Positions 1-64,000 of a DNA stretch of 64,000 nucleotides are shown here, one piece after another (the first letter of the stretch is position 1; the number at the start of each line of letters is the position of its first letter). The position numbers and the translations under genes are program-made. Source of the DNA: Bacteroidota bacterium (GTDB lineage: Bacteria; Bacteroidota; Ignavibacteria; Ignavibacteriales; Ignavibacteriaceae); NCBI GenBank assembly GCA_021777835.1, contig JAJYDC010000003.1:62001-126000 (forward strand), read 5' to 3'. Under the pieces are notes generated by a model, which was not told where the DNA came from, made no database searches, and saw only the letters and a program-made list of their open reading frames with translations.

Positions 1-2
1 GG

Positions 3-320
3 TATGGTAAATCAAGCGGGCCTTACCAGCACAAAGAAATTTCCGTATTACGGGCAGTTGAAAACAGACGTACCGTTTTAAGAGCTGCTAATGGTGGAAT
101 TAGCTGCATTATAAACCCTCTCGGTAAAACAATAATTGAATCAAAACTATTTACTAAGGATGTTATTGTTGGCGATGCATCTTTAGAATCAACAAAAACT
201 TTCTTTACAAAATATCCTCTAATTATCCCAGAGATTTCTCTTGGGGTTTCATTATGGATTTTTGGAATTTTTATCTTGAAAAAAATTAAGGGAAAATGGT
301 TAACATCTCAGATTAAATAA
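3..320 (+). CDS. lnt: Apolipoprotein N-acyltransferase, C-terminal part (cut by window edge)
   Basis: An open frame enters from the left edge and stops at 318-320. The visible ~105 residues match the end of the Lnt nitrilase-like domain: [18 protein letters not shown] followed by a [19 protein letters not shown] segment, then a last hydrophobic helix ([11 protein letters not shown]) and a basic tail. Lnt transfers the third acyl chain to the N-terminal cysteine of lipoproteins in the inner membrane, which fits the several lipoproteins in this window. The catalytic Glu and Lys and all N-terminal membrane segments lie outside the window, so activity cannot be judged here. Confidence 0.85.
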
Positions 321-391
321 ACATAAGAAATTGTTTAACTTATTATATAAAGATTAGTTAAATCAAATTGGAAAGGAAAAATTTTATAGCT

Positions 392-1423
392 ATGAATAAT
401 TTTATTGACCTCCGTAGTGATACAGTCACAAAACCTTCGGAGGAAATGCGTAAAGCAATGTATACCGCCGAAGTTGGAGATGATGTTTTTCAGGAAGATC
501 CGACAGTAAATCAACTGCAAGAATATGCAGCGGACCTTTTAGGGAAAGAAGAATCTCTTTTCGTCTTAAGCGGGGTAATGGGAAATCAAATTTGCCTGAA
601 TGTACTTACCAATCCCGGTGATGAAGTTATATGTGAAAGAGATGCCCACATTTTTCAATATGAGTCTGGTTCGCCGGCTGCATTAAGCGGAATCCAGATA
701 ATGCCAGTCGATGGTGACTCTGGTGTTATTACACCAATACAAATTGAGCCATACATTAGACCCACCTCTGCTTATTACATGCCTCGGACAAAAGTAATCG
801 AAATTGAAAACACTCATAATCGCGCTGGAGGAACTATCCATCCAATTGAAAATATTATGAAAGTGGGTGAATTAGCAAAAAAATATAATTTATTCTATCA
901 CCTTGACGGCGCACGAATTTGGAATGCTTCGGTTGCCTCAAAAATTTCAGTTAAAGAATATGCGTCATACTTCGATACCGTCTCATGCTGTTTATCAAAA
1001 GGACTTGGCGCACCGGTGGGCTCTATTATTGCCGGCTCGAAAGATTTTATTAAAGAAGCTTTTCGGGTACGTAAAGCCTGGGGAGGAGGTACACGCCAGA
1101 TAGGCATTCTCGCTGCTGCCGGTCTCTATGCCTTGAAAAATAATATTAACCGTCTTGCAGATGATCATGAAAAAGCAAAGTTACTTGCCGCGACAATCAA
1201 TAATTGTAAGAAATTAAAAATCAATTTACAGTCGGTTCAAACAAACATCTTAATCTTTCAACCTGTAAATATTTCCATTGATGATGCATTGATCCTTTGT
1301 AAAGAAAAGGGATTGCTCCTTTCAACGGGTAAACCCGGTTACCTAAGGGCAATAACACATCTTGATGTAAGTTTTGATGAAATTAGAATTGCAAGCAAAA
1401 TTATTGAAGAGGTATTTAATTGA
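392..1423 (+). CDS. ltaE: Low-specificity L-threonine aldolase (PLP enzyme)
   Basis: Cleaves L-threonine/allo-threonine to glycine and acetaldehyde with PLP. The N-terminus DLRSDTVTKPSEEM and the VGDDVFQEDPTVNQLQ segment are family signatures. HLDGARIWNA holds the PLP-ring Asp, and the SKGLGAPVGS segment holds the Schiff-base Lys. The length (343 aa) is normal. The frame is open from a TTG at 368, but I chose the ATG at 392 because a GGAAAGGA ribosome-binding stretch lies just upstream and homologues begin near DLRSDT. Its stop overlaps the start region of the downstream thioesterase, so the two are probably co-transcribed. Family assignment is secure; substrate preference is inferred. Confidence 0.93.
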   Translation: MNNFIDLRSDTVTKPSEEMRKAMYTAEVGDDVFQEDPTVNQLQEYAADLLGKEESLFVLSGVMGNQICLNVLTNPGDEVICERDAHIFQYESGSPAALSGIQIMPVDGDSGVITPIQIEPYIRPTSAYYMPRTKVIEIENTHNRAGGTIHPIENIMKVGELAKKYNLFYHLDGARIWNASVASKISVKEYASYFDTVSCCLSKGLGAPVGSIIAGSKDFIKEAFRVRKAWGGGTRQIGILAAAGLYALKNNINRLADDHEKAKLLAATINNCKKLKINLQSVQTNILIFQPVNISIDDALILCKEKGLLLSTGKPGYLRAITHLDVSFDEIRIASKIIEEVFN

Positions 1424-1425
1424 AA

Positions 1426-1851
1426 ATGGATATAAAAAATTTCAAACACAGCATTAAAATTAAGGTTAGATTTTCCGACCTTGACGCAATGCGGCATGTA
1501 AATAATGCAACATTTTTGTCTTATCTTGAAGAAGCAAGGATTGCTTATTTCAAAGATGTCCTGAATAAACCAATGGAGGGCCTCGATTTTGATGCAGTAG
1601 TTGCAAGAATTGAAATTGATTATCAGCAGCCGATTATACTTGGAGATGAGGTAGAAATACTCAGTAGAGTTTCAAAAATGGGGACTAAAAGTTCCGATGT
1701 GGAGCACCTAATTATGGTTAATCGAAAAGGGAATAAAATCATTGCAGCTTCTGCTATGACTAAGTTGGTTTCTTATGATTATACTAAACTGACATCATTC
1801 CCAATACCTGAAAACGTAAAGAAACAAATTGAAAAATTTGAAAAAGGCTAA
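1426..1851 (+). CDS. Acyl-CoA thioesterase, hotdog fold (4HBT/YbgC-like)
   Basis: A protein of about 141 aa with the 4-hydroxybenzoyl-CoA thioesterase signature near the N-terminus: RFSDLDAMRHVNNATFLSY, where the Asp and the HVNN motif form the active-site region. Such enzymes hydrolyse acyl-CoA or acyl-ACP thioesters; the substrate cannot be read from sequence. The start is ambiguous: TTG at 1420 overlaps the aldolase stop and sits about 7 bases after GAAGAGG, while ATG at 1426 is six bases on. Translational coupling to the aldolase is likely either way. No functional link between the two enzymes is obvious. Confidence 0.85.
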   Translation: MDIKNFKHSIKIKVRFSDLDAMRHVNNATFLSYLEEARIAYFKDVLNKPMEGLDFDAVVARIEIDYQQPIILGDEVEILSRVSKMGTKSSDVEHLIMVNRKGNKIIAASAMTKLVSYDYTKLTSFPIPENVKKQIEKFEKG

Positions 1852-1975
1852 AGGAATTTTTATAATAATAGAGGCTTATTAAAATTGCTAAAACTCTTGT
1901 AACATAACTTTAATTTCAGCCAAAGAAAAAAATCTATTTTGTGCGAGAAAATTCTAATATTTGACTATGCAAGAG

Positions 1976-3199
1976 CTATTTCATAAAAACTAATTTTTTT
2001 GTCTCTGCGAAATTTCCTGCTTGCATTCTATAAAAATATACTCCGCTTGCCAATTGTTTATTCCCAAATTCTAATTGTACACTGTAATTCCCTACCGGTT
2101 TTTCTTCATTTACTAAAGTTGATATTTTTCTTCCCAGTGCATCATAAACCTTTATACTTACAAAACTTTCTTTTTGGACAGCAAAATTAATTGTGGTAGA
2201 TGGATTAAAAGGATTAGGATAATTTTGCGCCAAGAAAAATTCTTTAGGATAACTATTTCTTATCGGTTTTACTCCAGTTGGAGTAAAAACGTTGTTCAAA
2301 GAAAGCACATATACACCTAGAGATCCTGCAAAAATATTCGTGTCTTTAATAGCCAAAGAAGTAACATCAGGATTTGTTAGGCCGGAATTTAGGGGAATCC
2401 AATTAAAAGAGTTATTCGTTGAAGCAAATACTCCTCCGTTTGTGCCTACAAAAAGTATTGAATCAACTTTTGCAAAAGACCAAACATATTGGGTATCAAG
2501 ACCCAATTGTTTCCAATTTTCACCGTTATTTGTAGAAATGAAAACGCCTTTTTCAGTTCCAGCAAAGAGATTTGAATCGCTTACAAACAAAGACCACACA
2601 TAATTATTTGTAAGTCCCGAATCAATACTTACCCAATTAGTACCGTTATCTTTGGAAAGAAAAATTCCATTTGCAGTACCAGCAAAAATATTTGTTCCGT
2701 TAGGGCTTACAACTAATGCGTTGATAACAAAATTTGTTAGCCCAGAATTTATTTGTGTCCAGTTTAAGCCGATATTAGAAGAAAGAAAAATTCCCTTATT
2801 AGTACCCGCAAATATATTTGACCCACTGATTGCTAAAGACCATACATATTGACTGTCTAATGATGTTTGTGACCATGTCACTCCGTTATTTGTTGATAGG
2901 AATACCCCACCTCCATAAGTCCCAGCAAAAATATAATTACCACCGGCCGGATTGGGTAATCCTATTAAAGATGAAATTCCCAAACTGGTAAGTCCTGTAT
3001 CAGGATGCTCCCAAGTTGTCCCATTATCAGTAGAAAGAAAAATTCCTCCTCCGCCGGAACCGGCAAAAATATTTGAGTCGATTACCGCAAATGTCCAAAC
3101 ATATTGGCTACTCAACCCGACGGATTTCCATTGTGCAAATAAACTGAAGTTACATAGAATAATAACTAATATTATGCATAAAATATTTTTTTTACTCAT
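1976..3199 (-). CDS. T9SS-exported beta-propeller-like repeat protein with C-terminal sorting domain
   Basis: A 407-aa secreted protein. Residues 1-22 form a signal peptide (hydrophobic IILVIILCNFSLFA). Residues ~23-310 hold about seven degenerate repeats built on IFAGT-nGGIFLSTNNGxxW, like BNR/Ycf48-type propeller blades. The last ~80 residues are a type A T9SS sorting domain: NYPNPFNPSTTINF, then VYDALGRKI, then ASGVYFYRMQAG and a final KKLVFMK. The protein should therefore cross the outer membrane through T9SS and be attached or released at the surface. The ATG is preceded by TAGGAA. What the propeller binds is unknown. No T9SS machinery genes are in the window. Confidence 0.88.
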   Translation of the reverse strand: MSKKNILCIILVIILCNFSLFAQWKSVGLSSQYVWTFAVIDSNIFAGSGGGGIFLSTDNGTTWEHPDTGLTSLGISSLIGLPNPAGGNYIFAGTYGGGVFLSTNNGVTWSQTSLDSQYVWSLAISGSNIFAGTNKGIFLSSNIGLNWTQINSGLTNFVINALVVSPNGTNIFAGTANGIFLSKDNGTNWVSIDSGLTNNYVWSLFVSDSNLFAGTEKGVFISTNNGENWKQLGLDTQYVWSFAKVDSILFVGTNGGVFASTNNSFNWIPLNSGLTNPDVTSLAIKDTNIFAGSLGVYVLSLNNVFTPTGVKPIRNSYPKEFFLAQNYPNPFNPSTTINFAVQKESFVSIKVYDALGRKISTLVNEEKPVGNYSVQLEFGNKQLASGVYFYRMQAGNFAETKKLVFMK

Positions 3200-3499
3200 A
3201 AAAGATTCCTAAAAAAATCAGGCGAATACGGAATATTAGTTTAACCAATCATAAATTTTTCGTTCTTAAAGCTAACAAAATGTAAATTTATGATCAATTA
3301 AATATTTCCGCAGCTAAATACGCAAAAATATTTCGAATAAATAGGTAGATAGAGAACGGTTGATAATTATTATATAATGATTTGAATGAAAAGAGCATCT
3401 CTAAATTTATATTAGGAGCATTTTATTGCACATTAGATAATATTATAATAAACCCGGTATCAAAATGAAACCGGGTCAGGAATAAAAGTATAAATTGTC
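3200..3499. other. 300-base intergenic stretch with one hairpin
   Basis: AT-rich spacer between two minus-strand genes. The only structure I see is the hairpin at 3452-3476, described separately. The remainder presumably holds the promoter of the T9SS protein gene, but I could not pick out a convincing one. Confidence 0.6.
3452..3476 (-). terminator. Probable terminator of the 3500-4405 gene
   Basis: ACCCGGT (3452-3458) pairs with ACCGGGT (3470-3476), with an inner TCA/TGA pairing around an AAA loop. Read on the minus strand it is followed by a T/A-rich run, and it lies just beyond the minus-strand gene that stops at 3500. Confidence 0.6.
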
Positions 3500-4405
3500 T
3501 TATAAAACGAATGTGAAGCCGACTTTGAATTGCTCATAAAATAAAGGCGCTGCCGAGTCAAAAGGCCAATTCATTTTATCCTTACGTAGTTCATATATTC
3601 CATAAGAAAGGGCATTTTTCAAAACAAAATTAACAATAGGCGTCGCATAAGGAGAAGAATCCATTATTTCATTAATAAAACGATCCACAGCCCATTGACC
3701 TGCGGTTTCAATAGCAACGCTCCCTACCCATTTCCAAAAAATATGGCGCGGAAATATTATTGAGTGTTCGTATGCCACACTCACTTGAATTTGTGGTATG
3801 AGATTTATTTTTAGTCCACCTTCCGTACTTGTACCGAAACGAAATGAATTATTGTAAAGACCGATTATACTATTATCGTTCGCAATCGCAGGATCAGAAT
3901 TAAACTTTAACTGTGACCAATCAATTGCATAATCATAATAAGGAATTATTTGAAACAATTTACCTATCTTATAACCATATCCAGAGGCCCAGCCAAAACC
4001 AAAACGCCAAAGATCGGTATTGTAATCAGACGAGTTAGATGATGTCTCGGATAATTTTGTTGTAATATTACTTAAGCGAAAATAATGAAATTTGTATTCC
4101 AAAATATCATCAGATTGCCAAGCTGGTTTTTCATTCGAGTATCCAAGTTTTAATTCGACTAGATTAGGGTTAACAAAACTTCTGTTCAAGCCATTTTGGC
4201 TCATTTTAGAAAAACCATAGTCAAGTGCGATAGTAGGTTTACTAAAGAATTCATTCCCCCAGAAATTAATATTAAACTTGGGAGAATGGCGATATTTCAA
4301 GCCCGTACTTTTGGAAGATGTTGAATCTAATTCATTTTGTGGATAGGCAAAGGAATATGCCGAAAGTAATATTATAAAAATGAAAAGATTTTTTTTGCCG
4401 TACAT
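3500..4405 (-). CDS. Hypothetical secreted protein, likely outer-membrane beta-structure
   Basis: A 301-aa protein with a signal peptide (LFIFIILLSAYSFAYPQ, cut near residue 22). The mature part alternates polar and aromatic residues in short strands (FRLSNITTKL, WRFGFGWASGYGY, QIIPYYDYAIDW) and ends in VGFTFVL, with a C-terminal aromatic/hydrophobic pattern typical of outer-membrane beta-proteins. I do not recognise a named family. A strong AGGAGG lies just before the ATG. A hairpin follows the gene, so it is probably a single transcription unit. Outer-membrane location is an inference from composition. Confidence 0.7.
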   Translation of the reverse strand: MYGKKNLFIFIILLSAYSFAYPQNELDSTSSKSTGLKYRHSPKFNINFWGNEFFSKPTIALDYGFSKMSQNGLNRSFVNPNLVELKLGYSNEKPAWQSDDILEYKFHYFRLSNITTKLSETSSNSSDYNTDLWRFGFGWASGYGYKIGKLFQIIPYYDYAIDWSQLKFNSDPAIANDNSIIGLYNNSFRFGTSTEGGLKINLIPQIQVSVAYEHSIIFPRHIFWKWVGSVAIETAGQWAVDRFINEIMDSSPYATPIVNFVLKNALSYGIYELRKDKMNWPFDSAAPLFYEQFKVGFTFVL

Positions 4406-4699
4406 ATTTTCCTCCTATTAAATAATACTAATTGATTTTTTCAATATATGTATTTCAAACAATGTGCCGAGAAAAAGTAATTATTTTGTTTAATAAAATG
4501 ATTCATATTAAAGCCGGTGAATAAAAATATGGACAATTAATTCATTTTAATCTACAATATGTTCAATTTTCAATTTCTTAAGGCGAAAAATAAATTATAA
4601 ATATTACTATCAAATAAAGAAAAATATTTTAGTAATGGAAGTTATTTTAATTAAGCAGAAGAATTTGATGAAATACGGCAAAAAATTATTGATGAAATA

Positions 4700-7162
4700 T
4701 TAGCTTAGAAATTTTTTAATTATCTCATCAAGATATAAATGGAATTTTACCGGAAGGTTTTTGTACTTTGACTGCAGACTATTCTTTACAGTTTCAAAAT
4801 CCTTCCCCTTTAATTTAGTTACGTCTGTTTCAATATTTCTAATAAATGTTCTCAGTTTATTTCTAACTTTGTCTATAACTTCAGGGTCATTAGAGCCCGA
4901 AATTATTAATGATGATGAATCCAGATTAAAACTATTTTCTACTAAAGTTTTGAGAGCAAAGCCTCTGTAATTTTCTGAAATGACGTTTCTGCTTACATTT
5001 CCTAATTCCTTTGCAGTCTCAGTAATTGCAGAATGAGAGAATTTCTTATGACGCAATGAATCCAGAACAATATCGTCAAAGTTAAATTTACTATCTTTAA
5101 CGATTTCCTCCGGTAAATCAGCAAGCTGAATTAAATTGCGTTCTGCGCTTCTTGCGAAAATTACAGCGCGTTTAATTACAGCTTCAAGTTCTCTTACGTT
5201 CCCTTTCCATTCATATTTAATAATTGATTCTAATGCCGATTTTGAAAACATAAATCCGCTGGATTCTCTATCTAAAAAGTAACGAGATAAAACTTCTATA
5301 TCTTCTTTCCTGTTACGGAGCGGCGGTAATTCAATTTTAATTACGTTAAGTCTATAATACAAATCTTCCCTAAACTTTTTTTCTCTTACCTCTTTTTCCA
5401 AATTCTTATTCGTTGCTGCAATTATTCGCACGTTTGCATGGAGAGTTTTTGAAGAACCCACTTTTTCGTAATCACCAGTTTGAATTATTCGAAGAAGTTT
5501 TATCTGAAAATTTTCTGAAGTTTCGGCAATTTCATCAAGGAATATTGTTCCATTGTTTGCAGCCTCAAAACGACCTATTTTATCATTTATTGCACCTGTA
5601 AATGCACCCCTAACGTGACCAAATAATTCACTCTCTAATAATGTATCTGAAAGCGCTCCGCAATTAACAGTAACAAAGTTATTATTGCTTAGATTACTTA
5701 GTTTATGGATTGCCTTAGCAACCAATTCTTTTCCAGTACCGCTTTCACCCAGAATCAAAATATTTGCATTCTCTGGGGCAGCTTTTTTTATTAGGCTTAC
5801 AACATTATTCATCGGTTTAGAAATATAAATAATTTCATGGAAGTTATGAACTACGGAAGTATTACCGATTTCAGCAGTCTCTTTATCATTTTCATTTTCT
5901 TTTAGCTTTTCAATGTCTGCTTTCAATGACTTAATTTTTTCCAATAATTTCAACGAATTACTGCTTTCGGAAACATTAGTCTCATTCTGCAGTTTTAACA
6001 GTTCGCTCTCTTTAGCAACAAGAAGTGATTTAAGCATCTGGCTTTCATCCATAACCCCATCAAGAAGGATTTTCTTTTCAAAAATGTAAAAGAATACATC
6101 ACACATTAGAAATGCCATCATTGGTAAAAGAAAGAATGAATATCCGAGCTGATAATTAAAATATGAGTAAAAGATAAATGTTACGACAATAAAAGGGAGA
6201 AGAGCATAAATATAAAATGCAAAATAGTATGCAGATTTATTTTTCGTCTGAAATAATAAAAGGAATGAAATCAAAAGCAAAAAAAATATACGCGATGGTC
6301 TAAGAAGATTGTCTTTAAGAAATCTATTTTCTAGGATATTATCAAGTGCAAATGCATGAATGGCAACTCCAGGAACTGCGTAGTTAAAATTTGTTTTGAT
6401 AGTTGTTGCTATGCCCGGGTCACTAATTCCAATTAAAATTATTTTATTTTTTAATACCTTTAGTGAATCGCTACTTTTATGTAATAGTTGGAAAAAACGT
6501 AATAGAGAATAATGATGAAATTTTTTCCACGACGAAATGAAATTTAATTTTAATAAACTATTCTTGTCAAATCTGTAATTTGACCCTGCAAGCTGAAGAG
6601 AAAATGCTTTTTCAATATGATTATTGCTGTGAAGGTACAATGGTATATTAACACCGTTGTTGACTATATAATTAAGATGACCGGTTTGAAATGAAGAATC
6701 TAATAGTTTTGGACTCGGGAAGCTTAGTGAATCGGTATAGAATTTATTATCTGCAGAATACACTTCACCTGCAACAGAGCTAAGGATTACTCTTCTTGAT
6801 CTTTCAATCTCCTTTGTAAGAAGGTTATCGTATAACGTTTGGGTTACAAATTTTGCGCTTAGAAATACTTCAATACCGATTTCCTTTACATTGAAATCAG
6901 ATAATTTATCTACAAGCAAAGCATAATAACTTCTTTTAATTGGCCAGTGACCAAGAGAATTTATATCTGAGGAAGAAATGTCAATAATTACAATATTAGT
7001 GTCGGGCAGAACTTGTCCATGAATATGAGCATAGGCATATTCTATATTGTGGTCAAAAAAATTACTCACATTCGGGCATAATATAAGTAAAAGCAGCACT
7101 GCAAGAGTAGAAATTCTCTTAATCACATCTTTATTCTTCAGTACGAATTTCGAAGTGGGCAT
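4700..7162 (-). CDS. CHASE2-sensor, membrane-anchored sigma-54 activator (AAA+ enhancer-binding protein)
   Basis: An 820-aa protein. Residues ~14-30 are a membrane segment. Residues ~35-285 form a periplasmic CHASE2 domain (NIVIIDISSSDINSLGHWP; GKIILIG-type segment near 238-246; VPGVAIHAFALDNIL near 263-276). Three membrane helices follow at ~290-362 and a coiled coil at ~372-430. The sigma-54 AAA+ domain covers ~432-680: Walker A GESGTGKE at 472-479, the sigma-54 loop GAFTGA at 519-524, Walker B IFLDE at 540-544 and NVREL at 655-659. The C-terminus (~680-820) has a helix-turn-helix-like part (SAITETAKELGNVSRNVI) instead of a plain Fis tail, then a helical extension. It should remodel sigma-54 holoenzyme in response to an envelope signal. 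It lies 32 bases after hslU and in the same region as rpoN. There is no receiver or kinase domain. Confidence 0.9.
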   Translation of the reverse strand: MPTSKFVLKNKDVIKRISTLAVLLLLILCPNVSNFFDHNIEYAYAHIHGQVLPDTNIVIIDISSSDINSLGHWPIKRSYYALLVDKLSDFNVKEIGIEVFLSAKFVTQTLYDNLLTKEIERSRRVILSSVAGEVYSADNKFYTDSLSFPSPKLLDSSFQTGHLNYIVNNGVNIPLYLHSNNHIEKAFSLQLAGSNYRFDKNSLLKLNFISSWKKFHHYSLLRFFQLLHKSSDSLKVLKNKIILIGISDPGIATTIKTNFNYAVPGVAIHAFALDNILENRFLKDNLLRPSRIFFLLLISFLLLFQTKNKSAYYFAFYIYALLPFIVVTFIFYSYFNYQLGYSFFLLPMMAFLMCDVFFYIFEKKILLDGVMDESQMLKSLLVAKESELLKLQNETNVSESSNSLKLLEKIKSLKADIEKLKENENDKETAEIGNTSVVHNFHEIIYISKPMNNVVSLIKKAAPENANILILGESGTGKELVAKAIHKLSNLSNNNFVTVNCGALSDTLLESELFGHVRGAFTGAINDKIGRFEAANNGTIFLDEIAETSENFQIKLLRIIQTGDYEKVGSSKTLHANVRIIAATNKNLEKEVREKKFREDLYYRLNVIKIELPPLRNRKEDIEVLSRYFLDRESSGFMFSKSALESIIKYEWKGNVRELEAVIKRAVIFARSAERNLIQLADLPEEIVKDSKFNFDDIVLDSLRHKKFSHSAITETAKELGNVSRNVISENYRGFALKTLVENSFNLDSSSLIISGSNDPEVIDKVRNKLRTFIRNIETDVTKLKGKDFETVKNSLQSKYKNLPVKFHLYLDEIIKKFLS

Positions 7163-7194
7163 TGCTTATACCAAAAGTTATAGTATTATGTTAA

Positions 7195-8571
7195 CTAGAG
7201 AATATACTTACTAAGGTCCCTGTCTTTAACTATACTATCTAATTTTTGTTTTACGAATTTAGCATTTATCTTAACAATTGATGCAGGTACTTTATCAGGT
7301 ACACTAAACAATATTTCGTCTAGCAAAGTAGTTAAAATCGTGTGCAGCCTTCTAGCCCCAATATTTTCAACCTGTTCATTTACTTCCGAAGCAATTCTAG
7401 CAATTTCCCTTATTCCATCTGATGTAAATTCTAATTTTACTCCTTCAGTTTCAAGTAATGCATTGTATTGTTTTAACAATGCATTTTCGGGTGTAGTCAA
7501 AATCTTCACGAAATCTTCTTGAGTAAGGCTTTTTAATTCAACACGAATAGGAAATCGACCTTGTAATTCTGGAATTAAGTCAGAAGGTTTGGAAACATGA
7601 AATGCACCTGAGGCAATAAACAATATGTGATCGGTTTTTACTACGCCATACTTTGTGTTAACGTTTGAGCCTTCGACTATTGGAAGCAAATCTCTTTGTA
7701 CTCCTTCGCGCGATACATCAGGACCGGAACCCTTTCCACCGCCAGCAACTTTGTCGATTTCGTCTATAAAAATTATGCCTGAATTCTCAACTCGCTCAAT
7801 AGCCTCTTTTTGGACAGCTTCCATATCAATTAACTTTTGTGCTTCTTCCTGCGCAATTACTTTGCGTGCTTCAGAAATTGCAGTTTTTCTTTTTTTCTTT
7901 TTCTTGGGCATAATATTGCCCATTATTTCCTGGAAATTAATTCCTAAGTCATCAATTCCAAATGGACCGAGCACTTGCATGCCTAAACCATTTTGAGTAT
8001 TGACATCAAATTCAATCATTTTTTTATCCAGCTCGCCATTTTTTAACTTCTCACGCATCCACTCACGTGTTTTCTTATTTTGAAGTGTTTCATTATTGCC
8101 TTCAGCATCCACATTCTCGTTTGTATTGGGATTCTTTCTTAATGGTGGGATCAAAATATCTAATATTTTTTCTTCAGCTAAATTTTCTGCTTTTTCCTGA
8201 ACTTCTAAAGTCATTTCTGACTTCACTAGGTTTACAGCGTAGTCGACCAAATCACGTATCATTGACTCTACATCTCGTCCGACATAACCTACCTCCGTAA
8301 ACTTTGAAGCCTCAACTTTTACAAAGGGGGCTTCAGCAAGCTTAGCTAATCTGCGTGCAATTTCAGTTTTACCAACGCCGGTGGGTCCAATTAATATAAT
8401 ATTATTTGGAAGAATTTCTTCTCGAAGATTTTCACTTACCTGTTGTCGACGCCATCTATTCCTAAGTGCAATTGCTACAGCTCTTTTTGCTTCTGTTTGA
8501 CCAATTATATATTTGTCAAGCTCATTTACTATCTGCGAAGGGGTAAGTGCATGCATTGATTTATTTTTCAT
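7195..8571 (-). CDS. hslU: HslU, ATPase subunit of the HslUV protease
   Basis: A AAA+ unfoldase that feeds substrates to HslV in the cytoplasm. The N-terminus [17 protein letters not shown] is typical. Walker A GPTGVGKT is at 62-69, followed by the [19 protein letters not shown] pore-region motif. The intermediate domain (~110-245) is charged and variable and includes a KKKKKRK stretch. Walker B is [14 protein letters not shown], and the C-terminal KYIL end is the tail that docks into HslV. The length (458 aa) is normal. It follows hslV with a 3-base gap, so the two are co-transcribed. The ATG of residue 1 or of residue 6 could be the start. Confidence 0.97.
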
Positions 8572-8574
8572 TTT

Positions 8575-9117
8575 TTAATCTTTTATTACTTCAACATTAA
8601 TTTTGTCATTTGTATAAATACAAATATCCGATGCGGTTTTTAAGGCTTCCGAAACTATCTCTTTAGCTGTAAGCTTGCTATATTTCTTAAGCATTCGAGC
8701 TGCAGCTAAAGCATACATACCGCCTGAACCGATAGCCACAATCTGATCGTCAGGTTCTATGACATCTCCATTACCAGAAATAATTAGTGCCTTGCCTTCA
8801 GCTACGATCGCCAGCATTGCTTCCAATTTACGGAGATACTTATCGGAGCGCCATTCTTTAGCTAGCTCAACGGCTGCTCGATTTACATTTCCGCGATATT
8901 GTTCCAGCTTATCTTCAAATTTTTCAACTAGTGTAAATGCATCGGCAGTTGCTCCTGCAAACCCGCATAATACTTTCCCATTAGAAATCTTTCTAATTTT
9001 TACGGCATTATGTTTCATAACCGTATTGCCCAGAGTTACCTGCCCGTCGCCACCAATTGCAGACTCGCCGTTGTGGACCACTCCGATTATTGTAGTTGCG
9101 TGCATTGTCATTTCCAT
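8575..9117 (-). CDS. hslV: HslV, threonine peptidase subunit of the HslUV protease
   Basis: The N-terminus reads MHATTIIGV, where a Thr of the TT pair is expected to become the N-terminal nucleophile after processing. [26 protein letters not shown] and [19 protein letters not shown] are the conserved blocks, and the C-terminal half has [14 protein letters not shown]. An AAGGAG ribosome-binding site precedes the start. Four residues lie before MHATT, so the exact start may be the internal ATG. First gene of hslVU on the minus strand. Confidence 0.97.
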
Positions 9118-9224
9118 TTTGTCGGCTCCTTTTTCAATTTAGGCTTTATGTATCTTAAAATTTTCATCATAAAATCTTTGATCCAAGCCTTGTATAAATT
9201 ACCTTAAACAAAACAATTAGATTT

Positions 9225-9878
9225 TCAATTTTTCTTATTTTTGAACAATATATTCTTGAATAAATATATTGGAACAATTCTAGGTACTTGGTTTTGGTAA
9301 TCGATATACAATTTACCAAATTTATCAAGCAATTTCTTTTCTTCATAAAAAGAACCTATGTAAAAATACGCAATTATGCAGACAAGAAAACTTAAATAAA
9401 TTAAATCCATCTCCGGTCTAAAAACCAAAAAAACCATCGAAAAAAAATACACAGGATGCCGGGAATACTTATATGTTCCCTCAATACGTAAAGTAATCAT
9501 CTCATCAACATCATCAATCTCATATTCGTTTCGATACCAACGAATGACCTGATTAATTCCTAAAAATTCTTTAGATGAAAAATATTTGAAAGTCCATAGT
9601 AAACCTGTAAGGCCTAAGAATTGAGGAATTAAAATTAAAAAATCAAATGGATACCGCAGATCATAAATCATTAAATCTGTTCGCGGAGCGACATTGTATA
9701 TTAACCCAAATGAAATTAATGAAAAAAAAACATATACTAAGCGATAAAATGCAATTAGATTACCAAATTTCTTTACTAATAAGATCTTAAATCTAGTTGA
9801 AGCTAAATAGGTGTGAAGGTAGCTAAAAATTCCGAAGAGCAGAAATACTTCTAAAACATCGACGGAATATTTTATCAT
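9225..9878 (-). CDS. Membrane methyltransferase-like protein (ICMT/PEMT/NnrU type)
   Basis: A 217-aa protein with about five hydrophobic segments. The C-terminal part carries the isoprenylcysteine/phospholipid methyltransferase-type signature: GTYKYSRHPVYF, then about 40 residues later an EEKKLLDKFG-YIDYQNQVPRIVP block; the RHP and the EE pair are the AdoMet-binding landmarks of this family. The acceptor is unknown; a lipid or small molecule is possible. Its ATG overlaps the rpoN stop codon by four bases, so it is translationally coupled to sigma-54. Confidence 0.75.
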   Translation of the reverse strand: MIKYSVDVLEVFLLFGIFSYLHTYLASTRFKILLVKKFGNLIAFYRLVYVFFSLISFGLIYNVAPRTDLMIYDLRYPFDFLILIPQFLGLTGLLWTFKYFSSKEFLGINQVIRWYRNEYEIDDVDEMITLRIEGTYKYSRHPVYFFSMVFLVFRPEMDLIYLSFLVCIIAYFYIGSFYEEKKLLDKFGKLYIDYQNQVPRIVPIYLFKNILFKNKKN

Positions 9879-11338
9879 AATTCTCTTCGAAGCCTTGCAA
9901 TAGGTAATCTTAGCTGTTCCCTGTATTTTGCTACCGTACGTCTTGCAATATGAATTCCTTCTTCGTTCAGCATTTCAGCCAATTTGTCATCGCTGTAAGG
10001 AGAATTTTTATCTTCTGATAAAATAATTTCTTTTAGTCTTTCTTTAATATGCTTATTTGAAATTTCTTCTCCCGAGTCTGTACTTAGGCCCTCACTAAAA
10101 AAATACTTTAATTCATGGATTCCCATGGGGTTTTGTACATATTTGCCATTAACCACTCGACTTATTGTAGATATATCCATATTGATTTCCTCTGCGATAT
10201 CTTTATAAATCATTGGTCTTAAAAATTTTGGACCTTTATCGAAAAATTCATACTGCTTTTCTACAATCGCTTGCATAATTTTCATCAGTGTCTCTCGGCG
10301 TTGCTGAATGCATGCAATAAACCATTTCGCTGATTCAAATTTTTCCCGCAAAAACTTATAAGTGTTTTTGTCTCTTTCCGATGCCTTTTTAGTCCTTTTA
10401 TTCGAATCTATCATTTCAAGATAAGTTTTACTTAAAGTTACCGAGGGAACACTTCGGTCATTTAGAGTAATAATAAAATCGTCTTCAACTTTTTCAATAA
10501 TAAAATCTGGAGTAATTTGATTCATCTCCACAGATTCAATATTTCCTTCGCCTGGTTTTGGGTTTAAGCTTTGAATCAAATCTATTGTCGCTTTGAGTCC
10601 CTCGTCAGTCAAATTCATTTTTTGCTTTATTGTATCAAAACGTCTCTGAGTAAAATCGCGGAAATGTTTTTCGAGCATTTCTTCGGCTAGATATGAATAG
10701 TACGGATCATGAGATGAATTTCTCAGCTGGACAAGTAGACATTCCTGTAAATTCCTCGACGCAATCCCCACAGGATCAAAAGTCTGAATCCTTTTAAGTA
10801 ATACTTCGGCATCAGCAGGTTCTATTCTAACATGCTCGAACATTTCGAGCTCTTTTAAAATATCTGCTAAACTCGTCTTCAGATATCCGTCAGCGTCAAG
10901 ATTACCGATAATTTCTTCTCCCAGCATTGACATATTCGTATCAAGATTAATCATTCTTAACTGCTCCTGAAGATGTTCGTTAATCGATTCTTTCGATGGC
11001 GCAAGTGGTTGATAAATCTCATCATCTTTGCTTCGGTTTGAACGATCGCCCTCATATTCGTTATCGTTCATAAAATCTTCTAATTCAAATTCTTCGTCCG
11101 AGTTATTTTCAAAATCTTCTTCAATCTCGCTTGTTTCATCGTTCTTATCTTTATCTTCTGAGTCTATAGTAATATCCATTTCTTCATCTAACACCTCTTC
11201 GAGAATTGGATTTAGTTCAAGCTCTGTTTTAATTCTCTGCTCCAATGCCATAGTATTTAATTGAAGCAATTTCTGATATTGAATTTGCTGTGGTGATAAT
11301 TTTTGCTGCTGCGAAAGTTTTTGACTTAGAGATAACAT
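9875..11338 (-). CDS. rpoN: RNA polymerase sigma-54 factor
   Basis: A 487-aa protein. Region I is Gln/Leu-rich at the N-terminus (LSQQQKLSPQQIQYQKLLQL) and contacts the activator. Region II is strongly acidic (~55-100). The core-binding domain spans ~115-310. The DNA-binding part has a helix-turn-helix (YKDIAEEINMDISTISRVVNGKY), and the RpoN box ARRTVAKYRE lies close to the C-terminus. It recognises -24/-12 promoters and needs an AAA+ activator such as the protein at 4700-7162. It starts 4 bases after the DUF3109 gene and overlaps the methyltransferase gene. Confidence 0.97.
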   Translation of the reverse strand: MLSLSQKLSQQQKLSPQQIQYQKLLQLNTMALEQRIKTELELNPILEEVLDEEMDITIDSEDKDKNDETSEIEEDFENNSDEEFELEDFMNDNEYEGDRSNRSKDDEIYQPLAPSKESINEHLQEQLRMINLDTNMSMLGEEIIGNLDADGYLKTSLADILKELEMFEHVRIEPADAEVLLKRIQTFDPVGIASRNLQECLLVQLRNSSHDPYYSYLAEEMLEKHFRDFTQRRFDTIKQKMNLTDEGLKATIDLIQSLNPKPGEGNIESVEMNQITPDFIIEKVEDDFIITLNDRSVPSVTLSKTYLEMIDSNKRTKKASERDKNTYKFLREKFESAKWFIACIQQRRETLMKIMQAIVEKQYEFFDKGPKFLRPMIYKDIAEEINMDISTISRVVNGKYVQNPMGIHELKYFFSEGLSTDSGEEISNKHIKERLKEIILSEDKNSPYSDDKLAEMLNEEGIHIARRTVAKYREQLRLPIARLRREL

Positions 11339-11342
11339 GTTT

Positions 11343-11909
11343 TTACTCGATCGTTTCCTTTAAAATTGAAAACCATTTTTTACCATATAATCTTATTAAT
11401 GAATCTTTACAAAAATCTACAAGTTTAATGTTATTAGCCTTACCTTTATCCAACGCGGGTGAGCAACCACTAAATTTTTCATATCTCAAAATATCGCCGC
11501 CGAATTTAGACACGCGAATAGGAAACAAATGACAAGAAATTGGTTTTCTGAAATCCGTTCCTTCTTCAAAGTAAGCTTTTTCGATGCTGCATTTTGCTAT
11601 TCCGTTATCGTAATATACAAAAATGCAATCTTTGTTTTCTATGCTCCTGGTTAAAAACTCACCGTCTTTTTTTTCAAAAAAACCGTCTGCTTCAATAATC
11701 TTTATATTTTGATTGGGCAAATATTTTTCTGCGCTTGTCAATACTTCCGCAATCTTTTTAATTTCTTCTTCTAAAAGTGGGGCACCATATTCACTTTCCA
11801 GAGTACAGCAAGCACCTTTACATTTCTCTATATCGCACGAAAATTTGGTTTCTGTAATTTCCGGTCGAACTAATATATCTTCAATACGAATAAAATTACT
11901 AACAAACAT
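11343..11909 (-). CDS. DUF3109 family protein (cysteine-rich)
   Basis: A 188-aa protein beginning MFVSNFIRIEDILV. The CDIEKCKGACC cluster near the N-terminus, together with later CIFVYYDNGIAKCSIEKAYF and SCHLFPIRV, matches DUF3109, a family thought to bind metal or an Fe-S cluster through its cysteines. Function is not known. The frame is open up to an ATG at 11963, but the 18 extra residues look unconserved and neither start has a clear ribosome-binding site. It is the first gene of the rpoN operon, 4 bases ahead of rpoN. Confidence 0.8.
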   Translation of the reverse strand: MFVSNFIRIEDILVRPEITETKFSCDIEKCKGACCTLESEYGAPLLEEEIKKIAEVLTSAEKYLPNQNIKIIEADGFFEKKDGEFLTRSIENKDCIFVYYDNGIAKCSIEKAYFEEGTDFRKPISCHLFPIRVSKFGGDILRYEKFSGCSPALDKGKANNIKLVDFCKDSLIRLYGKKWFSILKETIE

Positions 11910-12040
11910 TGGAATAATTTTTGATGGAAAGATAATAATTTGTTGCCTAATTGAAAAGCCCATATAGCAGAATTGATTGCCGGTTTATCATGGTTTTGAT
12001 TTATTTTTGAATTAATAATAATTACTTTGGAACATAAAAT

Positions 12041-12802
12041 ATGTATAAGCTGAAAAACAAAAGTATTCTAATTACAGGAGCTTCTAGTGGAATAGGTTTA
12101 GAATTGGCAAGAAGACTTGCATTTGAAAATTGTAATCTAGCGCTGCTAGCCAGAAGGAAGAAAGTTATTGAACAAGAAGTAAGAAGTTTTGAGAAATTCG
12201 CAACAGAAATTATTACGATCAAATGTGATGTTACTAAAATTGATGAAGTTAAGGACGCTATAGAAGAAGTTAAAAGTAAGTTTGGAAAAATTGATGTCGC
12301 AATTCTCAATTCCGGAATAAGTATTCCTCAAAACATAACTAATTTCAAAAGCAGATATGCAAAAGAAGTCTTTGACGTTAACGTTTTTGGGCTATTTAAT
12401 TTTGTAGAAGTATTAATACCTGAAATGGCAGCAAATAAAGATGGAATTATTGTAGGTGTCTCAAGCTTAGCTGATGGAAGGGGATTCCCTCAAAACGGAC
12501 CTTACTCTGCCAGTAAGGCGGCTGCATCTATATATTTAGAAAGTTTAAGGGTCGAATTAAAGAAATATAACATCAAAGTTATAACAGTTAAACCGGGGTT
12601 TGTTCGAACACCGATGACGGATAAAAATAATTTTAGGATGCCATTTCTTATAGATGTTGAGCAAGCTGCTGATACAATTATTAAAGGAATTAAAAACGAA
12701 AAGACTTTAATCCAGTTCCCCTTTTCAACCTCAATTGGGGCAAAATTTTTGAAGATCGTTCCTAATTTCATTTTTGATTTTATTGCGAAATCTTATAGAT
12801 AA
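12041..12802 (+). CDS. Short-chain dehydrogenase/reductase (SDR)
   Basis: A 253-aa classical SDR. The Rossmann glycine motif is TGASSGIG near residues 12-19. NSGIS replaces the usual NNAG/NAG structural motif. The catalytic Ser lies in VGVSSLADGRG, and the Tyr/Lys pair in YSASKAAA. After it, VKPGFVRTPMTDK is the standard cofactor-nicotinamide loop. It catalyses an NAD(P)-dependent oxidation or reduction; the substrate is unknown. It stands alone on the plus strand, divergent from the rpoN operon. Confidence 0.88.
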   Translation: MYKLKNKSILITGASSGIGLELARRLAFENCNLALLARRKKVIEQEVRSFEKFATEIITIKCDVTKIDEVKDAIEEVKSKFGKIDVAILNSGISIPQNITNFKSRYAKEVFDVNVFGLFNFVEVLIPEMAANKDGIIVGVSSLADGRGFPQNGPYSASKAAASIYLESLRVELKKYNIKVITVKPGFVRTPMTDKNNFRMPFLIDVEQAADTIIKGIKNEKTLIQFPFSTSIGAKFLKIVPNFIFDFIAKSYR

Positions 12803-12879
12803 CTTTTTATTTTAATAATAGTTTCATTTACATTTCGCAATATTTATTTGATGTCTTTTTCAATCTGCAAGGGGATACT

Positions 12880-15096
12880 ATGAATAAAGCCATTTTTATT
12901 TTTATTCTGACAATAACGGTTAATTCCTACCCGCAAATTAAAGGTTTAGTAACACTTAATGAAATAATGTTTACACCTCAGATAGACCAAAATGAGTTCG
13001 TTGAATTATATAATTCAAATAATAAGGATTCGGTTGATCTTAATAATTTCAAAATTAAATATTATTCTTCACAGCCTAATATAATTACGTCAGCAGGTTT
13101 CGGTACAATGCTGCCGCCAAAATCATATGCTATAGTCTTAGAAGGGGATTATGATATTTTTAGCGGGATTTACACCTCTGTAATTCCCCAAGAAGCACTA
13201 ATATTAAAAATTAAAGAAGGTTCATTCGGTACATCAGGGATGGCAAACACAATTGGTAGGCCTTTATGGTTACTAGATAATTTAAACGACACTTTGGATG
13301 TTTATACCTATTCAGCAAATAACAATAAAGGTTATTCCGATGAAAAGGTATTAAGTAGTAAAGACAGTTCAAAGTCAAATTGGAAGAATTCAATTATGCC
13401 TAATGGAACGCCGGGATTTCTTAATTCAGTTTCACCGAAGGAATCTGATTTAGCAATAACTGATATTGTAATAATTCCTGATTCTACTAATATTGGAAAG
13501 TATTTCAAAATTGAAGTGGTAGTTCAGAACGAAGGCACTAAAGAAGAAAACTTCTCTCTGCAACTTTTTGAGGATACAAACCTTGATTCTTTGCCGGATG
13601 TAATGCTTCAAGATTATACTCAGCTTTTTCTTGCGCCTAAGCAATCAACATCATTTATCACTGATTACGTAGTTCATAATTTCCAAAACAAAAAAGGATT
13701 TTATGCAAAAATTTATTGCAAGGATGATCAAGTTGAGTATAATGATTATTTCTATAAATCTGTCTTGCCTGACACATATGACTCGGTAATTTTTATAAAT
13801 GAAGTAATGTATAGTCCAGCTAACGGAGAATCCGAATGGGTCGAAATTTATAATACTTCAAATGATTCAATTAGTCTAAAGGATTGGTCAATAACAGATA
13901 TTCTAACCACACCTGCTAAAGCAACAATAAATAATAAATTCTATATACCGCCAAATTCATATCTGGTTATATTAAAAGATTCATCATTTATGAATTATTC
14001 TAATTTAATATCACAAAAAGTTTTAATCCTGAATTTACCTGTTCTAAATAATGATAATGATGGTATAGTACTAAAAAATAACCTCGGAATTACAATTGAT
14101 TCTCTTTTTTACAAAAATACCTGGGGTGGAACTTCCGGATATTCATTAGAAAGAATTTCATTGTCTGCCCCAACTAATGATAGCACTAATTGGATGACAT
14201 GTATCAATAAAAACAAAAGCACTCCGGGACAGCCTAATTCATCAAACGAAATAATACCTTACAATATGGGCGAGATGGTAATAAACGAAATAATGTTTGA
14301 TCCTGCAGTTGATAATAGCGAGTTTATTGAATTTCTAAATACTAGTTTAAAAGCAATAAATATCGGAGGTTGGAAAATTGAATTTGAAGATAAAAGTTAT
14401 CATAATATTACTAATACAGGACTTTCTGTCCCATCCGGAGCTTATTTTGTATTAAGTTCTGACTCATCCTATATATCGAAATATTCTCTATCTAATTCTA
14501 GGTTACGGAATGTTTTAAATAAAGCATCAATTGGCTTAACCAATTCAGGAAAATTAATTTTGCTAAAAGATGCCCTAGGAAATACAATTGATTCAGTCCG
14601 GTATTCAGCATCCTGGCATAATAAAAATTTGGTTAGCACAAAAAATATTTCTCTAGAAAGAATAAATCCGAGATTAAATGGAAATGATCGACTTAATTGG
14701 AGTAGCTCGACTGATAAAAATGGTGCGACTCCTTCGAAGCAAAACAGTATCTTTTCTATTATAATAGATAAAGCTGCAAATATTTCTGTATCAACAAATC
14801 CATTTTCTCCCGATAACGATGGATTCGAAGACTTTACTATTATTAATTATCATCTTACTCAAAGGATCTCGCAAATAAGAATAAAAATATTCGATAGTCA
14901 GGGCAGACTTGTTAGAACTTTGATTAATAACCAAGCAAGTGGATCGAATGGATCTGTGGTTTTTAATGGCCTTGATGATGCAGGGTTTCCCCTAAGAATC
15001 GGAATTTATATAATTTTTCTTGAAGCTCTGAATGAAAATTTTGGTACTATTGAAAATATAAAAATTCCTGTTGTAATAGCAAGAAAGCTTCGCTAA
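12880..15096 (+). CDS. Secreted protein with three lamin-tail domains and a FlgD-Ig-like C-terminal domain
   Basis: A 738-aa protein with a signal peptide (residues 1-19, FIFILTITVNSYPQ). Three lamin-tail (LTD) modules begin with VTLNEIMFTP (~24), IFINEVMYSP (~305) and MVINEIMFDP (~468), each followed by an EFVELYN/EWVEIYN/EFIEFLN strand. A CARDB-like Ig segment lies between the first and second (~190-295). The C-terminal ~90 residues (NPFSPDNDG, then IKIFDSQGRLVRTL and IGIYIIFLEA) look like a FlgD-type Ig domain rather than a full T9SS sorting domain. Probably an extracellular or surface adhesive protein. AAGGGG precedes the ATG, and a hairpin terminator follows. Confidence 0.82.
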   Translation: MNKAIFIFILTITVNSYPQIKGLVTLNEIMFTPQIDQNEFVELYNSNNKDSVDLNNFKIKYYSSQPNIITSAGFGTMLPPKSYAIVLEGDYDIFSGIYTSVIPQEALILKIKEGSFGTSGMANTIGRPLWLLDNLNDTLDVYTYSANNNKGYSDEKVLSSKDSSKSNWKNSIMPNGTPGFLNSVSPKESDLAITDIVIIPDSTNIGKYFKIEVVVQNEGTKEENFSLQLFEDTNLDSLPDVMLQDYTQLFLAPKQSTSFITDYVVHNFQNKKGFYAKIYCKDDQVEYNDYFYKSVLPDTYDSVIFINEVMYSPANGESEWVEIYNTSNDSISLKDWSITDILTTPAKATINNKFYIPPNSYLVILKDSSFMNYSNLISQKVLILNLPVLNNDNDGIVLKNNLGITIDSLFYKNTWGGTSGYSLERISLSAPTNDSTNWMTCINKNKSTPGQPNSSNEIIPYNMGEMVINEIMFDPAVDNSEFIEFLNTSLKAINIGGWKIEFEDKSYHNITNTGLSVPSGAYFVLSSDSSYISKYSLSNSRLRNVLNKASIGLTNSGKLILLKDALGNTIDSVRYSASWHNKNLVSTKNISLERINPRLNGNDRLNWSSSTDKNGATPSKQNSIFSIIIDKAANISVSTNPFSPDNDGFEDFTIINYHLTQRISQIRIKIFDSQGRLVRTLINNQASGSNGSVVFNGLDDAGFPLRIGIYIIFLEALNENFGTIENIKIPVVIARKLR

Positions 15097-15276
15097 TCCA
15101 TAATTTGATAAAATAATGTCCTATGACACATTAATATTTAAACCCTTTAACCAATATGAAAGTCTAAATAAGAAACTAAATCAAATATAAAATGATTCTG
15201 GACTTGGTAAATTGAGCTGCGTCTTTTATACTTAAATTCGAATAGATATATTAAATTTAAACAAACAGAATCATTC

Positions 15277-15311
15277 CAAAAACCGTCAAAGTAAAAATTG
15301 ACGGTTTTTTA
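15277..15311. terminator. Bidirectional terminator between convergent genes
   Basis: AAAAACCGTCAA (15278-15289) pairs with TTGACGGTTTTT (15298-15309), giving A- and T-tracts on both sides. It serves the lamin-tail gene (plus) and the LOG gene (minus), whose stop codon is inside the right arm. Confidence 0.85.
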
Positions 15312-15908
15312 TTTATTCCTTAATGTAGCAAATTCTCGTGAATTGGAAGACCAAGCATATGAATTTTCTATAGCCTGCAAAACATCGTTTGGAGAGTCAA
15401 CTATATCCCACATTTGCCTATTCCTTTCGTCCATAAATCTTTCTTTAATCGATCTCTCAAGCAATTCTATACATGGATCAAAAAATTTCCTGATATTAAC
15501 CAAAATTATAGGGTTCAAATATAAACCGAGTCGTTTCAAAGTAATTACTTCAAATAATTCTTCTAAAGTTCCGGATCCGCCTGGTAAGACAATTGTCGCA
15601 TCAGTCCCTTCTATCATCATCTCCTTTCTTTCACTCAATGACTCAACAATTTTTAACTCAGTAATTTTGTCACTACCCCATTCTAAATCAAACATAAATT
15701 TCGGAATAATACCATAAACTTTTCCTCCCTTGGATATCGAGCCGTCTGCAATTCTACCCATGCAGCCAGCTGCGCCTCCACCATAGACAAGATCTATTGA
15801 ATTCTCGGCAAGAATTTCACCTACGCGAAATGCGGCTTCTAAAAATTCATTATCCGATAAATCGCTAGAAGCGCAAAACGCACAAACTTTCTTTATTTTT
15901 TTAATCAC
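15309..15908 (-). CDS. LOG-family (TIGR00730) nucleotide phosphoribohydrolase
   Basis: A 199-aa Rossmann-like protein with the two LOG motifs: YGGGAAGCMG (family GGGxxGxMG) at ~43-52 and LPGGSGTLEE (PGGxGTxxE) at ~107-116. Family members release the base from nucleoside 5'-monophosphates (cytokinin-activating type in plants; AMP or other nucleotides in bacteria). The usual MHERK loop reads LSERKEMM here. The start is GTG at 15908 with AGGTAAG just upstream. It is a stand-alone gene; its physiological substrate is unknown. Confidence 0.88.
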   Translation of the reverse strand: MIKKIKKVCAFCASSDLSDNEFLEAAFRVGEILAENSIDLVYGGGAAGCMGRIADGSISKGGKVYGIIPKFMFDLEWGSDKITELKIVESLSERKEMMIEGTDATIVLPGGSGTLEELFEVITLKRLGLYLNPIILVNIRKFFDPCIELLERSIKERFMDERNRQMWDIVDSPNDVLQAIENSYAWSSNSREFATLRNK

Positions 15909-16012
15909 GCTTACCTATAAGTTATATTTTATCTAAAAGAACATTATTTTACTGTTTAATTTATAAAAAATATGTAAGTATTTACAAGAAAAAAAAGTTC
16001 GGAACAAATCTT

Positions 16013-16333
16013 ATGAAATTACTAATTGTAGCTTTTGTAATTTTTCTGTTCAATATACCGTTTGGTTATTGGCGATCTAATGTAAAGAAATTTTCCTTGC
16101 AGTGGGCTTTGGCTATTCATTTGCCGGTTCCGTTTGTGATTGCATTACGTTATGCCTCGGGCATTGGATTCGCATTCATTACTTATCCGGTATTAGTAAC
16201 TGCTTTCTTTTTGGGGCAATTTAGTGGAAGTAAGTTAAAAATGATTTTAATAAATAATGAAGCAACTCCATTAACGTCATGCTTACCGTGCGATATAGTA
16301 AAAGGGAAAATTTTTACCGTACGGAAAAAGTAA
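16013..16333 (+). CDS. Small conserved-looking membrane protein, unknown function
   Basis: 106 aa with three hydrophobic segments (residues ~1-18, ~30-50 and ~55-72) and a soluble C-terminal tail containing LTSCLPCDIVKG, a CxxC pair. No family is recognised. ATG at 16013; no strong ribosome-binding site. The coding pattern and isolation between two well-supported genes make it likely real. The CxxC could be redox-active or bind metal, but this is only a suggestion. Confidence 0.65.
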   Translation: MKLLIVAFVIFLFNIPFGYWRSNVKKFSLQWALAIHLPVPFVIALRYASGIGFAFITYPVLVTAFFLGQFSGSKLKMILINNEATPLTSCLPCDIVKGKIFTVRKK

Positions 16334-16419
16334 TAGATTGAGATTTTATCAATTGTGGTTACTTAGTTGTCTTAGTTTTTATATAAATTGATTTATTAAA
16401 TATTTTAAGTATAGTTAAA

Positions 16420-17151
16420 ATGATAGAAATTTCTAACCTTTATAAAAGTTTCGGAAATAATGATGTATTAAATGGCGTTAATTTGAACATTAACAAGGGA
16501 GAAACTTTAGTTATTATCGGTAGAAGCGGATGCGGAAAAAGTGTCCTTATTAAACATATTGTTGGATTGCTTAAACCAAATAGCGGCTTTGTTAAGGTGG
16601 AAGACCAAATAGTAAATGAGCTTAACGAAAAGAAACTCTACCAATTAAGGAAAAAATTCGGCTTTCTCTTTCAGGGAGCCGCACTCTTCGATTCTATGAC
16701 TGTTGGTGAAAATGTATCTCTTCCTTTAGATGAGTCAGACTCGGGCTACTCAAAATCCGAAATAAATAGAATAGTAAATGAAAAATTAGAGCTTGTTGGA
16801 CTTACAGGAATGAACAAGCTGAAACCTGCAGAGCTTTCCGGTGGTATGAAGAAGCGCGTAGGTCTTGCTAGAGCATTGGTCACTGATCCGGAATATGTTT
16901 TGTATGACGAGCCTACAACGGGACTGGATCCAATTATGTCTGATTCAATTGACGGATTGATTAAGGAGTTAAGTGAGAAAATATCCGTGACCTCTGTAGT
17001 GGTTACCCACGACATGTATAGTGTAAAGAATGTTGCCGACAAAGTAGCTATAATGCACAACGGTATTATCCATTTTATAGGCACGCCGCAAGAGTTGTTG
17101 AATTCCGATGATAAAGTTATTGTAGACTTCATTAAAAGAACAAACGATTGA
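16420..17151 (+). CDS. Mla-type ABC transporter ATPase (orphan MlaF paralogue)
   Basis: 243 aa: Walker A GRSGCGKS near 34-41, Q-loop LFQGAALFDS, signature LSGGMKKRVGLARAL, Walker B YVLYDEPTTGLDP, H-loop VVVTHD. The FQGAALFDSMTV segment and SGGMKKR signature are characteristic of the MlaF/Mkl group, and the protein closely resembles the window's own MlaF at 36583-37341. No MlaE permease or MCE protein is adjacent; the flanking genes are a small membrane protein and a DUF2721 protein. It may energise a remote MlaE-type permease or substitute for MlaF. Confidence 0.88.
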   Translation: MIEISNLYKSFGNNDVLNGVNLNINKGETLVIIGRSGCGKSVLIKHIVGLLKPNSGFVKVEDQIVNELNEKKLYQLRKKFGFLFQGAALFDSMTVGENVSLPLDESDSGYSKSEINRIVNEKLELVGLTGMNKLKPAELSGGMKKRVGLARALVTDPEYVLYDEPTTGLDPIMSDSIDGLIKELSEKISVTSVVVTHDMYSVKNVADKVAIMHNGIIHFIGTPQELLNSDDKVIVDFIKRTND

Positions 17152-17263
17152 AGTGAATCAAACCAAAACCATTTAAGGTTAAAATATAATTTAATACCAC
17201 TACAATGTTTCCTTGATAGTAAGTAAATTTATTGTGATACTTAAAATATTTTATGGAAAAACA

Positions 17264-17743
17264 ATGAATGATAATGCATCAATAGTTCAAATGATTCAAC
17301 TAATGTTAGCTCCCGGCATTATGATATCTGCTTGTGGTTTGCTTTTACTTGGAATGAATAATAAATATTCTTTAGTTGTTAATAGAATCCGACTTCTAAA
17401 TGAAGAACGGAGAAAAATATCTAAAAATACTAACGATAATGAGTTTAATTACCATGAAAATGTCAGACTGGAAAGCCTTTCAATGCAGCTCGGAGCACTC
17501 GATAGAAGAGTTCGGCTTGTAAGAAATGCGGTATTGTCTTATACTGTTGCTGTTGCATTTTTTGTATTGACATCATTATCTATCGGATTTCAGTATACTA
17601 CAAGTATTCAGAATATGAACAACATAATAACCTTTCTTTTCCTTGCAGGCATGGTTCTTGTCCTAGCCGGAGTAACATTTGCCGCCTATGAAACAATTAA
17701 AGGCTATGAAATTGTACACCTTGATGTAAGAATTGATGAGTAA
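17264..17743 (+). CDS. DUF2721 family membrane protein
   Basis: 159 aa from the ATG at 17264; a TTG at 17213 would add 17 residues without support. The N-terminal LAPGIMISACGLLLLGMNNKY helix, followed by a charged VNRIRLLNEERRKI segment, and two C-terminal helices (~85-105 and ~115-135) match DUF2721. Function unknown. It ends 11 bases before aat and may be co-transcribed with it. Confidence 0.82.
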   Translation: MNDNASIVQMIQLMLAPGIMISACGLLLLGMNNKYSLVVNRIRLLNEERRKISKNTNDNEFNYHENVRLESLSMQLGALDRRVRLVRNAVLSYTVAVAFFVLTSLSIGFQYTTSIQNMNNIITFLFLAGMVLVLAGVTFAAYETIKGYEIVHLDVRIDE

Positions 17744-17754
17744 TATTTTATGCT

Positions 17755-18354
17755 ATGAAAAATCATGATTCTAGTGAACATAATTTGCTTTATAATGCAG
17801 AATATGTTCTGTCACTTTATGCCCGCGGTTATTTTCCAATGGGTGATGAAGAGGGATCTGTTGACTGGTATTACCCTAAAATCAGAACCATTATACCACT
17901 TGATAAATATAACATTCCACGCTCGTTTAGAAAAAGTGTCTCTAAACTAAATTTCGAAATCAGAATAGACACTCAAACTATTTCTGTTGTTAGAGCCTGC
18001 GCAGAAAGAAGTAAAACATGGATTTCTGAAGATATAATTGAAGCTTATATCAGACTCAAAAAAATAGGCCATGTCCATTCTGTTGAAACATGGAGTAACG
18101 ATCATTTAGTCGGGGGCTTATATGGTATAAATTACCACGGCGCCTTTTTTGGAGAATCAATGTTCTCAAAAGTTCCGCAGGCATCAAAGTTTGCTTTAAT
18201 GAAATTATTAGAACATCTCAATAATAAAAAATTTATTTTGCTTGATGTCCAATTTATGACAGAGCACCTCAAGATGTTTGGAGCAAAAGAAATTACCCTT
18301 GAAGAATATAACTTATTGCTCCAACTATCAAATAAACAAGAATGTAACTTCTAG
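17755..18354 (+). CDS. aat: Leucyl/phenylalanyl-tRNA-protein transferase
   Basis: A 199-aa enzyme that adds Leu or Phe to N-terminal Arg/Lys of proteins, marking them for the N-end rule (ClpS/ClpAP) pathway. Recognised by the RGYFPMGDEEG start, the WYYPKIRTIIP segment, the GGLYGINYHGAFFGESMFS block, the SKFALMKLLEHL helix, and LLDVQFMTEHLKMFGA near the end. Length normal. It converges with the M24 peptidase gene, whose stop overlaps by four bases. Confidence 0.95.
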   Translation: MKNHDSSEHNLLYNAEYVLSLYARGYFPMGDEEGSVDWYYPKIRTIIPLDKYNIPRSFRKSVSKLNFEIRIDTQTISVVRACAERSKTWISEDIIEAYIRLKKIGHVHSVETWSNDHLVGGLYGINYHGAFFGESMFSKVPQASKFALMKLLEHLNNKKFILLDVQFMTEHLKMFGAKEITLEEYNLLLQLSNKQECNF

Positions 18355-19544
18355 CTTTTAATTAGCATTAACTGTTTCTGAGGCTGAGAAATAAATTCAC
18401 ACCCATCCTTTGTAACAAAAACTTCTTCTTCAATTGTAGACGTTCCGTAACCCTTTACGTAAAGACGCGGCTCAATTGTATAAATCTGGCTTTCTTCAAT
18501 TTGTAGATAAGGTGTATTGCCATACTTTTCCCACCTTGGAAATAATCCGCCGCCGCCGTCATGTGTCTCTCTTCCAACTTGATGTCCAAGCCCATGCGGG
18601 AATTCTTCATAGCCGAAGCTTGTAATATAATTTCGTGCAATATCATCCATCTCGCACCCTTTTACTCCGGGTTTCAAATTGTCTGCTACTTTTTGGATAG
18701 CATCTCGGATAACATCAAAACCTTTCTCTACTTCCGCTGGAGCCTTATTTTCACCATCCCTTAATACATACCACGTCCGCTGAAGGTCAGAACAATATTC
18801 CTTATACTTTATGCCGAAATCAACATTTACTAAATGGCCCTTCTCTACCTTCCTGTTAGTGGGTCCAGCATGTGCACTTTTTGCCTCTGGCCCGGTAAAT
18901 ACAGAAGGACAGTGATCTTCTTCCCATGAAAGTCCAAATCCGCGCTTTTTGGTTATATCCTTAATGAATTCAGAAATTTCAATTTCTGTCTTTCCTGGCT
19001 TAATGAACAACGACATTTCATCAAAGATTTTCAAAGTCTCATCAACTGCTTCCTTCATTATTGTGTATTCAGCTTTAGATTTTCTTCCTTTTAATGCCGA
19101 GATTATTTCTTCGGATGAAATTAGTCTTTCGCTATAAGTAGTACTTTTTAGTATATCCATCAATATAAGATACATTCCGTGAGTTAGCCCATCGGCTAGA
19201 TTTGAATTCATAGAATAATTGACAGCAATCTTTAAAGGATTCTTTTTCTTAAGATAATCCAATAATGGTTTTTTAACGGACTCAACATAACCTATTATGT
19301 TTTTATATAAACCCTTAATCTGAAAATTTTCGACCTCCAAATTTCCTACTATTGCAGTAGTCTCACCATCCTTTGAAATCATTAACGCAGATTGCCAGGT
19401 GCATCCGGTTCCTGAAATCATATCCATTGCAGGATCTTTTATGTTGCCGCTTTCCCTTACGAATGTAAGCCACATATCAATATTCTTATCACTTAATATT
19501 TGAACTGCTTGGGCTATCTTTTCTTTAAGAATACTTTCAGACAT
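18351..19544 (-). CDS. M24-family metallopeptidase (Xaa-Pro dipeptidase/aminopeptidase type)
   Basis: 397 aa with a creatinase-type N-terminal domain (~1-165) and a pita-bread catalytic domain. The metal ligands are visible in order: NVDFGIKYKEYCSDLQRTWY (two Asp), HGLGHQVGRETHDGG (His), IEPRLY (Glu) and TIEEEVFVTKDG (Glu). It releases N-terminal residues before proline or cleaves Xaa-Pro dipeptides; which of the two is not decidable. ATG start. Divergent from gdhA, convergent with aat. Confidence 0.88.
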   Translation of the reverse strand: MSESILKEKIAQAVQILSDKNIDMWLTFVRESGNIKDPAMDMISGTGCTWQSALMISKDGETTAIVGNLEVENFQIKGLYKNIIGYVESVKKPLLDYLKKKNPLKIAVNYSMNSNLADGLTHGMYLILMDILKSTTYSERLISSEEIISALKGRKSKAEYTIMKEAVDETLKIFDEMSLFIKPGKTEIEISEFIKDITKKRGFGLSWEEDHCPSVFTGPEAKSAHAGPTNRKVEKGHLVNVDFGIKYKEYCSDLQRTWYVLRDGENKAPAEVEKGFDVIRDAIQKVADNLKPGVKGCEMDDIARNYITSFGYEEFPHGLGHQVGRETHDGGGGLFPRWEKYGNTPYLQIEESQIYTIEPRLYVKGYGTSTIEEEVFVTKDGCEFISQPQKQLMLIKS

Positions 19545-19915
19545 ATTAACCTCTTTATTGTTTAAAATTTCTCAGCTTTTTAGAAGATTTATTACTAATT
19601 TAGGTATAGAAATTTTCTCTCGGAAGAGATTAGTAAAAAATTTATGATTATTCTTCCGCTTAAAAAGCAAAATATTTCATATAGGGAAACAAATTATTTG
19701 TCAGCCATGCATATTGCCTGGTCGATAAAATTTCTTAATACTAATTCATGCGTGACCCGCTTGCAAGATAGTAACACGGGAAATAAACTTCCCGGAGTTT
19801 ATTTCTGCCAGAAATTATATCCACGATTTCCGGAATCGATTTTCATTTCTGACCAACAGTCAATTTTAATCAACCAATTATTTATTAACCTATTCAAAAA
19901 AATAGTGAGTGTTTT
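19545..19915. other. 371-base divergent control region upstream of gdhA
   Basis: Lies between the divergent M24 peptidase and gdhA genes. It holds a perfect 10+10 inverted repeat at 19780-19805 (listed separately). An open frame of 95 codons crosses it (19644-19931) but has no ribosome-binding site, no recognisable motif, and runs into gdhA; I treat it as non-coding. Confidence 0.6.
19780..19805. promoter_or_regulatory. Inverted repeat, candidate operator of gdhA
   Basis: GAAATAAACT (19780-19789) and AGTTTATTTC (19796-19805) are exact reverse complements separated by TCCCGG. The element is 110 bases before the gdhA start. Twofold symmetry suggests a dimeric regulator site; there is no T-tract to make it a terminator. 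Confidence 0.45.
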
Positions 19916-21256
19916 ATGTCTGAATACATAGCCAAGTTAATGTCGGAAGTTAAGGCCAAAAACCCTAACGAACCTGAATTTCATCAAGCAGTTCAAGAAA
20001 TAGTTGAATCTCTTGAGGTGGTTTTAGAACGTCATCCTGAATACCGTTCCGCTAAAATTTTAGAGCGCATGGTAGAACCTGAAAGACTAATTATGTTCCG
20101 CGTTCCCTGGATGGATGATCAAGGTGATATCCATATTAATCGCGGATTTAGAATTGATATGAACAGCGCGATCGGACCTTATAAAGGAGGTCTAAGATTT
20201 CACCCTTCTGTTAATTTGGGAATTTTGAAATTCCTAGCATTTGAACAAGTACTTAAAAATAGTTTGACAACATTACCTATGGGTGGCGGAAAAGGTGGTT
20301 CTGATTTTGATCCCAAAGGAAAAAGTGATAATGAAGTTATGCATTTCTGCCAAAGTTTTATGACTGAGCTTTTCCGTCATATTGGACCGAATACAGACGT
20401 TCCTGCAGGCGATATTGGAGTAGGCACAAGGGAAATCGGATTCTTATTCGGACAGTATAAGAGATTGAAAAATGAATTTACAGGCGTTCTTACGGGCAAA
20501 GGATTGAATTGGGGCGGCTCCCTTATTCGTCCGGAAGCAACCGGATTTGGTGCAGTTTACTTTGCACATGAAATGTTAAAAACCAAAGGTATGGATATAG
20601 AAGGTAAAACCTTTGCCGTTTCAGGATTTGGAAATGTTGCCTGGGGAGTAATTCAAAAGATAAATCAACTCGGCGGTAGGGTTGTTACTATTTCTGGCCC
20701 GGATGGATTTGTTTATGATAAATTCGGCGTTAAAGGAGAAAAAGTCGATTTCATTTTACAGATGAGAGCTAGTGCTAATGATAGGGTGCAGGAATATGCT
20801 GATAAGTTTAAAGTGGAATTCTATCCCGGTAAACGTCCTTGGGGTGTGAAGACTGATGTTGCAATGCCTTGCGCTACTCAAAACGAAATCTTTGTTGATG
20901 ACGCAAAGGAGCTTCTCAAAAATGGTTGCCAATGTGTTTGTGAAGCTGCAAATATGCCTACAACGCTTGATGCATATAAAATCTTTAGAGATTCGGGAAT
21001 ATTATTTGCTCCCGGTAAGGCTGCTAACGCGGGCGGAGTAGCTGTCTCTGGTTTAGAAATGTCTCAAAATAGCATGCGCCTTCCATGGCCTAAAGAGGAA
21101 GTCGATCACCGACTAAATCAAATTATGAAACAAATACACGATACCTGCATTTCAACTGCTGAGAGATTTGGTACTCCGGGTAACTATGTTAACGGTGCCA
21201 ATATTGCTGGCTTCCTCAAGGTTGCAGACGCTATGCTTGACCAAGGTCTTGTTTAA
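19916..21256 (+). CDS. gdhA: NADP-type glutamate dehydrogenase
   Basis: 446 aa; reversible reductive amination of 2-oxoglutarate to glutamate, a main ammonium-assimilation route. Visible motifs: IGPYKGGLRFHPSVN, LPMGGGKGGSDFDPKGK (the catalytic Lys region), GPNTDVPAGDIGVG, and the Rossmann motif VSGFGNVAWG. The length and FHPSVN/DFDPKGKSD blocks fit the bacterial hexameric NADP-dependent class. A terminator follows at 21310-21335. Regulation may involve the inverted repeat upstream. Confidence 0.95.
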   Translation: MSEYIAKLMSEVKAKNPNEPEFHQAVQEIVESLEVVLERHPEYRSAKILERMVEPERLIMFRVPWMDDQGDIHINRGFRIDMNSAIGPYKGGLRFHPSVNLGILKFLAFEQVLKNSLTTLPMGGGKGGSDFDPKGKSDNEVMHFCQSFMTELFRHIGPNTDVPAGDIGVGTREIGFLFGQYKRLKNEFTGVLTGKGLNWGGSLIRPEATGFGAVYFAHEMLKTKGMDIEGKTFAVSGFGNVAWGVIQKINQLGGRVVTISGPDGFVYDKFGVKGEKVDFILQMRASANDRVQEYADKFKVEFYPGKRPWGVKTDVAMPCATQNEIFVDDAKELLKNGCQCVCEAANMPTTLDAYKIFRDSGILFAPGKAANAGGVAVSGLEMSQNSMRLPWPKEEVDHRLNQIMKQIHDTCISTAERFGTPGNYVNGANIAGFLKVADAMLDQGLV

Positions 21257-21309
21257 TATTGAATGTAAAGTATCTTAGTGCAGTAAATTAGCTTAATGTG
21301 CTTCAAATG

Positions 21310-21340
21310 AGAAATCTCCTGTAAAGGAGATTTCTTTATT
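21310..21340 (+). terminator. Rho-independent terminator after gdhA
   Basis: AGAAATCTCC (21310-21319) pairs with GGAGATTTCT (21326-21335) around TGTAAA, followed by TTATTTG. About 55 bases after the gdhA stop. Confidence 0.85.
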
Positions 21341-21393
21341 TGACTTAAATAAATAATAGTTCCTGCCGTTGTTTTTTTAATTAAGAGTTTTTC

Positions 21394-24300
21394 GTGACAG
21401 ATAAGTTAGTCAATTCGATAATGGATAAATTTAATATCATCGATATTGAAGATATTTTTAGTACCCGCATTAAAGAATTCCAAAAATTAATGCGATACAA
21501 GATCCGTGAGATCTTGCTCATCTCAAGTTTATATGATTATTATCTATTTGAAGAAGATGGAAGATTGTATGAGCTTATTCGCCAGGATTATCAGCTTCTA
21601 AACTTAAGTCAGGCCCCTGAAATTACTCATGTTACTACAGGATCTGAAGCCTTAGAGCTTGCTCTTGAAGATAATCGCTTCGACTTAATTATCACAACTC
21701 TGCACATCGAGGATATGCACGTAATTAAGTTTGCTCGACTTATTCGGGATGCTGGTATCAAAACTCCGATAATTCTGTTAGCATATGATAATCGTGAAAG
21801 AAAGGATTTAATAGCAAATTATGATACTTCTATATTTGATAGAATTTTTATTTGGCAGGGAGATTACCGCCTCTTAATAGGTATAATTAAGTATGCCGAA
21901 GATAGAATTAATGTTGAAAATGACACGTCAGTTGTTGGCGTTCAGGTAATAATTTTAGTCGAGGATAACGTAAAGTTTTATTCTGCTTACCTTCCGTTAA
22001 TTTATACTGAAATATTCGATCAATCGCAGCGCCTTCTTTCTGAAGGAGTTAATCTAACTCATAAATTTTTAAGAATGCGTGCCCGTCCGAAAATACTACT
22101 TTGTACTACCTATGAGGAAGCCTGGGAATATTATACTAAGTATGAAGACTTTATCCTCGGAATAATTACAGACAGCAATTTTAGACATTTCGGTGTTAGA
22201 GATCCGGAAGCAGGTATAAAGTTTGCCAAGAATGTTAAAGCCCAGCACAAGGATATTCCAATTCTTCTTCAATCTAGTAATGCTGAATTTGCAGAAAAAG
22301 CTAAAGAAGTTGGTGCAGACTTCCTTCTAAAAGGCTCACCAAAGCTTTTACACGAACTTCGTAAGTTTATCATGAATAATCTAGGCTTCGGCGATTTTAT
22401 ATTTCAATCTGCTGATGGAAAAAAAGTGGGACGCGCCGGTAATCTTAAAACGCTTGAAGAACAATTAAAAATTGTTCCTGATGAAAGTATCTTTTACCAT
22501 GCCGAAAGAAACGACTATTCAAAGTGGCTAAAAGCTAGAACTGAATTTTGGTTAGCTCATAAATTAAGACCAAGAAAAGTATCGGACTTTAAAAATTCTG
22601 CCGAACTAAGAAATGAATTAATTACTTCAATTCATCTTTATCAGGAAAATAGACTTAAAGGTATAATCACAGATTTTACTAAAGAATCGTTCGATGACAA
22701 AAATAGTTTCGCTAGAATCGGCGGTGGCTCACTAGGCGGAAAGGCTCGCGGTCTTGGTTTTATAAATACTCTAATTAACAATGACAAGATAAAAAATAAA
22801 TTTGCCGGGATTGAAATCTCTGTTCCCTCTGCTGTCGTTATTGCTACGGATGTATTCGATCAATTTCTGGAAGATAATCGACTAGATATTTTTGCTCTGG
22901 GAGGACTTGAGGACGATGAAATTACAAGTCGATTTCTTAATGCAAGCATCTTTCCGCTTGAAATTGTAACTAAGCTAATTGATTTCCTTAGTGCTAATCA
23001 CGAACCACTTGCAGTCCGCTCCTCAAGTTTGCTTGAGGATTCACAGTTTCAGCCTTTTGCTGGTGTATATCAAACTTATATGATCCCCAACAATAATCCT
23101 GATCCTAAATCTCGACTTGAACAATTACTGCAATGTATCAAAGGCGTTTACGCCTCTACATTTTACAAAAAAGCTCAAGATTATATGAGGGCTACAACCT
23201 ACCGTCTTGAAGAAGAAAAGATGGCTGTTATTATTCAAAGGCTTGTAGGGGCTCAGCGTGATGGACGCTTTTACCCTGATTTTTCTGGCGTAGCTAAGTC
23301 ATATAATTTCTATCCAGTCTCTCCCCAAAAATCATCAGACGGAATAGCAATGGTAGGGCTGGGACTTGGAAAACAGGTAGTTGACGGAGGCAATGCTGTT
23401 AGATTCTGTCCAAGATACCCAAAGCATATGATGCAATTCTTTTCGGCAAAAGAAACTATTCGAAATGCGCAACAGGAGTTTTTCGCACTCGATATAAATG
23501 ATCATTCAAATAAAGTATTAACAGGTAAACCTGACAATTTTATTAAAAAATTCGACTTAAAAAAAGCTGAAGAAGATAATACTTTATTAAACGTCGGCTC
23601 AACATACTCAGTAGAAAATGATGCTGTGTATGACGGCGTTTCAAGACCCGGCCAACGAGTTGTTACTTTTGCACCAATCCTTAAGCAAAAGGTTTTTCCA
23701 CTCGCCGATATTTTAGATATACTGCTTGATATGGGAGCTTGGGGAATGGGCGTTCCTGTTGAAATTGAATTTGCAGTAAATCTTGACGTCCCTACCGGAA
23801 ATCCTAAAGAATTCGCAATGCTTCAAATGCGTCCGTTGGTTATTAGCCATGAACTTGAAGAACTCGATGTTGATTCTGCAAATAACGAAGATTTGATATG
23901 TCAAAGCCAGCAGGTGCTTGGCAATGGCGCAACTAAAGATATTTATGATGTGGTATTTGTTGATATTCAAAAATTTGATCGCTCCAAAAGCAGAGAAGCT
24001 GCATCTGAAGTTAGTTATTTCAATTCACTCTTACTCGATCAGAAAAGACCTTATATACTAATTGGCGTAGGTAGATGGGGAAGCCTTGACCAATGGCTTG
24101 GTATACCTGTTACCTGGGATCAAATTGCCGGCGCCTCTGTTATTGTGGAATCAGGATTTAAGGATTTTAATGTTACTCCGTCTCAAGGCTCTCACTTTTT
24201 CCAAAACATTACATCATTTAAAACAGGCTATTTTACAGTCAATGATATGAATAAGTCAGGGTTTATCGACTGGAAATGGCTTCTTTCTCAAAAGTCATTA

Positions 24301-24402
24301 AAAGAATTAAACTATACTCGTCACCTAAGATTTGATGAATCTATTACAGTTAAAATCAATGGTCACAAAGGCAAAGGGGTTATATCTAAGCCGGGAAAAT
24401 GA
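21394..24402 (+). CDS. Double receiver-like domain + PEP-synthase-type ATP-grasp protein
   Basis: 1002 aa. Residues ~35-170 resemble a receiver fold but lack the phospho-Asp (DLIITTLH at ~97-104) and the conserved Lys. Residues ~183-328 form a second receiver with key residues in place: E190-D191, D260 in GIITDSNF, S294/S295, K313 in FLLKGS. Residues ~440-830 are a PPDK N-terminal ATP-grasp domain (RIGGGSLGGKARGLGF at 441-456; EPLAVRSSSLLEDS with R542; LQMRPLV at its end). The C-terminal ~170 residues contain VGRWGSLDQWLGIPV and match no domain I can name. There is no phosphohistidine swivel domain and no PEP-binding barrel, so it cannot be a complete PEP synthase. GTG start at 21394, or ATG at 21421. 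It stands alone after a terminator. Confidence 0.85.
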   Translation: MTDKLVNSIMDKFNIIDIEDIFSTRIKEFQKLMRYKIREILLISSLYDYYLFEEDGRLYELIRQDYQLLNLSQAPEITHVTTGSEALELALEDNRFDLIITTLHIEDMHVIKFARLIRDAGIKTPIILLAYDNRERKDLIANYDTSIFDRIFIWQGDYRLLIGIIKYAEDRINVENDTSVVGVQVIILVEDNVKFYSAYLPLIYTEIFDQSQRLLSEGVNLTHKFLRMRARPKILLCTTYEEAWEYYTKYEDFILGIITDSNFRHFGVRDPEAGIKFAKNVKAQHKDIPILLQSSNAEFAEKAKEVGADFLLKGSPKLLHELRKFIMNNLGFGDFIFQSADGKKVGRAGNLKTLEEQLKIVPDESIFYHAERNDYSKWLKARTEFWLAHKLRPRKVSDFKNSAELRNELITSIHLYQENRLKGIITDFTKESFDDKNSFARIGGGSLGGKARGLGFINTLINNDKIKNKFAGIEISVPSAVVIATDVFDQFLEDNRLDIFALGGLEDDEITSRFLNASIFPLEIVTKLIDFLSANHEPLAVRSSSLLEDSQFQPFAGVYQTYMIPNNNPDPKSRLEQLLQCIKGVYASTFYKKAQDYMRATTYRLEEEKMAVIIQRLVGAQRDGRFYPDFSGVAKSYNFYPVSPQKSSDGIAMVGLGLGKQVVDGGNAVRFCPRYPKHMMQFFSAKETIRNAQQEFFALDINDHSNKVLTGKPDNFIKKFDLKKAEEDNTLLNVGSTYSVENDAVYDGVSRPGQRVVTFAPILKQKVFPLADILDILLDMGAWGMGVPVEIEFAVNLDVPTGNPKEFAMLQMRPLVISHELEELDVDSANNEDLICQSQQVLGNGATKDIYDVVFVDIQKFDRSKSREAASEVSYFNSLLLDQKRPYILIGVGRWGSLDQWLGIPVTWDQIAGASVIVESGFKDFNVTPSQGSHFFQNITSFKTGYFTVNDMNKSGFIDWKWLLSQKSLKELNYTRHLRFDESITVKINGHKGKGVISKPGK

Positions 24403-24516
24403 GAAACGGTTTACGATTATAATTAAACATTTGCTCTAGAATATTTAGGCGAAAGAAATGACAAGGTCTTCTCCCGATTATATTTATTCCTAAAATCACA
24501 GTTTAATTTAGATAAG

Positions 24517-24537
24517 CTTGTTACATTTAATAACAAG
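24517..24537. promoter_or_regulatory. Short inverted repeat before the Sco gene
   Basis: CTTGTTA (24517-24523) and TAACAAG (24531-24537) are exact reverse complements with a 7-base spacer, ending 21 bases before the Sco start codon. Position and symmetry fit an operator, but it could be chance in AT-rich DNA. Confidence 0.35.
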
Positions 24538-24558
24538 ATTTTAACATGTGTTTAAAAA

Positions 24559-25179
24559 ATGAATCATCTTAAGTTTCCCGCTAATATTGCCAAATTATTT
24601 ATCCTCTTTTCTTTCCTGATGTCATTTCTATTCTTCGGCTGCACTAAGAAATTTCCTGAAGATAAGAATATATCAGGCGTGAATTATACCCTGCTTAACC
24701 AGGATAGTACTAAAGTAAACTTCCCATCTGATTTTAAAGGGCACATCCTTGTGATTACTTTTATTTATACAAATTGCCCTGATATATGTCCGATGACAAC
24801 TCATAATATGCAGGAAGTACAAAAGAAACTTGCTGATGAAGGGATACACGACGTACAATTTGCAGCCATGTCATTTGACCCTAATCGCGATACTCCCAAG
24901 GTTTTAAAAGAATATGCAGAAGTAAGAGACATGAAATTAAATAATTTTGTCTTCCTTACCGGAAATAAGAAGGATGTGGATTCTATACTTCATGAGTTTG
25001 ACTTCATAGCTATACCTGGTGATACAACCTTTGTCGATAAAACGCATCCGGTCTATTTTTTCACTCATACCGATAAACTTTTTCTTGTTGATAAAAAGGG
25101 AAGAATTAGAACCTCTTTTCGAGGCAGTAAAGTAAACTCTCAAAAATTAATTTCAGATATAAAATCCTTGGAGAATTAA
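24559..25179 (+). CDS. Sco1/SenC-family copper-binding lipoprotein
   Basis: 206 aa. The N-terminal hydrophobic segment ends in FLFFGC, a lipobox with Cys28. The thioredoxin-like domain carries the copper/redox motif CPDIC (C73, C77) in YTNCPDICPMTT and the distal His in a THTDKLFLVDKKGR segment (H170). Sco proteins deliver copper to, or keep reduced, the CuA site of cytochrome oxidase, here from the periplasmic face of a membrane. A PCuAC gene follows by one base, the usual partner. No oxidase genes are in the window. Confidence 0.92.
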   Translation: MNHLKFPANIAKLFILFSFLMSFLFFGCTKKFPEDKNISGVNYTLLNQDSTKVNFPSDFKGHILVITFIYTNCPDICPMTTHNMQEVQKKLADEGIHDVQFAAMSFDPNRDTPKVLKEYAEVRDMKLNNFVFLTGNKKDVDSILHEFDFIAIPGDTTFVDKTHPVYFFTHTDKLFLVDKKGRIRTSFRGSKVNSQKLISDIKSLEN

Positions 25180-25180
25180 A

Positions 25181-25585
25181 ATGACTTTTGTATTAGCATT
25201 TATTATGTTACTTAATTTCCATTCTCAAAAAATTGATGTAGAAAATGCATGGCTCCGTCCAGCCAACAAAGGTATGAATAGCGCGCTATATTTTAAGGTT
25301 AATAATAACTCAAATATACCTGACACATTGTTAAAAGTTACTTCAAATATTGCAGGACTTATTCAACTGCATGAATCATATCTAACTAAAGGTATGATGG
25401 GAATGCGCGAAGTTAAATACGTTGTCTTTAAAGCCCATTCAACTTTCACATTTAAAGAAGGCGGGTATCACGTTATGCTTTTGTTCTTGAAAAAGAACTT
25501 GAAACCTAACTCAAGCGAAATATTCTTCCTTCACTTTAAAAACTCCGGTACGTTAAAAATTAAAGCTCTTGTGAAAAAAGGATAA
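25181..25585 (+). CDS. PCu(A)C-type periplasmic copper chaperone
   Basis: 134 aa with an N-terminal export segment (FVLAFIMLLNFHSQ). The beta-sandwich begins VENAWLRPANKGMNSALYF. The copper ligands follow the family H-M-H-M spacing: LIQLHES, then GMMGMREV, then GGYHVMLLFL. Family members bind Cu(I) in the periplasm and act with Sco in CuA-site assembly. Co-transcribed with the Sco gene (one-base gap). Confidence 0.9.
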   Translation: MTFVLAFIMLLNFHSQKIDVENAWLRPANKGMNSALYFKVNNNSNIPDTLLKVTSNIAGLIQLHESYLTKGMMGMREVKYVVFKAHSTFTFKEGGYHVMLLFLKKNLKPNSSEIFFLHFKNSGTLKIKALVKKG

Positions 25586-25918
25586 ATTATTTAGGCAAAA
25601 TTCGACCACTACGATTATAGTAATTATTATTCACTCAATTTTTCAAATTTGAATAAGCTTCTTTCGAATTGGGAAATATTAATTAAACCAATAGATTAAA
25701 TTAAAAGAGATTAACAATTAAATCCCTTTTTGTAGTTGAATCATTTCGATTAAAAACCTTACTGCGAACCATAAATGGCAAGGTTTTATAGGAAAAGCGA
25801 AAAAAACAAATCCCGTGAAAAGTTTTTAATATAATTTAAGCTTGACTTTCATTACTAAAATTCCAATTATAAATACAAAATATTCATTTTTATAAATTTG
25901 ACTAAAGAAGACTACTAT
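25586..25918. other. 333-base intergenic stretch before the USP gene
   Basis: AT-rich. A hairpin can be drawn between AAAACCTT (25753-25760) and AAGGTTTT (25780-25787) with an inner CCAT/ATGG pair, but no T-run follows, so I do not call it a terminator. No reliable promoter or ORF seen. Confidence 0.5.
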
Positions 25919-26758
25919 ATGCACTTCCCATTTAAGAAATTAGGTTTGGCATTAACTTTTTCACCCACCGGATTTGCCCTCTTAAAAGAAACTAAGCGGT
26001 TAAAGGAACTATTTAATTCAGAAATAGTTTTAATTCATTCAGGCAAGAAAGACGATGAATCAGAACAGAAAATAGGTGAAATGATAGATAATTCTGGTTT
26101 GGCAAAGCAGTCCACGGAAATAATCTGGGTCCAGGGAAACCCGGCAAATGAAATACTTAAGGTAACTAAATCTAAAAATGTTGATTTACTAATTGCAGGC
26201 GCCCTGGAGAAAGAACCCGTTCTTAAATATTATCTTGGCTCAGTAGCTAGAAAAATTATGCGTGAAGCTTCTTCATCCGTACTAATTATAGAATCTCCTT
26301 CAGAAGCTGCTGCAGGATTTAAGAAGTTTTGTGTATCAACAGATTATTCCCAGGATAGCGAATCCGTTATTAAATTATCCTATCAATTTGCATTAATGGA
26401 AAATGCGCATGAATTTATTATAGTCAGGGATATATATACGCCTGGATTATCAAGTGCTGCAATGGAATCAGGTAGTACTTCAAACGCTGAAGAAGTAATT
26501 TCAATTTTTCAAAAGGAGGAAGAAGAAAAACTGAATATGTTTGTGAGAGAATTAAATTTGAAAGGAATTCCTGTAATTGTTAAGTGCCTGTATGGGCGTG
26601 AAGGTTGGGCTGAAAGAGATTTTGTTCAAAACAATAATATTGACATATTCGCAGTTAACGGAAAAACTAAAAAATTTTATTTCTTTGACAGGCTCTTTCC
26701 CAATGAACTTGAGTTTTCGATTAAACACCTTCCATCTAACCTTTTAATCCTTAGATAA
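25919..26758 (+). CDS. Tandem universal stress protein (UspA-like, two domains)
   Basis: About 279 aa from the ATG at 25919, with AAGAAG eight bases upstream; TTG at 25898 is the alternative. Two USP alpha/beta domains: ~6-140 (KKLGLALTFSPTGFALLKE; DLLIAGALEKEPVLKYYLGSVARKIM; SSVLIIES) and ~145-279 (KKFCVSTDYSQDSESVIKL at its start; NLLILR at the end). The first domain has a GS-containing nucleotide-loop region (LGSVARKIM) typical of the ATP-binding subgroup in degenerate form. It is immediately followed, 5 bases later, by an antiporter gene, so it probably modulates or reports on ion or stress status. Confidence 0.88.
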   Translation: MHFPFKKLGLALTFSPTGFALLKETKRLKELFNSEIVLIHSGKKDDESEQKIGEMIDNSGLAKQSTEIIWVQGNPANEILKVTKSKNVDLLIAGALEKEPVLKYYLGSVARKIMREASSSVLIIESPSEAAAGFKKFCVSTDYSQDSESVIKLSYQFALMENAHEFIIVRDIYTPGLSSAAMESGSTSNAEEVISIFQKEEEEKLNMFVRELNLKGIPVIVKCLYGREGWAERDFVQNNNIDIFAVNGKTKKFYFFDRLFPNELEFSIKHLPSNLLILR

Positions 26759-26763
26759 TATTA

Positions 26764-28431
26764 ATGCAATTAACCTCAGAAAATATTGTCACATTTTTGT
26801 TAAGCATAAGCCTGATGTTGTTATCTGCTAAATTAATAGGGGAGCTTTTCAATAAAATAGGTCAACCTGCCGTAGTGGGAGAAATTATTGCAGGAATTAT
26901 CTTGGGACCTACTGTATTTGGCTCGTTACTTCCTCATACATATAATTGGCTGTTTCCGCAAAATAATGGTGTAAAAGTCGCGCTTGATGGAATTGTGAAC
27001 CTTGCAGTTATTATGCTTCTTCTTGTTTCTGGATTGGAGGTTGACCTCTCAGTAGTTGTAAAAGAAGGAAAGACGGCTTTTTTAACAGGTGTTATGGGAA
27101 TTATAATTCCGTTTGCCCTTGGATTTACTGCGGCATATTTCTTCCCACATTTATTGGGAATAAAAGACGACAATTTGAAACTAGCCTTTGCACTGTTTAT
27201 TGGAATCGCATTGTCAATCTCTGCTTTGCCCGTTATTGTAAAAACTCTAATGGACTTAGGAATATTTAAGACGGAGATCGGTTACATTATTGTTGCTGCA
27301 GCTATGTTTAACGATATTGTTGGATGGCTGATTTTTTCTATTATTCTCAGCATGATTGGGGCTAATAATGGACATACCTTTAACCAGACTTTAATATTAC
27401 TTATTGCCTTCACTCTTTTTGTTCTCCTAATCTTGAGAAAGATAATAAACAAAATAATTCCTTGGATACAGAAGAATCTAAATTTTCCCGGTGGCGTGCT
27501 AAACTTTATATTAATCCTTGGGTTCCTTAGCGCCGCTTTTACAGAATATATTGGTATACACGCAATTTTCGGATCATTCATTATGGGTATTGCTATAGGA
27601 GACTCTGTACACATAAAGGAAAGGACAAAAGAAATTATTCAGCAATTTATTACAAATATTTTCGCGCCCTTATTCTTTGTGTCTATCGGCCTCACTGTTA
27701 ACTTTATTACAAACTTTAATTTCTTAATAGTAGCTGTAATTCTAATTTTTGCATTCTTTGGCAAAGTAATAGGCTGTGGTATAGGAGCTAGATTTGCTGG
27801 GTTAAATAAGAACGATTCACTTGCAGTTGGCTTTGGTATGAATTCCCGGGGTGCTATGGAAATTATCCTTGGAATATTAGCTTTTCAATATGGACTAATT
27901 CATGCAAATGTTTTTGTTGCTCTTGTAATTATGGCTCTTGTTACTTCCGTATCCAGTGCTCCGTTTATGAAATATTTTCTAAAGGTAAAGGAAAATCTCT
28001 TAAACATTTTAAGCCCAAATTTAGTGTTATTTACTAATTTCACTGATAAGAATGAAGTTATTAAAGAATTAGTAAATCAAGTAAGCAAAAATTTAAAGCT
28101 CAACTCTGACCAGATATATAGAGAAGTAATTGAAAGGGAAAATTCAATTCCAACAGGAATTGCTAATTATCTCGCCATCCCTCATGCAAGAGTAGATATA
28201 TCAAGGCCTGCAATTGCAATAGCTATAAATAAGAAAGGGATTGATTTTGAAGCCAGTGATGGAACTCCCTCACGGATAATTTTTCTCCTTTTAACACCGA
28301 AAAGTAAAAATGAACTTCAACTTAAACTTCTCGTTGAAATTGTAAATAAATTCAAAGATAAACAAAAAGTTGAGCAGCTTCTTCTATCTTCAAACACTAC
28401 TGATTTTATTTCAATGTTTAAGAATTCCTAA
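26764..28431 (+). CDS. Cation:proton antiporter (CPA2) fused to a PTS EIIA-like domain
   Basis: 555 aa. Residues ~1-400 are a Na+/H+ exchanger domain with about 12 membrane helices: KIGQPAVVGEIIAGIILGP, AMFNDIVGWLIF (Asp in the ion-binding helix), FFVSIGLTVNF, and FGMNSRGAMEIIL. Residues ~410-555 are a PTS EIIA type-2-like domain: IANYLAIPHARVD places His474 at the usual phosphorylation site, then IFLLLTPK and ELQLKLLVEIV. The fusion suggests transport controlled by phosphorylation or by binding at the EIIA fold. No PTS EI, HPr or sugar permease lies in the window. Coupled to the USP gene upstream (5-base gap). Confidence 0.92.
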   Translation: MQLTSENIVTFLLSISLMLLSAKLIGELFNKIGQPAVVGEIIAGIILGPTVFGSLLPHTYNWLFPQNNGVKVALDGIVNLAVIMLLLVSGLEVDLSVVVKEGKTAFLTGVMGIIIPFALGFTAAYFFPHLLGIKDDNLKLAFALFIGIALSISALPVIVKTLMDLGIFKTEIGYIIVAAAMFNDIVGWLIFSIILSMIGANNGHTFNQTLILLIAFTLFVLLILRKIINKIIPWIQKNLNFPGGVLNFILILGFLSAAFTEYIGIHAIFGSFIMGIAIGDSVHIKERTKEIIQQFITNIFAPLFFVSIGLTVNFITNFNFLIVAVILIFAFFGKVIGCGIGARFAGLNKNDSLAVGFGMNSRGAMEIILGILAFQYGLIHANVFVALVIMALVTSVSSAPFMKYFLKVKENLLNILSPNLVLFTNFTDKNEVIKELVNQVSKNLKLNSDQIYREVIERENSIPTGIANYLAIPHARVDISRPAIAIAINKKGIDFEASDGTPSRIIFLLLTPKSKNELQLKLLVEIVNKFKDKQKVEQLLLSSNTTDFISMFKNS

Positions 28432-28547
28432 ATAATATACTACATTCTCCAAATCAATATCGTTACTTTTATTATTCTTCTTTGAATGTGATATTTTATA
28501 ATTTAATTTTCAATTGTATTTTTTAATTATGATTATTAGGGCTCAGC

Positions 28548-30095
28548 TTGCTAAAGAAATTTGACCAGCAAATAAGTGAAGGAATCCTTTTTACAGATCA
28601 ATACCAACTGGTAATGGCTCAGTTATATTTTAAAACCGGCATGCATGAGAAACATGCACACTTCGATCATTTCTTCCGTTTCTATCCTGATTATGGCATG
28701 CACAAAGCAGGATACTGTATTAACGCAGGTCTGGAATGGCTCATAGATTGGATGCAGAATAGTTATTTCGGAAAACTAGAAATTGATTTGCTTCGCTCTC
28801 AAAAAAATAGCAGAGGAAACCAGCTTTTTGAAGATGACTTTCTTAAGTGGCTTCAAGATAACGGAAACTTTAACCAAATAAACCTTCGAGCAATACCGGA
28901 GGGAAGAGTTGTTCACCCTAACGAGCCTCTTACTATTATTGAAGGGCCGCTCGCAATGGCTCAAATTCTTGAGACAGCATTGCTTAATCAATTAAATTTC
29001 CAAACATTGATTGCTACCAAAGCATCAAGAATAAAAGAAATGGCGCAAAACCAAATGCTATTGGAGTTCGGAGCTAGACGAGCTCAGGATCGTGGTGCTA
29101 TTGCAGGTGCACGCGGAGCTTTGATCGGAGGTGCGGACTTTACATCAAATGTCGGTATCTCTCATTTGTTAGGACTGCAGCCTAAAGGAACTCATGCTCA
29201 TAGCATGGTGCAGCTTTTTATTGCAATGGGTCTAAGTGAACTGGAATCCTTTAAAACCTTTGCTGATCTTTATCCCGACGATTGCATTCTTCTAGTTGAT
29301 ACAATAAATACTTTAGAAAGCGGTATTCCTAACGCTATTAAAGTATTTGAGGAGCTAAAACTAAAAGGACACAAACCTGTAGGAATTAGATTAGACTCAG
29401 GAGACCTTGCATTCCTAAGTATTAAAGCAGCAAAAATGCTGAATGACGCAGGCTTTTATGATGTTAAAATTGTTTTATCAAATGAACTGGATGAGATGAA
29501 TATTTGGCAAATCATTACCCAAATCTCAGATGAAGCAAAGCATGATAGCATTGATCCTGATTCAATTATTAAGCGCCTTGTTTATGGCGTCGGCACCAAA
29601 TTAATTACATCCTCTGGGGATTCGTCTTTAGGAGGCGTATATAAGCTTGTTGCAGTTAAAAATGATAAGGACTGGATTCCTGTTCTGAAAATTTCTGAGA
29701 CTCCTGAAAAAATTCCTAACCCCGGTATAAAACAGGTTTTTAGGATTTATGATTCAAACGATTTTGCAACTGCTGACTTAATTACATGCGAGAATGAAAA
29801 ACCAAGTGATTATAGTCCTGTAATTCTTCAACACCCCTTCGATGAAAATAAAAAGAGAATATTAAAGAAAACAAGTATTCATAAAATTGAGTCACTACAC
29901 ACGCAAATATTAAGCAATGGAAATCTTATTTATGATTTCCCTTCATTAAGTGAAATCAGAACCGCTAGGCAGAATGATCTAGATAAATTGGATTCAGGCG
30001 TGAAAAGACTAATTAACCCTCATCGCTATCATGTTTCACTCTCTCCGGCTCTTTTCGAACTAAAGAGGGAACTGATTAAAGATATGAAAAAATAA
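28548..30095 (+). CDS. pncB: Nicotinate phosphoribosyltransferase
   Basis: 515 aa; makes nicotinate mononucleotide from nicotinate and PRPP (NAD salvage). Family landmarks: LFTDQYQLVMAQLYF, HAHFDHFFR, LEFGARRAQDRGAIAGARGA, GTHAHSMVQLF, GIRLDSGDLAFLS, and the phosphate-binding VYGVGTKLITS. The only sensible start is TTG at 28548, with TTAGGG seven bases upstream; the next ATG would remove conserved residues. A nicotinamidase-like gene lies at 39138-40172, so both steps of the salvage route may be encoded in this window. Confidence 0.94.
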   Translation: MLKKFDQQISEGILFTDQYQLVMAQLYFKTGMHEKHAHFDHFFRFYPDYGMHKAGYCINAGLEWLIDWMQNSYFGKLEIDLLRSQKNSRGNQLFEDDFLKWLQDNGNFNQINLRAIPEGRVVHPNEPLTIIEGPLAMAQILETALLNQLNFQTLIATKASRIKEMAQNQMLLEFGARRAQDRGAIAGARGALIGGADFTSNVGISHLLGLQPKGTHAHSMVQLFIAMGLSELESFKTFADLYPDDCILLVDTINTLESGIPNAIKVFEELKLKGHKPVGIRLDSGDLAFLSIKAAKMLNDAGFYDVKIVLSNELDEMNIWQIITQISDEAKHDSIDPDSIIKRLVYGVGTKLITSSGDSSLGGVYKLVAVKNDKDWIPVLKISETPEKIPNPGIKQVFRIYDSNDFATADLITCENEKPSDYSPVILQHPFDENKKRILKKTSIHKIESLHTQILSNGNLIYDFPSLSEIRTARQNDLDKLDSGVKRLINPHRYHVSLSPALFELKRELIKDMKK

Positions 30096-30362
30096 ACTAT
30101 ACCGGATCTTACTTATCTTTATCAGGTAATTGCTTTATTCTGGATTCGAACTGATACACCCAATTATTTAATATTATAAAATGCTGTTTAATATACATTA
30201 TAGATTAGATGAATCGCTTTATCAATAATAGGATTTATCAGGATAGAGATGATCAATTATTTACAAATATGCGGAATTTAAATACAAATAATTCTTGTCA
30301 AGTATATTAGTAACCTTTTACTAAATCACGAAGTCTAACTAGGAAATAAACAGGAGTTAGTT

Positions 30363-31304
30363 ATGTTAAAATCAAATTATACTAAGCAAGTATTTCTTTT
30401 AACTTTTTTCTTTATTTCACTTACTTTTAACCTTACTGCATGTAATTATTCTAATGAAATGGGCGGAAGTGATTTAAAGGTGCTTCAAGAGAAGACTTTT
30501 CCTACAACTTCCGGTAAAGATTTTGTTCTAAAAGCTAAATCCGGAGATGTTGTGGTTACCACATCTAATTCATCTCAGATATATATAAAAATCCTAGGTA
30601 ATGAACGTGCCTCAAGAATTATGGAGTTCAATTATGAGCCGTCTGATAATGGCTTAACGGTCATGGCTGAAAGAAAAGGCGGTTTGAATTTCTTTAACTG
30701 GATGAATAATGTTAGGCTTAGATTTGAAGTAAGCCTTCCTTCAAATTATAATGCACATATTTTAACTAGTGGAGGTGATATTACATTAAGCAATCTAAAC
30801 GGAGAAATCTCACTCCATTCTTCGGGAGGAGATATTAATATAAGCAATACAACCAGTAACTTAACTGCGACAACATCCGGAGGCGATATTAAAAGTGAAA
30901 ATAATACCGGCCCTATGAAACTTCAAACTTCAGGAGGGAATGTTACCTGTACTAGCTTTAATGGTAATCTAAATGCTTCTACTTCAGGCGGAGATATTTC
31001 TCTTAATGGTAAGGATTCACAAATAGACGCTAGCACCTCAGGAGGAGAAATTAATCTTACTTACTTAGGTGAGAACAAAGGAATTGATTTATCAACCTCC
31101 GGTGGAAGTATTAAACTTAGTTTACCCGCTAATTTTAACGCAAGGGCTGATATGCGTACAACCGGCGGAAGTATATCCTGCGCCTTTGGTGCTAACAATG
31201 CTAAGGAGATATCAGGCTCTAAGTTTATTGGCGACATTAACAGTGGAGGCAATCCTCTTCATGTTGAAACTTCCGGCGGTGATATTGATGTCGTTAAACA
31301 ATAG
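30363..31304 (+). CDS. DUF4097-family lipoprotein with SGGDI beta-repeats
   Basis: 313 aa. A lipobox ends in LTAC with Cys27. After a linker and a first beta region (~40-130), residues ~135-313 contain about nine repeats of the form TSGGDIxxxNxNGxI with a period of 15-18 residues. This is the DUF4097 repeat, expected to stack as a right-handed beta-helix. Cell-surface or periplasmic, anchored by lipid; role unknown. A strong CAGGAG precedes the ATG. The repeats are mirrored in the DNA, so the gene could vary in length by recombination. Confidence 0.85.
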   Translation: MLKSNYTKQVFLLTFFFISLTFNLTACNYSNEMGGSDLKVLQEKTFPTTSGKDFVLKAKSGDVVVTTSNSSQIYIKILGNERASRIMEFNYEPSDNGLTVMAERKGGLNFFNWMNNVRLRFEVSLPSNYNAHILTSGGDITLSNLNGEISLHSSGGDINISNTTSNLTATTSGGDIKSENNTGPMKLQTSGGNVTCTSFNGNLNASTSGGDISLNGKDSQIDASTSGGEINLTYLGENKGIDLSTSGGSIKLSLPANFNARADMRTTGGSISCAFGANNAKEISGSKFIGDINSGGNPLHVETSGGDIDVVKQ

Positions 31305-31387
31305 CAGTTGTGATAACGTTATACAGCAAAAACAGCCTACGCTGCATGTGTCATCAACTTAATCATTAATATGATGAAATGAATTCC

Positions 31388-31437
31388 GGTCGTGGTGTCT
31401 TAGCTTATAATATCCTATAAGCTAAGACACCACGACC
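31388..31437. repeat. Perfect 22-bp inverted repeat with 6-base loop
   Basis: Positions 31388-31409 are the exact reverse complement of 31416-31437, with ATATCC between. It sits between two convergent genes (stops at 31304 and 31521), where a bidirectional terminator is expected, but the arms are unusually long and exact and no clear T-run follows on either strand. A small mobile or REP-like element is the alternative. Confidence 0.75.
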
Positions 31438-31520
31438 ATCTAAAATAAATATTTGATTAAATACCGTTTCTTATAAACGCATAACCCTAAATTTAATCGT
31501 TTTCCGCTCCTAATCAGCAA

Positions 31521-32567
31521 TTAAGATTCTTCAGGGGTATGGGTTAATGAAAATATCACAAGTGTTGAAATAAAATAGTCAATCCTCTTAATGCCTTTTA
31601 TCTTTATAGATTCCAGCCAGATAGTTTTAGCTGCATTCTTCAATAAAGGCAATGACCTTACAATATTATCTACCTCATTGAAATATGCTTTGCTTTGTTT
31701 CTTGAGCAGCTTCCTTAGTAACTTCATTAGAAAAGGTGCAAATAGGAAATACCATAAGGAAATTATTACGATAACACGCAGAAATACGTAAACTCCTTGT
31801 AAAAAGCCGTACTCGGATATAGAAAACGGGATCATAAACAAAATTATAAGTAAAGGTATTATTATCGGCTTTAATTTATTCCTCTTCTTATTCCCAATTG
31901 AAGGAGGCAGTAACTTAGTTTTATTATTTAAGATAAGGCTCCGCAGATTTATTAATGATTCATCTTTCGTATACAATCTTATAGTATGCCCGGGGAATTT
32001 TCCCGCTACCCAGCCTATTACAATTCCGCAAATTAAATAAATACCTAGATAAGCAATAATTATAATTTCACTTCCGCTTATGCCTGTGCTTTTAATCGAA
32101 AGTTCTCCCGAAATATTTCTATAGAAGATATTAATAGCCTTCCAGAAAGAAGTCCCGTATATAATTGTAAGTATAAGTAATTTTTGAATTGCGGATTCTA
32201 AAAGCCCGGTAATTGCATGCAGCATAGTACCAAACCTAAAATGAGATGTGTTATCAAGGATTATAGCACCTAGTATTCCTTGAAAACCAACTGCGAAATA
32301 AGCTTGTAAAGGGGAATGTGGACTGGCAGCAAACTTAACAAGTAATACAACTATCGTAGCTTTAACAATTGATGTAAATTTTTTCTCTGCAAAGTATCCT
32401 ATAAAAGATATTAGGATTACGGCAAATCCGCCTACTATAATACCACTTAGAGGAATCTTCATCGCATGCAATATACCGCCAAGCCCTGATTCACTGAAAG
32501 CCCAAAGAGCCGTCAATCTTTCTATTGCTGCATGTGACTGAATTCCGTTGTCGCTTTTCCCAATCAA
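31521..32567 (-). CDS. Polytopic membrane protein downstream of uvrA, unknown function
   Basis: 348 aa with about seven hydrophobic segments (ILHAMKIPLSGIIVGGFAVI, IVKATIVVLLVKFAAS, LQAYFAVGFQGILGAIIL, ITGLLESAIQKLLILTIIYG and others). The layout recalls substrate-binding (S) components of ECF transporters, but I cannot name a family. The start appears to be TTG at 32567, 12 bases after the uvrA stop, so the two genes are co-transcribed. It does not obviously belong to DNA repair. Confidence 0.75.
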   Translation of the reverse strand: MIGKSDNGIQSHAAIERLTALWAFSESGLGGILHAMKIPLSGIIVGGFAVILISFIGYFAEKKFTSIVKATIVVLLVKFAASPHSPLQAYFAVGFQGILGAIILDNTSHFRFGTMLHAITGLLESAIQKLLILTIIYGTSFWKAINIFYRNISGELSIKSTGISGSEIIIIAYLGIYLICGIVIGWVAGKFPGHTIRLYTKDESLINLRSLILNNKTKLLPPSIGNKKRNKLKPIIIPLLIILFMIPFSISEYGFLQGVYVFLRVIVIISLWYFLFAPFLMKLLRKLLKKQSKAYFNEVDNIVRSLPLLKNAAKTIWLESIKIKGIKRIDYFISTLVIFSLTHTPEES

Positions 32568-32579
32568 TTTATTATAAAT

Positions 32580-35369
32580 TTATGTTAGTACTTGCAATTC
32601 CTTGCTCAGATATTTTCCCGTCCATGAGTTTGGATTCATTGCTACTTCTTCCGGAGTTCCTAAGGCTATTATCTCTCCTCCTTTGTCTCCGGCTTCTGGT
32701 CCCATATCAATTATATAATCGGCACATTTAATTATTTCCATATTGTGTTCTATTATTACAACTGAATTATTCCTCTCAATAAGCAGCTTGAAGCAATCAA
32801 GCAGCTTAGTAATATCATCAAAGTGCAGCCCGGTAGTCGGTTCGTCAAAGATAAAGAGAGTATGTGTCCTCTCCCTTTGTGATGTTAAGTGAGAAGCTAA
32901 TTTTATCCTCTGAGCCTCACCGCCTGATAGTGTGTTTGAAGGCTGCCCGAGTTTCAAATAACCAAGCCCTACTTGCGAAAGAAGCTCAATATATCTGACA
33001 ATCTTATCATTACCGCTAAAGAAATCAACTGCTTCATCAACTGTCATATTCAATACATCAACAAGGTTCTTCCCGTGATAAGTTATTTCTCTAATTTCTT
33101 TCTTGAATCTAGTGCCATCGCAGTCTTCACATTCAAGATAAATATCGGCAAGGAACTGCATCTCAACTTTAATAAAGCCATCTCCCTGACAAGTTTCACA
33201 TCTACCGCCCGGAACATTAAAAGAAAAGAATCCCGGTTTATATCCGCGCGCCTTAGCTTGATGAGTTGATGCAAATAGTTCTCTAATATGTTCAAATGCT
33301 TTAATATAGCTTATTGGATTAGAGCGGGGCGTCTTCCCAATTGGTGATTGATCAACGATTTCAATCTCATCTATGAACTCGCCGCCGCTAATATCGGAAT
33401 ACTTCCCAATCTTAGGCGGGTTCATTCCAAGATATTTCGCTAAACCTCCGTATAGTACATCATGAATTAATGTACTCTTGCCGGAGCCGCTTACGCCTGT
33501 TATTACTACTAATTTATTAAGTGGAATTTCAACATCTATATTTTTTAGGTTGTTTTCCATTGCACCCGTAATAAATATAGACCTTGTCTCTTCAGTATTC
33601 CTCTTTTCTGGTACCGGTATTCTCAATTCACCCGACAAATATTTTCCCGTAAGTGAATTCTTATTTTGCAATATTTCTTCATAAGTACCCATAGCCATAA
33701 TCTCACCGCCGCCTGATCCGGCTTTAGGACCCATATCTACAATTAAATCAGCTTGCCTAATCATTTCAGGGTCGTGCTCAACAACAATTACCGAATTGCC
33801 GATATCACGAAGATTCTTTAGAATATCTATCAATTTATTATTATCTCTAGGATGAAGTCCTATGCTTGGCTCATCCAGAACATACAGAGTACCCACAAGC
33901 GATGAACCAAGTGAAGTAGCTAAATTAATTCTTTGAGTCTCTCCGCCTGATAACGTACTGCTTAGTCTCTCTAATGTTAAATAACCTATCCCGACATTTT
34001 CAAGAAAGGTTAGGCGTTTTATTATTTCCTTTAATATTCTTTCACCTACCATCATATCATATTCAGAAAGCTTAAGCCCGGTAAAAAACAAAAGTGATTG
34101 CTCAATTGGCATCTTGACGACATCATAGATTGATAAACCATTGACCTTAACCTGAAGTGCCTCACGTCTTAATCTGGAGCCCTTACATGCAGCACATAAT
34201 GTATACCCGCGGTAGCGGCTTAACAGCACCCTGATGTGCATTTTATAAGTCTTGGATTCAAGCTTCTCAAAGAACTTATTGATACCGATGTAATCTCCAA
34301 ATCCATTTTGGACTAATGAAACTTGTTCCGGGGTTAAATTTTTAAAAGGAATATTAAGCGGAACACTAAATTTCTTTGCATTCTTGACAAGCTCTGTCAG
34401 ATGCGTACTATATTTTGCAGAACGGAATACGGCAATTGCTCCTTCAGTAATAGACAAATTTGGATTAGGCACAACAAGATTCATATCAACGCCTATTGTC
34501 CTGCTAAAGCCCTGACAAACGGGGCATGCGCCGAAAGGATTGTTAAATGAAAAGAATCTAGGCTCCGGCTCCTCGTATCTTATTCCGCAGCATTCGTAAA
34601 ATTTATTAAACTCTTTCTCTTCACCCGTCTCAGAGTTAATTAAGACTAATCTATTTTCGCCTTCCTTAAATGTAACCTCAATTGCATCAGAAAGTCTGTC
34701 TCTTACATTTCCTTTCTGAATTTTAAATCTTTCAATTACAACGCTGACTTTATCCTTTTTACCCGGAAGAACAGATTCTTCATTTAAGTCGTAAATCTTA
34801 CCCTTAAAGTATATTCTGAAAAATCCTCTTTTCTTTAGAAGATCAATCTCTTCTTTTATTGTATGACCTGTGTGAAGATGCAAAGGGAAGGCAAGATAGA
34901 ACTTTGAATCCTCGGGCTGCCCCTCAAGCCAATCGGTTACCGTTCCAGTAGTTGCTTTAGTTACTTCTTTTCCGCACTCAAAACAAATAGTCTTTCCTAT
35001 TCGCGCAAATAGTAATCTTAAATAATCATAAACTTCTGTCGTAGTGCCGACTGTTGAACGAGTATTCTTTGACCCTGTCTTTTGCTCAATTGCTACTGCT
35101 GGGCTTATTCCCGAAATTAAGTCAACATCGGGTTTATTCATTCTTTCTAGGAATTGGCGTGCATAAGCGGATAGACTTTCTACATAGCGGCGCTGTCCTT
35201 CTGCATAAATAGTGTCGAACACCAAAGAAGATTTACCGCTTCCGCTAACGCCTGTAAATACAACAATCTTATTTCTTGGAAGCTCAAAACTTAAGTTTTT
35301 AAGATTATGCTCACGGGCCCCTTTTATAATTATCTTTTTTTCTTTTATTATCTTTTTAATATTGTTCAT
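32580..35369 (-). CDS. uvrA: UvrA, excinuclease ABC subunit A
   Basis: 929 aa from the ATG at 35369; a TTG at 35399 would add ten residues of no resemblance to the family. DNA-damage recognition ATPase of nucleotide excision repair. Two ABC halves each have Walker A GVSGSGKS (~50 and ~640). Zinc-binding cysteines occur as CFECG, CPVCQ, CAACKG in the first half and CETCQ, CEDCDG in the second. Signature motifs are LSGGETQRINLA and LSGGEAQRIKLA, with LDEPSIGLHPRD and FDEPTTGLHFDD after them. A membrane-protein gene follows. Confidence 0.97.
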   Translation of the reverse strand: MNNIKKIIKEKKIIIKGAREHNLKNLSFELPRNKIVVFTGVSGSGKSSLVFDTIYAEGQRRYVESLSAYARQFLERMNKPDVDLISGISPAVAIEQKTGSKNTRSTVGTTTEVYDYLRLLFARIGKTICFECGKEVTKATTGTVTDWLEGQPEDSKFYLAFPLHLHTGHTIKEEIDLLKKRGFFRIYFKGKIYDLNEESVLPGKKDKVSVVIERFKIQKGNVRDRLSDAIEVTFKEGENRLVLINSETGEEKEFNKFYECCGIRYEEPEPRFFSFNNPFGACPVCQGFSRTIGVDMNLVVPNPNLSITEGAIAVFRSAKYSTHLTELVKNAKKFSVPLNIPFKNLTPEQVSLVQNGFGDYIGINKFFEKLESKTYKMHIRVLLSRYRGYTLCAACKGSRLRREALQVKVNGLSIYDVVKMPIEQSLLFFTGLKLSEYDMMVGERILKEIIKRLTFLENVGIGYLTLERLSSTLSGGETQRINLATSLGSSLVGTLYVLDEPSIGLHPRDNNKLIDILKNLRDIGNSVIVVEHDPEMIRQADLIVDMGPKAGSGGGEIMAMGTYEEILQNKNSLTGKYLSGELRIPVPEKRNTEETRSIFITGAMENNLKNIDVEIPLNKLVVITGVSGSGKSTLIHDVLYGGLAKYLGMNPPKIGKYSDISGGEFIDEIEIVDQSPIGKTPRSNPISYIKAFEHIRELFASTHQAKARGYKPGFFSFNVPGGRCETCQGDGFIKVEMQFLADIYLECEDCDGTRFKKEIREITYHGKNLVDVLNMTVDEAVDFFSGNDKIVRYIELLSQVGLGYLKLGQPSNTLSGGEAQRIKLASHLTSQRERTHTLFIFDEPTTGLHFDDITKLLDCFKLLIERNNSVVIIEHNMEIIKCADYIIDMGPEAGDKGGEIIALGTPEEVAMNPNSWTGKYLSKELQVLT

Positions 35370-35554
35370 AAAATTTAGAGGAAAGAATTCACGGACCAAT
35401 TAGGTAAAATTTCAAATACAATCAGTAATTTTAAAGTAACCTTATATCAAAGCAATAGAGAAACAATTAAATCACGCAATGATCAATTCCCATTATCAAA
35501 ATTCTAAGATCTATTCCTGCGCAATTTCATTCTAATTACTCTGTATGATCCGAA

Positions 35555-36586
35555 TTATTTAGATTGACCCTGCATTTTTTTTAGAGTCTCAATCCTATCA
35601 TTAAGTTCCTTTATTTTCTCATCAAGCTGTTTTAATCTATCATCAAGCTTAACTTCATACTCCGCTTTATCCCAGTAGCCGCGGTTCTCAAAATATCCTT
35701 TAAATAACCAGTTATGCTTTAAGGCTTCCATATTTTCTGCTAAGCGTGTAGCTCCGATCTTTGCTTCTTCGCTCGTATTCTGAATATTTAGTAAAGTTGA
35801 AGTTACGGTAGAATCATATTTACCGTTCTTAGATACAAATCCTCCGATAACACCTTTGCCTTGATTTATTCCCGAAACAATAGAATCTACATTTGTCACT
35901 ACTTTATTAATATTGTTTATGGTGGTCTCAACTCCGTGACCAAGAGTGTCAAACAAACCGGTTACTTTAGATAATTCACCGGTAATACCTTTTAGACTCT
36001 TACTTGCCTGGCTTGTAAGGTCAGTAGCGTTATTATACAATTGGTCATCACCAATAAGCTTACCTAAAGAACCTTCTCCGCTATTTACCTTGGCGACTAT
36101 TTCTGAAAGATCTTTAGTCATCTTCTTGGTGTATTCCATTACACCTTCCGTTTGGGCAATTATAGCAGAGAAACCTAATGGCTCCTCGGACTGGATAACC
36201 CCGTCGTTCTTTACTTGCTCTGCTCCACTACTGCCGATTTTCAGTACAATGACTTTATTGCCGACCAATCCTTCGGATTCAATTGAAGCCTTAGTATCAG
36301 TTCTAATAAATCTCTGTATATCGGTCTGAAGGTCCATAGTAACCTGAACGCGTCCGGTAGTATCATTAACTATTTCTACATTACTAACACTACCTACGTC
36401 TATTCCGCTAAGCCTTACTGTAGTTCCTGTGCGCAGACCCTGGATATCTTTGAAATAAGATTTTACTTTAAATGTAGAACTAAAAAGAGCATTCTTTTGC
36501 CCAATTAGGAAAATTCCAACAACAAGTAGAGTTATTCCGAGTAAGATGAATATTCCAAGTCTTACTGATGGGAAATTCTTTTTCAT
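35555..36586 (-). CDS. mlaD: MlaD-like MCE-domain protein
   Basis: 343 aa. One N-terminal membrane anchor (LGIFILLGITLLVVGIFLIG, ~9-28). The MCE domain covers ~35-120 (SYFKDIQGLRTGTTVRLSGI, VGSVSNVEI, LVGNKVIVL). After it comes a long helical region (~130-290) and a coiled coil at ~305-340 (LDERLKQLDEK-type repeats). It is the lipid-binding periplasmic part of the Mla phospholipid transport system. Translationally coupled (4-base overlap) to mlaF. Longer than E. coli MlaD (~180 aa), as in many MCE proteins of other phyla. Confidence 0.9.
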   Translation of the reverse strand: MKKNFPSVRLGIFILLGITLLVVGIFLIGQKNALFSSTFKVKSYFKDIQGLRTGTTVRLSGIDVGSVSNVEIVNDTTGRVQVTMDLQTDIQRFIRTDTKASIESEGLVGNKVIVLKIGSSGAEQVKNDGVIQSEEPLGFSAIIAQTEGVMEYTKKMTKDLSEIVAKVNSGEGSLGKLIGDDQLYNNATDLTSQASKSLKGITGELSKVTGLFDTLGHGVETTINNINKVVTNVDSIVSGINQGKGVIGGFVSKNGKYDSTVTSTLLNIQNTSEEAKIGATRLAENMEALKHNWLFKGYFENRGYWDKAEYEVKLDDRLKQLDEKIKELNDRIETLKKMQGQSK

Positions 36587-37341
36587 TTAACACTCCCGTT
36601 TTTAACTTCAAGCATATCGCTCGTAAAAAAGTCTTTAAGAAAAGGATCGCTTGTTGATACAAGATTTTCAAGATTACCTTCGTATTTAATTCTGCCGTCT
36701 TTTAATACAACTGCATGTGAAGCTATAATTTTCGCACATATCAAATCATGAGTTACAACTATTGAAGTGGTTTTAAGATCCTTTTGTAATTCAACTATCA
36801 ATTGACTTATTTCCTTTGTTGTTATCGGGTCAAGCCCTGTTGTCGGTTCATCATATAATATAAGTTTCGGCTCTGTGATTATTGTTCGGGCTAGCCCAAT
36901 TCTCTTTTTCATTCCTCCTGATAATTCAGCGGGCATTTTATCTATTGCCTCTTCAAGAGACACTTTCTCAAGTGCTGACTTTACTTTCGTCTCGACTTCC
37001 TTAGCTGTAAAATTGAAATTTCTTATTAAAGGGAATGATAGATTTTCTCTTACAGACATGGAATCATACAATGCAGCACTTTGAAACAAAAATCCGATTT
37101 GTTTCCTTACTTCGTTTAGCTTATTCTCGCTTAGAGAAAGAATATTTTGTCCTTCTATAAAAACCTCGCCTGAATCAGGTTCAAGCAATCTAACTATGCA
37201 TTTTATTAAAACACTTTTGCCTGTTCCGCTTCTGCCAAATACAACTACGTTTTCTCCTTCATTAATTTTAAGAGAAATATTGTCTAGGACAACTGTATCA
37301 CCAAAAGTTTTGGATAAATTCCTTACTTCAACTTCTGCCAT
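36583..37341 (-). CDS. mlaF: MlaF-like ABC ATPase
   Basis: 252 aa from the ATG at 37341, which overlaps the mlaE stop (TGATG); a TTG one codon earlier is possible. Walker A GRSGTGKS, Q-loop LFQSAALYDS, signature LSGGMKKRIGLAR, Walker B LILYDEPTTGLDP, H-loop VVTHD. It energises the MlaE permease and MlaD MCE protein encoded on either side. A close paralogue lies at 16420-17151. Confidence 0.94.
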   Translation of the reverse strand: MAEVEVRNLSKTFGDTVVLDNISLKINEGENVVVFGRSGTGKSVLIKCIVRLLEPDSGEVFIEGQNILSLSENKLNEVRKQIGFLFQSAALYDSMSVRENLSFPLIRNFNFTAKEVETKVKSALEKVSLEEAIDKMPAELSGGMKKRIGLARTIITEPKLILYDEPTTGLDPITTKEISQLIVELQKDLKTTSIVVTHDLICAKIIASHAVVLKDGRIKYEGNLENLVSTSDPFLKDFFTSDMLEVKNGSVK

Positions 37342-38153
37342 CAATTACTCCATATCATTAAAGTGACTTTTACTAATACCATATCAACAAGTAAAATTAG
37401 CAGAGATGAAATAACAACCGAACTTGTAGAAGCTTTCCCGACTCCTTCTGTACCATTCTCTGTATTATATCCTTTATATGCACCCACTATTCCTACAATA
37501 AATCCAAAAAAGAATGTTTTAGCAATTCCGGGAATTAAATCTGAAAATTCAATTGAATGAACAACAGCATTTAAGTACAATTGGAAACTAATACCCTGGG
37601 AAAGTAAAATCGCTAGAAAACTGCCGAATAGCGAAAGAAATATTACATATATTGTTAGCATCGGCAGAATAAGAGTGCATGCTACAACTCTTGTTACAAC
37701 AAGGAATCTAAATGGATTAATTGCAGATACTTCCATTGCATCTATCTGCTCAGTTACTCGCATAGAGCCAAGTTCCGCTCCTATACCCGAACTTACCCTA
37801 CCTGCAAAAATTAAAGCAGTTATAACAGGGCCTAATTCTCTTACTACTGATAGGGCAACCATTCCGGGCAGAAAAGATCCGGCGCCAAACCTTATCATTA
37901 CTGGCTGACTTTGCATAGCAAGCACAAGACCGATAATAAATCCGGTAACGCTTACAATTGGAAGAGTTTTGACTCCCAGTTCATCCATATGTTTTTTGAT
38001 TTCTGCAAATTCATACGGGGGAATGAATACTTTCTTAAAGAATTCAGCTATGAAAAGGGATAGCCCCGACACAGTCTGGAAAAATTCATATAGTCTTTTA
38101 ACTGACACAGAGACGCTTTTTGATGTGTCAGTATTTGTTTCCTCGGAGTCCAA
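37341..38153 (-). CDS. mlaE: MlaE-like permease
   Basis: 270 aa with about six membrane helices. Conserved MlaE blocks: VTGFIIGLVLAMQSQP, SVVRELGPVITALIFAGRVSSGIGAELGSMRVTEQIDAMEV, and GFIVGIVGAYKGYNTENGTEGVG near the end (quoted in part). Integral subunit of the inner-membrane phospholipid transporter. First gene of mlaEFD on the minus strand, with overlapping stops and starts. MlaB (STAS) and MlaC are not nearby. Confidence 0.93.
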   Translation of the reverse strand: MDSEETNTDTSKSVSVSVKRLYEFFQTVSGLSLFIAEFFKKVFIPPYEFAEIKKHMDELGVKTLPIVSVTGFIIGLVLAMQSQPVMIRFGAGSFLPGMVALSVVRELGPVITALIFAGRVSSGIGAELGSMRVTEQIDAMEVSAINPFRFLVVTRVVACTLILPMLTIYVIFLSLFGSFLAILLSQGISFQLYLNAVVHSIEFSDLIPGIAKTFFFGFIVGIVGAYKGYNTENGTEGVGKASTSSVVISSLLILLVDMVLVKVTLMIWSN

Positions 38154-38525
38154 TATTATTTTCTCTTAGATGGTTAAAACAGCAGTCGAAAATTCAGTTA
38201 TAAATTAAAATAATCACCCAAATATCGTACTTTTCAAATCAAAATAATAAAAAATAGCTCTTAAAAAAAATTCTAATGACATCAGACACTTATAAATTGT
38301 CATTGATTAGCGAGTAAGGCAATATTCTAAGTATGAAGTTAATGAGCGTAGGGAAGTTATGAAATATGAATATTTTGGTTTAACAAGTAAAATCAATTAT
38401 TTCAACAATCCAATATTTATATATTCAAAGATTCTAATATCCTATTTCTCTGTGATTTAAAATTTTTGAATCCTTTTTTCTTCTTTTACATCTAAAATCA
38501 ATAAAAAATATTTTGTGAGTATAAA
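38154..38525. other. 372-base divergent region between mlaE and the glutaredoxin gene
   Basis: Very AT-rich. A weak inverted repeat, AATGAC (38275-38280) and GTCATT (38299-38304), is present. Promoters for both directions must lie here but I see none that I would defend. Confidence 0.5.
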
Positions 38526-38771
38526 ATGGATCAAGCAAAAGTAGTAATATTTACAACACCTACATGCAGCTTCTGTGTGGCTGCTAAAAGATATTTCAGG
38601 GAAAAGAACATTCGCTTTACCGAGATTGACGTTTCAAGAGATCAGTCTGCAGCGCGCGATATGCTAAGGAAAACCGGACAAATGGGCGTGCCCGTTATTT
38701 TAATAAATAACCGTCCGATTGTCGGTTTCGATAAACCAAAAATTAATCAAATGTTAAACATTAAAAACTAA
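38526..38771 (+). CDS. Glutaredoxin-like protein
   Basis: 81 aa with the thioredoxin fold: FTTPTCSFC gives the active-site CxxC (C14, C17), followed by the AAKRYFREKNI helix, TEIDVSRD, and MGVPVILIN with the cis-proline. Closest in type to NrdH/YruB-like glutaredoxins. It precedes groES by 10 bases with a GGAG ribosome-binding site in the gap, so both are likely on one transcript. Confidence 0.9.
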   Translation: MDQAKVVIFTTPTCSFCVAAKRYFREKNIRFTEIDVSRDQSAARDMLRKTGQMGVPVILINNRPIVGFDKPKINQMLNIKN

Positions 38772-38781
38772 AGGAGACTTT

Positions 38782-39054
38782 ATGAAAATAAAACCAATGG
38801 ATGATCGTGTTCTTGTTGAACTTGTAGAAGAAGAAGAAAAGACTTATTCGGGTATAATTATTCCGGATACAGCAAAAGAAAAACCACGCATGGGAAAAGT
38901 AGTTGCAGTAGGTACCGACGAAGATTTACGCGAAAAAGTTAAAGAAGGAAATAAGGTATTATTTACGAAATACGGCGGCGAGGAGATTTCCTTTGACAGC
39001 AAAGAATATAAGATAGTTCAGAGAGCTGATATTTTAGCGGTAGTTGAGGATTAA
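38782..39054 (+). CDS. groES: GroES co-chaperonin
   Basis: 90 aa: MKIKPMDDRVLVELVEEEEKT, the mobile loop YSGIIIPDTAKEKP that contacts GroEL, GKVVAVG, VLFTKYGGEEI and a final DILAVVED (quoted in pieces). Length normal. It has its own AAGGAG site. groEL does not follow: a terminator and a minus-strand gene come next, so GroEL must be encoded elsewhere. Confidence 0.96.
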   Translation: MKIKPMDDRVLVELVEEEEKTYSGIIIPDTAKEKPRMGKVVAVGTDEDLREKVKEGNKVLFTKYGGEEISFDSKEYKIVQRADILAVVED

Positions 39055-39077
39055 ACTTCAATTATAGCACCTCGAAG

Positions 39078-39133
39078 ATGAGGGGTTGATTTATTATTCC
39101 ATTGCGAATTATAAATCAGCCCCTCATTCTTTT
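39078..39133. terminator. Bidirectional terminator between groES and the nicotinamidase-like gene
   Basis: The left arm 39078-39094 (ATGAGGGGTTGATTTAT) pairs with the right arm 39111-39127 (ATAAATCAGCCCCTCAT), one G-U pair, followed by TCTTTTA. It ends five bases before the stop of the convergent gene. Confidence 0.8.
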
Positions 39134-39137
39134 ATAT

Positions 39138-40172
39138 CTACAAATTCATACCCGGCCAACTTTTTATTGAATCAGTCGACTTTACTATGTGCATTCCTGC
39201 ATCTGCAAATTTCTGAAATGACTTATTTGCTTCATCAGTATAATCAATTACTCCCGGTACTACTACAGCCGATGTACAGTCCTCGAGAAGATATACTTTA
39301 CTGGTAAGATGTTTTTCCCGTAAAAGGAAATCATTTAGCAAATCATCAATCGTCCAGGCAACGCAATGACTTTTTGCCTGTCCGGCAATAATTATAGCAT
39401 CAAAGCCTAATAGTTTTTCAAGCAATGAAGTGTTCTTATCCGCAATCTTGTTGCCTTTACTGCCCTCACGAACTTCAGGACCAAAGATTGAATAGTGTTC
39501 GGTAAACGGATTATTTCCCTTAACCTGAAAGTCAGGCTGACTATACCTAGCAATGCTATGAAAAAATATTGCTTCATCTAAAGCAGGTACTAGAGCATTG
39601 CCAATGCCTCCGAGCATTGCATGGTAAGGCCAGATGGTAAGACTATATTTATTTCCTTCCTTAAGTTTTTGCGTATAATGAAGGAGATAATTTTCTGCGT
39701 CATCTGCCTCTACACTAATGTTTTTGCATACCTTATCGTTTATTCTCCACAAACCCTTTTCAACATCCTCTGAAGTAACTAAAGTGTAAGGCTTCGGATG
39801 TTCACCCTTATCATTCAACAAAAAGATCGAATGAAAAATTTGTAATGGATGGTGAGTATCCATAGTCGGTATTATTTCTGTAATCTGATCAAGATTACGA
39901 TAAATAAATGAACAGAGACGGTTAGTATCTTCTACTGCACCTATACCACTTCTTCCGCCAACAAACAATTCAAAGCCCGGAATACAAAAAGTATTTTGCA
40001 CATCGACAGCCAATATGCAAATCTTAAATTTATCTTCTGAAGAAGGTTTAATATTATAATTATTAGCCCAGGCTAAGGCATCGTTAGCGCGCTGTTCATA
40101 ATCTACCTTCCAAACCTCTCCTACCTTATCTTCACTATAATACCCGGGTATGGGTAATTCTTTTCTTGCCAT
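39138..40172 (-). CDS. Isochorismatase-family cysteine hydrolase, nicotinamidase-like, long form
   Basis: 344 aa from the ATG at 40172 with TAGGA upstream. Catalytic triad visible: Asp in ILAVDVQNTF, Lys in VKGNNPFTEHYS, Cys in GQAKSHCVAWTIDDL. A TMDTHHPLQIFHS block supplies the metal-site Asp and His residues. The pattern matches nicotinamidases (nicotinamide to nicotinate) better than true isochorismatases, but the protein is well over 100 residues longer than the usual ~200, partly from an N-terminal extension and an insertion around 95-160. It could feed pncB (28548-30095). Substrate not proven. Confidence 0.8.
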   Translation of the reverse strand: MARKELPIPGYYSEDKVGEVWKVDYEQRANDALAWANNYNIKPSSEDKFKICILAVDVQNTFCIPGFELFVGGRSGIGAVEDTNRLCSFIYRNLDQITEIIPTMDTHHPLQIFHSIFLLNDKGEHPKPYTLVTSEDVEKGLWRINDKVCKNISVEADDAENYLLHYTQKLKEGNKYSLTIWPYHAMLGGIGNALVPALDEAIFFHSIARYSQPDFQVKGNNPFTEHYSIFGPEVREGSKGNKIADKNTSLLEKLLGFDAIIIAGQAKSHCVAWTIDDLLNDFLLREKHLTSKVYLLEDCTSAVVVPGVIDYTDEANKSFQKFADAGMHIVKSTDSIKSWPGMNL

Positions 40173-40370
40173 AATCAATTCCTAAAATATATTTACGCTT
40201 AATTGTATTGCAAAAATAACAAATGCCGAAGCAGAGCCCAAAGAAAGCTACATGTAATCTGTGCATAATTTTGTCATATTCTGCGCTAAAAAAAACACTT
40301 AACCATGGATTAATACAATTTCTTCAAAGGCTGAAGAATGAATTAACATTCTGGTAATGCTTTGGTAATG

Positions 40371-40398
40371 TTGACGTAATAAGGCAATATTATGTTTG
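40371..40398 (+). promoter_or_regulatory. Candidate Bacteroidota-type promoter of the small membrane protein gene
   Basis: TTGACG (40371-40376) and TATGTTTG (40391-40398, matching the TAnnTTTG -7 box) lie 42 bases upstream of the ATG at 40440. The TTG-to-TA spacing of 17 bases is at the short end of the known range. Confidence 0.45.
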
Positions 40399-40439
40399 TA
40401 GCGTAATAAATATATTTAATGATGGTTGTGAGGTATACT

Positions 40440-40625
40440 ATGAAAATAAATAATCCGAAAATGCTCTTTAAATCCTTAATGTTTCTTCTTGCAGGGATAA
40501 TTTCGGCTATAAGATTAAACCCAACAGAAATGATAATATCATTAGCATTCTCCTCACTATTCCTACTATTTAATATTTTACTTAAAGAAGAAAATAACAA
40601 TTCAACAATCGGACAAACTGAATAA
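40440..40625 (+). CDS. Small two-helix membrane protein
   Basis: 61 aa: MKINNPKMLFK, then two hydrophobic helices (LMFLLAGIISAIRL and EMIISLAFSSLFLLFNILL) and a polar tail. TGAGG lies seven bases before the ATG, a promoter-like element upstream and a terminator downstream, all on the plus strand. Together they support a real gene over the overlapping antisense frame. No family known. Confidence 0.6.
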   Translation: MKINNPKMLFKSLMFLLAGIISAIRLNPTEMIISLAFSSLFLLFNILLKEENNNSTIGQTE

Positions 40626-40681
40626 GATTCTTTGCACAAATATATTCGCTTCTCCAGCAGCCGGACCGGAAAACGTAACTA

Positions 40682-40711
40682 ATAACTCCGCTCCGGTTGT
40701 TATTTTTTTTA
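40682..40711 (+). terminator. Terminator after the small membrane protein gene
   Basis: AATAAC (40682-40687) pairs with GTTATT (40700-40705), with inner CCG/CGG pairs, followed directly by a run of eight T. Confidence 0.8.
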
Positions 40712-40879
40712 ATATAAAAAACACGTTCTATTAAAAGAATACTGTGACGAAAATGATACTAAAATCATTTTGCTTGACTTTATTTTATTCTCTCCCCAAA
40801 TTAAATCCTATTATTCTGGTCAATGCTTAATAGATATTTACATAATAAATCTTAAATAGTTATTATAGAAAGGTCAGTT

Positions 40880-41335
40880 GTGATAAAGATACAGAATTTA
40901 ATTATTCGCGAGGCACAGGAATTTGATGCTGAATTGATCGCAAATCTATCTACACAGCTTGGTTATCCTTCCACTTCTTCAGATATGCTTGTTAGATTTA
41001 CAAAATTGAACTCCAATGCGCTGAACGGAATTTTTATAGCAGAGCATGATACCTTAATAGGATGGATACACGTCTCCGTAATCGAATCTCTTGAAAGTGA
41101 TCCCTTTGCGGAAATACGCGGTCTTGTAGTTGATGCTTCACATAGAGGTTCGGGAGTAGGCACCCAGCTGGTTACTGCTGCAGAAGAATGGTCATATAAG
41201 AAAGGTTGCACTAGAATCAGGGTACGGACTAGCATGGTGAGGGTTGAATCGATTAAGTTTTATGAGAAACTCGGGTATTTATCTAAAAAAATACAGAACG
41301 TTTTAGATAAGTCTCTTACAGGGCATAGTGCATAA
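40880..41335 (+). CDS. GNAT-family N-acetyltransferase
   Basis: 151 aa with a GTG start at 40880 and AAAGG upstream. The N-terminus IIREAQEFDAELIANL is typical of the fold. Acetyl-CoA binding motif A is GLVVDASHRGSGVGTQLV (R/QxxGxG/A type, ~80-97), and motif B is ESIKFYEKLGYL. Substrate unknown. It stands alone in a region of small accessory genes. Confidence 0.87.
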   Translation: MIKIQNLIIREAQEFDAELIANLSTQLGYPSTSSDMLVRFTKLNSNALNGIFIAEHDTLIGWIHVSVIESLESDPFAEIRGLVVDASHRGSGVGTQLVTAAEEWSYKKGCTRIRVRTSMVRVESIKFYEKLGYLSKKIQNVLDKSLTGHSA

Positions 41336-41550
41336 CGAATTGCGCGTAGAGTAATTAGGGTAGGCTGCGAATTTAAGCATTATGTGCCTATGAAAAAAGA
41401 CGATGTGCTTAATACTAACCGCTTACTGCTTACCGCAAAGTGCTATTGATTTTTAAGTTTGAATTATTCTAATTTATGAAGCGGATTGATCCTTATTGTA
41501 TCTCATAATTAAAATTTATATATCACTTAAACTTTTTAGTAGGAGGCGTT

Positions 41551-42051
41551 ATGGGTAACACTACTTTGGGGATGGGCTTCTTAAATGAATTGGAATCGGA
41601 AGCAAGGGCATCACGTAAATGTTTGGAAAGAATTCCTGAATCTCTTTTTACCTGGAAACCTCATGCTAAGTCAATGAATATGGGCTACCTGGCACTTCTT
41701 GTCGCTGAGATTCCTAGATGGATAAGTAGCATAATAGAAATTTCCGTAATAGATTTTGCTACTTATAAAACTGCGGAAGCAAAATCATCCGCTGATTTAG
41801 TTAATATATTTGAGGTGAATCTTGAAGGCGCTGAGGCTGCTCTTAAGAATGTTCAGGATAGCGCTCTATCTGAATTATTCTATCTTAAAAACAACGGCGC
41901 GATATTAATGAGTTCACCAAAAATAGAAAGCATAAGCTCATCTATAAATCATCTAGTACATCACCGCGGACAATTGACTGTCTATATGCGCCTTAATGAT
42001 ATACCGGTCCCTTCTATATACGGCCCATCTGCAGACGATAACACTTTCTGA
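41551..42051 (+). CDS. DinB-family protein
   Basis: 166 aa, all-helical. LNELESEARASRKCLERIPESLFTWKPH marks the first helix (quoted in part as RIPESLFTWKPHAKSM). The C-terminal SINHLVHHRGQLTVYMRLND carries the HxxxHRGQL-type metal-binding His residues of the DinB/YfiT superfamily. Members include bacillithiol/mycothiol-dependent transferases and proteins of unknown role. AGGAGG precedes the ATG; a strong terminator follows. Confidence 0.87.
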   Translation: MGNTTLGMGFLNELESEARASRKCLERIPESLFTWKPHAKSMNMGYLALLVAEIPRWISSIIEISVIDFATYKTAEAKSSADLVNIFEVNLEGAEAALKNVQDSALSELFYLKNNGAILMSSPKIESISSSINHLVHHRGQLTVYMRLNDIPVPSIYGPSADDNTF

Positions 42052-42079
42052 ATATTATAAATTAATATTGAATGATTTA

Positions 42080-42112
42080 TTCCCCGCTGCTTGCGGCGGG
42101 GAAGTTTATTTA
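42080..42112 (+). terminator. Strong terminator after the DinB gene
   Basis: TTCCCCGCTGC (42080-42090) pairs with GCGGCGGGGAA (42093-42103, one U-G pair), then GTTTATTT. Confidence 0.88.
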
Positions 42113-42346
42113 ATTGCTTGTGTTAATCATAAATAATATATAAATTTAATGCGATTTTAAGCCGTATACATAGATGTCTGGGAACTTTTAGCTGCAAATT
42201 CGAATGGTCTAATGATGAAAATTCTGACGTTATTTGAATCCGTGTTAACTGACTTATTTTATTAGAATCCTTAGATAATATTCTCTAGACTCATTTGACT
42301 GGATTATCATACGTAATGTTATTTGATGTAAAAAAAGGAGGAATAA

Positions 42347-42763
42347 ATGGGAAAGATAATAACAGCCGCTTTGTTATTAGTAATAATTACTTTTTTAGGA
42401 TGTAAAAAAGATAGTGTTACTGACGCTTCTTCTAACGGCAACATTCCTGTAATTGCAAACACTGCTAATGTCTTTGCTTTTACTTTAGCAGCTGTCTCAT
42501 ATACGGCAAATACCGAATATGATTTAACATTTACAACAGATTCCCTTGCATGCTCGATTATTATTTCAAATCAAACATCGGGAGGTGCTTCACTAACAAT
42601 TGTCGATTCAAATAATTCGGTTGTTTATAGTAATGCACAGCTAAGCAATCAGGTATTTGAATATACAAAAGCCAATAAAGGGATACCACGAAAGATTAAA
42701 ATTAACTTTAGCAACTACACAGGCTCTTTTAGTTTTGCATTAACCAAAAGTGGCAAGTCCTAG
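42347..42763 (+). CDS. Small lipoprotein, unknown function
   Basis: 138 aa. The signal peptide ends in the lipobox ITFLGC with Cys19, then KKDSVTD. The mature domain is Thr/Ser-rich beta-structure (FTLAAVSYTANTEYDLTF, GASLTIVDSNNSVVYSN, SFSFALTKSGKS) of a jelly-roll-like look. No family named. AAGGAGG lies just upstream of the ATG, one of the best ribosome-binding sites in the window. Confidence 0.75.
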   Translation: MGKIITAALLLVIITFLGCKKDSVTDASSNGNIPVIANTANVFAFTLAAVSYTANTEYDLTFTTDSLACSIIISNQTSGGASLTIVDSNNSVVYSNAQLSNQVFEYTKANKGIPRKIKINFSNYTGSFSFALTKSGKS

Positions 42764-42779
42764 TCAATCGGAGTTAAAA

Positions 42780-42878
42780 ATGCCACATCTGAATGAGCAA
42801 GAGAGCTCTAATTTAAGAACATTTATTGACAAAATGACAGACGACGATATTGAGGAGCAAGATAAGTACAAGATATAA
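42780..42878 (+). CDS. Possible 32-aa microprotein
   Basis: MPHLNEQESSNLRTFIDKMT followed by an acidic tail ending DKYKI. GGAG lies six bases before the ATG, well placed, and the frame begins 16 bases after the lipoprotein stop. Hydrophilic and acidic. At this length chance cannot be excluded. Confidence 0.3.
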   Translation: MPHLNEQESSNLRTFIDKMTDDDIEEQDKYKI

Positions 42879-42947
42879 GCAATATAACTATAAGATAAGG
42901 CTAAAAGGAAAAGTGTGAAAATGAGCTAAAAACTAACTATTTGTGGT

Positions 42948-42980
42948 CGGTAAAATTTACCGTCTGCCAAAATGGCAGAC
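42948..42980. repeat. Two adjoining perfect hairpins
   Basis: CGGTAAA-A-TTTACCG (42948-42962) is immediately followed by GTCTGCCA-AAA-TGGCAGAC (42962-42980), sharing one base. No long T-run follows, so either a weak transcript end or a protein-binding/RNA element. Confidence 0.55.
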
Positions 42981-43130
42981 GAGACTTTAGACCTATTTTA
43001 CGTTCACCTAAACACCAATATATAAAAAAAATCATAAAACACAAATTATATTATTTAAGTTGACCCATTCATTTCCCAACTGACAACATATTTTTAATTT
43101 CTCTAATTACAATGTCCTTTTTATTGTGTG

Positions 43131-43169
43131 CATGATAATCCCTACGTCAAAATGTGGGGATTATTCATG
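43131..43169. terminator. Palindrome, likely bidirectional terminator before the M1 peptidase end
   Basis: ATAATCCC (43135-43142) pairs with GGGATTAT (43157-43164), and the flanking CATG (43131-43134, 43166-43169) extends the pairing past a one-base bulge. It sits 70 bases beyond the stop of the minus-strand peptidase gene. Confidence 0.5.
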
Positions 43170-43238
43170 AATTCCTTGTCATTCTTTGATAAATGAAAGC
43201 AAGACTTTTTAACAACAAACATGAAATATTAAAGTTCA

Positions 43239-45692
43239 TTACATAGATTTAACATTGTCTTTTTTAGCTTCGATAAGCTTAATAGATCTCTGCGCTGCTC
43301 TCACTATGTAATTATTGGTTGCACTTTTTGCGACATTATCTAAAGCTGCAATATCAGATTGATCTCCAAGCCTGCCTAATTCGCCAACAGCAATTAGTCT
43401 AATAAGCCAATAAGAATCGTTAATACTTTTCCTTATTATTTTAAGAGATTCTTCCTTATTTTCTTTTGACATAGCAAGTGAAACTAATGCCCTTATTCTT
43501 AAAGCATCCGGCTGGCCATATTGAAAACATTTTTGTGCTTCGATAAATCCTTTTTTGGGATCAACTTTCATTAAAGCTTGAAGTGCTGCAGTTCGTATTG
43601 CTTCTTGATGAGAATCTATTTTAAGCCCTCTATCTATGTAAGGAATTGCATCTAGCGAATCAACAGCAGCCATGGATGTAATTGCTGCAGCGCGAATAAA
43701 ATAATTTTTCTTATCATTAAATTCTTTCTTTAATAAACCTGAAATATTATTGTCATTCTTAAATTTGCCTAACTGATCTATTGCTTCAACATCAACTCTT
43801 GCATCTTTGTCCTTAGTGGCAGCAATCAAGGCATTTTTAGCTTCGGAAGAGTTAAAATTACCTAATGCTGAAACGCTCGTTTCTCTTACACCCCAAAATT
43901 TATCTTGTTTTGCAGATTCAATTAGTGCAGGGGTAACATCTTTTGTCTTAAGCATTGATAATTGTTTTGCAGCCCAAACCCTTCCTGAAACATCGGGATC
44001 ATTCTTAAGTTGATAAGATAATTCATCCGGCGATTTCTTGAAATTAATTTCTGCAAGTATTGAATGCCCTTCATCAAAGTTTACCATCAATGGTTTCTCA
44101 TTCAGATCAAATGAATAGGAGTTTTTTAATGAATCTACCCATATCTTTTTAGTAATCTTTTGATCGGCGGTGACGATGTAAATATTAACTGGCATTTTAT
44201 AAACTGGGGTAAGGCTGTCAACTTTCTGTGTCTGATCAACGTTAAGATTTAGTTTGTGATTATTCCCGTCATAAGTATAACTCACATCATAAACCGGGTG
44301 ACCGCCTTTGTAGAGCCATTCGTTATAAAACCAATCCAGGTTCTCTCCTGTAGCTTCTCTAACTGCATCTGTAAAATCGTGAGTATCAACATTATGAAAC
44401 TGAAATTTCTTTACATAATATTTTATTGCCTTAAAGAACAAATCATCGCCAAGCATTTCTCTCATCATATTTAGTATTGAAGCGCCTCGCGGATAAATAT
44501 AAACTCCAAAAATGTCGTCGGGTGATTTATATCCATCCCAAACAGTCGGACGGCGCTCAAATTTATCGGCATTTATTACCTGATTATGATCTTTAGTCAT
44601 TTCAAAATTAAAATGATCGTTGCCGAATGCATGCCTTCCATAAAGTGCTTCAAAGAAAGTCGCGAACCCTTCGTTTAGCCAAGCATGTGCCCATGAGCGG
44701 CAGGTAAGGAGATCACCAAACCATTGATGAGCCGTTTCATGAGAAACTAAATCTGTGCTTCTTATTTGCGGTTCTGCGTCAAGGCTGTGAAGTGTATTAT
44801 CGGTTAAAGTAATGGCTGAAACATTTTCCATTCCGCCTTCTGTAAAATTCGATACTGTAGAAAGTGAAAGCTTTTCCCATTCATAATGATGACCAGTTAC
44901 TTCGGAAAAATATTTGAGGATATCAGGTGTATGAGAAAAATTCTCTTTTGCATTCTTTGCATACTTAGGCAGCACATAATAGTATATTGGAACGTCATCC
45001 CACTTATCTTTTAAAATTGAGAATTCTCCGGCAACGATTGAATTTAGGTAAACTACATGCGGTTTATTTTCTACCCACGTAAAGGTTTTGGTTTTATCTT
45101 TTTTATCTGAAGTTTCCTTTTTCAAAAGACCATTTGAAACAACTACCCATTTTTGAGGAACTGTAGCAGTTATGGTGCTTGTTCCGAAATCATCCGGATA
45201 GTCATGACATGGATACCAGTAATGTGCATCTTCAGATTCGCTTTGACTCCATAACTGCGGCGTGCGTTCAGGATATGCGCTGTCAGGCAATACAAAAAAT
45301 ATCCCTCTGCTGGGAATTGTTGAATAGGTAATAGAATAAACAAGTGTATCTTTTAATCCAAAGTCTTTACCAAGCTCAATTGAAAGAGTTTTACCGTCGT
45401 ACTTGAAAGGAACATCAGCATTGTCGAATGCTACTTTATAAATTTTCATATCTGCAGCATCAAGATGCACTGTACTATAGTCCTCTCGCAGCGGAACAAT
45501 TTTTTCCGTAGCAACACCAAGAACTTCCTTTTTATCAAGGTTAAAATGTAAATTAAGATCTAAGTTAACCATGTGAAATTCTCTATTGGGCGCTTGCTGC
45601 TCAATAAACTTATCGGAACTTGAAGTATTTTGAGAAAGCAGAAATTGTGTTGAAAATAAAAGTATAATAACTAAATAGTTTAGCCGTTTCAT
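43239..45692 (-). CDS. M1-family aminopeptidase with C-terminal HEAT repeats
   Basis: 817 aa with a signal peptide (LVIILLFSTQFLLSQ, ~6-20), so it acts outside the cytoplasm. The M1 catalytic domain shows the exopeptidase motif GGMEN (in place of GAMEN) and the zinc site HETAHQWFGD with the third ligand in NEGFATFFE. From ~530 on, HEAT-like repeats occur (RVWAAKQLSML, WGVRETSVSALGNF, ARVDVEAIDQLGKF, FIRAAAITSMAAV, IRLIAVGELGRL). Zinc aminopeptidase for peptide nutrition or turnover. Terminal sequence lacks a T9SS sorting domain. Confidence 0.93.
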   Translation of the reverse strand: MKRLNYLVIILLFSTQFLLSQNTSSSDKFIEQQAPNREFHMVNLDLNLHFNLDKKEVLGVATEKIVPLREDYSTVHLDAADMKIYKVAFDNADVPFKYDGKTLSIELGKDFGLKDTLVYSITYSTIPSRGIFFVLPDSAYPERTPQLWSQSESEDAHYWYPCHDYPDDFGTSTITATVPQKWVVVSNGLLKKETSDKKDKTKTFTWVENKPHVVYLNSIVAGEFSILKDKWDDVPIYYYVLPKYAKNAKENFSHTPDILKYFSEVTGHHYEWEKLSLSTVSNFTEGGMENVSAITLTDNTLHSLDAEPQIRSTDLVSHETAHQWFGDLLTCRSWAHAWLNEGFATFFEALYGRHAFGNDHFNFEMTKDHNQVINADKFERRPTVWDGYKSPDDIFGVYIYPRGASILNMMREMLGDDLFFKAIKYYVKKFQFHNVDTHDFTDAVREATGENLDWFYNEWLYKGGHPVYDVSYTYDGNNHKLNLNVDQTQKVDSLTPVYKMPVNIYIVTADQKITKKIWVDSLKNSYSFDLNEKPLMVNFDEGHSILAEINFKKSPDELSYQLKNDPDVSGRVWAAKQLSMLKTKDVTPALIESAKQDKFWGVRETSVSALGNFNSSEAKNALIAATKDKDARVDVEAIDQLGKFKNDNNISGLLKKEFNDKKNYFIRAAAITSMAAVDSLDAIPYIDRGLKIDSHQEAIRTAALQALMKVDPKKGFIEAQKCFQYGQPDALRIRALVSLAMSKENKEESLKIIRKSINDSYWLIRLIAVGELGRLGDQSDIAALDNVAKSATNNYIVRAAQRSIKLIEAKKDNVKSM

Positions 45693-45773
45693 GTTGCCTT
45701 AGCTCCATTTTTTTGAAATACTACACAATATTACATAATTAATTATAAAATTTATATTGAATTTATCTATCAA

Positions 45774-46565
45774 TTATTGCCGATGTTTTGATATCTTTAA
45801 CATTGGTTCAATAATATCTTCCTGCTTATCGCCATTATACAGTACCTTTGCCAAATACAAGCCCGAAGGCGGAGCAGTAAATTTTGCAGGCTCATTTGAT
45901 AGATTGTTAAGATAATAATCTACATCGTGAATTGATTTCCTGTTTCTTCCAACTTCAACTAGAATACCGGTAACCCTCCTCACCATTTTCCAGATGAAAT
46001 GCGATCCTTGAACATGTATAAGGATTAAATCACCGATTTCTTTAAGCTGAATGTCTTCTACAAGTACCTTTTTCGATTTATCCTCTTTATCCTCTTCAGC
46101 GAATGATGAAAAATCGTGCATACCCTTAAAGAGTTTTGAAGCATCATCCATTGCTTTAAAATTTAATTTATCCTTTATCCACCAAACATAGTTTTTTCCG
46201 AAAGCAGTTCTTCTTCTGGAAATTTGATAGATGTAGCTTCTTGATATTGCATCATGGCGGGCATGAAAATCCGGTGCGGCTTTTTTTATTTCAAGAATAT
46301 TAATATCGTGAGGAAGGATGTCATTAATCTTCAGCTTTAATATTTCCGGCGCAAGCATTGTTTTGGCTTCTAAGTGAGCAACCTGGCAAAGTGCATGGAC
46401 TCCGCTATCTGTTCTTCCGGAGCCCTGAAAATCAAATTTATCATTTCCGAATATTTCGGATAATGCTTTTATTACAGAACCTTGAATTGTCTTGGCGTTA
46501 TTTTGTTTTTGCCATCCGCTGTAGCGTGTGCCGTCATACTCCAGATAGATCTTAAATTTTGACAT
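45774..46565 (-). CDS. truA: tRNA pseudouridine(38-40) synthase TruA
   Basis: 263 aa: LEYDGTRYSGWQKQ at the N-terminus, the catalytic Asp53 in GSGRTDSGVHALCQVAH, FHARHDAISRSYIYQI, and FIWKMVRRVTGILVEVG. Modifies uridines 38-40 of the tRNA anticodon stem-loop. Lies just after queE-queD on the same strand (42-base gap), making a small tRNA-modification group. Confidence 0.96.
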   Translation of the reverse strand: MSKFKIYLEYDGTRYSGWQKQNNAKTIQGSVIKALSEIFGNDKFDFQGSGRTDSGVHALCQVAHLEAKTMLAPEILKLKINDILPHDINILEIKKAAPDFHARHDAISRSYIYQISRRRTAFGKNYVWWIKDKLNFKAMDDASKLFKGMHDFSSFAEEDKEDKSKKVLVEDIQLKEIGDLILIHVQGSHFIWKMVRRVTGILVEVGRNRKSIHDVDYYLNNLSNEPAKFTAPPSGLYLAKVLYNGDKQEDIIEPMLKISKHRQ

Positions 46566-46607
46566 TAATTCAATAAATGTTACTTAAAGTTTAGTAAATG
46601 AGAACTG

Positions 46608-47021
46608 CTAAATAGTAATTTCTTCTTCCGCGTAATCATCGGGAGTTTCGCAAACACGCACTTTAATCTTGTGAATGTTTTTCGGTAGATTAGATTTCCT
46701 AATCTCTTCAAGGAAAAACCTGGTTATGTTTTCTACCGTAGATTGAAAATTAACTATCATCTTCTTTGAATTCATTTTAATTAAGAAATCTATTACTTCT
46801 TTGTCTCCTTCATAAGTAAGGAAGGCGTGATCTAATTTCTCAACAAGCGGCTCTATTGCATCTTTCAAATGATAATAATCCATTACCATTCCGTTTTCCA
46901 TAACGTCGCCTTCAATTTCTACAAGCATTTTATAAGAATGCCCATGTATATTTTTGCATTTGCCGAAATGCTCGGGAAGTCTATGTCCCATTTCCCAATT
47001 AAATTCTTTAGCGATTCTCAT
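46608..47021 (-). CDS. queD: 6-carboxytetrahydropterin synthase QueD
   Basis: 137 aa from the ATG at 47021, which shares its A with the queE stop (TAATG); the longer frame to 47048 adds residues overlapping queE and is less likely. Zinc ligands H13, H26, H28 and catalytic C22 lie in EMGHRLPEHFGKCKNIHGHS. YHLKDAIEPLVEKLDHAFL is the conserved second half. Second step of 7-deazaguanine (queuosine precursor) synthesis from GTP. Confidence 0.94.
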   Translation of the reverse strand: MRIAKEFNWEMGHRLPEHFGKCKNIHGHSYKMLVEIEGDVMENGMVMDYYHLKDAIEPLVEKLDHAFLTYEGDKEVIDFLIKMNSKKMIVNFQSTVENITRFFLEEIRKSNLPKNIHKIKVRVCETPDDYAEEEITI

Positions 47022-47659
47022 TATACACCTTTCGTAGTAGGTTCCCAAATAAATTTGTGCATTTGAAGCTGGAATCTCACATCAAGCTTGTCTTCTAATA
47101 TCCATTCAACTACCCGCACAGGTTCAAGCTCACCAAATACCACCGAGAAAAGTATAATACACTTTTTCGTCAGATTATATTTTTGAAGTATTTCTTTAGT
47201 CCATTCGTAATCCTCCCTTGAACCCAAAACAAATTTAATTTCATCGGAAGACTTAATAAATTCTATGTTTTCATAATGATTCTTTTTGAGCATTCCACTT
47301 GTCGGGCATTTAAGATCCATTATAATCTTTACTCTCGGATCGATTTCCTTGATTGATAAACTTCCGCCCGTTTCAAGAAGAACTTCAAAGCCATCATCAC
47401 ATAATTTACTCATTAAAGTGATTGCTTCGCTCTGGACAAGTGGTTCTCCGCCGGTAATTTCAACTAGTTTACAGTCGAACTTTTTAACTTCCCCAATAAT
47501 TTCTTCAATGGTTAAATCATACCCCTCATAAAAGGCATACTCTGTATCACAGTACTTACATCTGAGATTACAATACGTTAATCTGACAAAAACACATGGA
47601 AGTCCTGCTTTTGTGCTTTCTCCCTGTATAGAGAAGTAGATTTCGTTTACTTTTAACAT
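47021..47659 (-). CDS. queE: 7-carboxy-7-deazaguanine synthase QueE (radical SAM)
   Basis: 212 aa. SIQGESTKAGLPCVFVRL precedes the radical-SAM cluster motif CNLRCKYC (C30, C34, C37; CX3CX2C). LVEITGGEPLVQ is the SAM-binding GGE motif. Third step of the queuosine precursor pathway. Translationally coupled to queD; queC, queF and folE are not in the window. Divergent from rpsT. Confidence 0.95.
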   Translation of the reverse strand: MLKVNEIYFSIQGESTKAGLPCVFVRLTYCNLRCKYCDTEYAFYEGYDLTIEEIIGEVKKFDCKLVEITGGEPLVQSEAITLMSKLCDDGFEVLLETGGSLSIKEIDPRVKIIMDLKCPTSGMLKKNHYENIEFIKSSDEIKFVLGSREDYEWTKEILQKYNLTKKCIILFSVVFGELEPVRVVEWILEDKLDVRFQLQMHKFIWEPTTKGV

Positions 47660-47719
47660 AAATAATTACACAAGTTGAATTTAAGGTTAATTTAGAGCCT
47701 AAATTTAAATAAGTAACAT

Positions 47720-47750
47720 TTGACATCAAACAGCGGTTTGTCTATATTTG
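47720..47750 (+). promoter_or_regulatory. Promoter of rpsT
   Basis: TTGACA (47720-47725), a 17-base spacer, then TATATTTG (47743-47750), which fits both a -10 box (TATATT) and the Bacteroidota -7 box TAnnTTTG. It lies 40 bases before the ATG at 47790. Confidence 0.7.
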
Positions 47751-47789
47751 GACGCAATTTTTCAATATCTATTAAAAGGTTATTATAAT

Positions 47790-48053
47790 ATGGCAAGCCA
47801 CAAATCAGCAAAGAAAAGAATCCGTACTAATGATAGGAAAAGAAAAGTCAATAAAATTGCCGAATCGAAGATTAAAACTGTGGTAAAAAAAGCATTTGAT
47901 GCTAAAGATAAAGAGCTAGCAGAAAAATTATACAAAGATGCAGTTGCAATTCTTGATAGAAGCGCAACAAAAGGACTTCTTCATAGCAACACCGTATCAA
48001 GAAAAAAATCAGCTTTAACTAAGCATGTAAACAGTCTAAAATCAGAAAAATAA
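47790..48053 (+). CDS. rpsT: 30S ribosomal protein S20
   Basis: 87 aa, very basic, helical: MASHKSAKKRIRTNDRKRK, IAESKIKTVVKKAF, LDRSATKGLLHSNTVSRKKS. The frame extends upstream to 47748, but that falls inside the promoter, so the ATG at 47790 is the start. Terminator immediately downstream, so a monocistronic unit. S20 binds 16S rRNA early in 30S assembly. Confidence 0.96.
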   Translation: MASHKSAKKRIRTNDRKRKVNKIAESKIKTVVKKAFDAKDKELAEKLYKDAVAILDRSATKGLLHSNTVSRKKSALTKHVNSLKSEK

Positions 48054-48080
48054 TTTTCTTTTAACTTACCTTTCTATTAT

Positions 48081-48110
48081 AAGGCTCTTTATAAATAAGA
48101 GCCTTTTTTA
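48081..48110 (+). terminator. Rho-independent terminator after rpsT
   Basis: AAGGCTCTT (48081-48089) pairs with AAGAGCCTT (48097-48105), followed by a T-run. Confidence 0.9.
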
Positions 48111-48156
48111 TTTAATAAAACACAGTTAATAATTCCTCTATCTAGCTTAATCTAGC

Positions 48157-49653
48157 TTATAATTCCTCAACTGCATCAATTCCTTCAGGCATAGGGAGAT
48201 AAAACTTTACAGGCTGAATTGAACCGTCTCTCTTTACAAGTCTGTCCACACGTTTTCTTATTATTACACTGTGCTCTATGTGTACGTCGTCTTCAATTAC
48301 TGAACCAAAAATATAACTTGTACCTTTAATTAATACGTGCTTTCCGACCCTAAGTGGATATTCATCACTTCCTGTCATGTTTACGCTTGATTCAATCCTC
48401 GAACCTTCACCGATAATAATATTACCCTTTATTATATCGCCCGATAGTATTTCAACATTGTCTCCTATCAGAAAAGTTTGACCTTCAAAGCTTGAAAGAG
48501 CAACATTTTGACTAACCCGTACATTTTTTCCGAACTGTACGTTGCCTTCGACAAAGACATTCTTCATAAGCTCAAGATTATAATTTAATTTAACACCCTT
48601 ACCAATATGAACGCCCTTGCCAATACTTATATCAAGTGGCACGTTATTACCGTCCATTCGAATTATCTGCTCAACAATGCTTTCGTCAATAAAAAAGTCT
48701 TCGGGGTCATGGATTTCAATTATATCTTTTAATCTTTCATATACTTTATTACGCGCTACATCTGCCATTTCCTTTAATACTGACTTATTATTAAAACCCA
48801 TTACTACATATTGTTCTCTGGGGCTTACAGCCTGTACTGTATAATTCTTCCCATTAAATATCGAGATAAGGTCTGTTATGTAGATTTCATTTTGCGCATT
48901 ATTGCTTGTAATTGAATTAACCAATTCATTTAATTTTTTATATTTGAAAGCATATACACCCGAATTAAATTCCTTATTCTCAATTAACTCTTTCTTTGTA
49001 TATAAATAATTCTTGCTATTGAACTTCACACGGTAGGGAACATCATCTGAAAGTGAAAGAATATCTTTATACTCAATAATTTCTATAACCTTCCCTAAAT
49101 CTATTCCCGAATCAATTCCTTTTTCATCTTTGGATTTCACACGGATAATTCTTCCGTATGAGTTATCCTTCGAATCTCCTTCAAAAATTCCCGTAAGCAC
49201 CATCATGTCGGAGTCACTTTGCAGGAACTCATCTCTAAAGCTTTTCATTGTTTCTGCATTAATTAATCCCATATCGCCGGGCAGTATATAAACTATGCCG
49301 TCAAAGATTTTTGGGTCAATCTTTTTCAAAGCAACCTGAACCGCATGGCCCGTGCCGTTTTGCTTCTCTTGATATGCAAATATTGTCGACTGCCTTTTAC
49401 CAACAACCTTTATAACATCTTCGGCTTTAATTCCGACAACAACTATCAAATTAATATTCGAAATCCCTGTGCGGCATGCATTATAAACACGCTCTACAGT
49501 GGGGATTCCCCATATTTTATGAAGCATCTTGGATCTTTGAGACTTTATTCTCTTACCGTGCCCTGCAGCTAAAATTATTCCTACTTCGTGAACTTCATGG
49601 TCCATCGGTGATGATAATTCTTTAGCTAATTCATGAATTTCTTTTACTTCCAT
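48157..49653 (-). CDS. GlmU-like sugar nucleotidyltransferase with left-handed beta-helix, acetyltransferase motif absent
   Basis: 498 aa. After a 23-residue extension, the nucleotidyltransferase domain starts VGIILAAGHGKRIKSQRSKM (GlmU-type LAAGxGxRMxS...K, with K42), then YQEKQNGTGHAVQVAL (GlmU GTGHA), YILPGDMGLI and INSGVYAFKYK-like NSGVYAFK. Residues ~335-470 are hexapeptide repeats of a left-handed beta-helix. The histidine motif of GlmU's acetyltransferase (HLSYxGD) is not seen, and the end is unrelated (FYLPMPEGIDAVEEL). So it probably makes a nucleotide sugar (UDP-GlcNAc-like) without acetylating. It is upstream-linked to no adjacent operon gene within 60 bases. Confidence 0.82.
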   Translation of the reverse strand: MEVKEIHELAKELSSPMDHEVHEVGIILAAGHGKRIKSQRSKMLHKIWGIPTVERVYNACRTGISNINLIVVVGIKAEDVIKVVGKRQSTIFAYQEKQNGTGHAVQVALKKIDPKIFDGIVYILPGDMGLINAETMKSFRDEFLQSDSDMMVLTGIFEGDSKDNSYGRIIRVKSKDEKGIDSGIDLGKVIEIIEYKDILSLSDDVPYRVKFNSKNYLYTKKELIENKEFNSGVYAFKYKKLNELVNSITSNNAQNEIYITDLISIFNGKNYTVQAVSPREQYVVMGFNNKSVLKEMADVARNKVYERLKDIIEIHDPEDFFIDESIVEQIIRMDGNNVPLDISIGKGVHIGKGVKLNYNLELMKNVFVEGNVQFGKNVRVSQNVALSSFEGQTFLIGDNVEILSGDIIKGNIIIGEGSRIESSVNMTGSDEYPLRVGKHVLIKGTSYIFGSVIEDDVHIEHSVIIRKRVDRLVKRDGSIQPVKFYLPMPEGIDAVEEL

Positions 49654-49717
49654 AATCCCTCTCTATGAACATATTTCGAATTAAATAATTTTTACTCCCA
49701 TTAAACACTAAGTTAGG

Positions 49718-50893
49718 CTATTGTTGCCAAAAATACTTTTTGCCGTTTGAAAATAATACCAACGAAAAAAGTGACAAGAAAAAGGCAAACTCTATAGATA
49801 GTACAGGAGAATCAATAAATCCTGCCGTAACTGCAGAAAGAATTAATGCAGTAAGCGATAGAAGTATCCCAAGCACAAAATTCTTTTCCTCTTCTTTTTT
49901 TTGTTTACTTCGTATTATACTTGTACCATAATAAATTGCAGCGGCAATAATTGCAAGGAAGGATAAAAGTCCAAGCAAGCCGCTTTCAAAATAAACTTGA
50001 ACAAAATCATTATGCCAGCTTCCTATGCCCTTATCAGCTAATTGATTTTTATACGGAAAAATATTGTGAAATGTTCGCGGACCGAAACCTAAAATAGGGT
50101 GAATTAAAGCTAAGTCTTCTGCCCCTTTCATTATAATATTTCTGTCAGACAAAGTGGTCGGGTCTTCAACTCTTTGGGTGATCTCTTTTCTGTTATTTGA
50201 AAATGAAATAAGTGAAATTAAAGCAGTTATAAAAACTATTATAATTGCCGACTTAATATTGATTTTCTTAAAGATTAATGCGGCAATAAAAACTAATCCT
50301 GCAACCGCTACATTAGTGCGCCCCTGTGAGGCTATGATTCCGGAAAGTAATAATGAAATCCCGAGTACCCGGATAATCCAGTTGTATCTCTTTGCTCCCG
50401 GCAATGATGAAACCACACATAAACCCAATGCAGCTAAGAGAAATGACGAATAAGTGGCGTAACCGGATGAGAATGCTTGAGCTCGATCGACAAGTTTTAA
50501 ATTAAATAGCACTAAACCAATTACCGCAACAAGCACTGCACCTGAAATAAACCACAGTACTATTTTTCTGATTTTGTCTTTTTCTAATACCTTTAAGTAA
50601 AAGCTTAAGGAAAAGAAACTAAAATAGAAAAGAGCGTCTTTATAAAAAGATTGATGGCTGACTGACGGGTAGTTCGAAAAAACAATTGAAAGAATTCTAA
50701 TGACGCCGAAAATAATTATAAGCCAGGCGAAAATATCTATTGCCTCCTTTTTGCTTTTTCCCGTTTCAAAAAGCCAAAACAAAGACAATAAGCCTGCAAA
50801 CAGCTGCAGCAGGAATAAGGAAACCATCATACTAAAGACAGTTGCAATTATTAAATAAAAAATAATACTTAGGTTGAATTTAGATGAAATCAT
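49718..50893 (-). CDS. O-antigen ligase/polymerase-like membrane protein (Wzy_C)
   Basis: 391 aa with about ten hydrophobic helices and a periplasmic loop ending HPILGFGPRTFHNIFPY, then SWHNDFVQVYFESGLLGLLSFL, the O-antigen ligase (Wzy_C) signature with its His residues. It attaches or polymerises O-antigen-type glycans at the periplasmic face. Starts 15 bases after msbA, so one operon with the lipid A flippase. Ligase versus polymerase activity is undecided. Confidence 0.85.
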   Translation of the reverse strand: MISSKFNLSIIFYLIIATVFSMMVSLFLLQLFAGLLSLFWLFETGKSKKEAIDIFAWLIIIFGVIRILSIVFSNYPSVSHQSFYKDALFYFSFFSLSFYLKVLEKDKIRKIVLWFISGAVLVAVIGLVLFNLKLVDRAQAFSSGYATYSSFLLAALGLCVVSSLPGAKRYNWIIRVLGISLLLSGIIASQGRTNVAVAGLVFIAALIFKKINIKSAIIIVFITALISLISFSNNRKEITQRVEDPTTLSDRNIIMKGAEDLALIHPILGFGPRTFHNIFPYKNQLADKGIGSWHNDFVQVYFESGLLGLLSFLAIIAAAIYYGTSIIRSKQKKEEEKNFVLGILLSLTALILSAVTAGFIDSPVLSIEFAFFLSLFSLVLFSNGKKYFWQQ

Positions 50894-50908
50894 AATTGCA
50901 AATTAAAT

Positions 50909-52765
50909 TTAATCCCTGAACTGCATTTCATAAAATTTTCTATATAATCCATTGGCATCATTAATCAATTCATCATGCGTACCGGTCTGAATTATTGAAC
51001 CCCTATCTAATACTAAAATCTTTGTTGCATTTCTAATTGTGCTTAGCCTATGAGCAATAACAAAAGTGGTGCGGTTTACCATCAATCTTTCAATAGCTTC
51101 TTGAACAAGAAGCTCGGATTCATTATCAAGAGCTGATGTTGCCTCATCAAAGATCATGATCTCGGGATTTTTCAGTAAAGCTCTTGCAATAGAAAGTCTC
51201 TGCCTCTGTCCTCCTGAAATCTTTAATCCTCTTTCCCCAATAATAGTCTCATAGCCGTCAGGCATTTCCATTATGAAGTTATGAGCATTTGCAGTTTTTG
51301 CAGCTTCAATTATCTTTTCCATTGGATAATTTCCAAGTCCGTATGCTATATTGCTTTTAATACTCTCATTAAATAAAAATGTTTCCTGTGTAACTATTCC
51401 AAGCAATTGACGAAGGCTTTGAAGGTTCACGTCTCTGATATCAACTCCGTCAATTAAAATTCTTCCCGAAGTAGGATCAAAGAATCTTGGGATTAAGTCG
51501 ACAAGAGTAGATTTGCCTCCTCCGCTAGGACCTACGAGCGCAATTATTTCGCCGCGCTTAACAGAGAAATTCAAGTCACTTAAAACTAAATCATTTGAAT
51601 CTTCATAATGAAAAGCAAGATGATCGAAAACAACCGAATCCTTAAACCCGGTCAATTCGATAGCTTGCGGCTTGTCTTTTATTGAAGGTTCAGTATCTAT
51701 AATTTCAAAAATCCTATCGCCTGCAGCGCTTGATTCCTGAATACGATTGTTCACTGTGCTTAGTTCTTTAATAGGCGGCATTAGCTGAAATATCGCAAAA
51801 AGAAATCCAAAAAATTCACTTGCCTTCAATGTATTACTTTGAAGTACGAGAACTCCTCCGTAATAAATAATTACTGCGCCGACGGTTACGCTTAAAAATT
51901 CAGTTAGCGGGGAAGAAGCATTTCTGATTCTATAAATCCTTAACATTGTCTTGAAAAAGCTTTGGGTTTCGGTAGTAAACTTCTTATTCTCATAGTCTTC
52001 CATTCCAAAAGCCTTAACAATCTTAACTCCGGATATAGTCTCCTGGAGAATGCTTGTTATATCTGCCATTTTAGCCTGTACGATAGAGCTATATTTCCTT
52101 AGCTTTAATCCGATCCCGGCAATAATCAGCATCGAAAAGGGGAGAACAACAAAGGATAGCAAAGTAAGCTTCCAGCTTATGCTTAGTGCAATCCCTACTA
52201 AAACAATTATGGTTAATGGTTCTCTAATTAAATTCAGAAATGCTGCTGATATGCTGTTCTGTACAACGGTAACATCATTAGTAATCCTTGAGATCAAATT
52301 TCCGATTCTCTCCTGTTTGAAGTAACTCATCGGCAGCTGATGAAGATGCATATAAGCTTTATTGCGTATATCTTTCATCGTGCCCTGCTCAACGTAAGAA
52401 AGAAAATACGCCTGTAGATAACCGAAAATATTTTTAAGCAGAAATGTAAATACAACTAATAGACATATTCTAAAAAGCGCCTCAATTTTATCGCCGCTAA
52501 ATACAAAACTGTTAAATGATGTAATTACACTATGCCCAATTCTGACTGCCCAATCCGGAAGAACACTTGTTGCATTTTGTAAAGAGGCTGGTTGCTGAAC
52601 TGTTTCTTGTTTCCCCGGTTGCTGAAATAATGTATCAAGAAGCGGGATAGTTAGATAGACAGAAAGAGCATTTAGAATTGCAAAGAGTATAGTACATATA
52701 ATTGAAATTACTAGGTGCTTCCAATAAGGTTTTACAAAAGATAATATTCTAATATATGTTTTCAT
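50909..52765 (-). CDS. msbA: MsbA-like lipid A/ABC exporter
   Basis: 618 aa. Transmembrane domain ~1-335 with six helices; nucleotide-binding domain ~365-618: Walker A GPSGGGKST, signature ISGGQRQRLSIARAL, Walker B IMIFDEATSALD, H-loop VIAHRLSTIRNA. A Gln/Pro-rich loop (~48-65) is inserted between helices 1 and 2. Its ATG shares a base with the stop of the upstream lipoprotein gene (TAATG). Expected to flip lipid A core across the inner membrane; other multidrug exporters look similar, but context (O-antigen ligase) supports MsbA. Confidence 0.88.
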   Translation of the reverse strand: MKTYIRILSFVKPYWKHLVISIICTILFAILNALSVYLTIPLLDTLFQQPGKQETVQQPASLQNATSVLPDWAVRIGHSVITSFNSFVFSGDKIEALFRICLLVVFTFLLKNIFGYLQAYFLSYVEQGTMKDIRNKAYMHLHQLPMSYFKQERIGNLISRITNDVTVVQNSISAAFLNLIREPLTIIVLVGIALSISWKLTLLSFVVLPFSMLIIAGIGLKLRKYSSIVQAKMADITSILQETISGVKIVKAFGMEDYENKKFTTETQSFFKTMLRIYRIRNASSPLTEFLSVTVGAVIIYYGGVLVLQSNTLKASEFFGFLFAIFQLMPPIKELSTVNNRIQESSAAGDRIFEIIDTEPSIKDKPQAIELTGFKDSVVFDHLAFHYEDSNDLVLSDLNFSVKRGEIIALVGPSGGGKSTLVDLIPRFFDPTSGRILIDGVDIRDVNLQSLRQLLGIVTQETFLFNESIKSNIAYGLGNYPMEKIIEAAKTANAHNFIMEMPDGYETIIGERGLKISGGQRQRLSIARALLKNPEIMIFDEATSALDNESELLVQEAIERLMVNRTTFVIAHRLSTIRNATKILVLDRGSIIQTGTHDELINDANGLYRKFYEMQFRD

Positions 52766-53814
52766 TAAGCGCCATAATCCTGGATTTGTGAAATAGCTTG
52801 AAGTCCGCAGCCGCCTTTAATAATAATCCTATCGAAGTCTTGTTTTGTCCTAATATCGAAAATGCTAATTGAAGAATTATTGTTCTGCTTATTATCAAAA
52901 ATTAAAAAATTATTGATAAGTATAAAATTATCTGATTCGCCTGCATGCAATTTTGCAATGACCTTATTTTCAAGCAATGAATAAATAAAAAAGTTCGACC
53001 CTTCTTTGCTTTTGCTGTCTGCTGAATCCTGTGGTGAAAGATTAGCAGTTGAAAATGCCACAACTGATCCGTCTTTCGACCATACCGTCTGTTTCAATCG
53101 CTGATTTGATGAGGAGATAAGCATAGTTTTTCCTGAATTAATCTCCTGCAAGAATATTGAATTAGATAAAGAATCTACGGAAAACAGTCTATACTTGCCG
53201 TTGGGAGAGATATTAATACTTTTAGTTTTGACAGGATTCGGATACCCGTCTTTAGTAATATCGTATGTCTTTGTCTGCTCCATCAATTCCTTGCCGAAGG
53301 TGTTATAATATGCGGTGGTTTGATTAACGTAAGTTACTATACCTTTGTCCGGCGAATTAAGAATAACCTTAAATATACTGCCTGTTTCCCATGAAGTGAA
53401 AACCTGAAAACCGCTTCCGATATTCTTTAAGAAAAACACCTCCGATGTTTTTGTAGTCAAAAGATACAGTCTGACATTTGTAAGGTATGAAAAAATTCCC
53501 ACCTTACTAATATTTTCAACGGTAATAAAGAACGCGTAATTTCCGCCGGGCGAATATGAAAGCTGAATAACTCTTTCATTTTTATTAAACCAGAATTTTT
53601 CATATCCTTTTGAAGAAAAATTGTATTTATATAATCCCGGTTTTTCACCAATCATGCCTACAAAGTAAAAATATCCCGTACTTCCGGGAGTTTTTTTCTC
53701 ACTCTTTTTTGTTCCGATTAATGATTTGTTATTATTATCATCTTTAGTGCAGCCTGAAAATATCGAAATAAAAAAAACAAGTGAGATAAATACGAAATAT
53801 CTATACCTAAACAT
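52765..53814 (-). CDS. Lipoprotein with TolB-like beta-propeller
   Basis: 349 aa from the ATG at 53814, overlapping the upstream stop (TGATG). Lipobox SIFSGC with Cys22, then KKTPG-rich linker. The rest has repeated W/F-rich strands (LSYSPGGNYAFFITV, ISPNGKYRLFSVD, VWSKDGSVVAFSTA) like WD40/TolB blades. Overlaps the msbA start, so its level is tied to MsbA. Binding partner unknown; a role in envelope export is an inference from context. Confidence 0.72.
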   Translation of the reverse strand: MFRYRYFVFISLVFFISIFSGCTKDDNNNKSLIGTKKSEKKTPGSTGYFYFVGMIGEKPGLYKYNFSSKGYEKFWFNKNERVIQLSYSPGGNYAFFITVENISKVGIFSYLTNVRLYLLTTKTSEVFFLKNIGSGFQVFTSWETGSIFKVILNSPDKGIVTYVNQTTAYYNTFGKELMEQTKTYDITKDGYPNPVKTKSINISPNGKYRLFSVDSLSNSIFLQEINSGKTMLISSSNQRLKQTVWSKDGSVVAFSTANLSPQDSADSKSKEGSNFFIYSLLENKVIAKLHAGESDNFILINNFLIFDNKQNNNSSISIFDIRTKQDFDRIIIKGGCGLQAISQIQDYGA

Positions 53815-54467
53815 CAACCAAGGCCTGCAATTTTCAATAACAAACTTAATATTAAGTTTATGAAATTCATAAAATATCCCCAGAGCGGGCTATATATTAA
53901 GAACATTAAAAGTATTGACCCATAAATGCCCAGCCTTAAAATTTGTGCCGTATATTTATTCGGAAATAGATCGAATAAAATATATGAGCCGTCAAGCGGA
54001 GGCAGCGGTATTAAATTAAAAGCAAATAAAAATATATTTAAAAAAACTCCGTACCAGAGAAAATTTATCAAGTATTTGGACTGCTCCGGTCCCCCCTTTA
54101 AAACAGTAACAAAGGCAATGAAAAATAATATAGCTAAAATAAAATTTGAAGCCGGGCCTGCAAAAGAAACTATTGCATCATCTTTATAAGGATCCTTAAA
54201 ATTGGATCTCTTAACCGGCACAGGCTTTGCCCAGCCGATTAATGCAAACCCTGAAGCGAAGGAAGCAAGGGGCATTATGTAAGTCCCTATTAAATCTGCA
54301 TGTTTAAATGGATTTAAAGTAAGCCTGCCCATATTTTTTGCTGTATCATCTCCGAACATATTTGCAATAAATGCATGTGCAAATTCATGAACTGAAATTG
54401 AAATAAAAAAAATTGGTAAGAACGTTAAAAATGAAATTAGCTTATCGCTTATATGTATTCCAGACAA
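53814..54467 (-). CDS. Site-2 protease family zinc metalloprotease (M50)
   Basis: 217 aa, about six membrane helices. Zinc motif HEFAH in SISVHEFAHAFIANMFGD; second-site GPASNFILAI (NPDG-type variant) and LPPLDGSYIL, the conserved DG near the third ligand. Intramembrane protease of the S2P/M50 class (short, no PDZ domain). Its substrate is unknown; regulated cleavage of a membrane-bound factor is typical. One-base overlap with the next lipoprotein gene. Confidence 0.9.
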   Translation of the reverse strand: MSGIHISDKLISFLTFLPIFFISISVHEFAHAFIANMFGDDTAKNMGRLTLNPFKHADLIGTYIMPLASFASGFALIGWAKPVPVKRSNFKDPYKDDAIVSFAGPASNFILAILFFIAFVTVLKGGPEQSKYLINFLWYGVFLNIFLFAFNLIPLPPLDGSYILFDLFPNKYTAQILRLGIYGSILLMFLIYSPLWGYFMNFINLILSLLLKIAGLG

Positions 54468-54471
54468 TTGT

Positions 54472-55362
54472 TTATCCTCTCGGGTGAAATTCTTTGTGAA
54501 CTTGTTTAATATACTCCCTGTCTACATGCGTGTAAATCTGCGTAGTCGAAATATCAACATGACCAAGCATCTCCTGTACTGCGCGAAGATCAGCGCCGCC
54601 TTCCAGTAAATGCGTGGCAAAAGAATGCCTAAATGTATGCGGATGTATTATCTTTGTTATACCTGCCTCTTTAGAATATCTTTCTACTATTTTCCAGACT
54701 CCCATTCTAGATAGCTTTGTACCCCTGTTATTTAAGAAAACATAATTTTCACTTTTTGCCCGTTTCTCAAGCAATGGACGACTTTTCCTTAAATACTCGT
54801 TAATCCAATTAACTGCACTGCTGCCTATCGGTATTATTCTTTCTTTCGAGCCTTTGCCGAAAACCCTTATTACATCTTCCTTAAAGAAAAGATCTGACAA
54901 TTTTAAGTTTGATAATTCCGAAACTCTGGTTCCGCAAGCATATAATAATTCTAAAAGTGCCCTGTCCCTTAGTCCTAACTTATCTTCAACTTGTGGCTTA
55001 GAAAAAATTAAATCAATCTCATTTATTGATAGAACCGATGGGAGGCTCTTTTCCAGTTTCGGAGATGAAAGCTTTTCAACCGGATCACTCTTAATATATT
55101 TGCTTTTATATAGGAAAAGAAAAAACTGTTTTATCGATGAATAATATCTCGCAGCTGAATTTACTGATAGTCCAAGATTGCTTAATGCTTTGAAAAAAGC
55201 AGATAAATGTTCGTAGGTTACTAGCGACGGGTCGTCAATACCGAAATCTTCCATGAATCGGATGAATGCAGTTAAGTCACTCTTATAAGATGAAACAGTA
55301 TTTTCAGAAAGATTCTTTTCTAATCTTATAATAGATAAATATTCTTTTAAAAATATTTCCAT
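54472..55362 (-). CDS. xerD: XerD-type tyrosine recombinase
   Basis: 296 aa. N-terminal SAM-like core-binding domain (~1-90), catalytic domain after. Catalytic residues in order: Arg in ACGTRVSEL, Lys in GKGSKERIIP, HTFRHSFATHLLEGG (H-x-x-R), GHVDISTTQIYTHV (His and Tyr). Resolves chromosome dimers at dif together with FtsK. XerC versus XerD is not certain from the sequence. Overlaps the upstream 7TM-HD gene by one base, downstream 4 bases from the protease gene. Confidence 0.92.
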   Translation of the reverse strand: MEIFLKEYLSIIRLEKNLSENTVSSYKSDLTAFIRFMEDFGIDDPSLVTYEHLSAFFKALSNLGLSVNSAARYYSSIKQFFLFLYKSKYIKSDPVEKLSSPKLEKSLPSVLSINEIDLIFSKPQVEDKLGLRDRALLELLYACGTRVSELSNLKLSDLFFKEDVIRVFGKGSKERIIPIGSSAVNWINEYLRKSRPLLEKRAKSENYVFLNNRGTKLSRMGVWKIVERYSKEAGITKIIHPHTFRHSFATHLLEGGADLRAVQEMLGHVDISTTQIYTHVDREYIKQVHKEFHPRG

Positions 55363-57563
55363 TATTCCTGTTGCTCGTCCGCGCCTTTTTCTAGTTCATC
55401 TTGCTTAGGATAACGTATCCTGTGATGGCGTTGACCTACCAAAATATTAGTGAACGTTTCCTTGATCCTGGTTAAATCATAAAATGTAATTGGCGCATCA
55501 TCAAGTTGATGCTCGTCAATCCTTGTCTGGATAATGTTGCCGATTACATTTTCAACCTTTGTCGGATCTGGATCTTCTATAGATCTGACTGCTGATTCGC
55601 AGCCGTCCGCCAGCATTACTATTGCTGTTTCCTTGCTGTTTGGCATTGGACCGGGATACCTATATGCATCTGTATCAACTTTCCCTTCGCCGTATAGTTT
55701 CTTTGCTTTGTCGTAAAAATATGAAATCACAGTCGTTCCGTGATGCATAGGTATAAAATCTATTATTTCTTTCGGAAGTCCGTATTCTTCTCCAAGTGCA
55801 ATACCTTCTTTTACATGCTTAACTATTAAACTGACACTTTCTTCCGGCGAAAGATTTTCATGTACGTTAAGATTATTTAATTGATTCTCAACAAAATTCT
55901 GAGGCATAATGGTTTTGCCGATATCATGATAATATGCTCCTACTCTTGCCAATAACGGATTTGCTTTTACGCTTTCTGCAGCAGCCTCCGCTAGTGTACC
56001 CATTGTCATTGAGTGATTAAACGTCCCTGGTGCTCTACGCGCTAAGTCCTTTAATAAAGGCCTGTCAAAATTTGATAATTCAACTAATGTTAGATCGGTA
56101 GTTATCTTAAATAGCTTTTCAAAAAAGATTAACAAACCGTATGTAAGCACAGGGCTAATCAAAGCATTGGTGCCTGCAAAAGCACATTCAATCAGTATTT
56201 GATTTAACGATGCAAATCTTTCAAATCCGAATGCAAGAATTGTAATTAGATAACCAATTAATATAAAAAGAAATGACCTGAATATTTGAGAACGATTTTT
56301 AATATCTCTAACTGAAAATACTGAAAGTGCACCTGCAAATAAGTTCATTGCAGCAAATGTGTAATCGTTACTCCTTAACGCACCGAGAATTAATACCGTA
56401 ATAACTGTACTGTAAAACCCAACCCTTGAATCGAAAATAATAGTTACAAGCATTGAGAAAACAGGTACAAATATCAGAAACTGCAGCGGAAAGTCAACTG
56501 AAACTTGATTGATTAAAAAAGCAATAAATGAGATGAAAATAAAATTTATTGCAAGAAGTAAAACCTTTAAATTGTCGTGAAAGATTTTTTTTCTGAATAA
56601 AAATAAATAAATAATAATAAGCGTTAATAATGATGAAATATGAAGAATCTTACCCAGGAATTGAAGTATGCTACCTTCACTTCCTACTTGATCTCCTTTT
56701 GCAGCTTTATATGAGTCTATTTTTAACTTCGCTTCTTTAGTTATTCTGTCGTGCTTTGCAATTATTCTTTCATTCTCGTTTACTATTCCGCTGTATCTCG
56801 AAACATTACTAACAGCTTGATTTGTCTCTTCATTTGTTAAACCCTGGTCATATATTACGTTGGCAAAAATAAAATGATTTATATACTCAGATAATGCTTT
56901 CTTCTCCTCCGGGTTCAGAGGAAGGTTATGAATAGTAGCATCAGCTTTAATTTGTATCGAACTGGTATTATCAATATTGCTCATGTTTTCAATTTGATCA
57001 ATATTGCCTGTTCTTATCGCGATGCTGTCATTAAGTGAAGGTGTAAGTGTTGTGTCTATTATATTATTAGAATAAGCATTTTCTAAAATTTCTTCAGCAG
57101 GGGTAAATATTAAGCTATTAAAAGCATTGGCAATAGATTTATTTTTATTTTCCTTCGCTAAATCCTGTAAAGTCTTAAATGATTTATAACTTAAGAAAGT
57201 CGGATTTAACTGCAAAGAATCCTCTTTTGAAGTAGAAGTCTCTATGTGCCTTAGCAAAAATTTATTGTAGCTTTTTAGTGAGTCTTGTGCCAATTTCCCT
57301 ACACTTGCTTTTTTCAGATAAACGGGGTAAATGTTTTCTTTGGCTGATTTAATCTGAGCTTTATATACTTCGGGGTCTTTCAGAATGGGGAAACTAAAAC
57401 GCGCTATTAAATCATCGTGAATCCATATTGAACCAATAGCAACTTCTGATTCTATCGATTCTCCTTTTGGAAACATTAGAGCTATTAGCAAAACTGTGAC
57501 TATCCCTATAAGGAGTTTTACTCGCAGACTGGTTCTAATTTTCGCTTCTTCTTCCTTTGCCAT
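55362..57563 (-). CDS. 7TM-HD membrane phosphodiesterase (PgpH-like)
   Basis: 733 aa. One N-terminal helix (~14-27), an extracytoplasmic 7TMR-HDED domain (~45-300), a block of about seven helices (~305-490) and a cytoplasmic HD domain: GTFNHSMTMGTLAEAAA, GAYYHDIGKTIMPQNF with the HD pair, and GIALGEEYGLP. The family hydrolyses cyclic di-AMP in Firmicutes and related organisms; here c-di-AMP is likely but a cyclase was not seen in the window. Translationally overlapped with xerD. C-terminal tail is charged (KGADEQQE). Confidence 0.92.
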   Translation of the reverse strand: MAKEEEAKIRTSLRVKLLIGIVTVLLIALMFPKGESIESEVAIGSIWIHDDLIARFSFPILKDPEVYKAQIKSAKENIYPVYLKKASVGKLAQDSLKSYNKFLLRHIETSTSKEDSLQLNPTFLSYKSFKTLQDLAKENKNKSIANAFNSLIFTPAEEILENAYSNNIIDTTLTPSLNDSIAIRTGNIDQIENMSNIDNTSSIQIKADATIHNLPLNPEEKKALSEYINHFIFANVIYDQGLTNEETNQAVSNVSRYSGIVNENERIIAKHDRITKEAKLKIDSYKAAKGDQVGSEGSILQFLGKILHISSLLTLIIIYLFLFRKKIFHDNLKVLLLAINFIFISFIAFLINQVSVDFPLQFLIFVPVFSMLVTIIFDSRVGFYSTVITVLILGALRSNDYTFAAMNLFAGALSVFSVRDIKNRSQIFRSFLFILIGYLITILAFGFERFASLNQILIECAFAGTNALISPVLTYGLLIFFEKLFKITTDLTLVELSNFDRPLLKDLARRAPGTFNHSMTMGTLAEAAAESVKANPLLARVGAYYHDIGKTIMPQNFVENQLNNLNVHENLSPEESVSLIVKHVKEGIALGEEYGLPKEIIDFIPMHHGTTVISYFYDKAKKLYGEGKVDTDAYRYPGPMPNSKETAIVMLADGCESAVRSIEDPDPTKVENVIGNIIQTRIDEHQLDDAPITFYDLTRIKETFTNILVGQRHHRIRYPKQDELEKGADEQQE

Positions 57564-57885
57564 ATCCGGTAATTATAAATCTTATTTGATTAAGTCAATA
57601 AACGTAAATTCTGCAAAAACTTCTTATTAAATTGCATTTAATATAACAATTTTAATAATAGAACTCATGCCTTTTATCAAAGTAAATATCGCAAAAAACG
57701 ATATAAATTTTCACAATCTGCTCATTATTTAAATCCTTTATTCCTTTCTGATTTTTCAAAATCTCAATTATTTTGCCTTTGGTTAAAGAATAATTAACCT
57801 TAAATTTAATTATTATATTTTTTATAGAATTAATGGATTTGCAAAATCCCGTATACTTATAAATCAAAATTAAAGAGAGGCTAAC
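57564..57885. other. 322-base divergent region before pepT
   Basis: AT-rich spacer between 7TM-HD and pepT genes. A minus-strand frame (57652-57954) overlaps the pepT start and has no ribosome-binding site or motif, so I treat it as non-coding. Confidence 0.6.
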
Positions 57886-59136
57886 ATGTTTGACGCTAAT
57901 TACAAATTCACTTGCGTTGATCGATTTTTGAAATACGTGAAATATGATACTCAATCAGACGAAGAATCCACAAGTTTTCCATCCACCGAAAAGCAAAAAA
58001 TCTTGCTCTCCGATTTGGCTGATGAATTAAAGAAAATGGGATTGAAAGACTCCCACATGGATGAATGGGGCTATGTAATGGCTACCCTTCCGGCTAATAC
58101 CTCAAAAAAAGTCCCTGTCATTGGCTTTATCGCTCATGTGGACACTTCACCCGCAGTTACCGGAGCTAATGTTAATGCCCAAATTCATAGAAATTATCAA
58201 GGCGGTGATATTAAATTACTAAACGATCCTAATCAAATAATTAAAGTAGCCGATAACCCTGATCTCGCAGGCATGATCGGTTATGATATAATTACAACTG
58301 ACGGCACAACTTTACTTGGAGCAGATAATAAGGCTGGCGTCGCAGAAATTGTTGATGCGGTAAATTACTTTCTATCTCATCCGGAGGTTAAGCATGGAGA
58401 GATTAAAATTTGCTTTACTCCTGACGAAGAGGTAGGAAGAGGCACCGAAAAGTTTGACGTGAAAAAGTTTGGTGCTTTTTGTGCCTATACTGTGGATGGT
58501 CAAACTCGCGGTGAAGTTGAGATTGAATCTTTTAGCGCAGATTCGGTTTCAATTAAAATTCATGGCAAAAATATTCATCCCGGATACGCCAAAAATAAAA
58601 TGGTCAATGCAATTAAAGTTGGCGTTGCATTCCTCGATTCAATTCCAAAGGATAGATTATCACCTGAAACAACTGAAGGTCGTGAAGGTTATGTGCATTG
58701 CACAAACTTTAACGGGAATGAAGAACTTACAGTATTGAAATTTATTATTCGAGATTTCCAAACAAGTAAACTGAAAGAATATGAAGATTTCCTGAAAGGC
58801 TTAGCAGAAAAAGCTGTCTCCAAATTCCCCGGCGCAAGACTGGAATTTGAAGTATTTGAACAGTATCGTAATATGAGGGAAGTACTCGATAAACACGCCG
58901 AAGTTGCTAATAATGGTCTTGAAGCTATGAAAAGACTTGGCATCGTACCTATTCAAAATCCCATTCGCGGAGGTACTGATGGCTCCAGGCTATCTTTTAT
59001 GGGTCTTCCAACTCCTAATATTTTTGCCGGCGAACATTCATATCATTCTAAATTAGAATGGGTATCTATTCAGGATATGGAAACAGCAGTTAAGGTTATT
59101 GTTGAGATTAGTAAGGTTTGGGAAGAAAAAGCATAA
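57886..59136 (+). CDS. pepT: Peptidase T (tripeptide aminopeptidase)
   Basis: 416 aa M20 family. FLKYVKYDTQSDEESTSFPST at the start (in pieces), GFIAHVDTSP with the first metal His, LLGADNKAGVAEI (Asp), FTPDEEVGRGTEKF (catalytic Glu pair), IRGGTDGSRLSFMGLP, and AGEHSYHSKLEWV near the end. Two-zinc enzyme removing N-terminal residues from tripeptides in the cytoplasm. GAGAGG precedes the ATG. Confidence 0.95.
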   Translation: MFDANYKFTCVDRFLKYVKYDTQSDEESTSFPSTEKQKILLSDLADELKKMGLKDSHMDEWGYVMATLPANTSKKVPVIGFIAHVDTSPAVTGANVNAQIHRNYQGGDIKLLNDPNQIIKVADNPDLAGMIGYDIITTDGTTLLGADNKAGVAEIVDAVNYFLSHPEVKHGEIKICFTPDEEVGRGTEKFDVKKFGAFCAYTVDGQTRGEVEIESFSADSVSIKIHGKNIHPGYAKNKMVNAIKVGVAFLDSIPKDRLSPETTEGREGYVHCTNFNGNEELTVLKFIIRDFQTSKLKEYEDFLKGLAEKAVSKFPGARLEFEVFEQYRNMREVLDKHAEVANNGLEAMKRLGIVPIQNPIRGGTDGSRLSFMGLPTPNIFAGEHSYHSKLEWVSIQDMETAVKVIVEISKVWEEKA

Positions 59137-59211
59137 ATAGTGTGTAGTTTGTTGTTGCTTGGATTAATTAAAGTAATTGTTAATCCGGGCATATAACTGA
59201 GTACGAACTGT

Positions 59212-59561
59212 GAAGAATTAGATGTTTATAAACTTTTTGAAAATCTTTCGGATAAAATATAGGACATCGTTTTCACTTGGAATAGTTTTGAAAAAGATGT
59301 TTTAGGTAAGCAATTAGTAAAAGCTCCCGACAGCATCAGTGCAAATATTGCCGAAGGCTCAGGGAAAGGCAACTTTGTTGACCACAAAAGATATCTGAAA
59401 ATTTCAAGAGGTTAACAATTTAAAACAAAGCAATGGCTTAATTAAGCTTCTAAGGAATATTATTAGATGAAGCCGATAAGGGAACAATTACAAAATTGAT
59501 TGATAAACTGATTCCAAGATTAAGTGTTTTTATAAATTATATGGATAAAGAATCTAAGTAA
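59212..59561 (+). pseudogene. Decayed four-helix-bundle (23S rRNA intervening-sequence, S23-type) protein gene
   Basis: A translation across 59221-59415 reads DVYKLFENLSDKI, stop, DIVFTWNSFEKDVLGKQLV, KAPDSISANIAEGSGKG, NFVDHKRYLKISRG. These are the family landmarks (GKQLVRAxDSIxANIAEG). Stops in the frame occur at 59260 (TAG where Trp is usual), 59413, 59443 and 59464. The end of the family (TKQWL at 59425, then EADKGTITKLIDKLIPRLSV to the stop at 59559) continues after a frame change. Clearly a pseudogene, ending one base before the U32 start codon. Confidence 0.82.
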
Positions 59562-59562
59562 T

Positions 59563-60789
59563 ATGACTAATCTACCACAACAAACCATTCCCGAACTTAT
59601 GGCTCCCGCTGGTGATTGGACTATGCTTGTTGCTGCTGTAAATGCAGGAGCTAACGCTGTCTATTTTGGAGTGGAGAAGTTGAATATGCGGGCTAAAGCT
59701 GCAAATTTTACTACCGATGAGCTTCAAAGCATCACTTCATTCTGTAAAGAACGGAATGTTAAAACTTACCTTACCCTTAACACAATAGTTTATGAAGAAG
59801 AGATTATTGAAGTAGAAGAAATTATAGCTGCTGCCAAGACGGCAGGAGTTGATAGAATAATTTGTTGGGATCTTGCAATTACCGAAACATGCCGTAAGTA
59901 TGATATGCCGTTTTGTATTTCTACACAGGCATCTATCTCCAATTCTTTAAGCGCAAACTTCTTTAAAAGCCTCGGGGCTGTAAGAGTTGTTCTTGCGAGA
60001 GAATGTTCGCTCGAAGAGATAAAAAAAATTCGCTCTTCTACTGATCTTGAGATTGAAGCTTTCATCCACGGCGCTATGTGTATTGCAGTTAGCGGACGCT
60101 GTTTTATGAGCCACCATCTTTTCGGCAAAAGCGCTAATAGAGGCGAGTGTATTCAGCCTTGCCGCAGAGAATACGAAGTTATAGACAATTCAATCGATAA
60201 ATCAATGATAGTAGGGGAAGATTATATATTATCACCTAAAGATTTATGCACTATAGAATTTATCGATCAGCTGATTGAAGCCGGAATTGATTCCTTCAAA
60301 ATTGAAGGAAGAAAAAGAAGTCCTGAGTATGTCTCAAAAGTTGTATCTGTATATCGCAAAGCAATTGATTTGTATTTTGAGGGCAAACTCACTACTGAAA
60401 TAAAACATAACTTTCTTACGGAGCTAGGTAAAGTATATAACCGTGGATTTTCGGCAGGCTTCTATTTTGATACACCTAGTTCATCTGAGTATGCTGATAT
60501 TTACGGCAGCAAAGCTACAACTCGTAAAGTACATATCGGCAAAGTGATTAACTATTTTAAGAAAGCAAGTATGGTATTTGTTTCACTTGAATCAGGTAAA
60601 CTAAAATTAGGTGATGAAGTATTAATTATCGGAGCGACAACAGGTGTTGTATCTATAAAAATTGATACTATTATGAAAGATGATATTATACAAACCGAAG
60701 CAGGGAAGGGCGATAAAATAACTTTCCCTTGTAGTGAAGTAGTGCGCCCTCATGATTCTGTATATATAGTCAATCAAATTGTTTCTTGA
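59563..60789 (+). CDS. U32-family peptidase-like protein (TrhP/YegQ-type)
   Basis: 408 aa. ELMAPAGDWTMLVAAVNAGA, AVYFGVEKLNMRAKAANF, TYLTLNTIVYEEEI and the signature block SGRCFMSHHLFGKSANRGEC with IQPCRREY. In E. coli, family member TrhP with prephenate hydroxylates U34 of tRNA, and RlhA acts on 23S rRNA; which applies here is not known (TrhP is 453 aa, so this one is slightly short). A C-terminal beta domain (~330-408) is present. Its 3' end overlaps the convergent YceH gene by 20 bases. Confidence 0.87.
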   Translation: MTNLPQQTIPELMAPAGDWTMLVAAVNAGANAVYFGVEKLNMRAKAANFTTDELQSITSFCKERNVKTYLTLNTIVYEEEIIEVEEIIAAAKTAGVDRIICWDLAITETCRKYDMPFCISTQASISNSLSANFFKSLGAVRVVLARECSLEEIKKIRSSTDLEIEAFIHGAMCIAVSGRCFMSHHLFGKSANRGECIQPCRREYEVIDNSIDKSMIVGEDYILSPKDLCTIEFIDQLIEAGIDSFKIEGRKRSPEYVSKVVSVYRKAIDLYFEGKLTTEIKHNFLTELGKVYNRGFSAGFYFDTPSSSEYADIYGSKATTRKVHIGKVINYFKKASMVFVSLESGKLKLGDEVLIIGATTGVVSIKIDTIMKDDIIQTEAGKGDKITFPCSEVVRPHDSVYIVNQIVS

Positions 60790-61414
60790 ATTTATCGAAT
60801 TGACTTTGCAAATCTTCCAGTTTAGCTTTTAATATTTCAAGTTCTATCTGAATTACTTCAATCTTGTTTTGATCGGCTTCAGCTTCAATAACTTTTTGCG
60901 CTTCCTTATTTTCAATTTCAGGCTTACCCGAAAGTAAATGAGCATAACGCGATTCCTTCATTCCGGCCTGCCTTGGAAGTTTTATGACCAAAGGATTTTC
61001 TCGCTCAGCTAGATTCTTTAATATTTCTTCAACCGAAGCTAAGCTTTCAAATTCAAACATCCTACCTGTGCGACCTTTAATTTCTCCTGTCGTTTGAGCC
61101 CCCCTTAGCATTAACACACAAGTAATTGCTGTCTCAGCTAAAGTTAAGTTCAGTTTCTCTGTAAATGATTGCCGGTATTTAGCTACCCTTATATCACTTC
61201 CGGTTACTCTTCTCGCTAATCCTTTTCCCCGCAGGCTATCTAATATGACTTCAACTGTTTGTTCATCAAATGAAACTACCGGGTCCCTGTTCGATTTCTG
61301 ATTGCATGCATTCATTAAAGAATTAACCGTTAAAGGATAATATTCAGGCGTTGTTAATTCCTTTTCAATCAATGCTCCTATAACGCGAACTTCTTCAAAT
61401 GTTAAATCTTCCAT
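60770..61414 (-). CDS. YceH-family protein (DUF480)
   Basis: 214 aa from the ATG at 61414 with AAGG upstream. ALIEKELTTPEYYPLTVNSL, ACNQKSNRDPVVSF, RGAQTTGEIKGRTGRM and a C-terminal coiled coil (~180-214, LEILKAKLEDLQSQFDKFKK). Two winged-helix-like domains characterise the family. Function unclear. The stop overlaps the end of the U32 gene. Confidence 0.87.
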   Translation of the reverse strand: MEDLTFEEVRVIGALIEKELTTPEYYPLTVNSLMNACNQKSNRDPVVSFDEQTVEVILDSLRGKGLARRVTGSDIRVAKYRQSFTEKLNLTLAETAITCVLMLRGAQTTGEIKGRTGRMFEFESLASVEEILKNLAERENPLVIKLPRQAGMKESRYAHLLSGKPEIENKEAQKVIEAEADQNKIEVIQIELEILKAKLEDLQSQFDKFKKQFD

Positions 61415-61517
61415 CAAAATTCCTTATTAAAATTTGTATATTCTCTATTGTAATTTATAAATGCGCTATGAAATGAAAAATGTAATTTGAAAGAGATGAA
61501 ATTATTTGGTCTCAATG

Positions 61518-62660
61518 CTAATTTGTAAATCCTTTAATAAACTTACTCACCGCGAGAAAACCATTTTGCAGATATTCCCCATTAATATTTTCAATATAAC
61601 TGTTGTATGTGTCTTTGTTCCACAATATTCCGGCTATAAGTTTCGGAAGTTTTTTAATGTCAGGCTCATAGATCCCCATTCTTTTCTCAACTAGATATTC
61701 CATGTTGCCTTTTTCCTGTTCCCAAATATAATTAGTTATAACTGGAATTTTCTTGCACATTAAAATTTCCATGAATGTAGAAGCGCCGCATTTAGTTATT
61801 ACTATATCTGATAAATTTATTAAATCATAAATTAAATCCACATACCCGTAGATCTTTAAGTTACCTAGATTATTTTTCTCCTTAAGTCTCGTTGCTTTTT
61901 TATTCAATGATTTGTTTCTTCCGCAGATAATTGCGATCTCAACCTCATCTAATTTGCTCGAAAGAATTTTCAATATCTTTAATCCCTTCGGTATCCCGTC
62001 TCCTCCGCCCAATATTAGTATAATATTCTTATTTAAGTCAAAACCTAATTTCTTTTTTAATGGGGCTATTTCATTTGATTTCAGCGGGTTAGAAAATTTC
62101 TCATTTAGTATGAATGGGAATAAGTGAAGTTTATCCCTGGTTATTCCTTTGTTGACACACCAGTTTATTAATCTCTCGCTGAAAACAATAAAGTTCTGAT
62201 CCTTCCTTAAAAACCATAAGGGGTGTGCTGTGTATGGGTCGGTAACAACTGTAATTACCGGAGCTTCTATGTTAAGTTCTTCTAAAACCTCAATTAAAGG
62301 TTGAATCAAGAAAAAATGAAATATGATAACTTTATCCGGTTTCGTTTCTCTGAATAATTCACGCAAGTATGGCTTAACAAAAAATGAAATTGTGTTACTA
62401 TTCATTTTACCTATAACAGAAGATTTATAAACCAAATATAAAGTCTGATATAACCATCTTGCCTTTGCTTGAAGTATCCTGTAACCGTCTTCAATTAGCC
62501 ATTTAACTATTTTATTCGTTTTCTTAAAACCGTCAATAAGTATCGGATCTATTTCATCCCCGTAATTATGAGTTAGGGTATTGGCTATCGACTTTGCCGG
62601 TGCTAGATGTCCGCCGCCTGTTTTAAGATATAATAAAAAATATTTTTTCTTTTGATTCAT
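61518..62660 (-). CDS. Diacylglycerol glycosyltransferase-like protein (GT28/MGDG-synthase type)
   Basis: 380 aa, GT-B fold. N-terminal LKTGGGHLAPAKSIANTL (glycine-rich GGGH loop) then a DPILIDGFKKTN segment; C-terminal donor site CGASTFMEILMCKKIPVI and EQEKGNMEYLVEKRMG, as in MurG/MGDG synthases. Expected to transfer a sugar from UDP-sugar to a lipid acceptor at the membrane. Six bases after the next gene, so an operon of two. Acceptor and sugar are unknown. Confidence 0.82.
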   Translation of the reverse strand: MNQKKKYFLLYLKTGGGHLAPAKSIANTLTHNYGDEIDPILIDGFKKTNKIVKWLIEDGYRILQAKARWLYQTLYLVYKSSVIGKMNSNTISFFVKPYLRELFRETKPDKVIIFHFFLIQPLIEVLEELNIEAPVITVVTDPYTAHPLWFLRKDQNFIVFSERLINWCVNKGITRDKLHLFPFILNEKFSNPLKSNEIAPLKKKLGFDLNKNIILILGGGDGIPKGLKILKILSSKLDEVEIAIICGRNKSLNKKATRLKEKNNLGNLKIYGYVDLIYDLINLSDIVITKCGASTFMEILMCKKIPVITNYIWEQEKGNMEYLVEKRMGIYEPDIKKLPKLIAGILWNKDTYNSYIENINGEYLQNGFLAVSKFIKGFTN

Positions 62661-62666
62661 AATTAA

Positions 62667-63983
62667 TTAACGTAAAATAGGTGAATCTTCATGCGTCATT
62701 TTACCTGTTTCAAGTATTTCGAGAATTTTATACGTCCCAAGTTTCCTTGCCTTTAAGAATCCTGACCAAGCCGCTTCCGCAAGCCTCCCTCTATTAAGCA
62801 AATCAAACAGCCATTGATCTGTATATTCGGGGTTTTCTTGTTTAATTCCCGCCTGTATTTCATATAACCATTTTGCATTGAATTGTTCTTGTGAACCTAT
62901 TGCTGGAGTCATAATAATTGGAAGTCCTAAACCTGCATAAAACGAAAGCTCGCTAGGCTTTGTCCATAAAATATCTGTTGTGCGTATTGCATTGTTAAAC
63001 TTAATAAAATATTCTTCTAATTTATCGGAATAAATAATGTTTATATTATCATTGTTCGGACTAATCTCTTTCTTTACATTCTCAAAATAATCTTTTACAT
63101 TTTCCTTTGTGCCTGCAGCTAAGTTTAATCTAATTTCACCCGCCTTCAGTTTTTTCTTAAGACTTACCGCAATAGTTCTTCCGATTTCCTTTTGTGCTCC
63201 TGCGCCTCCTACACCATAAGTTATTGTAAGTTTCCTTGCATTTTCAAACTTGCAATTATCTTCCCCGAGAAAATATCTAACCCCCTTTTCATGCATTCCC
63301 CAAAAGCGATTATTTGGATCAAGATAATATAACCTTTGCGTTAAGTCTGCAATTAATACTTTTAAATCCTTTCCGCCTAATAAGTCTTCCGATAAAGGGA
63401 AGCCGGTTATAAAAATTCTCTCCGCTGGAACACCATATGCACTCAGCCTTTGTGCGGCTTTGCCGCAAGGCGCAAAATAAATTATCCTGCTTTCCCATGG
63501 CTCTGCCGCTACCCAAACCCTATTCAAATCTGCATCGCAAATAATACAGTAAATACCGTCGTATCCGCTTAAATCCGCTGCAATCGCAGGTGCAAAAAAA
63601 GAGGTTACTAAAGGTAAATGCTTTGTGCTTATTTTTTTCAACATCCCTGAGCACAACCCCTTCTTTATACTCGATGCTAAAAGATCAACTTGAAATGTTT
63701 TGTTCGATAAATTTCTCATCGGATAAAATGAAGGGATTCTAAGAAACGAATCTAAAATATTAAATACAGGGTTTCCAATAAACGGAATTCCTTTGGCTCG
63801 TGACATAAATTCATAAACGTAAAGAAGCCTGCTCCATAATATCTTTTCAGATGGCGATACTGCATCGTTGGCGCCGACTAATATTACTTCTTCTTCAGCA
63901 ATATTACGCAGTGGGTCTACTGCTCGAAGATGACCATAGCCCATGCTTGCAGATACAACCCAAGCCTTCTTATTTGATTCCAA
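62667..63983 (-). CDS. GT-B glycosyltransferase-like protein, partner of the MGDG-type gene
   Basis: 438 aa. SASMGYGHLRAVDPLR at the start resembles the GGGHxxA loop of MGDG-synthase-like enzymes (GYGH variant). The C-terminal half has TYGVGGAGAQKEIG, TKPSELSFYAGLGLPII and GSQEQFNAKWLYE, which look like the donor-site region of GT-B enzymes. TTG start at 63983 supported by AAGGA 8 bases upstream. I cannot name a characterised family. Overall it reads as a distant relative of its downstream neighbour. Confidence 0.65.
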   Translation of the reverse strand: MESNKKAWVVSASMGYGHLRAVDPLRNIAEEEVILVGANDAVSPSEKILWSRLLYVYEFMSRAKGIPFIGNPVFNILDSFLRIPSFYPMRNLSNKTFQVDLLASSIKKGLCSGMLKKISTKHLPLVTSFFAPAIAADLSGYDGIYCIICDADLNRVWVAAEPWESRIIYFAPCGKAAQRLSAYGVPAERIFITGFPLSEDLLGGKDLKVLIADLTQRLYYLDPNNRFWGMHEKGVRYFLGEDNCKFENARKLTITYGVGGAGAQKEIGRTIAVSLKKKLKAGEIRLNLAAGTKENVKDYFENVKKEISPNNDNINIIYSDKLEEYFIKFNNAIRTTDILWTKPSELSFYAGLGLPIIMTPAIGSQEQFNAKWLYEIQAGIKQENPEYTDQWLFDLLNRGRLAEAAWSGFLKARKLGTYKILEILETGKMTHEDSPILR

Positions 63984-64000
63984 TATCTAAGTCCTTAAAT

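Follow-up and report, generated by a model that had tools for sequence, protein, structure and literature searches.

Regulatory kinases derived from PPDK are already known. In mycobacteria, VadK (Rv1127c), which derives from PPDK but lacks the barrel, phosphorylates itself on a histidine and interacts with enzymes of the methylcitrate cycle (PMC13400623). By analogy of architecture, it is the closest published precedent for the protein described here, which is encoded at 21394-24402 (+) of the window, i.e., of the whole 64,000-nucleotide stretch analyzed. Provided that the C-terminal domain (CTD) of the window protein is a swivel, both proteins combine an ATP-grasp domain with a phosphohistidine domain and lack the barrel, and for both, regulation of metabolic enzymes by direct interaction is a proposal. 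VadK, however, has neither receivers nor a nucleotidyltransferase (NTase). Its histidine can be located by PPDK overlay, whereas the putative swivel of the window protein is cryptic; and its partners are methylcitrate-cycle enzymes, whereas gene neighborhood points to glutamate dehydrogenase (GDH) as the partner of the window protein.

Other relatives are informative with respect to chemistry, which has been established for this family in studies of rifampin phosphotransferase (RPH) and HpeHI (PMC4844700, PMC12167813). RPH (PDB 5hv1, 5fbu) resembles the window protein in its ATP-grasp domain (Z ~22), in its swivel, as compared with the putative one here (Z 7.2), and in Lys22 and Arg117, both of which have counterparts in the window protein. 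The latter nevertheless has no rifampin-binding domain, reaches just 29.2 bits against NCBIfam NF041857 (cut-off 999), and carries a different CTD signature. PEP synthase and PPDK show the same domain order, an ATP-grasp followed by a (probable) swivel, but the window protein has neither their barrel nor the canonical TSHAA motif. In HpeHI and phenylphosphate synthase, a PEP-synthase-type ATP-grasp feeds the swivel histidine and the acceptor is not pyruvate; these enzymes differ in their split subunits, aromatic substrate-binding domain, and catabolic role (PMC12167813). The response regulators PleD and PorX, both found as Foldseek matches, likewise have tandem receivers or a receiver joined to an enzymatic output; in the window protein, by contrast, that output is a PEP-synthase-type ATP-grasp. 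The novelty here lies in the partnership with GDH, in the fused domains (receivers in one branch of the family, an NTase in another), and in a swivel-like domain that evades profiles.

GDH is one of the main points of ammonia entry and exit in Bacteroidota, and, to our knowledge, few regulators of bacterial GDH have been described. Reversible in vivo inactivation of GDH in Bacteroides fragilis was reportedly observed by Yamamoto, Saito and Ishimoto in the 1980s; we know of no gene responsible for it, and our literature search found no paper on such inactivation in this genus or on the window protein. The family described here lies beside GDH in related gut genera and offers a concrete candidate gene for such control, although only 7 of the 199 Bacteroidaceae genomes sampled carry it. 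Moreover, proteins labeled only “PEP/pyruvate-binding domain-containing” thereby gain a testable function.

Domain layout of the window protein

The open reading frame at 21394-24402 is real; stops occur throughout the antisense strand in register with it. The start codon is ambiguous: translation from GTG 21394 gives 1002 residues and from ATG 21421, 993 residues, and several relatives begin at the latter point, residue 10 of the longer form. The genome carries one copy of this gene and a separate PPDK. The AlphaFold model of the whole protein has a pLDDT of 75.9 and a pTM of 0.47.

Two receivers form the N-terminal part. Pfam Response_reg is found in the protein with an E-value of 2.3e-9 in two stretches, the better of which covers residues 67-149. 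The model of the first receiver (REC1; residues 37-173, 21502-21912) aligns with receiver domains at Z ~15, but the phospho-site position 101 is occupied by T, C, V, S, or I among relatives and never by Asp (T101/T102 in the window protein), and an invariant W154 stands at about the position of the switch Lys. REC2 (residues 184-332, 21943-22389), by contrast, is a receiver with the acidic pair, phospho-Asp, Ser/Thr, and Lys. Scanned alone, it reaches an E-value of only 0.0048 in Pfam, but in structural comparison receivers are matched at Z 15-16, 1nxp for instance with Z 16.1 and an rmsd of 1.9 over 113 residues. The acidic pocket E190/D191 is intact. Column counts across 72 full-length relatives show D260, the predicted phospho-acceptor (codon 22171-22173), and K313 in all 72, S294 in 71, and D191 in 70, with N in the other two. 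A family-specific insertion at 192-232 ends in the conserved motif LRMRARPK.

A helical segment resembling DUF5752 follows at residues 347-417 (22432-22644). Its Pfam E-value is 1.9e-7 when scanned alone, above the gathering score, and it is weakly conserved in the Bacteroidales homologue (E 0.008). The PPDK_N ATP-grasp occupies residues 446-823 (22729-23862; Pfam E 1.3e-34), and the model of residues 427-820 superimposes on PEP synthase 2ols with Z 22.4 and about as well on RPH; the nearest ATP-grasp profiles include PigC-type ligases. R542 is invariant in 94/94 relatives; K450, R542, E792, and Q811 are kept in essentially all 94, and E790 and R813 are also present. The PEP-synthase-type ATP-grasp is complete.

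These data bear out most of the first-pass annotation of this DNA, which had described a degenerate receiver devoid of phospho-Asp and Lys, an intact-looking second receiver, and a PPDK_N domain with R542 within a 1002-residue protein. It had also stated that the protein has no PEP/pyruvate barrel and cannot carry out the usual PEP synthase cycle. The profile search that it proposed found PPDK_N and Response_reg, with no match to any barrel family or to the PEP-utilizers family PF00391; the window protein is indeed not a PEP synthase. The DUF5752-like segment, the probable cryptic swivel, and the GDH next door had been overlooked.

The C-terminal domain and its invariant histidine

The chain ends 179 residues past the ATP-grasp. 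This region, the CTD (residues 826-1002, 23869-24399), is probably a diverged phosphohistidine swivel. It should be noted that sequence methods give no indication of this. PF00391 is absent from the window protein in the genome search (E ≤ 1) and from the CTD scanned alone (E ≤ 5), its matches in this genome being PTS enzyme I and PPDK only. Pfam returned nothing of note on the CTD; an hhalign comparison with the swivel domains of enzyme I (EI) gave no match; and the best Foldseek hit (E 0.12, with nothing below 0.1) is uninformative by itself.

The structural comparison points elsewhere. Predicted alone by AF2, the C-terminal 177 residues give a confident model (pLDDT 89.5, pTM 0.88). When this model was compared with 999 chains by VIA-align, phosphohistidine-type domains took ranks 1-9 with Z values of 5.8-7.2, which lie below the comfort level of Z 8 and, at Z 6-7, within the range for unrelated folds. 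The best match is residues 757-867 of RPH-Lm (Z 7.2, rmsd 3.0, 111 residues), followed by the additional domain at the C-terminus of two pyruvate kinases (Z 7.2), central domains of PPDK (Z 5.9-6.7, including PPDK 385-511), and enzyme I Ntr (EI-Ntr; Z 5.8). Many lower-ranked matches, such as aconitase, the GroEL apical domain, and the CPSase small subunit, have what we take to be the swivelling beta/beta/alpha fold of SCOP in a form without phosphohistidine.

Two further features are consistent with a swivel. The CTD sits directly after PPDK_N, as the swivel does in PEP synthase, and its family signature, GxGRWGxxDxWLG...S(Q/F)G(S/T)HFF in the alignment, includes a candidate phospho-accepting histidine. 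H934 (codon 24193-24195), along with GRWG (893-896) and S930, is invariant in 94/94 relatives. The helix to which it belongs comes after the strand 914-920, and the motif around it, SQGSHFF or SFGTHFF, recalls the TSH of true swivels; the swivel motif of the HpeHI study is T/SXXGGXXXH (PMC12167813). H934 forms the helix start in the full model and lies one residue inside the helix in the CTD model, the preceding loop being the least certain part of both (residues 931-934 score below 50 in the full model). Based on structure prediction, the CTD is likely, although not proven, to be a phosphohistidine swivel that escapes profile searches, with H934 at the expected helix start and in the phospho-accepting role. 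The annotation's statement that no such swivel exists, with which the sequence methods taken alone agree, is therefore probably wrong: nine swivels head the structural ranking and H934 is invariant, which speaks with moderate strength for a swivel, by structure and not by sequence. The window protein would then probably be a barrel-less ATP-to-histidine phosphotransferase.

Family members and their partnership with glutamate dehydrogenase

Three architectures can be distinguished. Type A is the full architecture with receivers (72 full-length relatives were counted). Type B, with 572-589 residues, is receiver-free, consists of the ATP-grasp and CTD only, and nests within type A in the tree. 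Type C, of ~1050 residues, has a C-terminal NTase with a GS...SDID motif in most members; a GAF domain was suspected by eye at its N-terminus, but Pfam gave no match there. B and C genes form an operon, with an overlap of 4-8 bases between them. Among 395 genomes of the phylum, 96 match the window protein, many of them through a receiver only; 69, mostly Ignavibacteria, match the Bacteroidales homologue at E ≤ 1e-10. A suspected homologue in B. thetaiotaomicron, BT_1971, is a catalase. Viral contigs searched with the window protein and with an NTase-fused relative contained no relatives, which gives no link to phages or mobile elements, and PADLOC (no matches at E ≤ 0.01) and PHROGs likewise gave no link to defense.

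The gene upstream of the window gene, at 19916-21256 (+), encodes an NADP-type GDH of 446 residues (Pfam ELFV_dehydrog, E 3e-86; NCBIfam NF006929, 741.9 bits against a cut-off of 536). This neighbor is conserved. Of the 72 type A loci, 59 have GDH as the immediate neighbor, as do 7/7 type B loci (a run of kinase genes being taken as one unit) and 12 of 15 type C loci; the other three type C loci have no GDH nearby. For type A, the count rises to 64/72 within three genes. Six of the remaining eight loci have only ~1.5 kb of flank and are barely testable, and the other two (L064 and L065, of one genus) are real exceptions. The genomes of these two also carry a type C copy, which stands beside GDH in L078, possibly reflecting a change of partner. 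When neighboring genes were clustered, GDH was found in 78 loci and the runner-up, a PAS-HisKA_3 histidine kinase, in 16. Chance is not a plausible source of this link, because, given a handful of GDH genes per roughly 3,000 genes, our estimate for adjacency by chance is well under 1% of loci.

The GDH link spans Ignavibacteria, the gut Bacteroidales genera Parabacteroides, Phocaeicola, and Prevotella, and one Krumholzibacteriia MAG (L020). GDH and the kinase gene share a strand in Ignavibacteria, whereas in Bacteroidales they are often divergent (Parabacteroides distasonis, Phocaeicola massiliensis, and others), which indicates that the link survives rearrangement. Type A goes with NADP-type GDH, while B and C go with a 428-residue GDH closer to the archaeal-type model. 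Many Ignavibacteria show the order GDH-A-(HK-RR)-GDH-A-GDH, in which the first A accompanies a 446-residue and the second a 453-residue GDH. The distance matrices of A and GDH correlate with r 0.80, a value reached in 0/2000 permutations, to which shared species history contributes. In the window, a hairpin of 12 pairs with a T-rich tail at 21309-21336 (+), possibly the GDH terminator, separates the two genes, so that co-transcription is not assured.

Several of these loci hold further genes of potential interest. In six of them (L011, L014, L036, L055, L056, and L059), a PAS-HisKA_3 kinase directly follows the first kinase copy and is a candidate source of REC2 phosphorylation; where these loci are long enough, the second GDH-kinase unit is preceded by a NarL-type regulator. 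In the GDH-B-C loci (L067:1262-6174, L068, L069, L070, L071, L072, and L090), type B overlaps a type C gene that may encode a nucleotidylylating GDH regulator. A type C protein beside GDH recalls, by analogy only, the covalent control of nitrogen enzymes by GlnD and GlnE; no HD or GlnE-type repeats were seen in type C, however, and homology was compared at the NTP_transf_2 domain only.

Gene neighborhood is an association and says nothing of what is done to GDH. It does provide a concrete functional context for a family for which the first-pass annotation knew of no assigned function, and the association with GDH suggests that a central enzyme of nitrogen metabolism is subject to a switch not described before.

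A possible GDH switch, its alternatives, and other genes of the window

Our main reading, to which we assign a probability of about one half, is that the window protein is a dedicated GDH regulator gated by REC2 and acting through phosphohistidine. The ATP-grasp would phosphorylate H934 of the swivel with release of AMP and Pi, as in PEP synthase, PPDK, and RPH. With the barrel absent, the phosphohistidine would not be spent on PEP synthesis; instead, it may control GDH, either because the phosphate is passed to GDH or because phosphorylation alters the binding of the protein to GDH. D260 of REC2, phosphorylated by a separate histidine kinase, would gate the reaction, and the degenerate REC1 might serve as a dimerization or relay module. 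The domain architecture, the invariant ATP-grasp and REC2 residues, and the genomic link to GDH are established; the swivel fold and the role of H934 come from structure prediction, and we infer the chemistry, the gating, the target, and the effect on it. The view of the first-pass annotation, that the protein resembles a phosphotransfer enzyme whose ATP-dependent output is gated, is supported as a likeness. Extended to the family, the reading is more tentative, and we consider it possible without favoring it: PEP-synthase-derived phosphohistidine kinases may have become dedicated to GDH control, with one branch receiver-gated and another bearing an NTase and sharing its operon with a kinase reduced to ATP-grasp and swivel. 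If true, this would be phosphohistidine signaling independent of the HisKA and HATPase machinery, and nitrogen assimilation would be under covalent control at GDH and not at glutamine synthetase or PII.

Two alternatives accept the phosphohistidine and assign it another acceptor. The protein could be a metabolic dikinase that passes phosphate from H934 to a small molecule from the metabolism of glutamate or 2-oxoglutarate, GDH adjoining as an enzyme of the same pathway. Wherever the acceptor of a characterized relative is known (RPH, HpeHI, phenylphosphate synthase), it is indeed a small molecule (PMC4844700, PMC12167813), and a substrate could be held by the DUF5752-like segment and by the insertions. 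Receivers in one branch and a fused NTase in another are, however, typical of regulatory proteins; no recognizable acceptor domain comparable to the RIF-binding domain remains, and the receiver-free form is reduced to ATP-grasp and CTD, all of which makes such an enzyme somewhat unlikely in our opinion. Alternatively, H934 could phosphorylate D260 in cis in a self-contained phosphorelay whose receivers are output, not input. The protein joins an intact receiver, invariant at D260 and K313, to a predicted source of phosphohistidine, and within the window no dedicated histidine kinase adjoins the gene. Yet receiver-free relatives keep the full ATP-grasp and the CTD with H934, so that the receiver is not the sole acceptor, and a classical histidine kinase lies between the units in some loci; we regard this relay as quite improbable.

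The remaining alternative dispenses with phosphotransfer altogether: the CTD would have the swivelling beta/beta/alpha fold but be a new binding domain, with the ATP-grasp acting as a ligase or as a nucleotide sensor that binds GDH. The lack of sequence similarity to PEP-utilizers, the many lower-ranked matches sharing the fold class, and the PigC-type ligases among the nearest ATP-grasp profiles fit this explanation. It accounts poorly for the nine best CTD matches, all phosphohistidine-type, for the location of the domain at the swivel position, and for the invariance of H934, and we judge it unlikely.

Some other genes of the window deserve mention. SCO1/SenC and PCu(A)C copper chaperones are encoded side by side at 24559-25585 (+), downstream of the kinase gene; being kept in the nearest relatives only, they are probably unrelated to the GDH-kinase link. 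A secreted protein encoded at 12880-15096 (+) combines three lamin-tail domains with what may be a type IX secretion signal (PF13585, scoring under its cut-off). Finally, the gene at 26764-28431 (+) encodes a fusion of a Na+/H+ exchanger (PF00999) with a PTS EIIA_2 domain (PF00359, E 4.5e-30); since the genome also encodes enzyme I, this antiporter may be under the control of PTS phosphohistidine.
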